DNA from: Antedon mediterranea
Taxonomy: Eukaryota > Echinodermata > Crinoidea > Comatulida > Antedonidae
Direction of reading: 5' to 3'
DNA length: 64,000 nucleotides
Assembly: GCF_964355755.1 (NCBI RefSeq)
Contig: NC_092679.1
Location: 20,326,932-20,390,931 of the forward strand
Position 1 is the stretch's first letter; each line of letters opens with the position of its first letter. The position numbers and the translations under genes were made by a program. Positions 1 through 64,000 of the stretch are shown here, one piece after another. Below the pieces are notes generated by a model. The model saw nothing but the letters and a program-made list of their open reading frames with translations, made no database searches and was not told where the DNA came from.

Positions 1-1096
1 TCTGAGATGACATATATCCTGCTTCAAATAAGCTTCGACTAGGTTTTAGTCTATCTTTTAAACCGACGACAGTAAAAGTAGGCCTATAAATTATATTGTG
101 CGTCTACGGATAGAATAATGTTTAGCTCAAAATGAAAAGTTTGGATGGGTATTCTAATTATAACTTTTGTATCTGCTAACCATTTAAATATTGTATCATT
201 GCTTATTCTCTGACTATTAGTCAAGGAGCCCATGGAGATTTGTTGAGCACTACGACCATACCAACACCTCGACCTTTTGTTAGGAGTAGACGCTCAATTG
301 TTAAGCTATCCGTTGGTACCATTTTGAAATACATAATACTGTAGTAGTGTGGCTTTACCAGCATCTACTTGTTTTTGGATGGTGACACCTGTTGTACAAT
401 GTTGTCACAATTTTACAAATGCAGCACAGTGGATAAACATGTGAACAGCGAAATGAGAATGTTACAATTCTGTGGTTCGTCAAAATAGAGAATGCTGATT
501 GAACCAATAAATTGAGTACTTGACTATAAGGTAGACGTGTTAATGTTTATATTTCACTTCGTGAGCATTCTTGTGTGACATGTTTTGAGACTTCTTTCCT
601 GTCTTCCAGCAGATATAATAATAGATCTAAAAAAAGATCAAAGACATTATTCCTAATCCGGTCCATTACAAACAAAAATATCAAGACCAAAATCAAATAT
701 CTACAGTGTATGATTACCAACTAATTCGTTACTAAAAATAAAATAGAATTCCATGGGCATGGAGGGTACGTCACTTGTAAACCGTAGTAGCGTACAGTAT
801 GTCCCGAGCATTGTATCAGTAAAGCACTATCGTTCCAACTAAATAATAATTGTATCTAGACGTAATGTCCCCGGAACCACCGGTACGTGGCGCTGTACAC
901 GACTAAAGCTTTAACGGGTAATGCATCCTCTCACCACCAGAATCCTTCATCAACAACAGTCATCCTCCAAGCACAGGAGGAACATAACACAAAATTATGT
1001 GCAACATCAAAGCAGTACACCAGTACATTGTAATCCCTTCACCATGCCTTTTAATATTTTTGAATTTTTTATTGATACAGTTTTTATAATTTACAG
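1..1096 (+). other. Intron-like left flank of the array
   Basis: No credible coding region. Several stretches (about 60-200) resemble intron 1 of gene 3 (about 12120-12330), including shared words around the phrases 'cggatagaataatgtttagct' and 'gtatctgctaac'. The window therefore probably opens inside intron 1 of a further array copy whose first exon lies outside to the left. A short open frame at 921-1103 runs across the intron/relic border and is not supported. Confidence 0.5.
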
Positions 1097-1165
1097 GATA
1101 TAGATGGATGTAAATAGTATCACATTTAAGAAGTTTCTGACAATACTCAGCGTAGCTTTACAGAA
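1097..1165 (+). pseudogene. Relic of a tandem-DED exon (5' part)
   Basis: A TTTATAATTTACAG acceptor is followed by GATATAGATGG and then CACATTTAAGAAGTTTCTGACA. This matches the start of the DED exons at 12601 and 15713 (GAT..., then a TTTAAGCAGTTTCTAACAGA-type word). The frame is broken by a TAA soon after the acceptor, and similarity fades after about 70 bases. It is best read as the dead second exon of an upstream array copy. Confidence 0.55.
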
Positions 1166-1309
1166 AAGATGAATATCAGAAAAAAATGAATATTTATGCA
1201 AACCATTTCCATACGCTTATATCATTCAAGTTTCAATACATCTTTGCGTACGATTGGTGACGTGAAATAATGTTCAAGCATCCTTGCAAACAAAATACGT
1301 TTAAGTGAA

Positions 1310-2346
1310 ATGGCAAGATATGATGACAATATCATGTTTAGTACCTTGAAATCTAATTTCAGTAAATGTTATGATTTTCAATCAAACTACAAATGGTTGA
1401 GATTCTGTTTATTTGACTATCTACCTATAGGTGACCTCACTTCAAAATCAACAAGTCAGTTACTAAATTGTCTTGACAATATAGGGGTTATTGCACCTGA
1501 TGATGTTCATCTATTATCAGAAATTGCTGAGCTTTCACGTTTGAAAAAAGCAAAAGTCATTGTAAATGAGTATATGAAGGGAAGTGGTCAAAAAAAGTCG
1601 GAAAGAAAATTGTCGGAATACAGGAAACAACTGTTTGAGGCATCACGAAACGTCGACGAAAAAGATGAGTTAAGTAGAATTATTTCTCACTATGGTTTGA
1701 GTGATGACGAATTCTCAACTATTTGGGATGTTGTATTTTATCTGGAGAAACAAAAACTTTTACAAGATAGGCCAGACGAAATATCGAGGTTTTCAGATTG
1801 TCTTAATCAAACCGCAAAGAATTATCTACTTGGAATTTGTATGTATTTTTCTTTGTTTTTTTAACAAGTATTCTAATACGTTAAAGTTAATTTCTAGATT
1901 AACGGTATAAACTAAAATTAGGCCTATGTATTGTGTTGAAAAACTAGATGTGTACTGTAAAGTTATATCTATGTTTTATTAAAGCCACTGAAGTACAGTT
2001 TTCTTTAAGAGAACGAACAACTGAAGATTCTGACGAACATAAACTGATTTTATCTACCTGTAATGACAAAGGAGAAATAATTGCATATTACCTCTATTTT
2101 CGTGGTTGCATTAAAGAGGTAACGATCACAGAAGGATCTATAGTATTCCATGTAACTTTAGTTGATCCCAGTGCCCTTGAAAAACTATGGAAGCTTCATC
2201 AAAGTGGGCAGCTTCTGAAAGATATAGCAGAAATACTTTTTACAGAGAAACGTCGAAAAGAGTTTGAACAGACTTGGGAGACACAGTTTGACCATCAAAT
2301 ATACAACGATGCTCTTAATAAGTTAAACGGAAAAGGTGAGGAATAA
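1310..2346 (+). CDS. Array gene 1: tandem-DED protein with TRADD-N-like C-terminus
   Basis: Two exons, 1310-1838 and 1985-2346, give 296 residues. The donor is GTATGT after ATT T (phase 1). The acceptor is TTTTATTAAAG, and the junction codon TCC keeps the frame. Residues of about 8-85 form a DED-like bundle (hydrophobic pattern NYKWLRFCLFDYLPIGDL, then VHLLSEIAEL). Residues of about 100-175 form a second bundle with the family signature IWDVVFYLEKQKLL. The second exon encodes an alpha/beta segment (FRGCIKEVTITEGSIVFHV, then ALEKLWKLHQSGQLL), the pattern I associate with the TRADD-like N-terminal domain of invertebrate NLR and adaptor proteins. No signal peptide or membrane helix is seen, so a cytosolic adaptor is inferred. 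It is the most divergent copy and the only one whose ATG lies inside the DED exon. An AATAAA lies at 2542-2547. The exon structure is solid; the TRADD-N name is a pattern call. Confidence 0.68.
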
Positions 2347-2662
2347 GTTAATTTATACCTGGATAATCTAAAAAAGGGATAAATTTACCAGGCCATAGAG
2401 GCCAAACTCCTGAAATGCTTTATGTAGGTATTATTGTATCCGTGATTACCGTTAGCCCATTATTAATTACCTAATTGGCATAAATTCAACTGCTATTTGA
2501 AAATGTTTACCTTAATTACACCAAACAATCTAGTAGCTTGTAATAAACAATGACACATTTGATTTGTTGTTTACACCACCACCACCATATAAAATATGGT
2601 TATCTCTTGAGACCATTAGCTATTATATTTTAAATAAGATTGTATCTAAATTGATATTTTAG
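2347..2662 (+). other. 3' UTR/spacer of gene 1
   Basis: AT-rich, no coding signal. A canonical AATAAA at 2542-2547, about 200 bases after the stop codon, is the likely cleavage signal of gene 1. Confidence 0.5.
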
Positions 2663-2831
2663 AATTTAGCACATTTGTCAGATGTCACGAATTAATTTTG
2701 ATCTTATATATATATATATATATATCTCCTCTTGCTTCTTTTCTCGATCCAGAACAAAGACCAAATGTGGTGCAGAAACTAAAAACAGTTGTTCGTCGTA
2801 GAGCCAGGAAAAACGAGAATACAGTAAGGAT
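2663..2831 (+). pseudogene. Relic of the linker exon, possibly an orphan exon
   Basis: The stretch from about 2741 matches the linker exon of gene 3 (13506-13623): the words TTTCTC, then ACAAAGACCAAATGTGG, then a phase-0 donor ACA|GTAAGG. The following intron bases (GTATGAACTTTT) match as well. An open frame (L-D-P-E-Q-R-P-N-V-V...) runs back through a (TA)n run to an AG at 2661-2662. Neither a DED exon before it nor a TM exon after it is present, so it is probably what remains of a deleted copy between genes 1 and 2. Its phase-0 donor could in principle splice onto the gene 2 DED exon. Confidence 0.5.
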
Positions 2832-3039
2832 AGTATGAACTTTTCTTGTACTGTAGACTTCACGAAGCTAAATCTTACAGTCCAAAGTGAAACAATTTCT
2901 AATGAATAATTATTGTTTCTTAATAACGTATTAATAGGTGTAAAACAATAATGATTCTTGTCTATTATTTTTCTGCACATGTTTATATTGTAGACTTTCA
3001 ATTATATTATAGTTATGTTTTTTCTATAACTGGTAAAGT

Positions 3040-3086
3040 ATGGCAGAGGCAGCTGCGTACAACTTTCTAAAACCTAAGCTTGAAGA
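3040..3086 (+). other. Candidate start exon of gene 2 (uncertain)
   Basis: An ATG at 3040 opens a short sensible frame (M-A-E-A-A-A-Y-N-F-L-K-P-K-L-E-D). A block inside it (GTACAACTTTCTAAAACC) recurs near 6343, so it belongs to the duplicated unit. I could not find a phase-0 donor that would join it to the DED exon at 3210, so this is only a candidate for the missing N-terminus. Confidence 0.25.
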
Positions 3087-3209
3087 TGGGTGCTGTGGTA
3101 TTTACAACTATATATTTTACGCGTACATTTATTACCGTGACACACTGTGCATCTGTATTATATTTCTCATATTGATATAAATACTTATTGATAACTTTTA
3201 TATTGACAG

Positions 3210-5887
3210 GATAAAGATCAAATCAAATGTCAACAGTTTCTATCAGACCTCAGCAAAGACTATGGTGGTGTAAAGTATCTTTGGTTAAGAATGCTATTAC
3301 ATAATAGTATACCCATTCAATGTTTAGAAGATAGCAAAACAGGACTTGAGTTATTCAATGAACTTGTTAAACTTGGAAAGATTTCAAATACTGATGTCAC
3401 CCTCTTGTCCGAGGTTGCTGAAACCACCGAACAGACATCGGCAAAAAAGCGTATAGCCAAATATAAGAAGAAAATACAATGCAGTGAAACAGGAACAAGA
3501 TTAACACCATATCGAAAGGCACTTTTTGAAGCCCTCAGGAATGTTGGGCGTGATGGTTTACATGATGTTATCAATTTCTACAAACTGATAGATCGTAACT
3601 ATGACAACATATGGGATGTTGTTTTCCACCTTGAGCAACAGGAACTTTTAGATGATACCCAGGAAAAGTGCAAACTGTTTGCAGATTTACTAAACAAGAA
3701 AGCACAAAATATTTTACTAAGTAAGTCAGACTTAATCTTATTTGATCAAATGTAATTATACTACTGTACTCTAGTACATTTTTAGTTTCAAATTGGATAA
3801 TTTTCCAATGAGTGTAAAAAATATTCGTTGCCATTGTTTGAAAACATGCCTCTACAGAGTTGAACTTGGTGAAATATTTAATTCGATTCTTTAACATTCT
3901 CGTATGGAAAACGGATAACTCGACCTTGTCTTTTTTTTTCACAGATGCTGTCAATAATAGGTAAGAAAATGGCTAAAAATAACGTTTAAAAAAAAGAATC
4001 AGGTTGGGATTGCCTTATCCAAGTATGACTTGTTGCGTTAAGAATATATACAGTAGCTTGGTTATAGTCCTAAATTATTAAAAATATGACTAAACTTTCT
4101 TAATTTAGAGAAGCAGTACCTCTTCAGAAGAGAATAATTCAGAAAATGAAAAGCAAACAAATATTTACAGTAAGGATATTATAAACTAAGTTTAAGTCTT
4201 ATATACTTGTTGTTTTCATCTTTTAACTGTTTTTTCGACCATAATTATATAATGGACACTGCCATAATATGTGAATAACCCTACCGCTGTTTATATCGCA
4301 GGTCCTATACAATGTCTTTGAGTTAGTTTATATGTTATATACAGTAGATGACATGAGTAAATATCTTTATTTATATATTTATATTATTTTTTTTAGGTTT
4401 AACTCATTGATTCGTGTTTGTGACTTTTGGATAAGCTTGAACAAAGTTCTAAACCATAATAATTAATTTTGTCTTATATCTGTTTTCTAGCCTAACAACT
4501 GGTATTGGATACCTGCACTGTTATTGGTTGCTTTTGCAATACTACATCACTTATCAGGGCATATGAAGGAAAATAATCGTAAGCAAATCCTTAAAATATC
4601 CCAGTTCTTTAATCTTAAATCTCTAAATTATAAGTTTGCGCAGTTGTGATTTGTTTTTGTGTGGTAGGCCTACTAGAGAGGAAGATGATTTGACTGAAGC
4701 TTTACAAATATTCGTAAAATATTGTTATTAATAGGGAGGTTTCGCAACCTTACGAATACGATAACGAAAACGGATACGTCATACATTTGTGAAACTTTTG
4801 AGCTGATCCCCATTTCATATTCGTAAAGCGTATTCGTGTTGTTTGACGAACATCACCAGTCATATTCGTAACTACAAAACGAGTATAGTTTTTTTTATCT
4901 ATTTTGCACATTTTGCATTTGAATCAGGAATGATTCATGATTCATGATTATAATATAATTATAGATTTATTGAAAGTAATTTACTAAAGTAATTTACTAA
5001 AAAGACAAGTCAATTTTGATAAATAGCAGTTTTTAAAGTCCTCACTGGCTTTGATGTTACGCTAGGCCTAGGCAGCCAAGCACCAAGCAACACGTACCTG
5101 CGCTTCGCTCAAATTTACCGCAGTCATATTTTGGACGCGCCTCAATATTTCGTTGCCATGCGAAACAGATTTTTTTATGGCTTACGAAAACGAATACGTG
5201 TGCTTGACGTATCCGTTTTCGTTATCGTATTCGTAAGATTGCGAAACCTCTCTATTATTCTTTTGTTTGTATTTAGATTGTATTCATAATGATTTCAACC
5301 ACAACAAATTTCCGTGTGCTAATTGGACACATCATGGTGCCAAAAAATGGATGTTAGGAAATGAAAGATATAATGTCGGCTACGATTTAGGAAAAAATTA
5401 CTCAGGAGGATCAGGTAAAATGATGTCATACATTGTAAATCAGAAAATTCATACAATTTTTGCTTACCAATAACGACAAATGAATTGATCCTTTAATTAA
5501 CTGATGATGTATGAAATGGTGTCATGTAAGTCCTACTTTATATTTGCAGGTAACTATTACATTTATGTTGCAAAAAGTGATGAAGAATCCATAAAAGAAG
5601 GCTGGCTTAACAGTCCAAAAATACCAGACGAATGGGACAATGTGTGTATTGCATTTGATTTTTACAATAGTAACAATGATTCACGAATTAAGTTATATCG
5701 TATTACTAATGACAAAGACAAGGAAGTCATCCAAATTCCTTATAACAAAGGGGAATGGAAGCGTCTTTCTATCGATAAGCCTGTTAATACCAATACTTAT
5801 CACTATCTGATTGGCGGATTAGCATCTGGTGACGGTCAACAACTAGTTGTTCTTGACAATATTTTGATTAGTAAGGGCAAATGCTAA
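3210..5887 (+). CDS. Array gene 2: tandem DED - transmembrane - MAM protein
   Basis: Exons 3210-3720, 3945-3960, 4109-4169, 4491-4578, 5277-5414 and 5550-5887 join in consistent phases (1, 2, 0, 1, 1) to give 383 residues from the first DED residue. The start codon is not resolved. Residues of about 1-80 and 92-168 are two DED-like bundles (signature NIWDVVFHLEQQELLDD). A basic segment (QKRIIQKMKSKQ) precedes one hydrophobic helix at about 200-214 (WYWIPALLLVAFAILHH). Residues 226-383 look like a MAM domain: four cysteines, an N-terminal C-x11-C, SPKIPDEWDNVCIAFDFY in the middle, and an end of the form VVLDNILISKGKC. The basic flank before the helix argues for N-inside/C-outside (type II), leaving DEDs in the cytosol and MAM outside. 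A palindromic MITE occupies most of the intron before the MAM exons. An AATAAA lies at 6241-6246. Joining DEDs to a MAM ectodomain is unusual. Confidence 0.72.
4736..5250. mobile_element. MITE-like inverted-repeat element in gene 2 intron
   Basis: About 515 bases with long terminal inverted repeats of some 45 bases. The left end begins GAGGTTTCGCAACCTTACGA and continues with a CGTATCCGTTTTCGTTATCG-type word in reverse. The right end is its complement and finishes GATTGCGAAACCTC. The core includes a short direct repeat (AAAGTAATTTACTAA) and has no coding capacity. It lies wholly inside the intron between the TM exon and the first MAM exon. No other copy is seen in the window. Confidence 0.8.
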
Positions 5888-6640
5888 GTTTACTCTGGAT
5901 TTATGATACAGTGTGTGATAATGTGTAATATAATGTAATACTCAATGAATTCCAACAATGACTTAACAATACGAATACCAACTATAATGTTCTTTCACTC
6001 CACTCCTTTTTTTCATTTTGGTTTATTTCCTTTCTATTATATAGTATTACTATTTTGTTTTTACAATTTATGATTTTATATTTTATATTTAGTTTCAAGA
6101 AAATCTATATTTGTGTATTCTTTTAAACCATAATAATCATATTTAATAATTTGCATTATTTGTATAATACTAAACTTTTAGTCTGATTTGAGAAGAATGA
6201 TTTTGTTTTTATTTGTTTTCTCTAAGGTAAAGCTTTGTATAATAAATATATATTTCTCTGTTATTCTATTATTTATTTGTTAATTAGACGGAGTTTCATT
6301 TGATTAAATTTAAATAAATATTAAGGTGATAAGTGAGTACAACTTTCTAAAACATAAGCACATGTTTGCGCTATGAGCATGGTAATGTAGTCTATACTGC
6401 ATATTAGATCAGGGAGATAAAAATAGATTGTTATACCTCCATGATTAGATGTATAACTATAAGAGGGGAGGAAAAGAAATACGTCCAAATCTATATTTAG
6501 TATGGCTTCTACCTTACACTATTTCCTAAGACGCAATCATGGTTCACTTGGCTGATATGCATTTTCAATGATGAAAATACTGTCGTAATTTCCTACGTTA
6601 CTCACAAGTAGGCTCTCTCTCTCTCGCACCAGCAGTTAGA
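5888..6640 (+). other. 3' UTR of gene 2 and spacer
   Basis: Very AT-rich, no coding frame. AATAAA at 6241-6246 is the likely polyadenylation signal. A block near 6340-6365 repeats the one at 3054-3075 (GTACAACTTTCTAAAAC). A short CT run lies near 6616. Confidence 0.4.
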
Positions 6641-6798
6641 ATCAAAATCATTCATAGCAAATTGTATTTTTATACTTTGGGAATTTTCTTTTGTCAGTAA
6701 AACGTATTGAAATTAATTCATCATGCATATCAACAGTGGTATGTAAACATAATTTTGTTTAAAATGGTGGCCAAGGCTAAATACAATATATCAGCACG
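6640..6798 (+). promoter_or_regulatory. Leader/first-exon region before gene K, with ATG changed to ACG
   Basis: This stretch is closely similar to 15092-15263, which precedes gene 4 (shared words such as CATTCATAGCAAATT and TTTAAAATGGTGG). Gene 4 has its ATG directly before GTAAGT. Here the same place reads CAGCACG|GTAAGT, so the donor is intact but the start codon is lost. It may now serve as a non-coding leader exon for the kinase exon. Confidence 0.5.
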
Positions 6799-7269
6799 GT
6801 AAGTGTGTACAGCGTATTTTTTACAAATTATTCCAGCAGCAAAATAATACCATCTGTACAACTAATATTGAATCTGATATTTCATTATCCTCTTTATCGA
6901 GTGATGTTACTATAGGCATGTTTATTTCAGTGTAAAATTATATTGCGTATTCGTATTCATATAGGCCTACATAGGATTGAAATGGTGTGTTTCAATGTGA
7001 TTCTGAACAGTAAGATATTTTAGCCACATAAAAAACCTATATTATTTTAAAATTCAGGAACAGTAACCGTTGACAACTCGTGTTCCTAGACATAACTCGA
7101 TAATCTCCACACGTACAGAGGGTCTACAAACTGTAGAACATTATAATGTTAATACAGGATTCATGTCTGTAATTTCAATAATGATTACGAGCATAGCAAC
7201 TTCTTATGCAGAATAATGCATGCCATACGCACATCGTTTTTTTCTTATTGATGAATTATTTATTTACAG

Positions 7270-7350
7270 GATAATTATTAAATTTAAGCAGTTTTTAACC
7301 GTTCTCTGGAAAGCTCAAGTTTACCGCAATTATTAAATATCCCTTGTACC
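7270..7350 (+). pseudogene. Relic of a tandem-DED exon before the kinase
   Basis: A TTATTTACAG acceptor is followed by GATAATTATTAAATTTAAGC and then AGTTTTTAACC, matching the start of the DED exons elsewhere (GATACAGACCAGATCAAATT...). TAA stops follow at once and similarity is lost by about 7340. It marks the second exon of the copy whose first exon is the ACG leader at 6798. Confidence 0.6.
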
Positions 7351-7509
7351 ATCCTAGAGGGTGTGAGCGCACCTTCAAGTACTTTTGAATTTGTTGTCGA
7401 TTTGCAGTTACGTAAAATAATTATGTTTGATATGGTCGTCTTAGTTATCGATCTAGATATCTAGGATACCACTACGGCTCCATTTTATTTTATTCTTTTG
7501 TATTTCCAG

Positions 7510-7600
7510 TTTGTATTGAAAACAATCCATGCATTTAATTCGTGGTATTGATTACGCGTTTGTATACAATATAGTCAAATCAGGGGCACTAAATGGATAA
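7510..7600 (+). promoter_or_regulatory. Predicted 5' UTR of the kinase exon with an overlapping uORF
   Basis: A strong pyrimidine tract and acceptor end at 7509 (TTCTTTTGTATTTCCAG). Between it and the kinase ATG (7593), an ATG at 7529 opens a 23-codon frame whose stop TAA (7598-7600) overlaps the kinase start in another frame. If the leader is used as predicted, this uORF would reduce kinase translation or require reinitiation. Confidence 0.4.
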
Positions 7601-10540
7601 CTTGAAAATATTTAAACAAGAAGATATCGAGATCAAGCAGCAGTTGGGAGGTGATTATAAGTTCAATGTGTTTTTAGGAATTGTGAAAAAAACTGGCAAT
7701 TTAGTAGCAGTGAAAAATATCAAAGTTGACAAACGGGAGTTGGATATATTGAAAGAGCTACGGCACGCAAATGTTATCCGACTGTTAGGAACTATTGACC
7801 GTGACACGTCAACAGGGTTAGTGCTTGAATACGCACCCAAAGGAAGCCTATATGATTTCTTAAATATTAGGCCTATAAATCACTATGACTATTTAGATTG
7901 GTGTAAACAGGCCGTACGCTCGGTCGTGTATATCCACGATCGAGCCGTATCGCATAGAGATATAAAATCTAAGAATTTTTTAGTTTTTGGAGATAATATC
8001 AAGCTAATTGATTTCGGATTGTCAAATGATGTCACTTCAACTACCTCGAATAGTGGATGCGGTACATTTATCTGGATGTCTCCTGAAGTAATGAATGGAT
8101 CACAAGGGGTTGATCATTTCAAATCAGATGTATACTCTTTAGGAATAGTCTTATGGGAATTGTATCACCAGAGAAGGCCCTATGAGGATCTGAATGTGCC
8201 AAATATCATTCAACACGTGGTTAATTATGGTCATCCAGAAATTGATGCTGAATGTGACGTACGGTTACGTGATGTAATGCTAAAATGCTGGAATTACCAA
8301 CCAGATCAACGACCACACGCGGAGCAGATTCTGACGTCACTCGATAACGGAACTGAAACATTTGTCAGAAGTCGTTCCAAGAAAAAAAAGAAACAAATAT
8401 CAGGCATACATAAAGTAAGCATGTCATGACTTTTTCTTTTCGACAAAAACGTACTGTAACAACTGAGCATGCAGATTTTAATATATTTGATAGCGTTCTG
8501 ATTTTGATATTGACCTGTTCTTTTAATGGTATTATATGCCTATCTTTTTTATCGATAAATTTTACATTATTTTCAGGACAATCATATCGAATTTAGAAAG
8601 ATCAACCAACCAGATCAACGGCCACATCCGGAGCAGATTCTGACGTCACTCGATAACGAAACAGAAACATTTGTCAGAAGTGGTTCCAGGGAAAAACAGA
8701 AACAAATATTAGGCATACATAAAGTAAGAATATAACAACTGAGCATGCACATTGTAATATATTTGATATTCTATTTTTAAATTGACCTGTTCTTTTAATG
8801 GTATTATATGCCTATCTTTTTTATCGATACATTTTACATTATTTTCAGGATACTCATATCGAATTTAGAAAGCTTCTATCAGATCTCAGCAAAGACTATG
8901 TCGGTTTAAAGTACCGTTGGTTAAGAATGCTTCTACATGGTATTATACCTATTGGATGTTTAGAAGTTAGCACTATAGGACTTCAATTATTCAATGAACT
9001 TGTTGAACTTGGAAAAATTTCAAAAACTGATGTAAGCCTTTTGTCAGAGGTTGCTGAAACCACTGAACAGACATCGGCAAAAGATCGTATAGTCGATTAT
9101 AAAAGGACTATACAATGCAGTGAAACATTAGGAACCAGTTTAACATCATATCGAAAGGCACTTTTCGAAGCCCTCAGGAATGTTGGGCTTGATGATTTAC
9201 TTAAGGTTATTGGTTTTTATAAACTTAAAGACTATGGCTTTAACAATATATGGGATGTTGTTTTTTACCTTGAGAAAGAGAAACTCTTAGACGATACACA
9301 GGACAAGCTAAAACTATTTGCAGATCTCCTGAACGAAATGGCACGAAGTATTTTACTAGGTAAATTAGACTAGAGAAGATTAAGAGGATCTCGGACAGTA
9401 TACTGTTAATCTTTTCTAAATTGGGAGTATCATTATCATTGGTCTAGAAAGTTAGTTATAAGTGCATTGATTTCTCAATGGATAGCATACCCTTACCATA
9501 GATTATTATGAACAACTATTGCCTGAGCATATTTAAACTTGGGGAAAGGTTTCATTAGAGTTTTAATCTTAAAATGTATTTATGAAATTGTAGAACACGT
9601 TAAATGTTTCCATTTATTCCTTTCAGCAGCCGCTCCCAAGACTCTGGAAAGAAGGTGAGAATAATGACTTCACCAAAAGTAATCTTAATGAATTACCTCT
9701 GAAAAATAAATATAATTGTCCAGCAATGACGTAATGGTCAAATTGTTTGTATATTATATGTAGTTAATGTATTTATGCTTACACCATGATGCTGGAATTG
9801 GATTAAATTAATTAAATTGACAATTCTCATCCCTTTGTCCGAAAAGTAGTCCCATTAAAAAATATTTGAAACGCTTTTAGCATCAGTCCATATTTATTTA
9901 ATGCGATAATACTGTCCAAATATAGAGAGAAAACCAATTCTTCACCACACGTCAATGCTCCTTTGGATTGGCAAAAAGAAGGACTCAGACGAATAAAGGA
10001 AAATGATCTTAAGAGAAATTATTCTGGGACGGTAGGCTGTCTATCTATTAAGTATAACTGAATTTTTGAAATAGAAAGGAGTAGTTATTGGACCTTGTTC
10101 TGAACCCCTGACATTATATTCCAATTTGACACTAATAAATAAACATTTCTGTCGTCTCACATGACACTGGTTTTGTGAAGACGCGTTGGCCTCCAAAACG
10201 ATAGTTTAATAATGTCCGTGTTTTCATTGTAGCTTAATTATGTATTTTTAATTGGCCTGGTATTTTATTGTAGGTCTGTTCATAACGATCTTTGTTCCAA
10301 CGTTAGAAAAAGAAGATAAATAACTTGTTATTTATTTTAACATTACAGGTGAGAGTATATGATCGAGAATTCAAGTTTGATGGTGGCCATGAATGGTGGA
10401 AGTTTTTTTCAACAGCTACCGATATTGCAACTGGGATTAAAGCGAAAGCTGGGGGTTACAAATCAATGGGCGGGGCAAATGAACATGCTATCGAAAACCT
10501 CATTTATAAACTAATGGCGCAGGGTATCATAAGAAATTAG
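7593..10540 (+). CDS. Array gene K: protein kinase - tandem DED fusion
   Basis: Exons 7593-8414, 8577-8723, 8849-9359, 9627-9654, 9926-10031 and 10349-10540 join in frame (phases 0, 0, 1, 2, 0) to give 601 residues. Residues of about 15-255 are a complete Ser/Thr-type (TKL/RIP/MAP3K-like) kinase: beta-3 lysine in VAVK (K41), helix-C glutamate in RELDIL (E49), HRDIKSKN (121-128), DFG (140-142), MSPEV, and DVYSLGIVLWE. The glycine loop is irregular (LGGDYKFNVFLG). All key catalytic residues are present, so activity is likely. The whole kinase is one exon. Exon 2 is a duplicated kinase tail (49 residues). Residues 324-493 are the tandem DED-like bundles. A 35-codon linker (DWQKEGLRRIKENDLK) and the shared 63-residue C-terminal module follow. 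No membrane helix is present, so it is probably cytosolic. RIPK1 pairs a kinase with a death domain; here the partner is DED-like. Subfamily assignment is uncertain. Confidence 0.75.
8577..8723 (+). other. Chimeric duplicated exon of gene K
   Basis: This in-frame 147-base exon starts like a DED exon (DNHIEFRK) and then switches, at the word ACCAGATCAACG, to a copy of the kinase tail (PDQRPHPEQILTSLDN, ETFVRS, then GIHK). Its flanking introns repeat each other too, including GTTCTTTTAATGGTATTATA before each acceptor. The exon was thus born from a tandem duplication of about 290 bases with ends inside the kinase exon and the DED exon. Both sides are phase 0, so including or skipping it keeps the frame. 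Confidence 0.75.
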
Positions 10541-11803
10541 AACTTAATCAAACATCAATTGATGTAAATAATATAGTCTTATTCTATATATTCTATAAAT
10601 GTAAGTATTTGATTGATTGATCACTTTATTTCAGAATACGTATTCCATAGGCCTATATACAAAACGGAAACTATTGCAATTTCGATTCCTAACAGTTGTT
10701 GTATACCATTTTCACATATTAACTGGAATATAACAGTTTTGAAACATTGTACATTGATTAATTTGTTTTTTACAATTAAATGTTTAATCTTTCTACATAA
10801 CAAAAAAAAAACATAATAAAGTATAACAGGGGAGTCGCGGAAAAGCAAAAGTAATATCTTGTGATGTGCTTGATCAGCCCCTGTCAACAGGACGATACAA
10901 TAAAACCGAAAAATATAGAAAAATACATTGAAAAATATGCTATAATAAAATGTTAATAAAAGTCTTCTAAAAATACATTTGCTATCTGAACATTCTGATT
11001 TTATAAAAGTTAAAAGTTATCTATTCTTTCCATAAACCTAGGATGTTGATAAATCGCGTAGATCAGTGAGTCCATTTTATCCATGATAGTCAATAACATC
11101 AAACACACGTTCACCTTAAATCTTAGTCTCAACTGACTTCAAATGGGTGCTTGATCTCACCTTATATTGTATACAAACGTCTACAATACGTATGTCCCCC
11201 AACCCCATTCATACGCAACACCACCCATTGATCCTGTTATTTAAAGAGTTTGTAATGTACATATGACGTACGGTCCATAAGTATTTAAATTTTATTTAGT
11301 ATTATTTATTTGGCTTTTAACCTTTGGAACGGTGTCAAATAAACAAAGCAACATAAAATACAACTACATACAATAAAATAAATACAAAGGGAAAACCAAT
11401 CAATCATGTATAATATTTATTTGTTTACCCTGGATTTTTCCCATGATTTTTCCCTGGATTTTTCCCATGATTGCTTCCAACCTCTTGACTTGTGTACGTG
11501 GTTTACTGCACTGTATATTTCCCGTAGTGATAACAATTATAATATCCAAAATGATAGTTTATAATATCAGTTCAAATGGTTTACCACCGCACATGAGTGA
11601 ATGAATGACCCGATGATTTGTAGTCTACTGGAACCATACCAAACCATTCTTCTGGTTGAATAATTAATAAGTTGTATTGTTATACTCCGGAATTCCCCTT
11701 TATATGAATTGTGTACATAGCACACTCAGTGGATTATAGGTAATATCATTGTTGTGTTGTATGACTTCCTCGTAATCATATCGACACGTACACCTTGTAA
11801 AAC
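10541..11803 (+). other. Spacer between genes K and 3 with retroelement tails
   Basis: No coding frame that I trust. AATAAA at 10815-10820 is a possible polyadenylation site of gene K. The stretch 10607-10940 looks like a retroelement end on the minus strand (see separate entry). Near 11300-11400 the complement reads like another transcript end (AAAGCCAAATAAATAA). A tandem CCCTGGATTTTTCCCATGAT pair lies near 11438-11470. Sequence just before 11804 should hold the promoter of gene 3 (TTTATATG near 11699). Confidence 0.4.
10607..10940 (-). mobile_element. Probable 3' end of a non-LTR retroelement
   Basis: Read on the minus strand, the stretch contains CGCGACTCCCCTGTTATAC, then TTATGTAGAAAGATTAAA, and ends in GAAATAAAGTGATCAATCAA. 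A second, shorter copy lies at 59898-59975 on the plus strand (CGCTACTCCCCTGTTATAC ... ATGTAGAAAGATTGAAAAT). A shared end with a simple-repeat tail is typical of a LINE or LINE-mobilised SINE. There is no reverse transcriptase frame. Confidence 0.5.
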
Positions 11804-14691
11804 ATGGTAAGTACAACGTATTTTGAACAAATTGTAAACACTTTTAGGATTAAGAGAGTGAAAATACCATTTTAAAACAAACTTTATGTAGACCTAATCT
11901 AGATATATGAGATGCCATTTTTATTCTGCTTAGAATAAGCTGTAGGCTTCGAATTAAAGAACCTAGTACATCTTTCGAGACGAGTAGGGGGTTACCCCGG
12001 TGTATTAGTACATCACAGCCACTGATCACCAATTGGGCCCTCTGGGAGACCAGTCTTTGACTGAAGAGGTTACCCAGTATAAATATAAATTTCAATTCAA
12101 TTCAATTCAATAGGCTGTAGGCTTCAAATAGGCTGTAGGCTTCGAGTAGGCTGTTGTCTATCTAGTTATGGACAACAGAAAATTATCAATCATATTTCTT
12201 CTGTGCGCCTACTGTACGGATAGGATGATGTTTAGCTAAAATACAAGTTTGAATGGATATTCAAATTCTGTATCTGCTACACACTTCAACAGTGTATTAC
12301 TATTTATGTTGTAACTATTACGACATTGATATTATTCTATACCTCCTTCAATACGCCAAGTCATGTAGCCGTTTGTTGTTTTGTGAATTGTGTTTTAAAA
12401 TCATTACCGCAACACTTAACAACAATAGGCCTGGTACGTTCGAAATCAAAGTTAATCACATTACTTTGTTCGCCTACTGGAAAACAAGCTTAACACAGAC
12501 ATTTGTCAATATTGCTCGTCGTAAGCTAAGCCATTTTTTAAATGTAAATGTAAATGTAGCCATCTTTTTTCTCATTGATATTTCATTTATTATTTTACAG
12601 GATACAGACCAGATCAAATTTAAGCAGTTTCTAACAGATCTCAGCAAAGACTATGTTGGTTTAAAGTACCGTTGGTTAAGAATGCTTCTACATGGTGTTA
12701 TTCCCATTCAATGTTTGGAAGTTAGCACTACAGGACTTGAACTGTTTAACGAACTGGCTGAACTTGGACAAATTTCAAATACCGATGTTACCCTTTTGTC
12801 TGAGCTTGCTAAAACAACTTCTCAGAAATCGGCAAAACAGCGTATAGCCAAATATAAGAAGAAAATACAATGCAGTGAGACATTAGGAACCAGTTTAACA
12901 CCATATAGGAAAGCACTTTTTGAAGCTCTCAGAAATGCTGGGCCTAACGATTTACTTAAGGTTATTGGTTTCTACTCGCTGAAAGACTATAACTTTGACA
13001 ATATATGGGATGTTGTTTTCCACCTTGAACAACAAGAACTTTTGGATGATACCCAGGAAAAGTTCAAACTGTTCGCAGATCTTCTAAACAAAAAAACAAG
13101 AAGTGTTTTTCTAGGTAAGTCAGACTCACTCTTACTGGAATTATACATTTCTGGTTTTTATTTCATCTCTAAACTTTTTTTTCGATTCTAAATTGAGTGA
13201 GGTGTTAAAGATGTTAACTGTCTCATTAATTATTTTTCCACAGCTGCTCTTAAGACTCTGAAAAGGTAAGAAAATGAAATTTACCAACAATTTATAATTT
13301 TGTTAGTCAGACTAACAAAAAAAAAGTGTAAATGTTTGTGAACTAGATGAAAGGGGTTTGATTTTCAAGATATATAGGCCAATAATTGATACTTGGATTT
13401 AATAAATGCAACATATTTGTTTGCCAATCTCGTTGTCTGAAACCGACACCGAGTCTTCAATTATCTTAAACTATAATAACGGTATAATAAACTTTATAAA
13501 ATTAGAGATGCAACCACAACTTCACCTCAACTACTGGATACACAATCCGAACCAAACCTTCAGCGTTTTCTCAAACTGGACAAAAGACCAAATGTGGCGA
13601 GGTACTTAGCAGGAATACATACAGTAAGGAGAGTATGAACTTTTTAAAATGTATAATAGGCTTAGTGAAGTCAACATTCATTTTTCGTACAATGTTTATA
13701 TTGTTTTATTTTGTACTGAGGTCATTATAAGTCGTGATTGTAAATGACACAATCAGAGTTTCCTCGTCTCAATTACGTTACGCATATTCTAAATTATTAT
13801 TCTTGTATGATATTCATCTGTTTTCTAGACTGTTCGTATATATTGGCCATGGATAGCACTGAGTATATTAATCATGTTCGTCGCCATTCAACTTCCAAAA
13901 TTCAACTTACCATTAACCCCCAAAGCGCCCTCAAGAGATTGGCAAGCGGAAGGGCTCAGACGAATGAGGGAAAATGATCTTAAGAATAATAAACGAGGAA
14001 CGGTAAGACCTTTTTAACTAATTTACAAATATACTATATGAAGTATAATATCTGAATGTTAGGAATTATTATTATTTAAATTCCTTCATTCTGATTAAAT
14101 AATAAGAAGAGATGCGCCTGGTAACTGAGATAGCTGCCCAATTATCTTCGTCATTGCAGTTACAAAACTGAATTGCAAGTATAAAATTCACAATAAAGTG
14201 GGTAAAAAGAGAAAAAAAAAACCAGTAACAATCTATATTTAGAAATTATTTAAACCTCCCAATGATATTAGAATTAATTAAGTAATTTATAAACGGTTAA
14301 TGTGTACCATGGAACACCAGGAATAATAAATAATAAATAACATTTTTTATTGATTATTTAAAATATTATCTGGATACACCCGCATGCGACAAGGCGGCAT
14401 ATAACAATGATTAATGCTGCTAATCTTATATTATTCTTTCTTTATTTTTATTCTGTTTTTTTTTTTGTGAATACATATTTGTTTATTTTAATATCACAGG
14501 TGAAAGTATACGATCGGGAATTCAAGTTTGAAGGTGGCCATGAGTTTTGGAAGTATTACTCGACCGCTACTGATGTTGTAACTGGGACCAAAGCGGAAGC
14601 TAAGGGGTATCAGTCAATGGGTGGGGCCAATGAGCATTCTATTGAAAACCTCATTTATAAGCTCATGGCAAAAAAATCGATTAAAAATTAA
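11804..14691 (+). CDS. Array gene 3: tandem DED - transmembrane - C-terminal module
   Basis: Predicted exons: the ATG at 11804-11806 (exon end, followed by GTAAGT), 12601-13114, 13244-13265, 13506-13623, 13829-14002 and 14500-14691. Phases agree throughout (0, 1, 2, 0, 0) and give 340 residues. Residues 2-172 are the tandem DED-like bundles (FLTDLSKDYVGLKYRWLRM, then NIWDVVFHLEQQELLDD). A polar linker rich in S/T/P/Q follows. Residues of about 225-241 are one membrane helix (WPWIALSILIMFVAIQL). Then comes a short charged linker (DWQAEGLRRMRENDLK) and the shared 63-residue module (VKVYDREFKFEGGHEFW ... GGANEHSIENLIYKLM). Arg/Lys lie before the helix, which favours the N-terminus inside. The C-terminal module is not recognised. 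AATAAA at 14878-14883. Intron 1 (794 bases) carries a SINE fragment. An open frame starting at 12253 extends upstream of the DED exon but runs through intron. Confidence 0.75.
11955..12111 (+). mobile_element. SINE 3' fragment in intron 1 of gene 3
   Basis: The element runs from TAAAGAACCTAGTACATC through GGGGGTTACCCCGGTG and CTGGGAGACCAGTC to a tail TATAAATATAAATTTCAATT followed by (CAATT)n. This body and tail are of the kind found in invertebrate SINEs. It is bordered on both sides by GCTGTAGGCTTC(G/A)AAT, a likely target duplication of about 16 bases, although that word occurs a third time just downstream. Confidence 0.55.
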
Positions 14692-15260
14692 AACTAAATT
14701 TGATATGAATCATAATTAGAATATATAGGTTGATTTAGTTTTTCTGAAGAACCCTTTTTATCGTTTATGTAATCTTTCATGTACATTGATATTTTAAAAA
14801 TTATTATGTAATAGTACTACCGTATATCATAATGGCATAATTCATTGTTAGGCATTTTGTGTATTTTAATACTTTATAATAAATAATATCTATAAGTAAA
14901 GTAGTCCTAGTTCGAATTGCATTGCAGATGTTTGAGAAAGAGGGAGGGTGGGGGATACGTTTTATTTAAAAATACCAGACGAATGGAATGAAGCGTGTCT
15001 TAAATTTAAATACTTACTGACGGAGATACAAATCAACGAATTATGGTAGATCATGTTAAAAAGGGCGAACCTGAAAACGTGTCCAGCATGCTAAACCATT
15101 CATAGCAAATTCTATTTTTATTCTTTGGAATTTCCTTTTATGAATAAAATCAATTGAAATTAATTCATGCATGACCATTTCAATTGTACGCAGAATGAAT
15201 TGTGTTTAAAATGGTGGATTAAATACAATATACAGTATCAGGTTAGGAACACTTTGAAGC
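14692..15260 (+). other. 3' UTR of gene 3, spacer and 5' region of gene 4
   Basis: The 3' UTR to about 14960 is nearly the same as that of gene 4 (18488-18750), including the AATAAA and a purine-rich GAGAAAGAGGGAGGG. A MAM-exon relic lies at about 14975-15050. From about 15092 to the start codon the sequence matches the stretch before gene K. Confidence 0.5.
14975..15050 (+). pseudogene. Relic of the MAM exon
   Basis: The word AAAAATACCAGACGAATGG followed by AA/TG..GCGTGTCTT is the same as in the second MAM exon of gene 2 (from 5618). Downstream words such as GAGATACAAATCAACGAATTATGG track it loosely. It is short, frame-broken and has no partner exons, so a MAM tail once lay here, next to gene 3, and has decayed. 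Confidence 0.6.
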
Positions 15261-18200
15261 ATGGTAAGTAGGCCTACAGTTTACCAATAGCAAAAAAATA
15301 GCATCTTTACAACTATATTTGAATCTGATATTCCATTATATTCTCGTCTATTTCGAGTGATGTTACTAGGCATATAGTTTATGTTACCATCGACGTGGGC
15401 CTACAATGTAAAATGATATTTCCTCGGTGTAGGCCTACGTCTAAATAAATGGGTGCTATTCAGGGTGGTGCTAGTTGATTCTGAACTAAGATATTTTAGT
15501 CAATGTAAAGTAAGTATGTATTTTAAAAGTCATTCACTAACCGTTCTCTCTAAATTTGTGTTCCAATTACCCACACATAGGTCTACAAATGTACATCGCA
15601 TGATTCATGTCTAATCTGCCAATGCTTATGACTCGTCGTCATATCATAGGAACTTTGCCTAATGTCATATAAGTCAAACATTTTTTTCATATAGATAATT
15701 GTTATATTACAGGATCATATAGATCAGCGATTTTTAACAGACCTAAGTGAAGACTATGTTGGTTTAAAGTATCGTTGGTTAAGAATGCTTCTGCATGGTA
15801 TTATACCCATTGGATGTTTAGAAGTTAGCACTACAGGACTTGAATTATTCAATGAACTTGTTGAACTTGGAAAGATTTCAAAATCTGATGTAACACTTTT
15901 GTCAGAAGTTGCTGAAACCACTGAACAGACATCGGCAAAAGATCGTATAGTCGATTATAAAAGGACTATACAATGCAGTGAAACATTAGGAACCAGTTTA
16001 ACATCATATCGAAAGGCACTTTTTGAAGCCCTCAGGAATGTTGGGCGTGATGATTTACTAAAGGTTATTGGTTTTTATAAACTTAAAGACCATGGCTTTA
16101 ACAATATATGGGATGTTGTTTTCCACCTTGAGAAACAGGAACTCTTAGAAGATACCATGGAAAAGATCAACATTTTTTCAAATCTACTAAACAAAAAGAC
16201 AGGAAGTAAATTACTAGGTAAATCAGACTCTTACTTAATATAATATACATTTCTGTTTATAAATTAGTGTTATTAGTAAAGTAAGTTTTTAGGGAACTTG
16301 GAGAGTTTAAAAAAAATATTAATCATTTTTTTAATGGAAGTTGGTGAGTTTTAGAGTCCAGTAACCATTGCTATATAATAGCTTGCACATAAATACACTT
16401 TGGTGGAAGATGTCATTCGGGTTTGAAACATTTAAAAAAGTTCTCGTATATATTACAGTATCTTCTCTAAAAATGAACAAATATTATGAAAAACACAAGT
16501 TAAATCATTCTTCTGTTTTCCACAGCTGCTGCTTCCAAGACTCTCGCAATTAGGTAAGAATTAATGATTATTAAAACATGGAATTTTATTTATTATTTCG
16601 GTTTTGTAAACTGTCTTCATCCAATCAGGCCTGTATAAGAAAATAAATTACCACTATTATACTGTATTAAAAACGTTAAATATATTGTAAAAACTTCCCA
16701 AATTTAGAGGAGCAACTGCACCTTCACCTCAAGCAGACTTGGATGGACGGCTAGCTTCACAATCAAAATCAAATCCTCTTTTGGCAGCACCTTCCCAGGA
16801 TTTTCAACAAGAAGAGCTCAGACAAAGAGAGGAAAATAATATTACCAAGAAAAGTGATGTCAGTGGAACAGTATGTTTTGTTTAAATTATTAATTAACTA
16901 ATGCAGCCTATATAATATGTATTTGATCGGTTTATCAGTCTTGACATCTAAATAATTTTCAAAAAAAAAACAACACCGCCTTTCTTTTCCTTCAGTCGAT
17001 TCAAAGTTCTCTGACGTTCACAACATTTTAGGCAGTTTTAAAATTGTTTATAATCATGCTTAGACCATAGATCAAACGCATAGCAGAGTTTGACGTCACT
17101 CATACCGAAACTGAAACAATTGTATGGAAAAACAAACAAATTAGGTTGTTATGAATTGTATTAACTTGTACGTAAATATCTAGTCCAAGCGTCAAACAAT
17201 TCTTCATACACAATGTGTAGATTTGTTTTAAACAAGGTGAAATTATTTTGTAATTTTTATAAGGCCTCTTAAGTTACGGTATACGATATCCACTCGACAT
17301 TATAATTAGTTTAATCAGGGAAAAGTTAAATTACATTTAAATCTTCCCTGGTTTAATTGACATGTGTAACATTGGTATTGACTACGAATCAATCTGGTTA
17401 TTTCTTGACCAAATTCCAAGTAATTATTTCTTTCTTCTGTTTCCTAGTCTGTCTACAGATATTGGCCATTGATAGCACTGAGTATTGTGTTGTTGGCGTT
17501 AGTTGCCAATATATACCCTTATAAAGTTGATGAAATACGACTTCCCCTATTCGAACAGGTAACCACGCCTTCACCACAGCCACACTCTGATGGCATAGAA
17601 CCGGTAGCACAACCAGTTACGGAACCAACCACAAAACCAGTTGGAGCAACCACCGAACCTACGAAATTTATATTGCCATTAACCCCTACAGCGCCCTCAA
17701 GAGACTGGTCGGCGGAAGGGCTCCGACGAATGAGGGAAAATGATCTTAAGAAAAATATGCGTGGAACGGTAAGACCTTTTTACTAGTATTAAAAATATAT
17801 AATATGAAGTATTATCTAAATTAACCAAATTCCTTTCATTCTAATCATTATAGTGAAGCGTAGTCGATTTCTTTCCTGGCCTGGTAATGCCAGCCTAGTA
17901 TATTTTTTAATATGTTTTGCCTTTCACTTTATTATCTTCACCATTGCAGTTACAAAACTGAATTGCAAGTATAAATTTACAATAAATTTGTAAAAAGAAG
18001 ATAAAAAAACCAGTAACAACCTATATATAAATTTGACAGATATGAAGAAATTCCTTAAACCGACCAATGATATTAGAATGAATGTTTTAAACGGTTATTG
18101 TGTACAACAGAACACCAGCAAAGATAAATGATAAATAAATTTGTTTATTTCTTATTTACAATATTATCTAGGATACACCTGCATCATGCGAAAAGAAGGT

Positions 18201-18487
18201 ATTATAACAATAACTAATGCTAATCTGATATACTATTCGTTCAGGTGGTTTTTGTGAATACATATTTGTTTATTTTAATATCACAGGTAAAAGTATACGA
18301 TCGGGAATTCAAGTTTGAAGGTGGCCATGATGTTTTGAGTTATCCCTGGTATTACTCGACCGCTACTGATATCGCAACTGGGACCAAAGCAGAAGCTACG
18401 GGGCATCAGTCAATGGGTGGGGCTAATGCTCATGCTATTGACAACCTGATTTATAAGCTCATGGAACAAAATTCGATTAAAAATTAA
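15261..18487 (+). CDS. Array gene 4: tandem DED - transmembrane - stalk - C-terminal module
   Basis: Predicted exons: the ATG at 15261-15263 (then GTAAGT), 15713-16217, 16526-16553, 16708-16870, 17448-17768 and 18287-18487. Phases agree (0, 1, 2, 0, 0) and give 406 residues. Residues 2-169 are the tandem DED-like bundles, partly identical to gene K at base level. Exon 4 ends in a copy of the post-membrane linker (DFQQEELRQREEN), the gene K arrangement, yet exon 5 then adds a membrane helix at about 239-256 (WPLIALSIVLLALVANIY). Next is a Pro/Thr-rich stalk of about 70 residues (TTPSPQP, EPVAQPVTEPTTKP), which looks like an O-glycosylated extracellular spacer, then DWSAEGLRRMRENDLK and the shared C-terminal module. 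The extra linker and a kinase-tail relic in intron 4 suggest a recombinant of a gene K-like and a gene 3-like copy. AATAAA at 18665-18670. Exons 4, 5 and 6 meet in phase 0, so skipping exon 5 would give a soluble form. Confidence 0.75.
17066..17146 (+). pseudogene. Relic of the kinase tail exon inside gene 4 intron 4
   Basis: The words AGATCAAACG, TTTGACGTCACTC, CCGAAACTGAAACA and GGAAAAACA(A)ACAAATTAGG match, in order, the end of the kinase exon and its duplicate (8297-8414 and 8600-8723). The frame is broken and the phase-0 donor is lost. A kinase-bearing copy therefore once extended into this position. Confidence 0.65.
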
Positions 18488-20490
18488 AACTAAATTCGAT
18501 GAGTCATAATTAGAATGTAGGTTGATTTATTTTTTTCTGAACATTTTTAGTGTTTATGTAATGTGTCATGTACATTGATATTTAAAAAATTATGTAATAG
18601 TACTATACGTATATCATAATGACATACGTCATTGTTATGCATTGTGTGTATTTTAATACTTGATAATAAATAATATTTATAAGTAAAGTAGTCCTTGTTC
18701 GAAATGTAATTGCAGAAGTTTGAGAAAGAGGGAGGGGGTGGGGAGGGAATACGCTATGTCAATGCACATACATTTAATACGGGTCCCAAACTGTTATATA
18801 ATATAACTAAGAAAATACAGTTGTCTGATCTGAATATAAAAACGGGAAAGCTAATAGCATGACAATCAAAAAAATGAATGGACAAAATGACACGTTAAGC
18901 TGTAGAAATATTTGAATACGAATTCATTATTACAGGTGTAACATATTGGGACTGTTCGTAAGTAAACAGAGCAGTAACGTGTGATCGACAAAGACATAAA
19001 CGCATATATGGCGTAATGACCAATAAAAAGCATTCCAATGTAAGGCTCATTGTCACAGTACGCATGCGTATAATGCGTCTGGTATACGATGGTCATTGCG
19101 GAGGACTTTATGGGAGGTAACACATTACGCCGTACAAAATGTAAGTAGTAACCTGTTATTCCATCAGTCTCGTGATGGGCCTAGGTGTTGTAGTCTAGAT
19201 TGTTTCATTGAAATTCAAAATGTTATTGTATTATTTAAATTTGCATACAGTACTATTTGTTACGGTGAGTTGTACTCCTGTTTACTATACATACCCGTAC
19301 CCGCGCGGGATAGGCCGGCCCTATACGATCGTGTTGCGCGTGAGTGACATGCTGGGAGTAGGAGGCCTACACATTGTCCACACACGCGAGTCTAACGGTA
19401 ATGGATATATTTGCACGATATAACAAATATGGATGTATGCTTTTTAGTATCAATTTGTTTTTATAAAATGTATTTCTATATAATGTATATGTAAAGGCGC
19501 GGCACCTTATCGTGTTGATACAAAATAATATACAAACATATACATTTCCTTTGACACACTGTCCAAATCGTGAACTATGATTAATTTGAAGTTGAATCTT
19601 TCACCCAACACGTACTGAAAATACGGGAACATGATTTATTATTATTTAATAGAACATTAAAATTCAAAATCGTAATCGATTATATAAATTCGTTTTACTT
19701 TATGAGGTAACTTATTATATGTGGCTGATGTATGCAAAGTTTTTCATTTCTATACAGATTTAAATGCCGACCAAATTGATTATAATAGTTGTTACGGTAA
19801 CATACACGTTTTCTAAGCGAAAGGTCACATGTTTGAATTATTTTAGTTGATTAATTTATCTCTGTTTTAATAGAGTTTGGTTAAAAGAACTTCATTTGAC
19901 AATACACATGAACGGCTGAGAGCTAATTTCAAAGTTGACTTCCGTGCGCGTACTTCCGCGTACACTTTTCATCCACAATTGAACGCGCGTGTCACTTTTG
20001 TGCGTATCTGGAGTGTTATATCGAATTGTGTACGCGCGCGTAACAACTTTGTTACTGTTTGTTATAACAAATTATGTTATATCGATCATTTGAACTATTG
20101 CATGCGGCCCAATTCCTGAGAATGGTTATTTAAGAAAGATTATATGAGAAATATAATACTGTATCATCACACCACCGTATGTGACTATCACACATCTTTA
20201 ACGCGCACCCATTCCGATCTTTTTAACGCTGTTTTATGACGTGTTTTACGCGCACCCATTCTATGCTTTTAACGTTGTTTCTATGACGTGTATGTTTATG
20301 TGCTAGCTGTAAAAAGATTTGATTTCACTTAGTATGGCAACTCTTTAAGATGCCCAGCGCTCGTTTAAAGTGACGAAACCTCATTCGGATAATCCGTTGT
20401 CCACGTACGGATTAGATTATAAAACATGTAACGCCTTCATTTCAAACAGTTCTGACGTATTTAAAATAGCATAGATATACCATTGCGTTA
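18488..20490 (+). other. 3' UTR of gene 4 and start of gene-poor region
   Basis: UTR similarity to gene 3 runs to about 18750. Beyond it I see no gene. Short open frames at 18866-19423 and 19877-20119 have no recognisable motif. A pair of about 55-base units (ACGCGCACCCATTC ... TATGACGTGT) lies at 20196-20295, within a CpG-rich patch (19930-20040). Confidence 0.4.
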
Positions 20491-20624
20491 AGATCTGTCT
20501 ACACTATCAAACTTTGCCTATAACTGTGCCCATATATGGACATGATGATGTCATATAGGCATATCACCACCATATTTGGGCACATCACAGTTTTTGTCAA
20601 ACTAGATTGATAGACAGAGCTTTA
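20491..20624. mobile_element. Palindromic MITE family A, copy 1
   Basis: The left end is CTGTCTACACTATCAAACTT; the right end carries the complement (TGATAGACAGAGCTTTA, slightly decayed). The core has the family hallmark CCCATATATGGACATGATGA, then a tract of CACCATATTTGGGCACATCA type. Non-coding, about 134 bases. Confidence 0.8.
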
Positions 20625-22263
20625 CAAAAATCTGACACGTGCGTTTAAATACTGATGGATAACACAGTTTTGTACGCGCGCGTATGTCAACTACATTACG
20701 ATTTATTTTTCCAACGATATGAATATTTTATGGTTTTGTCGTGCGACGTATCAACTCATCGTCTCTACTTGATGACGTCACCCATAATTTATTATGACAT
20801 TTTTTCAGAATGTTTATATTTTGATAAATGAGAGTAACTGTAAGGTTGTAAACGATAATTAAACGCATCCTAAAGATATATTGTTGATATTCTATATTTT
20901 ATATTATTAAGCCCTTGTTGTTCAATCTATACAAAGCCTGGCTTTATATTATCACCTGTTCTTATAATTACTTTATTATTCGATCAAGAATTAAGTCAAC
21001 GTTTGTGGGTCATGTCAGATAAAAGATCATATTTTGTAATTTTTTCTTTTGTTATACTTTTCTATATAAACTCTTCCTTTATACTATCACCTGCTTTATA
21101 AGCAAAAGTTATAAGTCGCTACGTGGTTCGAGTCAGATATAAACAGAAATATATCATCAATCAATCACCGCTGATTGTTAAAAAACGGAAGATGCTTAGG
21201 TTAGTAGTTGCTCGAACGAACATAAATATAACACATTGAAGTACTAGTGAGGCGCGGTCCGCTGGGTCGTAAATGGGGGAACCCCACGTGCCTGTGAAGA
21301 GAGTCTATCCAAAGACACCGAGCTCGCCTTGTCAAGATAGGAACTCGTAACAATCCTTTGACCTTATGTCTGGTTGCGACAAATGCCATCAATACAATAC
21401 TGTAGGCCTACAATGTACATATTCTCCGCGGCGCGCGGTGTCTGTTAAGCGACGTCGAACTGATCATGTCGATGCCACAGATAAACCCTTTGATCTTCGG
21501 AGCTCATTCCTGTTGTTAGGTCCATCCTATCTGTTTACTATCCAATAGACAAATTAACTTTGAATTCAAGTGACGGAAATATTTTACAGGTTATCAATAC
21601 ATTTTTGTAATAAATATCATGATCTGATATGATTATCATGTAAGGTCTGTTAAAGCGAAAAAACGGTATGGATAATTAACTTAATTTAAAAAATTCCCAA
21701 TTGCTCTTGACAGAAACATTTACCTTGTGAATTGTTTAAAGAGATGACATTTATGTGAATAATGACATTTATGAGCACTGTATGTGGGAGAAAAGAGACT
21801 CGTAACAACATTATATACAAGGCTAGAAGCGTCGTTCGTTAACGGTATCGATGTGGCATATTACGCGCTAAAATTATCGACGATTTTTAACAGACAATGT
21901 TTGCTTTGACACTACCGTTCCTTGTTCTTTGCCGTATTAGATCGGTTACGGTAATGTTGTGATTTATATAGCGCTTATACAATCAAAAGATTGTACGCCT
22001 ACCATGCTACCATCCTGTACGGTATCATGTCTAGCGACAATAAACACCACGGGAAGTTTCTTTTCTACACACTACAACCTTTCTCCCACATGGCTTACTG
22101 ACAGTATACATTTCCTCCTTTTTTCAAATAAGTTATGTTAATGAGTGGGTGAAGATTTCGACTATTTTTCCTCCATTCAAACAAAAATTACAGTATTTAA
22201 GGAGGTGGTTACCTTTGCTACATAATATTTCACTCGCATAGATTATTAATTACGATTTTTACA
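20625..22263 (+). other. Intergenic, no gene seen
   Basis: Repeat-poor AT-rich sequence. The frames at 21201-21392, 21366-21548 and 21959-22141 are short and show no motif. A TTTATATAGCGCTTATA word at about 21962 resembles the end of tRNA-derived SINEs. Confidence 0.35.
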
Positions 22264-22376
22264 GCTCACTATGTCGGTCGGTCTGTCGGTTGGTCGGTCG
22301 GTCTGTCGGTTGATCGGTAAACACTAACTCGAGCACGCGACTGCAGCCCGGTGTATATGGCCTTGTTATTTTGAAT
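22264..22376. repeat. Dispersed GTCGGTCG element, copy 1
   Basis: CTCACTATGTCGGTCGGTCT followed by further TCGG units, then GCACGCGACT and GGCCTTGTTATT. The same order of words recurs at 59453-59560, so this is a dispersed element rather than a chance microsatellite. Confidence 0.6.
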
Positions 22377-22930
22377 AGGACGATGTTTTTCTCTTATTAT
22401 ACTTGGCATCGTGCGAACGTCCTTAATAATCAAACCATCTAAATCGTATTCATTTATTTGGAGTGTGACCACCTAAGTAATTTCGAGAATATTAGAAATT
22501 TGTAATCCATAACAAACGCTGTATTCCGTGCTTCTTGTCCATGGCATTTGGCGTGATAAATGTCACTCGAAGATAAATTGCAGAATTAGACCAAAATCCT
22601 TAAAGCTTGTCATTTTCTATTTCATTAAGAAAATCACGCTGAATTGTGATTTTGCGTGTGGAAGTCCTATTACTTTTATTGCCTTGATGCCTACTACGAT
22701 GTGTATATTTATTACCGAATTTTCTACACTTTTTATTATATATATATTTTAGAGGTCAATGGATTTTATTTAATTACCTGGATCTGTTGAAACTACTCAC
22801 TGATTCTATAATTAACTATTAATTCGTTCATTTGTGCTATCAGTCATTAATCTGCAGCTCAGCTTGAGATTTGCATTATTCTTGAAAATACGGTTTGATT
22901 AATTTGGATGTGCTAGATTTTTTTCCACTG
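22377..22930 (+). other. Intergenic, no gene seen
   Basis: No coding or structural signal that I can support. One 74-codon frame at 22528-22752 is AT-rich and featureless. Confidence 0.3.
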
Positions 22931-23116
22931 GATATAGTAAACAGGAAGGATCTATATCTGGACTTTCTGATCAAATTTGACAAACCTATTATTAGAGTTT
23001 TAACAAATCTGTGCCAACAGTAGAACTAAATACAGTAAAGGATATGATGAAATCAAAACTAGGCCTTAATTTGATCAGAATGTTCAAAATGTACATTCTT
23101 CCTGTTTACTATATCT
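22931..23116. repeat. Imperfect inverted repeat, MITE-like
   Basis: The left arm GATATAGTAAACAGGAAG is mirrored at the right by CTTCCTGTTTACTATATC. Internal words (CTGATCAAATTTGA and AATTTGATCAGAA) also pair. About 186 bases, non-coding. A single copy in the window. Confidence 0.6.
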
Positions 23117-24990
23117 AGTAGAATCAATTCTACTATTAGATACACTGTAAGTATAAAAGTAAACTTGCCCCAAGTCTGTAGTTATTTCGAGGATTTTCGA
23201 TGTTTCTTTGAAATACAAATACAGTTTACAAGCTCAAGTAGTTTACGTATGAAACGTTATTTGGGCCAACATATTTACCTTTTTATTAGTATTCAGTCAA
23301 AACTCCCTCTAGAACCCAGACTAGTATAGGCCTATAAGAGGTAAATATTATTCAAAATAGATTAACTAGGTATAAACGAGAACAAGATAAAGAGAGGAAT
23401 GATGAGCAGAGGAGAATAACAGATTTGAGAAGAAACAACGAAATAAGTAATTCTGGTTTTTTTTTGCTACTGACGGAAATAGGCACATCAACCATATCAC
23501 ACATGTGCTAAAGTTACCTAGCTTAACAGAATCAATGGTATAGGCAATAATATAGGTCTTGGTACCATCGGTATGTGATACGGCACTACTCCAATCTCAA
23601 GAACTCATCATCCATCCACAGTACACCCACCCGAAACAATATTTCTTCAATATATACAGTTATATTACTTAAACGCTGAACATGTTTAGATGGAAGATGA
23701 AGAGGCGATCTTATGGTCGATGTGGAGCAACTATAATCAGACAATCACCGCTTTACAATTAGCTGCATGGTGATAATTAACATCTCAATCTTTGCTTGCG
23801 TCCATCAATTATCGCCCGCTTTCGGTAGAATTCTTCTCGAACAAGAACTAATGATCCTAAGCTCAGAGTATACGTCTACAAATAATGCACTTTAAAGATA
23901 TTTTGTGGGGCTTGACTGGTAAATTGAGTGAATTGAACATTTTAATAATTTCGAATTAAAAGTATAAATCAGATATGAAATGCCACAATCGACAAAATAT
24001 TAACACATGAACGTAGGCCTACTCCGAAAGTGAAGCTTGTATTTTCTATAACTTAGTTTTTGGCACTTTTTCATTCGACCATGATCAGTAGTTAGTTATC
24101 GGATATTGTATACCCTGGTACATTGAACAACCCCACAGAGGTATAGTTAAAATGAAAAGAGGATGTTCGATTCGATATTGGAAGATATCGCTCCGGTCTG
24201 GAAACATGAATTCGTCTAAATACCGACAATACCTGATGAACCGATAAACAAAAAAAAAAAAAATCCTCCCTCAGTCTCACCAACAACCTAGGCCTACTCC
24301 TTCCCCAGCTTCGTTGTTTTCATTTAATTATTTCTGACAGCATTCGCCTTCCATACAACAACACATTATGCCTGTATTGCAAGTGTCTAATCTCGCTCGA
24401 ATTTTAAAAGTGATGATCAATCCAGCTGGTCATTTTGACACTCAGCTAGGAATGCCTAGGCCCATAGCCAGCATTCCAATATCTGCTAACTACTCATCTT
24501 TATATCATCTTAATATGTTTTTTCTAGAAAGGTATTCGATTAAAAAAGCGCGAATATCCTACCCTTGGTGAAGGTGGCAGACTATAACCGGTTGTGTTCT
24601 TATTGAAGGAATGGTTAACGAAATGTTCCCAATGAACATAAATTAGGTTAGGTTTCCTTAATTATTCGTTGAAAGTGGACCTAAAATGGATTTTCGATTT
24701 CCAAGAAATTCACATGTGTCATGTTATTTAAATGTATCAAAACACACTCCCATACAAATTAAAACAAAATGTATAGGCCCTAGTATTTTAAGAAAAAAAA
24801 CCCGACATTTTAAGATACTTTTGTAAATTAGCGAAAAATAAATTACAATATTCTATTGCAACGGCCGTCGGGAGCATCTATATACACGACATCTTGTACA
24901 CCAGAGACAACGTTTTGAGGACACTAATATAATATAAATTGAAGTTAATAGAGACGATTGTTATATCTTATATAAATGTAATTTCTATTC
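23117..24990 (+). other. Intergenic, no gene seen
   Basis: AT-rich sequence with an A-run near 24248 and TAGGCCTA words. The frames at 24092-24286 and 24368-24571 are short and unrecognised. Confidence 0.3.
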
Positions 24991-24999
24991 TAAGGGGTA

Positions 25000-25165
25000 T
25001 TTCAGACATGTGTTTATATTCTTGGCTTTTTTCTGCTATGCGATTGTCACGATATACTTTTTCTACTTCTAATTTCGATCCCTGTTATTTTCATAAATTT
25101 ATAATAAATTGCTTTGTAATATTTGGACTGTTTTGAAATAAAGTCCATCCATTCATTCACATTTA
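25000..25165 (+). mobile_element. Probable LINE 3' end with (CATT)n tail
   Basis: An AT-rich run finishes ATTTGGACTGTTTTGAAATA and then AAGTCCATCCATTCATTCAC. A final AATAAA-type word followed by (CATT)n is the usual end of CR1/L2-like elements in invertebrates. The body is too short to classify. Confidence 0.4.
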
Positions 25166-26297
25166 ATTAGTCATTGTTTACAACTTTTACAATTACAGTA
25201 TATAATTGATGGCAGGGATCCATGCATAAAGAAATTTACAATTCTGTTTTTGCATGTGAACATATAAAAAAACCCTTTATAATAATGTTTCTGGGTAATT
25301 TGAACTGATTTTAAATTCTTCTTCTTCCCTATAAATTTATTTACACAGCAAATAGGCCAGCGGCCCGAAGTACATATTAAATACACAAAACAGAAGCAAA
25401 ATGAATTATTTCTTTTTAAAGGCACAACAAATGTAGATTATGTAGATATGAATATGAGTAATATTTCTGAAAGCCATTCAATTAATGAACTTACTTTTAG
25501 AAGGGAAATTATAAAACGAAACTGATAATAACTCCTGACGTAACTCATTCAGTTAGGCCTATAGGTAATTAAAGCAGAGTTCTCTATTTTAATTAATTAA
25601 ACTCAGTTAAACTTGGATCGATCGACGACTGTATGTACTATTGTTATTTAAGATAATTAGACTATTCCTATTTTTAAAATTAAAAAAAAAGATGTTTTAT
25701 TGAAATTTGCATACTTTTTATTTTGGATAAATTATTTCGAACAGAGTTTCATCACAAATTACAACAAAATTTCATCATAAGTAATTTGGTCATTTTCAAG
25801 GAAAACAGAACTTCAAATCACTGATGCCCATGCTACATAAATCACAGACGCATCCTAGAATTCTATTAAATTAACACCATACAACATAATCCAATGATTG
25901 AAAACGTCTGTCTGCAAATCAATAACTCATCCTCACTCAATCCCAATGTGCAAGTCACGTCCAAAACCAACACATTTGATAGCTAAACCTGACACGCGGT
26001 AATATCCACTCTTCGGCGCGCGAACCCGTGAAATGATAGTCTGCGAAATAAACGAGACAGTCTCGAGCCTGCAGGTATTTCTTAAGTTTAGGCTGCCGAC
26101 GACAAGACACAAACTTTACTAGATCATACTTTTTACTATAGATATATTATTATATCTAAACAATTACTGCCAGCGGCTTGACACGCTCAGACGACAGCTT
26201 ACCGCAAACTGGCGCGGAAAGATAAATAGATAGGCAAAAATAAGTGTTCCCACTTAATAGGAGTTTTACTGTATTTTCATAAACCGTCGCGATGCTC
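25166..26297 (+). other. Intergenic, no gene seen
   Basis: AT-rich, no supported gene. Short frames only. Confidence 0.3.
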
Positions 26298-26427
26298 AAA
26301 GCTTGGTTTCCACCTGAACGCAACGCAAGTACGTAATTTGACCAGTCACAATGCGATGGATCATCCAAACTTGTCGCTTGTGATTGGTCCACTCTGTTGC
26401 GTTGCGTCCGGGTGGGAACAAAGCTTT
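26298..26427. mobile_element. MITE family B (GGTTCCCAC ends), copy 1
   Basis: The ends are AAAGCTTGGTTTCCACC and GGTGGGAACAAAGCTTT, inverted. Inside are the family words CGCAACGCAAG, TTTGACCA and TTGTGATTGGTC, and GTTGCGTTGCGTCC. About 130 bases. Frames through it (26156-26538) are by-products. Confidence 0.7.
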
Positions 26428-26820
26428 AAGGTGTTTATACTCTTCCCTCCTCGGCTCCTCCTTCTCATAATTTCACACACCTTCAAAGGTGAATGCCACC
26501 ACAGTTATGTATTAGAAATTCGGTGGTTAATGATTTGAAGCGATTGAAAACTATAGTCATGGAATGGATGTGTGAATGTAATGGCATAAGGGAATTTGGT
26601 TTACATATTTCTCCTGTTAATGTTTCAGGTTCAATTTCCATTTCATAATGATAAGGTAAAAGACATCATCCAATTATTCCAAAATCACACAAAAGGTTAA
26701 TCTATACAGTTAATTTATTTTAACAAACACGATAATAAATAATGAACTTTTCATTTATAATACTATATTCTCATTTCTGTCGCTTCTTGACGGATTTATA
26801 TTTTCCTCCTCCTGTTTAAC
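26428..26820 (+). other. Intergenic, no gene seen
   Basis: No supported feature between the family B element and the CpG-rich cluster. Confidence 0.3.
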
Positions 26821-26822
26821 AT

Positions 26823-27000
26823 CAGTGACGAAACGCGCGCGTGCATTTTACGAGATGCGCGCGTTAAAATGTTAGTGACGTCAAAAGGAGGATCCACTGC
26901 GACGCGCGCGTACAAATGTTAGTGAAGACAGGAACAACCACTTTGACGCGCGCGTTTAAATTGTGATGATAACGATACAGCTTTTGCACGCACGTGTCAA
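26823..27000. repeat. CpG-rich ACGCGCGCGT cluster
   Basis: Four to five irregular units, each with a core of the GACGCGCGCGT type, separated by words like TTAAAATGTTAGTGA. Strikingly CpG-rich against the AT-rich background. Related cores lie at 20020-20045, 20675, 42425, 53450-53600 and 62022-62068. Confidence 0.6.
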
Positions 27001-28109
27001 CTTATGTCACTTATGTCAGTGATATAATGACAATCCACAATATTATCTCTTAAACCAAAACGTTTTGTTTTAGTCTAATTGAGTAATTTGTCAGTTTGAT
27101 GTAGTATTTCATTAACTAAGTGTGTAAGATATCTTCCTTCATCATACAAACTTTTCAAAAAGCTTAAAAATATTTCTTTTGTGTATTGTTACCGAGGTTG
27201 TTTAGAGGTTTTTTTTCCTTTAAAATTTTAATACACTAATACTCTTATGACGGCCTTATCAAAGTGTTTATTTTGCATAAAAAATGCATTTTCGTCATTT
27301 TCAAAAGAGGACCCATGGCTATTGAAAATTAAAATGTTGGTAATAATTTATAAATTATCGGATGTTTTAACTGAAATCGAACATTACTAGCTGCATGTAA
27401 AGTTCCGTGATGACAACTTGTGTGAATTATGTATACAGCGGCCTTCGTGGTAAATTGCAGTAAGGTAACTTTTTTTTATGTATAAATAAAAAAGTAATAA
27501 AATGATTTTGAAAAGTAGGAGACAATAGTAAAAGTAAATAGTAAAAGTAAATAGTAAAAGTTTTTGGATTAATTAGGCTCTGTCATGGAATAATGCAATT
27601 TTTTGAAAACAATGTGACTCATTCAGCATACTTAAATATTTAATTTTATATAATAAAATTAATTAATTTTAACTCGTACGCTTTTGTTTTTAAAATATAA
27701 TGCTAACGGACCTATGGAACGCCCTTTGTACGAGGATGTAGGCCTACTATTTAATTGGTCTTTTCTTTTTTTATGTCATCTATAATGGTATTCACTCGAA
27801 TATATTTCATCACACCGATTCCGAAATTGAAATATTATGCGCTCAATTCGATCGGTTAATTTCCGACCTAAAAAAATTGATAAAAAATAACATATGTTAG
27901 TCACAATTCACTTGTTTTTCATAAGGAATATGATACAAAACTGATGAGTTAAATATTGTATTTTAATGACAATAGACACGTGACTATGGTGATAGTAAGA
28001 CAATTTGTATAAATGTACTGTCAATAGAACTTCAGAAGTATCACTACCAGAAAATACTGCCCATGCAGACCTACTGGCCGTCGCGACGAACCAGGGAAGA
28101 CTAAATGTT
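27001..28109 (+). other. Intergenic, no gene seen
   Basis: AT-rich. A short AGTAAAAGTAAAT tandem (three units) lies near 27526-27560. No gene. Confidence 0.3.
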
Positions 28110-28266
28110 AAGCCTTGTCTACACTATCAAACCTTAATTGACAAAAAATATATCCATATATGGACATGATGATGTCATATCACTACCATATTTGGGAATA
28201 TCACTACCATATTTTGGCACATGAAACTTTTTGTCAAACTAGTTTGATAGTGTAGACAGAGCTTTA
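28110..28266. mobile_element. Palindromic MITE family A, copy 2
   Basis: Ends CTTGTCTACACTATCAAACC and GTTTGATAGTGTAGACAGAG, inverted. Core with ATATATGGACATGATGATGT and a duplicated CACTACCATATTT block. Confidence 0.85.
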
Positions 28267-30120
28267 GGCCTACTCTTCTATTCTATTGTCGAACAAGGCC
28301 TCAATATGACAATCCAAGTGCATACATAAGGCAAGGAGGAGTGAAATTTCAAATTAATTTCGCTTTCTCTTGCATAAAGCTATATTTGAACAGTATAGGC
28401 CTAACATAATTCTTGCAAATGTTTTCAGGCAATAAATTTACACTATACATTTTTCGTTTAGCACATTCAAAATTTGATAAAATCATTAAAATTCATCCGG
28501 CAATGATTTGTGAAGATTCGTCAGATAAAAAATAGTAATGTATCAACATCGGATATGTCAAAACTCGAGCAGCTACACTCTGTATCTACTGATTTCATTT
28601 ATTTTGTAAAATCGTTGTCGTTTATTAGTTGTCATTATACAGTTTAAGAAGTTAACGTCAGTGATTACTGAATGAGACTTTAAGCCGTTGGTCTTTCGTT
28701 ATGAATTCTTCGAAAACTATTGATTTATAAATAACACTTTCTGTCGTCACTGTGTCACTAATTTACCAGATTGTCAGTGTTGTACCTCTCCACAAGCTGA
28801 ATAATTTGCCCAGTACCGGTATCATAGACAATTCCGTAATACAGCATCTCATATGTTCACACGCGTGGTGCCTGTATCATCTAAGGTTAGGGATTTTTAA
28901 AAGATAAAATTGGCTCTCGTATAGTTTAGTGCAAGATACAGTAGATAAGTTTATTCTCACAACAAAATCGGTTCAGTTTGCCAGATGTCTTCTTGAAACA
29001 AACTATCCTTCATAATTAATTTACTAATTAAGTTATAATTAGTAAAATAAATTAACAATTTAAAGTTCCACATAAAATTTATACTCAGTTATATACACCG
29101 AGTAATGTGCGTAATTAATTCCCCTGGCTGTTCATATTATCTTGATCATATTCTGATAGGCTTGGGCACCCCGGTGAAGGGGGGGGGGGGGGGGGCACTG
29201 CATGTCTGCGATGTATAATTTCAATCTTTAATTGTATCAATGTTTTTAATTAACTTCGGTATGTTGCACAGGTTTTGTTGGTTAGAAGGTGTCGGAAATA
29301 AGAAGATGGAATTGAAGATCATCGTGACTTGTCTTGTTCAGAATTGTGTCAGTTGTTGTTGGATTGTTACCTTTGACCTATTTATCCCAGCAGGCGATAC
29401 CGCGCCTGGAGCATAGATGGTAGATATATGTATACAATATTTAGAAGATGAAAATGAGATCATTTCATTCTGTCTATCTACCCATTTACAACAATTTCTT
29501 AAAGAAAAAAATGACATTCAAAATTACATTACATTATGTTTATAATTAAAAGTCAAGAGAGATTAATTAATTCTCGTAGATTTGAAATAATTATTTTAAT
29601 CAACAAAAGTTTCATTCAAATAAAATCGCCCACTTTTACTCAACCTTTCATAATACAATACGGTACAACTTTCGTCTGAAATGCATGTTATCTCCGTATC
29701 GAAATCTAGTTTTCCGATGCGTTATTTCAGAAAACCCTGGTTATTGTATTTAGGCCTAACTAAGCTAATATCTTAACGAAATTATAATTATTTATTTATA
29801 TTATAAACCAGGTCGAATCGTTATAACATTACCGATACGTTTCAATTCATTTTTTTCTGATCCTTCAGCACACGGTTTGTCCGGTTGATGAAAATACAGT
29901 ATTTATACTCAAATTGTTCATACAATGGGGTTGGATCGCAATTCACGGTCAGAAAAAGCACGATGCCAAAAGTTCATCAAATTATATGTGAAAGTAAAAA
30001 TATAGGTCTCAACACACATGTTAAATAATAATCACGTATTAAATGTGCATTAACTGCGACGGCAAGCTTTTCATCTGTGTTTTAATGTGCGGGTAATGCA
30101 TACATGTTGTACAAAGGCTT
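28267..30120 (+). other. Intergenic, with a G-run and a dispersed element copy
   Basis: No gene. A G-homopolymer of about 17 bases lies at 29180-29196. The stretch 28801-28880 (ATCTCATATGTTCACACG, GTGCCTGTATCAT) resembles the element at 33621-33850. Confidence 0.4.
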
Positions 30121-30320
30121 AAGCTCTGTCTACACTATAAAAGAAACGTGATGTGCCCATATATGGACACGATCATGTCATATTACTACCATATCTGGGA
30201 ATATTATTATCGTATTTGATGTCATATCATATCACTACTATATTTGGGCATATCACTACTATATTTGGACAAATCACACTTTTATTGTCAAACTAGTTTG
30301 ATAGTGTAGACAGAGCTTTA
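30121..30320. mobile_element. Palindromic MITE family A, copy 3
   Basis: Ends AAGCTCTGTCTACACTATAA and TTTGATAGTGTAGACAGAGC, inverted. The core is longer than usual because the CACTACTATATTTGGGCA block is repeated. Confidence 0.85.
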
Positions 30321-31915
30321 CAAAGTACGACAGAACACATGACGTCACTATTAATTAATTATCTCTTCTTCGTTCTAAAAACACTGACGTCGTCCTAAGG
30401 AAAACATTTTAAATTTAATTTATCCCAATCTATGCAAAGTGCACTCTGTGATATATATAATAACATCTACATTCATATTTGATTTGATTAAAATATCATA
30501 TAACGTCAGTTATATTAAATTAGTTTAATCTATAGACTACATTTTTTTCTGGCCTTCATTTCGATTGAACTTTCAGTCGTCTATTTTAGGAGAGTTCTGA
30601 TCAGAGAAATGTATGATTCGATCATTTCGTCCAACAAAAAGATACTCTTCGGAATAATTTCATTTCTTTAGACACGCATTGAACTATAATAAAAAAAATA
30701 CCAGAGCTAATGAAAAACGGATATTAAAATTACTATGATACTTTAGAGACGAGAAAGGGATATAAATGAAAGACGAAAACAAAATAAAGAGATGTTTCTT
30801 CTGAGATAACATTAACATTAGCTTTGATGTTATACCGCATGTAGAAATAATTAATGAAATATGATTTTAGAAGGTAAAGATATTTAAACGATAAAATATC
30901 GGGCACTATTATTAATTAATATGGGTTTCACAACAACAACAAAACAAAACAAAAACACGGTATTTAAGAAAAAACTGTATCCGCATCCCCATATAGGTCT
31001 AAGTTTTCGGTCGTGAGGCATCGCGTTTTCCCCACCACCAGCAATACAATACAACATTACTGTAACTCGTCTATTCAATTACAAAATCATTCATGGATGA
31101 GAAACTGAATATGATTGGTTTAAAGTTTTGTTAAAGCCATTTAAAGGATGACTTGCCTTACACGGTGTGGGTATCGCCTCATATTATTACGTATGATCAT
31201 ATGCACACTTCACTGCACATCAACGGTTTTCAGTTATAATTTTGAGTGAGAAAGTAACTTTTAAACTAAAACACTGCAAGCATTCATGTTTAAAAGGGAT
31301 AATTCATGAAATAAAATAAAATAACATATCAACCATGAATTTCTTCCTGGTGTGAGCCTTTTTTTTACATTTCCTTTTACTGTGAACTTTCATGCAATTT
31401 TATAGCACCCTAACAAACACCCAACTGGATACCGTGTACTCTAAGTATTTAAATAAAAACATTATCTGAGCACACTCAGGATAGATCAGCTTATGTTTCG
31501 TCTTTGTTTTCATAAATATAACCTATGACTGCACACGACAGTTGTATGTTTTCTTTTCTACTATTATAATCTAAACATGAATTAAACCTATAGTATCAGG
31601 TAGATTTTCATCACATCCGATATTGAATCTTTTGCGTAATGGGCGTTCCATACGATTCTTGTGGACCATCCGAATTAAGCTTGATCGCTATGGAATTTTA
31701 AACACAACAGATGATGGTATAATATCTATATTGACATTCCTCTAGCCCGGAATATAATAGTTGAAGTTTCTATGCTGTGGAAATGTATGTCGGGTTATTC
31801 TCATTTTTTATTGTATTATATTTGTGACAAAGGGGTTGCGTATATTTACAGTATGTCTGTACAACAACGCAAAATTCGAAATTATTTCCGCCCGTCTGTC
31901 TGTCTGTTTGCTCTC
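30321..31915 (+). other. Intergenic, no gene seen
   Basis: AT-rich, featureless apart from AT runs. The minus-strand frame at 30884-31078 is unrecognised. Confidence 0.3.
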
Positions 31916-32210
31916 CTAAAGCATGGTTCCCACTACGGCAAATCCTAAAATTTGGTTGGCACTACAACAAATCCTAAAATCATAGGGCTTGGTCCTTCCA
32001 AGGCTATTGATAGCCAGGTCCCACTACGCCAGACCTAAAGATGGGTACACACTACGACACATCCTAAATATTGGATTCCACTACCACCAATCCTAAAGCT
32101 CGGTTCCCACTACTACAAATCCTAACTTTGTTCCCACTACGACAAATCCTAACTTTGTTCCCACTACGACAAATCCTAATTTTTTTTCCACTACGTAAAA
32201 TTCTAAAGCA
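31916..32210. repeat. Minisatellite of about 30 bases (CCCACTACGACAAATCCTAA)
   Basis: Eight or more diverged units with the core CCCACTACGACAAATCCTAA separated by TTTGGTT-like spacers; the last units are near-perfect. The GGTTCCCACTA word equals the end of MITE family B, so the array may have grown from such an end. Confidence 0.75.
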
Positions 32211-33130
32211 TATTATGTTCTTTTTTGATTGTTGCTTTTATTTGAAATTTAAGGATGAATGTAGGCCTACTGAAGATGAAAAGGTGAAATAAAATATGAG
32301 ACGAATTGAATTTGTATACAGTACGCGCAACCCACGTGATACTCTAACTTTTTTAGGAGGACTGCGCATGCGCGACTTTGATGGAAATATCCGTTAACTT
32401 GCTTGATTGTGGCACATTTACCGCGACAAACGCTTCGGAGCGGACGGATTTTAATCAAATTGTAATGGTTCTGTAGCCAACAGTCACGGATAGAGAAACG
32501 TATCAACGACGAATGGATTATGCCACCCTGGCTTTTCTGATGTGTGAACTTGTTATTGCTGGTGCAACACTTATGTTGTAGATGCCTTTTTTATTATAGT
32601 GTTGATACCAATTAATGAATACGAACTCTTTTACTATTCAATTTCAACCCTGGAATATATGCTGATTCAAGATGTCCATTTGAGTCTTTTCATTTTGGTA
32701 AGTTTGTTTTTGTTGTTCTAATGAATATTCATGTATTAGATATTCCATTGTCGGCATTCCGTTTCCATTTGCACTACCTACGCTACTGGACATACACATA
32801 CAACAATTATTGTAAACAAAACTTTAAGAGCACAAAATGCCTTATCGTGTGAAAGCACGTTAGAGTCTGTTCGTTGTGTCAAAAACCTGGAGAAAACGCC
32901 GATGTTTTCTTTATTCCAGGGACCCCATTCTGAAAACGACCGATAGGCCTATATTAAATGCTAATTTCTCTATTGCATTTCATCTATTGCTAGTGATGAC
33001 TTTTCTCCTCCGTCTTTGACAGCAACAAATATATATTATATTAATGTCATTAAGTTTATACAGAACGGATATACTGTAGTGGTAAGGAAACAATATGCTA
33101 CAAAAGTATTAAATATGTGCTGCTATCTAG
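32211..33130 (+). other. Intergenic, no gene seen
   Basis: No supported gene. Short frames at 32267-32506 (minus) and 33016-33243 (plus) lack motifs. Confidence 0.3.
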
Positions 33131-33256
33131 CAGCAATCTTTTTGGGATCTGCCTTCGTCCAGTTTTTTTTTATTATCTCTTGCCATTGTTGTTTTTGTTA
33201 TACTATTAGTCTTTTGGACGTTAATAAATGTTCTTTGAATTGAATTGAATTCAGAA
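33131..33256 (+). mobile_element. Probable LINE/SINE 3' end with (TTGAA)n tail
   Basis: A pyrimidine-rich stretch leads to GGACGTTAATAAATGTTCTT and a tail TTGAATTGAATTGAATTC. This is a typical retroelement terminus. The overlapping 75-codon frame shows no reverse transcriptase motif. Confidence 0.45.
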
Positions 33257-33620
33257 TTGTAAATTTAATGACGTGGCGAATGTTAAGATTACCGCATTTC
33301 AATTTTTTTTTAAATAGCCATGAAAGATTATTTTTATGATAGGCCTATATTATTATAATAGTAATAAGTTCATTATGTAGGCTTAATGTTATATTCATGA
33401 ATTCATAATGTAATTATGAATATGATCTATAATAATTATGTATAATCTCAAGTATTATTCGGTAAATCTTTGTGATCATAACCTGTTTCTTGAAATCCCC
33501 GCCGTTAGATTAAAACTTCAGTGTCATAAAACCGTGTCAACAATAATGATACAGTTTGGTAATATTAAGAAGTGTTTATGATACTGCTCCGCTATTTCTA
33601 AATTAGTCATGAGTATGGTA

Positions 33621-33850
33621 GGCATATTCTGTGATACAGCGTCTCATGTGTTTCACATGTGATGCATGCATCATATAAACTAACCTAACATTCCATGACA
33701 GGCATCGTGTGATACACGCTGTATTACGTAGTGTGCCCGATACTAGACAAATACTTTATAGATTATCATATGTGGCACCATGTGATACACATAGATGCTG
33801 TATTACAGAATTTGCCTGATACTGGACAAACATAGATCGTTATATGTGAC
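33621..33850. repeat. Tandem pair of a dispersed element
   Basis: Two diverged units with the order GTGATACA(C/G)..., GCTGTATTAC, then TGCC(C/T)GATACT(A/G)GACAAA. A third, partial copy is at 28801-28880. Non-coding. Confidence 0.55.
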
Positions 33851-34960
33851 GATTGTTTGGAAGAGATGACTAAGTACAGTAGATGCGATATAACCACCGG
33901 TTTAATCTCTAAATCTTTGATAAATGTCTCAAATTGATTGTAAATTAATAGAATTAAATATTGTCAATCTTCCAATTTGTCTTTTAATAAACCAACTGTA
34001 TATCTACGCAAAAAAAAATTGAAGCTGACGCTTAGAGCTGTCAGATCAACGCAATACAATTGAAAGTTGACGCTTAAAGTTGTGAGAGCGACGGGAGGCC
34101 TACAGTTGGTTAATTTAGCTGTTGTAGGTTGGTGGTCTTTAGTAGCCACAGGGTGGAAGTAGGGTAGATGGTCACCCACCATTACAGATATAACAGCTGA
34201 ACTAAAAGTCATTTAAGATATGATCTGTGGCTAAAGAGAGGACATGTTTTGCAAGTCAATGTCCGGCCGAGAGAATTAAAATCGTGACAAAATGGATAGG
34301 TGTTTACAATATTATGAATAAACGAATGACGATACAATGATCATCAATTTACCCTTTCTTCTGCGATCCTTTTCTAAATTGTTTAATACAATAGACTTTC
34401 CGCAGCCGTGTTACGAAACGACGTCAAGCAAAGCTCTGACAATTGTCTGACAAATACATTTTAGATTTTCGATTTCATTCTAGCCATCACAACTTTGATA
34501 TAGTTACACTTAGTTGGGGATACTACGTGCATATTGATTGGTGCATAGTCATGTGGAGCGTCGTGACAAACGAAACATTTCATTTTCCGGCGCCCGATCG
34601 GAACCGTGAAAAAACAGGTGTGAAAGACCCTTTATAGATGGACACGAAAGAAAGGTTTTCCAATAGAATGTAAACAATATTTTATGGAAGAACCTAGTAC
34701 TGGCCGTCCTCTTTTTGCTTTCTCGTGTTTTTCAAAATAGAACATTATTTCCTGCTTGCTGCGCTGACAATGTCTTGTGAACGTATATATCATCATATCA
34801 TCATCATCATAATAACATTTATTTCTTATCATTTCAAAGTAAACAAAATAACAATTTAAATATATATATATATGCATTGATGAAGGGCTAGTGTTTCCCG
34901 AAAGCTCTGCTAACTTTTCTGGCTGTTTTACTTCTCGTTTTGATTTAGCTTTTCGCTTTT
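33851..34960 (+). other. Intergenic, no gene seen
   Basis: No supported gene. A (TA)n run lies near 34860 and an (ATC)n run near 34790. Confidence 0.3.
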
Positions 34961-35172
34961 ATTTTGTATCTCCATTGAGATCCAGCCACTGATACCCACA
35001 GCATTGTCATTTTTTCAGTAATTTGCCTTTAGATTGATAAATATATATATATATATAAATCCAAAGGCAAATTACTGAAAAAATGACAATGCTATAAATC
35101 CAAAGGCAAATTACTGAAAAAATGACAATGCTGTGGGTATCAGTGGCTGGATCTCAATGGAGATACAAAATA
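34961..35172. repeat. Near-perfect foldback palindrome with duplicated arm
   Basis: The left arm (34961-35035; ATTTTGTATCTCCATTGAGA, then GCCACTGATACCCACAGCAT) is complementary to 35098-35172. The segment AAATCCAAAGGCAAATTACT with its flank is present twice on the right (35058-35095 and again from 35096). The spacer is a (TA)n run. The arms are so alike that the event must be recent, or it is an assembly foldback. Confidence 0.85.
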
Positions 35173-35610
35173 AAATAATTATTGCTATACATACTGTGTT
35201 TAGATGGCGGAAATATTATAATGTGAATGAAGATGACAATTATATTACAAATAACCATTTTGGCCATTATAGACCAATTCTTCATTCTTAATAGACAGTC
35301 AATTCTCCACTCTAACACACAAATTGATTTTATTTTGATTGATGGATTCTCTGTGAGTAAAATGAAATGTAACCATTAAATAAATACTTCCTAATGAAAA
35401 AGGAAAGATATACTGTTTATCATCTATGGGTCAATTTAAACGGGCTAATTGGACTCAAACGTTGCTCGTTTCTTGTTCTTATAATATTGTGGTAAAGCTA
35501 TAAAATATTTCCAATATCGTCCATTTCTTATAATAAAAAGAGAAGGTATAAATTGTCCATGTTTACACTGTAAGTGTTTGCTTATACTAAAGTATAGCGT
35601 TTTAGTATCA

Positions 35611-35822
35611 AATTATTACAAATTCGACAACTTTTTTACAACAAAAAAAGTATTACAAATGCGAAAACTTTATTACAAATGCGAAAAGATTATTACAAAG
35701 TGGAAATTTTATTACAAAGTGCGACAACTTTATTTCAAAGTACGAACAAATTATTACAAAGTGCGACAACTTTTATTACAAATTGCGACAACTTTATAAA
35801 AAAATTGCGACAACTTGTATTC
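35611..35822. repeat. Minisatellite of about 22 bases (TTATTACAAAGTGCGACAAC)
   Basis: About nine diverged units with cores such as TTATTACAAAGTGCGACAAC. Two overlapping open frames (35578-35915) only reflect the repeat. Confidence 0.75.
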
Positions 35823-37573
35823 CAAACACTTTATTGCAAAACTTTAAACAAACCTATTTTCCCTACCTGGATTTTCTGGACTTTTAGTATGTTCATAATA
35901 ATAGGGACCTTATAAAAGAGCATTGTGGTGTAATAAATTCTGTTTCAATTTGTTCAACTATATTTCATATTTTTTCTGTATTAATAGTAGTGGTATTTAT
36001 TGCATGAATGTTTCATGTTGATACTACAATGATTTTAACAAGTGGGTTTTAGAGGCTTTAAAACCACGCGGGAAGTTCAACTGACCGTTTTCACACGTGT
36101 GGCCTATATCTGTTCTATTCTTTATAGTATAGGAAGGGATTTTACTTCTTTTCTTCATACTATCACCCATGAGATGTGGCCTTCTCCATAATTGTTCAGA
36201 CATAACGTATGAAGATTTTAAATGATAGACATACCTATATTTGTCACTTACAAGGTTTTGGATTAAGTCAATGCTAAATGATGACACTTATTATTGGTAA
36301 AGAAATGTTTCCCTGGACAGATATTTGCGAAAGTTACTAGTGACATTTGGCATAATCATCGCCTTCAGGTTCTATCTGAAGGACGAGTGAAAGTTGTTCA
36401 TAATATTTGTTTCAGAAAAGAAAAACATTGAACTCGGTTATCTGGAGTGTGTCCTTAGTAAATCGGTCATCGTCCATTTAGTTTCATATATGCAGTTACT
36501 ATTGTACTTGTAGAGGAATAACAAAATATTATATTTCGACCGTCGTGAGCCACACAATCAATGTTTTTAGTATCTGATCCGATACTTTAGATAGATGCCT
36601 ACATCAACATAGTTTGTGTAGCAAATTAGTATTGGAACTTACAATAGCCATACAATTAGCATTTGCATTCAACAATGAGACACTATCACGTAACATACAC
36701 CGATATTAAAACAGCAGAGATCTGGTAATTTCATCTTTGGAAAAATAACAAAACATTTTTTATATTTGTTTATTCCATTATCGGATTACTAGTTAGGTGC
36801 AATTAAGTAGTTTGCGTAAGTGTGCGCCTTATCCCCGTGTTCTAAGCCCATTCGAGCGTTTATGGCGTCGAACCATGTACAGGTATGCAGGCCTACTGCT
36901 ATGTCTTCAAAGTATTTTTACCTCGTCAATTAGTTGTCATTTCGACACGCTTTGGCATCCAGCTGAATCATAACATTTGTTTTCTGAGTCCTAGTGTAAT
37001 GTTGTATATTCTGTTACTTATGTCGAATACTCACACGTTTTATTACTTTGAATAGGCCTTCACTACGACGCTAGTGATTTGTGTTATTATACTGTGGCTT
37101 AATTACAAGATATTATAACTAGATTTATATCGTCACGTCAACATAGGCATCATCATTAATCATAACAATCACATTTTGTCATCTCTTAATTGCGTTGTAA
37201 CAATTAATATAAATTAAAATTAAAATTAAAATTAAAATATGTGTTAAAACAACAAATTAAATGCAATACAACTCCACATTTCCGCGGCGCGAACCTAGAG
37301 ATATAAGTAAAAAACAATTAAAAAAACATTCTGCAATGAGCACGTCCCCTCCCCTACCTACCCCACTTTGCAGCAGAACTACATCTACGTGTACATATTA
37401 TTTATGTAGAACAACAAATATTTAATAAAACAATTATTTAGAAAATAATGTTAAATGTATAGATCTAATGCTGTTATGATACAAAGATCAAGTGTATGAG
37501 CTTCGTTCAAACTTCCAAACACAATTATCATTAGTACCACTCCTTGTAAAAAAGGACAGCCCTTTTGTGAAGG
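35823..37573 (+). other. Intergenic, no gene seen
   Basis: AT-rich. A short (AATTAA)n-type run lies near 37208-37238. No gene. Confidence 0.3.
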
Positions 37574-37797
37574 GTGTGTGGCGCAGTGTGTTGGACGTTG
37601 GGCTACCGATCGTGAGATCGAGGTTCGAATCCAACTCTGCCGCATTGCTTGTATCCTAGGCAAGATACTTTAATTCGTTTGCCTCTCTCCATCCAGGTGT
37701 ATAAATGGTTACCTGGTTAGAGCAAGACACAACTTTGCGCTGATTACTAGCTGCATTATGGGAGTATGTTTCCATTAGGCGCTATATATATATATTA
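37574..37797 (+). mobile_element. tRNA-derived SINE
   Basis: The head is tRNA-like, with a pol III A box (TGGCGCAGTGTGTTGGACG, 37579-37597) and a B box (GGTTCGAATCC, 37622-37632). A body (CCAGGTGTATAAATGGTTAC) follows, then an end TAGGCGCTATATATATAT. The overall order matches tRNA-type SINEs of invertebrates. The minus-strand frame here is an artefact. Confidence 0.75.
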
Positions 37798-39208
37798 TTA
37801 AGTAGTCGTCTTTATCCATTATTCTATTTCATTGAGGGTTCCGTCAAATTGGGGGAAAAAACCAACATATAGTTTAGCAACGTGGTTGTAGACCGAGGTA
37901 CATTAAGTTCTGTCGGGTAAGTTACATACCGAAAGAACATGAGATAATAGTATGCCTATAGACGCACGGTCCATCATTGTTTTAGGTTTTATTGCTAACA
38001 GCGGATACAAGGCGTTCTGTTGTATGAGATTATTATTAGGATTGGCGCCTTTAACTGTGGTTTGCAAGTCGATAGAGTAGCTCTTTATATAAAATAATAT
38101 CTTGTAATATTCTTTGTTTAATGTTGACGCCATCATAATATTGGACAGCGATAGTTTAGCAATGCTTTTCGTGCAATTAGTGTAGTGCATTATTATCAGC
38201 TGACGTAACGGTATTGATGAATGACCGTCATTAACGTGACGTCATAATGATGTCATATATAAAAAAGGTAAAAGTTTTTTATATGATTTCTAACATGATA
38301 TTTAAGATATATATTTTTAAACAAGCTGGTATCATTATACCACAAGAAAGAGTATTTTACGAAAGTTTTAACTATTTATATTATTCCCAATCGTCTTTAT
38401 GTAAGTTTCTATTCATAATTTATTTTAGTAGAACATTATATCATATAAGACGGTATGTTAAATGTTGACGTTGAGTTCTTAAATATCCTTTAATATATCC
38501 TCATATTTCTCAAATGTAAAATGTGTGTAGGGGGTGGAGGGGGTTGGGGGCTATTGGAACAAAATATAAACCCCTAAACTAGGACGAATAGAAAGAATGC
38601 TATTAAGTTAATATGTTTAAACACTAAGAGAGACTATTTGGAGATAATTGAATATGTTATGGTTAAAATAATATGCATGAATGTTAGTATACGACATTAT
38701 CTGTTGATACAGATATCAATAAACATGTCATAGTCGAGCTAAACAAACATCGTTTATGCAGTAAAATAATTAGTGGCGATTGCGTCAAAGGTCAATTACA
38801 AATTCAATTATTATGCAGACCTACTTATTTTTGTTAAACAGGGTAAGCGCATCTTTGATGACAGTTTTTATAATTTTGCTTATCCTCCGTAGCTCCTGTT
38901 CAATATGCTGTTTATGTCGAAAGATTTTAAATAATAAATTAAGATTAGAATAAATTGTTTTTAAAATAGGCATATTTTTCAAAATTTAGACATAGGACAG
39001 CAAATGATACAGATAGAATGTTCAAATTTCGCTTTGTGTAAAAAAGTTGCACTTAGAGGACCTCCACACACGAGGAACATATTTAACGCATACCCACCAC
39101 CGAAATATACCCATCTTTGATCTTGTACCACAAAATACTGCGTTTTTGTTGTTCGCGAAGTCCCTGGCGTAATTCGCTTAAAATCTAGTATCGGATGCTC
39201 TCACTTGA
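37798..39208 (+). other. Intergenic, no gene seen
   Basis: No supported gene. A G-rich run (GGGGGTGGAGGGGGTTGGGG) lies near 38530. Confidence 0.3.
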
Positions 39209-39524
39209 TTGGTTCCCACTAGAGACGCAAGCCGAGGACGAGACCCAACGCAAGGACGAGACGTAACGAAAGCAGGACGTAGATACAACGTAAGCAAGTT
39301 GACAAATGACAAGCGACAGGAGGAATATTGCTTGTTCAAATCACTTAATGCTTGGTTCCCACTAGGACAAAATGCGAGAATGTAGACGTAATTCGCAAGG
39401 GAGTTGACTTGTAATTGGTCGACTCACTTACGTTGCGTTACATCCTTGCGTCTGTAGCGGAAACCAAGATTTACGTTGCGCTTACAACACGTGCCTGCGT
39501 TGTGTCTCTAGTGGGAACCAAGTT
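39209..39524. mobile_element. MITE family B, a partial copy followed by a full copy
   Basis: A partial copy starts TTGGTTCCCACTAGAGACGC at 39209. A second runs from CTTGGTTCCCACTAGGAC (39351) to CTCTAGTGGGAACCAAG (39524) with internal words GTAATTGGTCGACTCACTTA and GTTGCGTTAC. The adjacent copies suggest nested or tandem insertion. Confidence 0.7.
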
Positions 39525-39966
39525 CAATTGTGTTATATTGTTGATAGAAAAACTTAATAACATTATCTAATATGTTGATCTTGTCGATCATCACGCGACA
39601 ATAATCGTGTAACTCACCACATTACTGTTAAATACCACACCAGGTTAAGTTATGATTTACCGACAACATTAATGTAATTATGTCTATAATAGCCGTTAGA
39701 AAAATTTGACACAATTCTGTGACACTATGATAGGTTTAACGGGTGTTGCTGATGTGATAATTCAGGCTGTTGAAGAAAGGCCTCATTGGATTTACGAGGA
39801 AGATTAGCAGACACGCGGCTGCCGCGCGAACAACTTGTGTTTTTACGCGGAATACGGCTACGGCAAAATGTAAAGGGGTATAATAAAATAATGTAGATAA
39901 TAATGGTAGATTCAAAATAGTCGCGCGAAAAAATCGGCTTAACGTTCACGATGGAGTTGTAAACCT

Positions 39967-40123
39967 AAAGCTTTGTTCACACTAGCGACGCAACGCAAGG
40001 ACGTAACGCAACGTAAGTGATTTGACCAATCGCAAGCGATGGATTATTCGAAGAATGGCTTGTCATTGCGCTTGCGTTGAGCGTACGTCCTTGCGTTGTG
40101 TCTCTAGTGGAAACCACGCTTTA
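39967..40123. mobile_element. MITE family B, copy near 40 kb
   Basis: Ends AAAGCTTTGTTCACACTAGC and CTCTAGTGGAAACCACGCTTT, inverted. Core words ACGCAACGTAAGTGATTTGA, CCAATCGCAAGCGATGGATT. About 157 bases. Confidence 0.75.
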
Positions 40124-40535
40124 GAAATCGTGTTTAATTTTTAAGGATTGGAAAAGCATGTCAGCTCTAAAGGTATCATAATTGTCTTATTGTTGTTCTT
40201 ATTACTTTAATAACACGTTTCACGCACGTCAATATCTCGTTCAATTCAAGCGCGTTCATTTGAAACTAATTTTCTTTAGCGTTCAGTTAGAAATAACGCA
40301 AGTTATGAACACGCTAAGAAAACAATCAACACATATGTCATCATCTTTTGTTATCATTTTTGTTGTGGCCGTATATACTTTCAATTATGGAACGCTTATG
40401 AGATAACAATAATATTTCATTACATACCTTCAAAGATGTATTTCCGATAATAAACGAATGAAAGACGTTGAAATTATATATATATATAATATTAATAACG
40501 TATTTTGGTCACCAATGAATAATATCCATAGAATT

Positions 40536-41570
40536 GAGAATAGACTAAAGCCAAAACAAGTGAGAATAGACAAAGGCCAAAACAAGTGAGAATAGACAAA
40601 AGCCAAAACAAGTGAGTATAGACTAAAGTCAAAACAAGTGAGAATATACTAAAGCCAAAACAAGGGAGTATAGACTAAAGCCAAAACAAGTGAGAATAGA
40701 CTAAAGTCAAAACAAGTGAGAATAGACAAAGGCCAAAACAAGTGAGAATAGACTAAAGTCAAAACAAGTGAGAATAGACTAAATCCAAAACAAGTGAGTA
40801 TAGACTAAATCCAAAACAAGTGAGTATAGACTAAAGTCAAAACAAGTGAGAATAGACTAAAGCCAAAACAAGTGAGAATAGACTAAATCCAAAACAAGTG
40901 AGAATATACTAAAGCCAAAGCAAGTGAGAATAGACCGTAAAGCCAAAACAAGTGAGAATAGACTAAAGTCAAAACAAGTGAGAAATAGACTAAAGCCAAA
41001 ACAAGTAGGCCTAAGAATAGACTAAAGCCAAAACAAGTGAGAAATAGACTAAAGTCAAAACAAGTGAGAAATAGACTAAAGTCAAAACAAGTGAGAAATA
41101 GACTAAAGTCAAAACAAGTGAGAATAGACCGTAAAGCCAAAACAAGTGAGTATAGACTAAAGTCAAAAACAAGTGAGTATAGACTAAAGTCAAAAACAAG
41201 TGAGAATAGACTAAAGCCAAAACAAGTGAGAATAGACTAAAGTCAAAACAAGTGAGAATAGACTAAAGTCAAAACAAGTGAGTATAGACTAAAGTCAAAA
41301 CAAGTGAGAAATAGACTAAAGTCAAAACAAGTGAGAAATAGACTAAAGTCAAAACAAGTGAGAATAGACTAAAGTCAAAACAAGGGAGTATAGACTAAAG
41401 TCAAAACAAGTGAGAATAGACTAAAGTCAAGACAAGTGAGAAATAGACTAAAGTCAAAACAAGTGAGAATAGACTAAAGTCAAAACAAGTGAGAAATAGA
41501 CTAAAGTCAAAACAAGTGAGAATAGACTTAAGTCAAAACAAGTGAGAAATAGACTAAAGCCAAAACAAGT
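40536..41570. repeat. 1.03-kb minisatellite, about 26-base unit, some 40 copies
   Basis: The unit is close to GAGAATAGACTAAAGTCAAA plus ACAAGT. Variants alternate between AAAGCC and AAAGTC, GAGAATA and GAGTATA, and GAATAG and GAAATAG. One unit carries an inserted GGCCTAA near 41008. The open frames on both strands here reflect the period, not genes. Confidence 0.95.
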
Positions 41571-44500
41571 AAGGACAACAGCCCATCTTAAAAATTTCGT
41601 GATAATAAATTTAATGAAATATTTTGAACTAACGAACAATTTGCAAGTCTCGCTACAAAAACTATTTTTTTACCCTTGTCTTTTTTGTTGTTGCCGTGTT
41701 TGTGGTTATCATTGTTTTCTTGTTCGTTCTTTTGGTTGTTGGTTGTTTTTTTTTTTTTTTGCCGTTACATTTGTTGCCGTTACATTTGTTGCCGTTATTT
41801 TTGCTGCCGTTACATTTGTTGCCGTTGCTTTTGGTTGGTGACATTTATGTTTTTGGTACTCTTCTAAAATGAAACATTCTTAACAATGGTCATATATTAC
41901 ATAAACGTTTGTAGGACGGATAGCCTACGCAAGAATAAAACCAGATCATATCGAAAATAACCGTTTGTTAATTACTCTTGTTTGGTAAAACACAGGTGGG
42001 GTGATAATTATGGCGAGAACTTGATAGTTTGGTTGAATTCCATTCATTCCACACTCTCCATAATTAGTATTCTCTACGAACCTATCAATTTAACGAATGA
42101 CACATGCAATTACCACGTAACTTATCAGACAAAATAATCACATTGGAAATTAAGTATTTGGCCGTATACGTCCATTACTTTACTAATTGAGGTTTCTACG
42201 AATGAATTGTTTTCGTGATATTTTGAAAAAATTAAGTAAATAACTAAAATTCCGTGACATATTTTTTTTTTCACTTTGTGGGTAACGCTCACTTTTATTA
42301 GCTTATTTGTCTTGTTTTTTCAAATATCTTATCAGTTTTTATTTATCATTGTAGATTTATTATAGGCCTACATTTTATTTATTTTTTATATACAATGGAA
42401 GCAACGTAGCGCATATAACGCATGCGTACGCGCGCTTAAAATTCAAAATTTATTTTCTATGAAATTCGAGTACGTTTCAGCCAATTTAAGCGTTTAAAAA
42501 ATTGCCATGAGTGCGCAGATTTGTGTGCGCACACTGCACGTTAAACATTAATGCACGTGGACATGCGAGTGTGAACAACGTCTCCCAGTCGAGATTCGAA
42601 CCCGGGCGTTTGAATTGGTAATTATGGTCCACTTGTTTATTACATTTTATTTATACTTTGACATAATTTATTAAATGCATGCTAAACATATTTTTTTACA
42701 TTTTCATATCTTGTTATTTGTTCAATATCACCTTATGTAAAAAAAATCTATTCTCGTATATTAGCATATTTAGTCGACTGAACGAATATATAGGCTACTA
42801 AACATTTTGTTTATATTTTCTTGTAGTATTTAATATATTATGTACAAAATTTGCAATGTTTGCAAGTCTTCACATTTGCAAATGTTTTAAAACATTATTA
42901 TCGTATTGTTAGGACATTTATTCATAGACTACTACGAGATAAGTGGCTCAAAATGTATATAGCCGCGTGACTTAGTGAACTTTAGCGAACGAGGAATAAT
43001 TTTTCGCTCATCCAATTCAGTAATTTGTCGCGAGGTTATTCATACCACCTACTAATCCTTGTTACTAATTTTTTTGTTTTTATCTAGCGTAATCATTCCC
43101 AAAATAGCCGGTGTTGAATAAATACATGTGCTAATATTACCTAGGCCTATGAAATTAGGTTGGATGATTCGCTGGAAATACTTTACTGCTTCGACAGTAG
43201 TCGTAATCCGCAATTTGCCATCTATATTTCGAAGCCTATTATATAAAATACTGAGCCTGTTTTTATCGAAGATAAGCACTTATTTTGTCACAATTATAAC
43301 CAAATATAGATGAGGATGAACTTGTTCGTAAGTAGTGTACGGTATTACACGGTATTAGGATGGGTAATTGGAATGAGCGCGTACAGTGTGGTTAGCCAAT
43401 GAGATCCCACTAGATTAGCGGCGATTCAGTAATATACTGTACTGTATAATGTACACAGATTTTGATTATTTTTTCTAAAAATATGTGTCGAAACTGCTAT
43501 TTGTGTAGAGTATTAAAAACATATCTCTAACGGAAGTTTTGATGTTATGATTTTGATCTTTTTCTATTTTTATATAAACTCCTTTAAAAGATTGGGATCA
43601 ATATATATATCAACCAAACAAACTTCTATGTATCTTACTTTCTATGTAATAGCTGCATGTTATCAATGTAAATTATACTTGACCTTGAGTCAAATTTATC
43701 AACCAGACTTAGGCAAATATATTTTGCTTACTAAGTCAGATTGCAAAGTAACCTAAGAAAATATTTTCACGTATTTTTCTTGAATCGTAAGTGACAAAGT
43801 TCTGTAGGATAAAAAGAACTGATTTTGATAAAATAAAGCCTATGTTTTTCACTTAAGCACTTCTGACTTAAGCAAAAAAAAAATTTTCATTTTTTAAAGG
43901 AATGATTCTGGATAAAAATCCAGGTGAAGAGAGAGAAAGCGAGGACTCGGTTAACAACCACAAATAAAGTTTTAAAGAATTGCACAAAATAACTGAAATG
44001 TAATTTATGATAAAGTAGGCCTATAAATTTATGTTCTTAAGGATCTTTCACACGACGAAAAGTCGCGGTAAGCGCAATCTGACGCGCACCTGAACTGGAG
44101 CCGGACTTGACCAGAACAAGTGTAAACGACCCTTAAAGACGCTTAAACCGTCATTTTTGCGCAACCAAAGTGCAATCACTCCCATGTGAATACACCCCTT
44201 CACCTACTTATAACCAAATTGTTTCTCTAATAAGATTTGGATAATATAATTACGTTCAGACATAAGATTGGCTTGAGGGTCCGTGTTAGGACAAGATTGG
44301 GATTGATAACGGTCTTCTGCGCAGGTTTTGAAACCCAAAGCGTGCGCCAGCCAGGTGAAGCCATTGTAGGTGTCAATTAATAATGATTAGATACTTGGCC
44401 GACTCGATTGGTATAACCATAGGAATTACCCTAATTCATGTAGGCTATATGAATGAACTTAAAGCTAGGCTTAAGAATAATATTCTGCACTGCTTATAAT

Positions 44501-47002
44501 ATTAATACAATCATGTGTATAACTATTTATAAATTTAAAAAAAAAATTTAAATTGCTGTCAAATGTTTTCGATCTTTTTCTTTAAACAAAAATAACCAAA
44601 CTTTAAAATTCCTTCTTAAAAGATAATATTCTAATATTTAATATTGTAAAACCTATGTTGGTATGTATAGGCCTATATTTCTAATGCCTCTCTGCTTCGT
44701 GCTCGCTTGTCGGTTGTGGTATGTTGATATCATAATAATCAGATACGAAAGAGATGTGTTACATCTTATAAATGTGTATAGTATCACAAAAAGTATGCGT
44801 CCAATGTACGCGCTCGAGACGCAAGATAGCTATGTCAAGGTCGTGTATTAGTATTTTAAGCGATGGTTAGGCCCTAAATCAGGTTACCCTGGCTATTCTG
44901 ACGCTACCAGGGACAGGGGATGTTGCAGCCCCTATACCCCCTACACACCACTAGCACATTTTAAATAATGCGATTCCACTCTGTTGGAGTAAGAGGTCAC
45001 TCTTGCGAGGAGTGTGCTTAAAGGACCACTGTGAAATTCACTCCTCGCAGATTGAACTAATTTACATCATTTCAGACAATATTTTAACCACTCTAAATTA
45101 GTTTGAAATGTGTGCTTAAACAACACTCATTAATGATTTTCACTCATGATAGAGTGAACTACTTCAAGCAATTAAATCATTTCAAACAATTTTAATCACT
45201 CTAAAAAAGTGAAAACTTAGTCAGTTTTAATCTAAACAGCGAGTATTATTTTCACTCGTTTAGTAAGGTTGTAGGATAGAGAGCCGGGAGCTAAGAATGT
45301 CTGAAATAGTAATATTTTTGAGTACCATTTAAATCGGTAAAACTTAAATATTTTATGTAACCAATCTGTCAACAGTCATTAGTGTTAATTATGTCGCATG
45401 TGGTGTACTTTGTGGTACTATGCCCACGTGTCAAAAATGTCAACCCATAGACCTATATTATATTTAGGCCAGGCTGCAAAGAGAGGTTGAATCAAAAATA
45501 TTAACTTAATTTATTATGTGTGTATTTATTTGTTCTGGCTTACAGCTTTGCGGTCAGGATTCTATTAACATAACATCTTTAAATTCTGGTATTCCTGGAC
45601 GATTAGTTTGGAACGGGCAGACGATCAAGATTACGCGGGCGATAATGGGGAGATGATAAATAATGCAAAAGAAAAGAATGTGAGGATGATGCGGAGAATG
45701 AATGAGAGATAGATTACAATGATTGTAGTGATTACATTATAAAAATAATTATGATTAAGAGAGTGATTAATTGTGATATTGGAGTTGATTTTGACGAAAA
45801 TGTATTGCTTGGACGATTACTGTACCGAAATGACAATGAAGATTACGTTATTAGTTATTAATATAGGGCCTAATACACTAATGAAGATTGTCCTAGTAAT
45901 GAAGATCTCCGTGTTGATTTGCGGAAGTCTTAATGTTATATAATCTAAACCGACAACTATTCGTTTACAATTTCATTCACAAATTGTATAAACTCTCTCT
46001 TGGGTAAATTGAGATTACTGATATGGAACTATTACGTTAGATTCGAACCTCTGAGATGACACGGTTAAATGGTTGTTTTCTTTAGGGTCAATCGATACCG
46101 TAGATCTATTATAAAACGACATTAGAGATGGCAATCTCTCCGTAGAGGAATGGAACGTAATCCTTCTGTTGATTTTCTACAGCCTAGCCCATCTGTTTTA
46201 CGCCCGTATAAGCAAACCACGCTAGCATACTGTAATCCTGGCGTACGAGGACCACTTTAAAATATTATTAGGTGTCATGTTGAAGCGTAAGTTGTGTTTT
46301 ATCACCTGTGTGTTTATGTACATTCGGTTTGTTTAACTGACCTACAAAATTACACTGTACACCTCACAGATGCAACGCCTTGCTGCAGAACAGAAACAAA
46401 AATGTGAAACTTTAATTAATCATGGACTAATAGTAATCTATATTAATAATCTAATCAACATATTATTTTATGATTGCGTACCGTACAACATCGAGGACGT
46501 TAGTTACTGTTTTTACCACAACAATTTTTTGTTTGATGTGTGTAAACTCTGGAGTTTTGCCAGGTGATGTGAAGAGGTAAGAGAAACTGCAGTCAGTTTA
46601 ATCTACACGCGTTTAATCTACACGCGTTTAATCTAAACGCGTTTAATCTACATGCGTTTAGTACAGTACGAGTATTTATGAAACAATTCGGCAAAGACGG
46701 AATGTGTGCATTGTGATTAATGCTATATGATTAAAAGTAGTTAACGCTATGTAATCACCGTTGTGGACTATTACATAGTTGATGTTGAACTAATCGAACT
46801 GTATTCTCGTTAGGTAAGTTTATTACCAGTTCATTAACACAATGTTCACCTTAACTTATTATCGTTGACTTAGAAATCAATGGTGTGCATTATTAGACTT
46901 ATACTCTACATTTTGAGCATTACTAGTGTCATGCTATTCATTTTTTGGACATTTTTTTTAAAAGAAAAATCTCTGTACTTTGTAGTATACAGTAGTAATA
47001 TT
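41571..47002 (+). other. Intergenic with small tandem repeats
   Basis: No supported gene. 41758-41835 holds a 15-base tandem (GCCGTTACATTTGTT). A tRNA-like B box on the minus strand (GGTTCGAATCTC, near 42593) suggests a SINE scrap. 44990-45255 contains irregular repeats of a GTTTGAAAT...CACTCTAAA type. 46601-46662 is a 15-base tandem of four units (GTTTAATCTACACGC). Confidence 0.45.
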
Positions 47003-47160
47003 AAGCTTATTTCTACACTGTCAAACTTTATGTGACAAAAAAATGTGATGTGCCCACACGATGATGTCACATAACTACCATATTAGGGCACATCACCCTT
47101 TTTATTTTGTAAAACTTGTTTGACCATGGAGGTCCATGGTTTGATAGTGTAGACAGAGCA
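47003..47160. mobile_element. Palindromic MITE family A, copy 4
   Basis: Ends TTCTACACTGTCAAACTTTA and TTTGATAGTGTAGACAGAGC, inverted. Near the right end an extra small palindrome, CCATGGAGGTCCATGG, interrupts the arm. Confidence 0.8.
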
Positions 47161-49910
47161 TTATTCAAGCTTCATTGCCGTCACTCATGGTGCCCGGATT
47201 TCATACGGCTAGGCCTGTCTTGGGAACAATAAACAGTCACTTCCCACTACAACCATTCTCGCACATACTATTTTTTAAATACGTTATGTCAGCTGTTTGG
47301 TAGAATGGTTACACGTTTAGCCCACTAATCGTAAATACAATGGCTAGCGTGTTGAAATATCTGGTTCAAATCTATCTAGTTCCTCTCGACATAAAACTGC
47401 CACACAGTTTATATAGTGTCATACGATAATCGCCTATTATTAAGTACTCGCTGTGTGTAGAGACCTATATTTGATGCTTATAAGCTGACCTAGGTACGTG
47501 GTACGGCAATATTCCATTAGCCATAAGATTAGTAGGTAATTTACCTCTATGACGAGGAAAGGCATTCTCTGTTGACCACATTCCTGTTTAAACGACAAGC
47601 ATAATACTGTAAAATACAACTATCACACTACCAAATCATATAAACATAAATATAGATGCATGTATATATCTATAGGATGTAAAACATACGAGAAAAACAT
47701 TTTTAATTAACGTAAATCATGTTTTAAAACTATGGACTACGACTGCAATTTGTTTTAGTTCAATGCCCATTTTATCTACACGTATATGTGTGCAATAAAT
47801 ATCAGAAATGATATTAATGAGATGTAAAATGCGTTTGTGTTGCTTATGCGTTCTTATTCAATATCCATCTCCGACTTATCTTGCGTTCGAAATTTTATTA
47901 TTCGACAAAAGCAACCAGTGATGTGTTTTTAGGCGTACATTGACCATTATTTTCTACCACTTTATCCACTGGATCTATAACATGGTATATGTTTCAATTG
48001 ACCCTTTGGCGTAACGTTTAGGCCTACTCTCTCTTTGTCACTCAGCGCGGCTCACCCACAATTATTATCTTCCTAAAAGTTTTTGTACAAATTGCTCATT
48101 GTTGGCGCTATAGAACAACGAGCAAACGAGACATTTTTGGCAGTTTGATTGTTTATCATATTTTGAGTCGGCTGTAGTGTATAGTTCTTTAAAGTATCTT
48201 TTGGCGGTAATAATTGTTGTATCGTCTGCTTTAGGTTTTTTTTCTGAATTTCCTAGCGGAATTTTTTGTCTGTTAAAATGAGTTCTGCGAATGTATTTAG
48301 CCTATTTTTTGTAATACTCAAAACCAAAGAGGGTTTTATTCACCTAGAAAGGTTTGACACCATTTTCAGTAGAAAATAAAATAGATATTTAATAGTTTAA
48401 TGCACGTAGATTATTCCTGAATAGTATCCATATGACGACGAAGCTAGAAGGCTACTTGATCTGCTAAACCATTCCTATTATGGAAACATATTTACGATCA
48501 TATTTAGGCCTACATCGATTTATAATCTCACTAGGAATTTTATGGCGCACTTTTAGTTTGGCGCCAAATTGTGGATGTGTTTTTGAACGACTGTTTCGAG
48601 CCTTTTAAGGAAATCTTAGTGACAAATCAATAATTATGCACGAGTGATTCATTTAAAAGAATAATTTTCCATTTTAGATTTATTACATAATTTATTAATT
48701 CAATTTTTTAAGATGTAAAAATAAGTGGTTGCTTGACATTTATCTTTTCAATTTTTGTATGTTATGGTGTTGCTAGGCCTGGCTTATTATGATGGTAAAA
48801 AAAAAAAGAAAATACGAAACAAACAGAACTCAACTAAAATGTATTAATTGAATCATAAATCCCTCCTAAATATGTTACACTTTTCTAACTGTTCTGTTTT
48901 TGTTTCTTTTTTTAGCGCAATTCATCGATCACTATTTTACCCAGGCGCGCTGAATAAAAAGAAAGAAAATGTAGTAAAAGAACATAATCAAAGGTTTGTA
49001 CATCATTTAATTACATTTCTTTTAAATTATGTTACAATTTATATACAATTTTTTCCAAAATGTTCGTTAGACATTGACGATGTTGTTATTATGGAGCCAC
49101 ATAAAATATCAAAAAACAACCGCTTGTCTCATTCTCAATGTTTATTGGGTTTTCCACAAACTATAGTTTTTAGTGGACTTCTTACCACAAGCCCCTTGGT
49201 TTTTCCTGTAGGTCTATTTCTCCTTTTTAATATTTGTTTTACTCCTTTTTTATGTGTTTTGTTATTAGATGAATAACGAGAAAATTGATCAAAATTGTTC
49301 AATTTTCTCGTCACTCTGAATGTGTATTGGTACCACAAAGTTGTATATTTTTATTACCTGAAGTTAATTGTCACAGACCATGGAAACAGATTGGCAATAA
49401 TATCATTTTGTGTGTGCATTATTCACTCCTTAAAGTAGCCTATACTAATTGTCGACAAATTGTAAACATCGTAAACAATTCTCCAGTGTGTAAAAATTTA
49501 TGGTTCGTGTGGACATCAATTGCGAATCTCATAAATATTCATAGTTATTTTAAGTGCTTAAAAAAAAAATATTGATATGGTGAAAGAAATGTTCTTAATT
49601 TGATATTATTTTGGATATAACTAGTATGAAGTATAATTGGTTGGGGGTTTTCGTTCCTATAGAGAATAGTTGCATTTTATGTCGGTGTATGATAAATCTT
49701 ACATTCGATGCGCATCGGAAAAGATAAGGTTTCGTCGTAAAATTACTTTTCGTTGTGTTTCGCTAAACAACTAGGGTTAAACCAAGTTTTCTTTCATACT
49801 TTTACGGGATCATTTTTCACTCTTCCAATATGGATATTCGGAACACTAGAGAGGGTATTCCGTATCAGAGAGGGCACTAATATCAAGGAAAGTGCTAGGC
49901 CTACTGCATT
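47161..49910 (+). other. Intergenic, no convincing gene
   Basis: 47287-47390 has weak pol III-like boxes (TTTGGTAGAATGG and GGTTCAAATCT), perhaps an old SINE. The longest frame (48848-49276, 142 codons) is hydrophobic and low in complexity, with no motif. A 13-bp-stem hairpin (ACGAGAAAATTGA and its complement) lies at 49276-49311. Confidence 0.35.
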
Positions 49911-50345
49911 CTTAACCAACAGTAAATAGTAGAGCTGTACTAGTACCGCATATACGTACTCAGATAGTACGTATACTGTAGTTCTCGCACTGCTCCGAAT
50001 AAAATATCGCATACAGTAGAAGTACAGGAGTACAGTGTACTCGCTCGCACTTATCTGAATACTAATAAAATGTACATAATATCGCATACAATAGAAGTAC
50101 AGTGTACTAGTACTCACTCGCACTTTTTCTGAATACTAATAAATGTACACAATATCGCATACAGTTGAAGTACAGTAGTTCTGTACTGCTAGTACCTGCT
50201 CGCACTACTCTGAATACCACACAACAATCTTAATATCGCACACAGTAGAGTACTGCTAAACTCGCACTTTTGAATACTAAAAAAATGTACATAGTATCGC
50301 AGTACAATACTGATTATAATACTGTACTCGCTCGCACTGTTGTTA
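49911..50345. repeat. Irregular tandem repeat, unit about 70-95 bases
   Basis: About five diverged units with the order AATATCGCATACAGTAGAAG, TACAGTGTACT, CTCGCTCGCACT and GAATACTAATAAAATGTACA. Within each, GTAC words are dense. No coding role. The minus-strand frame at 49794-50123 is an artefact. Confidence 0.7.
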
Positions 50346-51426
50346 CAGTCAGCTATTGTAAATACTCCTATTACTAGACGGTGGTTATTAATGGTAGATG
50401 GACCAACAGCTCAATAGCTACTCTGAACGCCTCTAATGGCCCGTGAAGGGTAGAAATTAACTGCAGATGACTCGAATTCTCTCACTCGATCGATCCCTTT
50501 GCCGGTTTTCTTTGGACAGTTGCCTTTCAACGCGATCATAATCATTCCTTATTTCCTTTCATCTCATTGGTTGATATCGTGAGCAAAGCAAACTATGTGA
50601 CGTAATATTTGACGAATATTTATGTCTCAAATAAAATCAATAATCGAGTAAAGATGCCTTATGTATAGCGCACGGCGTTATTTCAATCTCAGATTTCACT
50701 TCATGTTCTTCGTCAATTTCTATACTTCGTATCATCGTTAGATATTTTTTTTTTAAATCGAAACGGATTTTTTAAACGTCGAAAGGTAACATTTAATTTG
50801 TTCTAACATTCATGTCGGGATTAATTATTTACGACATTGTCAGAATTGATTAGTTAGGTTTATATGTAAATACAAATTAACGGAGTCGCCGCAAGAACTT
50901 AGTTCCAGAGAGAGCCTGGGGTAGCTGGTTAGTATGCGTTATTAGGGAGACGTCTGCATAAAATATTGGCGGCATAAATTTCTGTTGACCAAGAACATGA
51001 GTGGTCCTAATTTATTTTTCAATATTCGTACATATTTAAACTATAGAGAACCCTCGATGTTTAAACTGCTCTTAACCGAAGTTAAGTATAAATAGGCTGT
51101 ATTGAAAGTGTAAAATTGCAACGATATAAATGATTGTTGTTTTTTTATTTATTATTAATTCTATCAATAATTAATTTGTTTGCATTTTCATGTAATTTCT
51201 TGTTATGCTATAGAAATGGTTAAAAAAAATCTAGACGTCAGCTATTATAACGTTACTTTTTTACTTAAAATTTTGCTTTACCTCGTGTTTCTTGGTAATT
51301 AGGTGTTCATGCTGTTGTCTAGTTTTTATGTTTTTATTTCTTCTTTTTTTATTTTAGAGGCTATTGGTGACAGATATTACTTCATTTCTTTTATTTAAGC
51401 AACGACTGAATTTGTTTTTGTATTTT
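50346..51426 (+). other. Intergenic, no gene seen
   Basis: No supported feature. Confidence 0.3.
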
Positions 51427-51631
51427 AAGCTTTATTTATATTATCAAACTAACTTGATCAAAGAAGAGTGATGTGTCCAACTATGGTAGTGATATGCTCA
51501 AATATGGTAGTGATATGCTCAAATATGGTAGTGATATGCTCAAATATGGTAGTGATATGACATCATCGTGTCCATTATAATGGGCACATTACACTTTTTT
51601 GTCACATAAACTTTGATAGTGTAGATAGGGC
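51427..51631. mobile_element. Palindromic MITE family A, copy 5
   Basis: A decayed left end (AAGCTTTATTTATATTATCA) and a right end CTTTGATAGTGTAGATAGGG. The core has four near-perfect units of AATATGGTAGTGATATGCTC, an internal expansion. Confidence 0.75.
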
Positions 51632-52547
51632 AGGAATGTTTTGGTTTTGAATAAACTTGATAAAAATAAATTGTTGTAAAAGCAAACATCTGTAATATAC
51701 GATCACTGTACAATTATTGTAATATTATATTATTATTATTAATTATTCGCAAAATTATATTCTGAACGTTAATTAACTTTCTGCTTAGATTTGGAGTTTT
51801 GTTAAAAGTATAGTTATGACACGCTATTTGTGCCAAAAATGTTTTTCTAAACGAATATTAAACAATGTGGCTGACCAGAACCGGACTATGGGTATACCTT
51901 ATACACAAACCCAGTACTAACCACATAATCTACAGTACTAAATTTACTAGGCTTATTTTTTGAACTACTACTGATCAGATGCAAACTATTTGACGTGAAG
52001 TTATTAGCTCGTTTCTGTTACAAGGTCTCGTGGTTCGTGATTGGTCATTTCTATATGTCAAATTGTTAATAAATAAACAAATACAGATGAGTCGCAGTTA
52101 AAAATAAATGTCACAAATAAAAACATGACGAAGATGGCTGTTATAACACGCGCCCATTAATTGTCGCATGTTTATTTAAGTGCCCTAAATTAGTATGCAG
52201 ATACAATGTATAGCGTTTGTCAAACAGTTACCGATATCATCACTAATTGCTTTATACTAAATCAAGCCAGCATGTGTATCAAGCCTTTCAGAATTGTTTA
52301 CATTCAGTTTCCATGGCAACCAACCACGCAATTGAGGGCATCCTAACAGTCAATCATGATTACGTATCGGGACATTTTGACATGTATTAAATTATCTTTG
52401 TCGACAGAATCAGTTCTTTATTGTCATATGACGTCATAGATACTTCGCTAATACGATTAATAGTACATTATATTGATGAAATTTCAGTAAATTCACCCAT
52501 GAATGCGTTTTGTAATCATTGTGATTTTGGATATGAAGCCAATCTTT
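51632..52547 (+). other. Intergenic, no gene seen
   Basis: AT-rich, no supported feature. Confidence 0.3.
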
Positions 52548-52780
52548 AGCAAGAACGTAGACGTAACGCGCGAGCGACTTGAAAAAGCAACAGTTCCAAT
52601 TATCTATCGCTTGTGATTGGTCAAATCACTTAAGTTGCGTTACGTCTCAAGTAAGACCCAAGCATTTTGGACGCATAAGGACGCCGAAAGCGCAACGAAA
52701 GTAATTTGACCATTCGCGACACGATGGCTCATCGAGCTGTCTATTGTGATTGGTCTAATTGCTTGCATCCGAGTGGAGAT
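52548..52780. mobile_element. MITE family B, rearranged copy
   Basis: Contains the family words GACGTAACGCGCGAGCGACT, TTGTGATTGGTCAAATCACT and TTGCGTTACGTC, then a second block with GCGCAACGAAAGTAATTTGA and TGTGATTGGTC. The outer ends are decayed. The open frame from 52706 starts inside it. Confidence 0.55.
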
Positions 52781-52993
52781 CTAGATTTAGCCCTATCACA
52801 GTTTTCCTCCATTGATAAACTCCATCTGAACACCAACATGTTTATCATAACTCGTTATAGACACCATCGCGTCAACACTATCAACTCACCGGCATGTCGT
52901 CGACTTTCTACAGTCTTCTGGCACTACTGCATAAGCAGTACAAACCCTTACCACATCATTAACATCATCACGATCAATATAATATCATTTATC

Positions 52994-53060
52994 TTCGTCA
53001 TGATAATTGTTGTCGTCATCATTATCGTCATCCATCATCATCATCATCATCATCATCGTA
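52994..53060. repeat. (ATC)n microsatellite
   Basis: An imperfect CATCATCATCATCATCATCA run and its flank. It gives the polyhistidine stretch of a spurious frame. Confidence 0.85.
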
Positions 53061-53447
53061 ATAATTTATCCCAAAAAACATCATTTATCACCATAATCTC
53101 TTTCATCAAAGAAAAAATACACACACATACATCGTCATCATAATTAAATACCAACAATTCCGTGTAGGCTCTAATTAGGAAAAAAAATAGTAATACAAAT
53201 ATAGAATCCAGCTCAATTGTTTTTTAAAATGTAAGCAGTTTAGTTTTATCAATAAACACTTATCTCTTATTTACTATGATGTTGATGTTTTTCAAATCTC
53301 ACGAATCCCCAAGTGATATCTTCAGATGATATTTTGTGAACAACACTTGAATGATTTACAACTCAAAGCTTATGTCCATTACTTATTTATATTTTAAAAC
53401 GTTTAAATTCAATATGTACAATTTAACGTCCTTAGTAACACCGACAT
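53061..53447 (+). other. Intergenic, no gene seen
   Basis: No supported feature. Confidence 0.3.
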
Positions 53448-53602
53448 AAGGTTGACGCGCGCGTGTTCATCGATCTTTGAATGCGCGCGATTTCAACAAT
53501 CTTTAAACGCGCTGGTGTTCAACGATATTTGAACGCGCGCGTGTTTATCGATATTTGAACGCGCGCGTGTTCATTGATCCTTAAACGTGCGCGTGTTGGT
53601 TT
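53448..53602. repeat. CpG-rich tandem array, unit about 28 bases
   Basis: Five to six units of the pattern ACGCGCGCGTGTTCATCGAT followed by (A/C)TTTGA. The CpG density is far above the surroundings. Related to the 26823-27000 cluster by its GCGCGCGT core. Confidence 0.75.
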
Positions 53603-54618
53603 GGGCTAGTGATGATGTAATCAATTCAAATCAATAATCAATTAACCATATGTTTTTTTTTTACTTGAATTTTTCTTGAAGTATACAATAATACTCGGGG
53701 TGCTGCACCGTTGTCAATTTATATTTGTGCCTGAAATTACCTGCAAATTGAATTAAATAAAATAAAGTATGTATGTGACACGCACGTAATAAATGTGACC
53801 AACAGTCAATCACGTTATATTAAAGTGCACTTTAGTATTTTAGTCCTCGAATTGTACTCGCAAGTATATTGCCTGTTATGGTAAAAGTGTAACCGTATAA
53901 TTATAAAAACATTAACTTTCTCAGTTTTCGATTTGTACGCCTTGAACGTGATGTTCAACTTTTGCGTTAGCTTGGTAATTGATCACGTGGACAATGTTAT
54001 ATCATTAGACATGTATTGACAGTTTAGAGCAATATTGTAGGTCTTAATGGTGTGATTTACGAAGTGGGCGGGAGGGAGTACAACATGTTTAGACTATGAA
54101 CTCGTACAAGTACGCAGCAGCAATGTTGTTCAATCGTTCCTCGTACCCTCTCCCAACCAACATAAAAAAAATGTCATTATAGCGTTCCATAATAGGTTTT
54201 GTAAATTGTATTGTTCCGTTAATATCAGGGAAGGGCAATAAAATACACGGAAATCTAATGTCAACTTGCTACAATTCGCGGTATCTTTTCCCCATGGTTA
54301 ATACGGATATTTGCCACCGACGTTACATTAGCAATAAAATTGAAATTGCCTGAAAACTAATGATGCTTGTTAGATACGTTTGAATTCACTTAAAGATGCA
54401 TCTGAAACATATTGATAACAATGTTTGATTGTTTATGATAGAGTTTTTGTTTCAGAAAAAAAAACCAAGATCAACTTTGGGGGTTTAGTTACATTAATTG
54501 TTCAAGACTAATATTGATTCCGTTCATTTAAAAAAAAAAGATATTTTATCTATAATCGAGTGGTGAGAGATCTCGTTGAACAAAGGACAGGAGGACAGTT
54601 ACGTTCTCCCCTAGTATA
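53603..54618 (+). other. Intergenic, no gene seen
   Basis: No supported feature. Confidence 0.3.
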
Positions 54619-54774
54619 AAGCTTTATCTGCACTATCAAACTGTATGTGTGATGTGCCCAAACATGTAGTGATAATATGCTTAAAGATGGTACAGTAGTG
54701 CTATGACATCATCATGTCCATTATAGGCACATCATTTTTATCACATAAAGTCTGATAGTGTAGACTGAGCTTAA
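54619..54774. mobile_element. Palindromic MITE family A, copy 6
   Basis: Ends AGCTTTATCTGCACTATCAA and TCTGATAGTGTAGACTGAGC, inverted, with the usual GATGTGCCCA and TGACATCATCATGTCCAT core in reverse orientation. Confidence 0.8.
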
Positions 54775-54843
54775 CAGTATTAAAAAAAAGGTGTATTACG
54801 TGTTCCCATTGTTCATTGCTGGCATCGGAGTATCGGTGTGTAT

Positions 54844-55008
54844 AAAACTCTGTCTACACTATCAAACTAGTTGGACATAAAAAGTGTGATGTGCCCAAAT
54901 ATGGTACGGATATGATCAAATATGGTAGTGATATAACATCACCATGTCCATATATGGGCACATCACATTTTTTGTCACATAAAGTTTGATAGTGTAGACA
55001 GAAGTTAA
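54844..55008. mobile_element. Palindromic MITE family A, copy 7 (best preserved)
   Basis: Ends CTCTGTCTACACTATCAAAC and GTTTGATAGTGTAGACAGAA. The core reads GTGATGTGCCCAAATATGG, then ACATCACCATGTCCATATAT, then GGGCACATCACATTTTTTG. It lies about 70 bases from copy 6 in the same orientation. Confidence 0.85.
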
Positions 55009-55834
55009 CATATCATTGGGATGAAAGTTTGAATGAATGTACTGTACGAAGATTAAACAGCAGGAAAAAATTAGAAATAATAATAAAAATAATACTGTAA
55101 ATTAACTGAAATTGTGTAAACCACCTGTCTAATTATGTAAAACAGGCGGTTCGTTTGATCTTATATGCATTACTATATTTCAAATTACCACTTGACGATG
55201 TATCATTAAACAGCTATTAATAATGGATTTATAAAAGATCTGAAATTGTAAGATGAAGCACTGTTTGTTTATCATCTACATTCTAAGGTTAAAGGTTAAA
55301 TAATGCTTCTACAAAAAGCAAATTGTTGTCTGCGTTCAAATGAAATTGATATTTTCACATCAATTCGACTCTTTACAACTTAATATTTTAAAGACCTATA
55401 CATTGTCATGTTTGATTTTCAATTTGAATTAGTATTTAATATGTTTGTCCATAATTTTTTTATGTTTTATGTAAAAGGGTCAAGGGTCAAAGGTAAAAAA
55501 TGGTTAACTTGCAAGATACTGTAATTCTATTATAACGATGACTAAATAAATGTAAATTAGAGAGATTCTCCGTTTCTGTATTCCGATAGAACCAACAGGA
55601 AAAAATACCAAAGAAAAGAGGGAGAGAGACTCAAAAATATTTGAACTTAGTGTTGGGCGGATTCATTTTCCGAAATTATTGCGGAATATTTGGAGAGAAA
55701 AACACATGTTTTTGTAAATAATTATTTTATTTACTCAATCATTGCCTTGTACCGTGATATCATAGTTACACACCATTGATGTCTTAATGATAATTAGTTG
55801 ATCTTTAACTTGTATTCGTGAATGAATGGAAGCT
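55009..55834 (+). other. Intergenic, no gene seen
   Basis: No supported feature; two AAGGTTAAAGGTTAAA / GGGTCAAGGGTCAAAGG words at 55286 and 55477. Confidence 0.3.
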
Positions 55835-55948
55835 AAAGCTCTGTCTACACTATCAAACTTTATGTGAAAAAAAATGTAATGTGCCCATATATAAACATGA
55901 TGATGTCATATCACTACCATATTGGGAATATCACTACCATATTATTTA
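55835..55948. mobile_element. Palindromic MITE family A, copy 8 (right end lost)
   Basis: Left end AAAGCTCTGTCTACACTATC is intact. The core continues to TATCACTACCATATT and then stops, so the right arm is missing. Confidence 0.75.
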
Positions 55949-57224
55949 AGACAGAGAGATGATAGAGACATTGATACGCGTCAATTCTAATGGTCACCAT
56001 AGCAATATCACGCATAGACAAGTGAAACAATACGTACGAGTTCCGTTATAGTGGAAATCAAATCAATAATATTTGATATGTTACTAAATGATGGAAAGAT
56101 GAGATTTGTAAATTTTGTTTTGTGGGCGTGGCCAGTAAATCTTGGAGAAATGAAGAACGTATAACATTTCTTGCTTTTTGTTTAGCCAATTAAATCAGTC
56201 AATTTCATATACGAGTGTTCGTTGTATGAATTAAACGTTTGTTTCTCTCTTTAGTAGCTATGCCCCACATTTTATTCTCCTTCAAATATTATAATTGCTT
56301 ATGTTTACATATTCCACAAAAGCGCAGAGTTGATCTGGAATTTCGAAGATGTCGAGGATCGGGACGGAAAATTTACCACTCTGCGCATGCTCATGTATTT
56401 CTGATACTCGAAAGACGTCGTGTGAACGCAAAGTCGCTAAAGTGTTCAATTAATAGGGGCGTCCCCTGGATAGGGATGTGCCAAAGAAGGTGTGAGGTGG
56501 GGGTGTTGTTCCTACTGTAGTTTATGTCTTATATCGTATGCAAGAAAATTGCAAAAGAGCCAGTGGAGTAATAGACTTCAACAAGGAAGTTTGCTCCTAA
56601 ATGGAAGAAGAAGACACGGTTGTTGATAAGGAGGCTACAATTCTAAAGAATCTCTAGTTTGAAGAGGCAATCTCCCTGTATAACCGTCTTTTGGACAATG
56701 AATGACAGTTGACATTTTAACAGGCGGAACATCACAATAATGAAATACAAATTACAGTACAACTACCTATGAAACGTCACTCATTCAATCACAATATTTA
56801 TATAGCGCTGAATACCAATATTGCTCTGAGGCTCTTGTCCATGGTAAGTGAGGGATTCCATGTGGTTTGGGCTTTCAACCACTTCCGTAATACTGTCAAT
56901 ACACTCTAGGCATTTCCAGTGTGAAAGACAGTTTAAAAACATTGCTTTAACTAAATTTACAGCCGAGAGGGAATTGATTATTCCGGAATTACTGATTATT
57001 TAGGGAGAATATGTACTGTAAGGCTTTCTGCAAAAGGTTTTTTTAAATAGCCCAGCCCCTATTCAAGGGACAGTCTAATAAAGAAAACTGTTGTCTATTG
57101 TGTCTCTTTAATAGGGTATACTGTATAAATGGTTTTATGCCTAGTCAGAACAAAACTGTATGTATAGTACTGTATAGTTCACATGGAGAATGAACGTACT
57201 TTATCTCATCTGTCTTTCTAACTG
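55949..57224 (+). other. Intergenic, no gene seen
   Basis: The 93-codon frame at 56239-56520 has no motif. TTTATATAGCGCTGAATACC near 56800 resembles a SINE end. Otherwise nothing. Confidence 0.3.
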
Positions 57225-57787
57225 TGTTCACACGATCGTATCAGAGTTACACCCGACGTAAAGTACTCGTGTTGGTCGGTTAAACTTCCTTCGTGTTGTT
57301 AACTCCGATAGTGTTCCGACGCGCTAGATCGTATCGAAGTTACACCCGACGTAAAGTGCTCGTGTTGGTCGGTTAATCTTCCTTCATGTTGTTAACTCCG
57401 ATGTACCTCTCGATAGTGTTCACACGCGCTAGATCGTATCCGAGTTACACCCGATGTAAAGTGATCGTGTTGGTCGGTTAACCTTCCTTCGTGTTGTTAA
57501 CTCCTATGTACCTCTCAATAATGTTCACATGCTTTAGATCGTATCGAAGTTAAACCCGACGTAAAGTGCTCGTGTGGTCGGTTAACCTTCCTTCGTGTTG
57601 TTAACTCCGATAGTGTTCACACGCGCTAGATCGTATCGGAGTTACACCCGTCGTAAAGTGCTCGTGTGGTCGGTTAACCTTCCTTCGTGTTGTTAACTCC
57701 GATAGTGTCCACACGCGCTAGATCGTATCGGAGTTACACCCGATGTAAAGTGCTGTGTGTTGTTAACTCCGATGTACCTCCCAATAG
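57225..57787. repeat. Tandem array, six units of about 75-107 bases
   Basis: Each unit runs TAGATCGTATCGGAGTTACA, CCCGACGTAAAGTGCTCGTG, TTGGTCGGTTAAC, CTTCCTTCGTG, TTGTTAACTCCGAT. Unit length varies by presence of GTACCTCTC and a spacer. Each unit has inverted words (GGAGTTA / TAACTCC) and can fold on itself. Confidence 0.85.
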
Positions 57788-59321
57788 TTTTCAGAGGTAC
57801 GATGTATTGGTCTACCGTATGCATGTTTGAACGTAACAATTTAAACCGATTGCTTGAAGCACTGTATTTAACTATGAAAGAAAGAAAAGCTTTTGACACA
57901 TAAATGAACCCGAGTTTTCAGTGGCCTTTACCGTTTCATAACGATTCATTCTCAACACTTTCGCTGGGTGGTTTTAGCGCCTTCAAAGTAGTATAATGTA
58001 CAATTATACTATTATTTATAAATTGACTTTGATTATGTCGTTTGATTTTATCCACGTTTTTACGGCAATAATCAAAAGAAACATTGCATCGACATTACGT
58101 TTTATTTTATATCGTGAAAATGCAACATCATATCGAATATTATGACAATTCTTCTGAGTTTCACCAAGAATAATATTTTTAAAGAAAATAAATTCCTAAA
58201 TAATATAAAAATGTATTTAATAAACCTTTATGGAAATCTAAACAATGCCGTATGAGTGGAAAGTATATCAATTTAGGCTTAAAAGGTACTTAAACATATA
58301 TAGATGTTGCTGGCGTTTGTGAAAGACTCAGTGTCACCATATTGTGGTGAGTGTTTTTTAAAAGAAAAGTAGGCCTAGCTGTGTACATATGGTTTTGCAT
58401 GTTTACTTATCGCATGCAACTGCATGACTGTTGAGTTTCGTTAAATATTTGCGTTTACTGTCCGAGGCTACCATCATATTTTACCATTTTTTAGTCATGA
58501 GGGACGTTATGGAAGGTGTACAACGCTCAAAGATTATTTCCAATAGTTTTGGAAGTCATTATTGACGTATGGATTACTATACACAAGCATGTTTTCTGGA
58601 TTTGACGATAATATCATGGTATGTTACATACACCATTTAATTGTTTGATTTGTAAACGCCTAGGCTAGATGTATGATTCACATTGTTTTCGCTATCGTCA
58701 ATGCCAACAGTAACATTTAAATCGAGGGTCTGACTTACTGTATGCCTACAGTGTTGGATCTAGTAATTTGGTGTCCATTTAAGAGGACGTGTATATAGGC
58801 CTGCTATCTGGACATGCCATTTGTTTTTAACTGTTGGAAGCAGAGAAGGGTGAACCCAGACGGATTTGTCTGTAGAAGGAATTTTTTTTTAAATTCAAAC
58901 GCTAATTATTTTAGCAGTGATCGCTTCGGTTTGTTCAATAATCGAATGGTGTGATGAGCCCGTTAAAAATAATTGCGCTATTAATTTGACAGTTTTGCTG
59001 TTTTCCACCAATCATATTACATTCTCTGATTTTAAATTAATACATGTCGCCATTTATGTTGTCATAAATTTTAATTTTACTCTTCCCTGGTTAAAGTTAA
59101 TATTTATGAGTGACTAAGTGCAATGGCATGACCTGTTTCCGTCCATCAGACAATATACGTGCAGGGTTTTTGTTGTCTCCAGACATATGAAACAGTGTAC
59201 GAGAATGGGCTGACTATTTTTTGTCCCGTTTCGATAGTGTTAATTCAGATTCGTTGAACAGTAAACAATGTTTTCTTTTTTAAAAATTTTTACCATTCAA
59301 TACTATATACGAAACCAGATT
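57788..59321 (+). other. Intergenic, no gene seen
   Basis: No supported feature. The frame at 58917-59117 is AT-rich and unrecognised. Confidence 0.3.
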
Positions 59322-59388
59322 GGCCGCGTGGCCTAATGGACTTCGACTTCGAATCGGAAGATTGTGGGTTCGAGTCCCATCGTGGTCA
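59322..59388 (+). pseudogene. Truncated tRNA-Arg(TCG) copy
   Basis: Compared with the intact gene at 60408-60480, both acceptor strands, the anticodon loop and the T arm are the same, but TAAGGCGTC after AATGGA is replaced by CTT. Six bases of the D arm and the start of the anticodon stem are missing, so a normal cloverleaf cannot form. Confidence 0.85.
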
Positions 59389-59452
59389 CTTTTGTTCTTT
59401 TTGTTTGTACTTTTACTTTATACTGTATAACGAAAATAAAACAAAATGTTTT

Positions 59453-59560
59453 TAGTCGCGTAGACGCGACTCTATAGTTCACTATGTCGGTCGGTCTGTC
59501 GGTCCGGTATCACTATGCGTTTTAGCACGCGACTTATGGCTGTTGGCCTTGTTATTCAAC
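59453..59560. repeat. Dispersed GTCGGTCG element, copy 2
   Basis: Begins with the small palindrome AGTCGCGTAGACGCGACT, then TTCACTATGTCGGTCGGTCT, GCACGCGACTTATGG and GGCCTTGTTATT. The order equals that at 22264-22376. Confidence 0.6.
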
Positions 59561-59897
59561 CATGGTGCGACACGCTGCTCACTGTTTAAATACTTTAGTG
59601 TATATCGTATTTATTGAATGTTGATTACATATTTTGTTGGTCTAAAGATACAATATGGACCTTATAAATATAAACTCCCGATTTCCTTTATGATACATTG
59701 ATGTAACACACCATATATTATATTTAGATTTTATTAAGATTTTAACCAGCCTGTTAGTGGCGATGATTCGATGTTGGTCTGGAATTAAATAAAGAATAAA
59801 AAATATGCATACAATTACAATTTCATTGAATGGATCTGTTACATTATTTTTTATAATAATGTAATAATATTTAATGATTTCCATTTAAATGAATGTT

Positions 59898-59975
59898 TGC
59901 TTTTCCGCTACTCCCCTGTTATACTTTATAATTTTTGGTATGTAGAAAGATTGAAAATAAAAATAAATAAATTGA
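59898..59975 (+). mobile_element. Retroelement end, second copy
   Basis: CGCTACTCCCCTGTTATACT and ATGTAGAAAGATTGAAAAT match the complement of 10740-10850. Only the 3' part is present. Confidence 0.5.
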
Positions 59976-60407
59976 TTCAATTGGTGTTGGACTAATTAAT
60001 TTACAAAACATTGAATGGGGGAAACCCTGATTCCTTTTATTGTACAGTATAGTGAATACCATATGCCTCATGATATCGACTTTTCAATTATTACTGGCAT
60101 TCATATTAATAGTGTATATAATTTTTTTGTTTTGGATAACAAACTAAAATTGTTGCCAAGGTTTCAGGTATTAAAACATATTAAATAGTTTTATTTATTA
60201 TTTACAATTAGAGGCTGTAATTATTTGGCTTTACATTTAAATAAAATATTCTAAGTTATAAATGTGATTTCAATCTTTTAGTAGAGAGACATGTACTGTG
60301 TAATAATATGGATTTTTTAATCGCATGGCAAAGCAGTAAAATTTTAATTTTGATATAGGCCTATTATACGTTAAAAAAGCTCTCCAATTTATTAATGAAA
60401 CAAGAGC

Positions 60408-60480
60408 GGCCGCGTGGCCTAATGGATAAGGCGTCCGACTTCGAATCGGAAGATTGTGGGTTCGAGTCCCATCGTGGTCA
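60408..60480 (+). tRNA. tRNA-Arg (anticodon TCG)
   Basis: 73 bases fold as a full cloverleaf. The acceptor stem pairs GGCCGCG with CGTGGTC (two G-T pairs), with discriminator A. The anticodon stem TCCGA/TCGGA encloses the loop CTTCGAA, so the anticodon is TCG (Arg, CGA codons). The T arm holds GGTTCGAGTCC (B box) and the D region TGGCCTAATGG (A box). No intron. The following TTTTTATG offers a short pol III T-run terminator. Confidence 0.95.
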
Positions 60481-63437
60481 TTTTTATGATGGCTTTTATT
60501 TTATTTATTTATTGGATCGCGAAGGTAATACCAAACGATTGATATTGCGTCGACCAACTTAACACATTTTAAGATCGTTAGGCTATTGATTTGGGTTAAA
60601 ACAATACGATTTATATAATATGCAAATTCATCTTATACTCTGACGGCATTATGTATAATTTGTAACGGTGAACTCCACCCGCAGATGATCACGTGGTCAA
60701 CATGACAAAAATGCATTTTGACCAACAATGATCACACTATAGAATAGCGACTATTGCTTTTGTTCAACCTATTATGTAAATTATATTTACTCCACTATCC
60801 AGTTTCATTTAAACAGTATAATTTATCACGTTCAAATAATTATTCAAATAAACTCACAAGATATCTTTAAATACGTCGTATTTGCAGTTGCCATTATGAT
60901 GATTGCCAGCAGTTGCATAAGCAATATACTAATAATATTTATTAAATGTGTAACGCGTTACTGCTATTCCAACCATACTATAAACGCGTGTACATGAATA
61001 CTTGACGCATTACTAATTAAACTAACTGTAAAGACCAGGGAAGTTCACTCTTCCCTCGTGGTCTTTACCACTACACTCCTCCCTCTTTCTTGTAGCTAAC
61101 GCGCATTGTACTCGCCTATATACATATCCGTATCCATTCCTCTCTCACATTCTCCGTAGGCCTACAATAAAGATAAACTAGTAACCGCCGCCCGCCACCA
61201 GCTCTACACCCAACTCTCATTCGCCGGCCTACAAAACTACCCTTTTCAGTACAAGAAGCATTTGCAAGTCATCTTGTTCGTATCTTTACACATTGTCTTA
61301 ATTCACATGCAGAAAACTAACTAGCACGCAATTCATGTCATCCCGTTAATATCCATGAACATTAATGACTTGTTTGTATCGATTAGGTCAAAACTGCATT
61401 CTTGATATTGAAAATTATGATTAAAAGATGTTATTTTCACTCATTTCATGTTAATGTTTCTTCTATAGCTTTTTCATAATTATTTATATGAAAAAATATG
61501 AATTATTATGTCTCAAAAGTAAGTATTCATGTTATTCAAATGACGTAACAACTCCTGGAGGAGTAGTTTGTTTTATTAACCACTCTGTGAATGTTGGTTT
61601 AATACGCTTTATACGATCATGTTTACAGAAACTATAAAAGTACAATATGTAATATTTGACGTTAAATACAGTCTATAATGAACATTTTTATTATTTAACT
61701 GACATCAGGTCGTAATCGGGCATACTGTCATGGTTAACACAACACTCCATTCAAAGACAGATATACTTCTAAATCATTTCATACCCAATATTAATCATAA
61801 CAAAAATTGTAAATCTCGCATCCCGTTCCATGGTAATAATATTAATATAGAATCCTATGTTATTCATTATGACCATTAAAACACAACGCGGTTACCGCAC
61901 AGGATAGATACAGATTCTACGTGGGACAACTACGCCGGTTTCTGCTTACCGTTACCGCTCGTCTGTGTAAATTGGCCTTAATTTATCACCTGCGTAACAC
62001 CTCGAAGGATAACACAAAGTCGACGCGCGCGTATACATTATTGCATCAACATCTAAACACGCGCGTAAAAAAAGCGGTACCGTTTCTATCGGAACTTGAA
62101 CCCGCGAAATAACATTCCATTTTTAAATTCGAATAACCAAAGGCAAACTCGAAGGCTGCTGCTTAGCCTAAATTATTTAAAATACTAAATTTCCAGGTTT
62201 ATAAATGAAATGTCATTATAACGGCAATATTTCCTAAAGCAATGTTCCCATTTAATTATATGCCAGTAATTGCATTACCTGGCATGTTGTTTTTGGCTTT
62301 ATCCAATATACGTACCCCAATTGTTTGTAATAATAATAAGTTGTATCTAATTGAACGCATTACAGTGATAATACTTTAATATACCTTGCTAAACCTTTAA
62401 TGAAGCAGTCATTGTCGACCCAGTTCGTTTGCGTTACGGGTTTTAGTTATTACAAATGTGTGCATGCTTTCTTGTTATAAGTATACGTTTTAATGTATTG
62501 TATTTTAAAATAGGTTTTAACTTGTTGGCTCAAAATTTCTTTGATACCGTTTTTTATGGATAACACTTTGTAAATTGTGCTAGTAAAGACTGTCCTATCA
62601 GTGCCGACTAACTAGGGTTACATCTGTCTGTGTCTATTGTGTCTAATATAATTTTCCTCATTATATTGTTCTCTATATTTATTTTCATGTTATTTTTATT
62701 CGTCTTCTTATACCTTAACTATTATTATTATTTAAATATGTTTGTTTTCCCACATTTTTTTTCAGGTTTTTGGTTGTTACAACAGTATAGTATTAACTAA
62801 TAACTATCTTTTACAATTTAGCAGAGAATGGATGTTTTTTAATTTGTCAGTTTGACTGTGGTCCCTTCTAAATGTGTCAATGGTTTACATAGGCCTAACA
62901 TAACTGAGTATGATATCTGTATGCGTTCACATCGATCCGCATACAATCACGTAACAATGCACTTAATACTTTAATAATTTCAGACGATTATAAAGTGGGC
63001 TAGATATTCACTAGGTCACCTCGAGATGAAATAATCTTAATTATTCGAATCATCGTAAGTGCATGTGCTTACAATTACCAAAGTGTTAAATATCACATAT
63101 CTTTACGGTTTAACTATAACTCTATTCGTGTTCAAAATACAATGCTGCACGCATAATGTGATTGGCTGGGAAATGGGCTACTTTGCAAATTAGGACACCT
63201 TCTGAATTAGTTCAAATTTAATATATAACAAGTCTTACTTTCCGGATGCTCTGTTAGTAATAATTTAACCATTATAGCGACAGCGTGTCAGAGAAATATG
63301 CTTTTTTGTTATATGTTGCTTTTTTAACCCTCTAGTTATTAGTTATATGTAATCTGTTATGTAAAGGGTAACATCATATATATAAAATCTGAAATACCTT
63401 CGCATTATAAAATAGATAATACATTATGTTCAGCAAT
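60481..63437 (+). other. Intergenic with a hairpin and a CpG patch
   Basis: No supported gene. A hairpin lies at 61028-61068 (separate entry). A CpG-rich patch at 62022-62068 has two cores of the CGACGCGCGCGT kind. The 63-codon frame at 61921-62112 is unrecognised. Confidence 0.35.
61028..61068. repeat. Short hairpin, 16-bp stem
   Basis: GTAAAGACCAGGGAAG pairs with CTTCCCT...GGTCTTTAC around the loop TTCACT; a three-base insertion (CGT) bulges on the right. Too short for a usual miRNA precursor. Confidence 0.7.
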
Positions 63438-63586
63438 AAAGCGCTGTCTACACTATCAAACTTTATGTGACAAAAAATGCGATGTGCCCATATATGGACA
63501 TGATGATGTCATACTACTGCCATATTTGGGCACATCATTTTTGATCAAACAGATAGTGTAGACAGAGCTTAGTGTAGACAGAGCTT
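63438..63586. mobile_element. Palindromic MITE family A, copy 9
   Basis: Left end AAAGCGCTGTCTACACTATC. The right end is doubled (AGTGTAGACAGAGCTTAGTG, then TAGACAGAGCTTA). Core with CCCATATATGGACATGATGA. The doubled terminus may reflect slipped repair at the element end. Confidence 0.85.
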
Positions 63587-64000
63587 AAGATTAATAAATA
63601 TTCGAACGTTACTATCTTTGTATTAAATAATCACGCTCGTTTGTTTTTTCATAAATTTGGTCCGTCAAAGAATATGGAATCTCCGGAAAAAGAGACGATT
63701 TCATATTGATTGTGGCCCTTCAAAATATGGAATCATGTCTCGGCAGACGGACGCGGCGTAAATTCCGAAGACGCTGCTTTAATAACGTACAGAAATATTA
63801 TTGCGTTTTACATTATGATTCCTTCGATATTCCACAATAATTAAAGAGTTTTTGTTATAATCAAATAGCAAGACCCAATGCACTAGACTCCTAATAACTG
63901 TATTAGCTTCTTTCCACCATGGTACCACCAGGGAAGAATGAACTTAATTTTAATTAACTAATTTAATTTAATTCGTCGCTGGTACCACAATTAACAGTAA
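63587..64000 (+). other. Right end of window, no gene seen
   Basis: No supported feature. GGTACCACCAGGGAAG / GCTGGTACCACA words near the end are weak repeats. Confidence 0.3.

What the first reader, a model, noticed from the sequence alone, without database searches (positions are those of the whole stretch)
1310..18487. Tandem array of tandem-DED proteins with interchangeable tails
Five same-strand genes share one DED-DED exon but carry different partners: TRADD-N-like, TM+MAM, kinase, and TM+unknown module. Every exon chain can be joined with matching phases. DEDs are known from FADD, caspase-8/10, c-FLIP and a few others. An array that swaps membrane, kinase and adaptor modules around one DED core reads like a lineage-specific signalling family, perhaps immune or cell-death related. 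The phases and similarities are visible; the role is inference.
Basis: partly seen in the sequence, partly recalled or inferred. Interest (0 to 1): 0.9.

Follow-up and report, generated by a model that had tools for sequence, protein, structure and literature searches.

The report
Mosaic array of tandem-DED genes
In an unnamed animal, a row of neighbouring genes attaches one cell-death-type docking unit (a tandem death effector domain) to kinases, membrane anchors with outside domains, or an adaptor domain, and the pieces have been swapped between neighbours; it is part of a very large, probably immune, gene family and shows how such signalling proteins are re-assembled.

Summary
Five same-strand genes at 1310-18487 each carry a single-exon tandem DED (tDED) and, by splice-site reading, join in frame to TRADD-N, TM+MAM, kinase+tail, TM+tail and TM+stalk+tail. 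DED1 passes the Pfam DED cut-off in three of five. DED2 is invisible to Pfam, but its model matches caspase-8/FADD DEDs. Pairwise dN/dS is below 1 for kinase and tail exons and for nearly all tDED pairs. The array is larger than reported: 11 tDED copies over ~114 kb, including kinase-tDED-TM-stalk-MAM gene orders that imply inside-out (type II) receptor kinases. Ectodomain and kinase do not track the core phylogeny, so modules were exchanged. One correction: gene 1 (tDED-TRADD-N) belongs to a separate clade found on another chromosome. At least ~150 tDED copies exist genome-wide, in front of NACHT, RING-NHL, TRADD-N or a second tDED. A DED-plus-partner expansion in marine invertebrates is published (Kaur et al. 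2021), so this is a new variant, not a new kind. Not found in the papers searched: tDED receptor-kinase/MAM architecture, the orphan tail (five copies genome-wide, all here), within-array mosaicism. Role (tDED scaffold recruiting caspase-8-like enzymes) is inferred; no transcripts were available.

The parts
1310..1838 (+). g1 exon 1: ATG + tandem DED (divergent clade)
   Evidence: ORF from ATG, donor TTT|GTATGT phase 1; DED 22.1 bits, below cut-off; groups with C2 tDED-TRADD-N genes 99/99
1985..2346 (+). g1 exon 2: TRADD-N-like domain, stop
   Evidence: PF20694 24.5 bits against cut-off 23.7; 39 matches genome-wide, many beside tDED exons
3210..3720 (+). g2 tandem-DED core exon (phase 0-1)
   Evidence: PF01335 38.0 bits
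3945..3960 (+). g2 micro-exon (phase 1-2)
   Evidence: splice signals and phase
4109..4169 (+). g2 basic linker exon (phase 2-0)
4491..4578 (+). g2 transmembrane exon
   Evidence: Kyte-Doolittle 19-mer maximum 1.57
5277..5414 (+). g2 MAM exon 1
   Evidence: phase 1-1; two of the four MAM cysteines
5550..5887 (+). g2 MAM exon 2, stop
   Evidence: PF00629 42.5 bits
7593..8414 (+). g3 intronless MAP3K-like protein kinase exon (VAVK, HRD, DFG intact)
   Evidence: Pkinase 161 bits; PDB best kinase matches include MAP3K12/ZAK/TAK1; motifs
8577..8723 (+). g3 chimeric exon: core-exon start fused to duplicated kinase tail
   Evidence: repeats D8, D9; phase 0-0, open
8849..9359 (+). g3 tandem-DED core exon
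   Evidence: PF01335 34.9 bits
9627..9654 (+). g3 micro-exon
9926..10031 (+). g3 linker exon ending in the stalk-end motif DWQKEGLRRIKEN; no TM
   Evidence: (D6)
10349..10540 (+). g3 orphan tail module, stop
   Evidence: alignment A1; only five copies found in the genome
11804..11806 (+). g4 first coding exon: ATG|GTAAGT
   Evidence: aligns with the g5 start
12601..13114 (+). g4 tandem-DED core exon
   Evidence: PF01335 41.8 bits
13244..13265 (+). g4 micro-exon
13506..13623 (+). g4 linker exon ending in kinase-tail-like LDKRPNVARYLAGIHT
13829..14002 (+). g4 TM exon with short stalk
   Evidence: KD 1.97; phase 0-0
14500..14691 (+). g4 orphan tail module, stop
15261..15263 (+). g5 first coding exon: ATG|GTAAGT
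15713..16217 (+). g5 tandem-DED core exon
   Evidence: PF01335 37.4 bits
16526..16553 (+). g5 micro-exon
16708..16870 (+). g5 linker exon with second copy of the stalk-end motif
   Evidence: (D6)
17448..17768 (+). g5 TM exon with Thr/Pro-rich stalk
   Evidence: KD 1.94, stalk 51% T/P/S
18287..18487 (+). g5 orphan tail module, stop
1097..1280 (+). possible decayed remnant of a core-exon start (acceptor + GATATAGATG..., frame broken)
   Evidence: read by eye
7270..7330 (+). possible decayed remnant of a core-exon start in the g3 5' region
   Evidence: read by eye

Best explanation
A mosaic array of innate-immune/cell-death signalling genes built on one tandem-DED exon. Shown by sequence: the exon chains join in frame; DED1 is a DED by Pfam, DED2 by modelled fold; the same core sits behind a MAP3K-like kinase and/or in front of a TM helix with a MAM or an orphan C-terminal module; and these modules do not share one history. 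Inferred: the membrane forms are type II receptors with kinase and tDED in the cytosol and MAM or tail outside on a T/P-rich stalk. Ligand or surface contact clusters them; the tDEDs then polymerise, as caspase-8/cFLIP tDEDs do, and recruit other tDED proteins, including the genome's caspase-8-like genes. The kinase form adds MAP3K-type output, the soluble kinase-tDED-tail form (g3) could bridge or compete, and the tDED-TRADD-N protein (g1) would be a cytosolic adaptor. Unequal recombination in the array keeps the docking core while exchanging input and output modules.
For: In-frame chains and splice signals. Domains over cut-off. DED2 model: VIA Z 8.0, rmsd 2.1 over 69 residues to a caspase-8 DED structure (7lvm), and Z 8.0, 2.3 over 73 to the FADD DED; the top 20 Foldseek matches are caspase-8, cFLIP or vFLIP tDED entries; the best profile match in the PDB is cFLIP, E 6e-4. 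Pairwise dN/dS below 1 for kinase and tail pairs and 35 of 36 tDED pairs. Mosaicism: core identity g3-g5 0.891, g4-g5 0.813; tail g3-g5 0.745, g4-g5 0.896 (Fisher p 3e-6, pairs not independent); the kinase gene g3 is sister to the kinase-less g5, 93/88. TM segments in seven genes, T/P-rich stalks in A1, A2 and g5; all four MAM cysteines kept in g2. Caspase domains ~6 kb and ~0.5 kb downstream of DED pairs at C2:9.12 and C2:8.90 Mb.
Against: No transcripts, so joins rest on splice signals and frame only. The E/D-RxDL motif of classical DEDs is not kept in DED1 (alignment), so the assembly interface may differ. The structure model is weak overall (pLDDT 57.7, DED1 part mostly under 50). The charge bias around the TM is small and in g4 reversed (K+R in the 15 residues N-/C-terminal: g2 3/2, g4 2/3, g5 3/2), so orientation rests mainly on MAM cysteines, stalk and the lack of a signal peptide. 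On five taxa alone the core and tail trees are not formally incompatible (AU test); the case rests on distances and the larger core tree. No start exon was found for g2.
Confidence: 0.6

Rival explanations
1. Dominant-negative or decoy array: the tDED proteins mainly cap caspase-8/FADD-type DED filaments, as c-FLIP does, and the tails only localise them.
For: All window members lack a caspase domain; the best PDB profile match is c-FLIP; two of the examined kinases (A4, C7) are pseudokinases by motif.
Against: Kinase motifs VAVK/VVVK, HRD and DFG are intact in A1, A5 and g3; stalks and a conserved MAM suggest an input function.
Confidence: 0.2
2. Allorecognition or cell-cell contact system: ectodomain-variable type II receptors whose clustering triggers tDED cytotoxicity on non-self contact.
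For: Clustered, recombining genes with exchangeable ectodomains and stalk length differences; marine invertebrate TRADD-N expansions have been tied to sessile or aggregating lifestyles (PMC8195603).
Against: Only two ectodomain kinds (MAM, tail) were seen; no population polymorphism data; the tail is conserved (dN/dS 0.08-0.73).
Confidence: 0.12
3. Mostly relic array: exon copies drifting towards pseudogenes after tandem duplication, few of them expressed as read.
For: A3 has frame breaks, decayed core starts lie at 1097 and 7270, an orphan MAM and a partial kinase exist; dN/dS reaches 0.8-1.1 in some A1/A4/A6 tDED pairs.
Against: Five window genes are fully open with good splice sites; dN/dS is 0.23-0.44 among the g2-g5 cores and below 0.2 for seven of ten tail pairs.
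Confidence: 0.08

Closest known systems
DEDD2-clade and NCOA6-clade TRADD-N lineage-specific expansions (Kaur et al. 2021, PMC8195603)
   Same: DED coupled to TRADD-N, large lineage-specific expansion, constant part plus variable partners; one Crassostrea virginica set has ectodomain-TM-DED-TRADD-N
   Different: Here the constant part is a tandem DED, most array members lack TRADD-N, the DED part precedes the TM (type II order), and kinase-tDED-TM-stalk-MAM and tDED-tail forms were not found described in the papers searched
Caspase-8 / c-FLIP tandem DEDs
   Same: Two DEDs in tandem; modelled DED2 superposes on caspase-8/FADD DEDs; top 20 Foldseek matches are caspase-8/cFLIP/vFLIP tDED entries
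   Different: No caspase or pseudo-caspase domain; RxDL motif not kept in DED1; fused to kinase, TM, MAM or tail
RIPK/IRAK/Pelle death-fold kinases
   Same: N-terminal TKL-type kinase followed by a death-fold module
   Different: Tandem DED instead of DD/CARD; closest solved kinases include MAP3K12, ZAK and TAK1; some copies also carry TM and ectodomain
Death receptors (TNFR superfamily)
   Same: Predicted ectodomain-TM-cytosolic death-fold layout
   Different: Type II order, MAM or orphan ectodomain, DED rather than DD, no CRDs found
DED-NACHT NLRs of amphioxus, sea urchin and cnidarians (PMC2575513)
   Same: DED in front of NACHT also occurs in this genome (L046, L054)
   Different: Here the DED part is the tandem-DED core shared with the array

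Membership tests
DED (PF01335) | Pfam score over curated cut-off | tested here: met
   g2 38.0, g4 41.8, g5 37.4 against 35.9; g3 34.9 and g1 22.1 fall short
DED (PF01335) | second DED also a DED fold | tested here: inconclusive
   no Pfam hit; model residues 90-171 match caspase-8/FADD DEDs, Z 8.0 at rmsd 2.1-2.3 over 69-73 residues, but helical bundles can reach such Z
DED (PF01335) | E/D-RxDL charge motif | tested here: not met
   the cFLIP RIDL stretch aligns with a Q-K-S-A-K stretch of the core profile
Caspase-8/c-FLIP family | tDED followed by caspase or pseudo-caspase domain | tested here: not met
   PF00656 matches lie at other loci, none in the array
TRADD-N lineage-specific expansion | DED + TRADD-N in one protein | tested here: met
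   g1 only: 24.5 bits against 23.7, in-frame join; not seen in g2-g5
RIPK family | RIPK-type kinase domain closest | tested here: inconclusive
   MAP3K12/ZAK/TAK1 rank near the top of the PDB list; no RIPK among the 60 best shown of 532
MAM domain proteins | MAM domain with four conserved cysteines | tested here: met
   42.5 bits; four cysteines
Type II receptor topology | internal TM, no N-terminal signal peptide, ectodomain C-terminal | tested here: inconclusive
   TM in g2, g4, g5, no signal-like N-terminus in the g4/g5 models; orientation not measured
Expressed gene family | transcripts across exon joins | not testable with these tools
   no RNA data held

The most novel reading that the evidence does not exclude
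An unreported class of inside-out death-fold receptors: type II membrane MAP3K-like kinases carrying tandem DEDs, with ectodomains (MAM or an orphan module found only in this array) exchanged by recombination among tandem copies, so that a common DED polymerisation core is re-wired to new inputs.
Probability: 0.35. Interest if true: 0.75.

Novelty: new variant of a known kind. Interest (0 to 1): 0.6.

Why it matters
If right, one small exon serves as the common docking part for membrane receptors, receptor-like kinases, adaptors, NLRs and a RING-NHL protein within one animal, and the array catches module exchange in progress. It would make testable how death-fold signalling is re-wired by recombination rather than by point mutation, and would add a receptor class in which an ectodomain acts directly on a tandem DED without an FADD-like adaptor.

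Tried and rejected
DED1-DED2 internal homology by hhalign: none. Pfam and PDB searches with the tail module: no family, no significant match; its AlphaFold model is not usable (pLDDT 51). AU test of core against tail topology on five genes: no formal conflict, so distances were used instead. Lox5/ftz parapeptide pattern to place the species: no match, uninformative alone; COX1 not found, so no mitochondrial contig seen. Papers on 18 chromosomes / 354: no candidate species. Literature for DED with MAM: two irrelevant papers. Exact count of tDED genes: the search scores at most 150 of 461 candidates. Rejected: that the core ORFs arise by chance (repeat families of 255-300 nt at 76-94% identity; dN/dS); that g1 is a partner swap within the array. 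I did not test whether the kinase exon was retroposed.

Full report
Setting. The window is C10:20326932-20390931 of a 354-Mb, 18-contig genome, about 33% GC in the window. The species was not identified: no COX1 match, no Lox5/ftz parapeptide match.

Observation. Five stop-to-stop frames hold a ~170-residue core. Reading splice signals by eye and checking phases by script gave five models that stay open end to end: g1 tDED + TRADD-N; g2 tDED + micro-exon + basic linker + TM + two MAM exons; g3 kinase + chimeric exon + tDED + linkers + tail; g4 ATG exon + tDED + linkers + TM + tail; g5 ATG exon + tDED + linkers + TM/T-P stalk + tail. g2 begins at its core acceptor; I did not find its start exon.

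Domains. DED passes the Pfam cut-off in g2, g4 and g5; TRADD-like_N, MAM and Pkinase pass theirs. The second bundle has no Pfam match. A five-sequence AlphaFold model is weak overall (pLDDT 57.7, best in the second half), yet the top 20 Foldseek matches are caspase-8, cFLIP or vFLIP tandem-DED entries, and VIA-align places residues 90-171 on caspase-8/FADD DEDs at Z 8.0 with rmsd 2.1-2.3 over 69-73 residues. The tool warns that helical bundles often reach such Z, so I call DED2 likely, not proved. The RxDL motif is not kept in DED1.

Coding status. Nei-Gojobori dN/dS is 0.23-1.11 for tDED pairs (35 of 36 below 1), 0.37-0.67 for kinases and 0.08-0.73 for tails (the g2 MAM rows of that call were read out of frame and are discarded).

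Extent. Upstream sequence shows the array from C10:20231311 to 20345418 with 11 tDED copies, one of them with frame breaks (A3), four complete and one partial kinase besides tail fragments, MAM exons after A1, A2, A6 and g2 plus an orphan one, and five tails. TM exons follow the cores of A1, A2, A5 and A6. So kinase-tDED-TM-stalk-MAM (A1) and kinase-tDED-TM-tail (A5) occur as gene orders, although those upstream genes were not fully modelled exon by exon.

History. In a 26-row core tree, g1 groups with tDED-TRADD-N genes on C2 (99/99), while the other nine array cores form a group (91/82); four kinase-bearing genes cluster (100/96), but kinase-bearing g3 is sister to kinase-less g5 (93/88). 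Core and tail identities reverse for g3/g4/g5 (Fisher p 3e-6, pairs not independent). A 5-gene AU test does not reject a common topology, so the mosaic claim rests on distances, the larger tree and the chimeric exon at 8577-8723.

Genome-wide. The core finds 150 scored matches of 461 candidates; an independent motif finds 150 sites, nine of them a C6 satellite, control 0. Eighteen sampled regions include tDED in front of NACHT (with LRR-like sequence in one), RING-NHL, or a second tDED, and one behind a divergent kinase. The tail occurs five times, all in this array. Caspase domains lie downstream of DED pairs at C2:9.12 and 8.90 Mb, giving a candidate effector.

Reading. The best account is a mosaic, DED-based signalling array, probably immune or cell-death related. 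The published precedent is the DED/TRADD-N lineage-specific expansions of marine invertebrates (PMC8195603), including an ectodomain-TM-DED-TRADD-N set in an oyster. What I did not find described in the papers searched is the tandem-DED core joined to kinase, TM and MAM or the orphan tail. The library holds open-licence papers only.

Limits. No transcripts; splice joins, topology, polymerisation and partners are inferred. Literature absence is weak evidence.

Noticed in passing
window 4729-5257: Inverted-repeat element, arms 53 nt at 96% complementarity, 423 nt apart (MITE-like), ending 19 bases before the g2 MAM exon 1.
   Followed up: partly
G000:C10:20251607-20253285: A3: tDED copy with a frame break inside the core and a tail nearly identical to that of g3.
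   Followed up: partly
L057 (G000:C1:2294001-2300000): Four near-identical tDED exons about 1315 bases apart.
   Followed up: no
L046, L054: tDED exon followed by a NACHT ORF; LRR-like sequence in L054.
   Followed up: partly
L053: tDED exon followed by a RING + NHL-repeat ORF.
   Followed up: partly
L045, L049, L055, L059: tDED exon followed by a second, divergent tDED-like ORF.
   Followed up: no
L008: DED ORF beside a DEAD/DEAH-helicase-like ORF, resembling a RIG-I-like receptor; read by eye.
   Followed up: no
L009, L010: TRADD-like_N matches that look like DEDD/DEDD2 and NCOA6 relatives by eye.
   Followed up: no
G000:C6:3091702-3092813: Satellite-like repeat matching the WD motif nine times.
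   Followed up: no
window 18600-64000: No convincing coding ORF of 95 aa or more; two tRNA-like matches at 59322-59388 and 60408-60480.
   Followed up: partly
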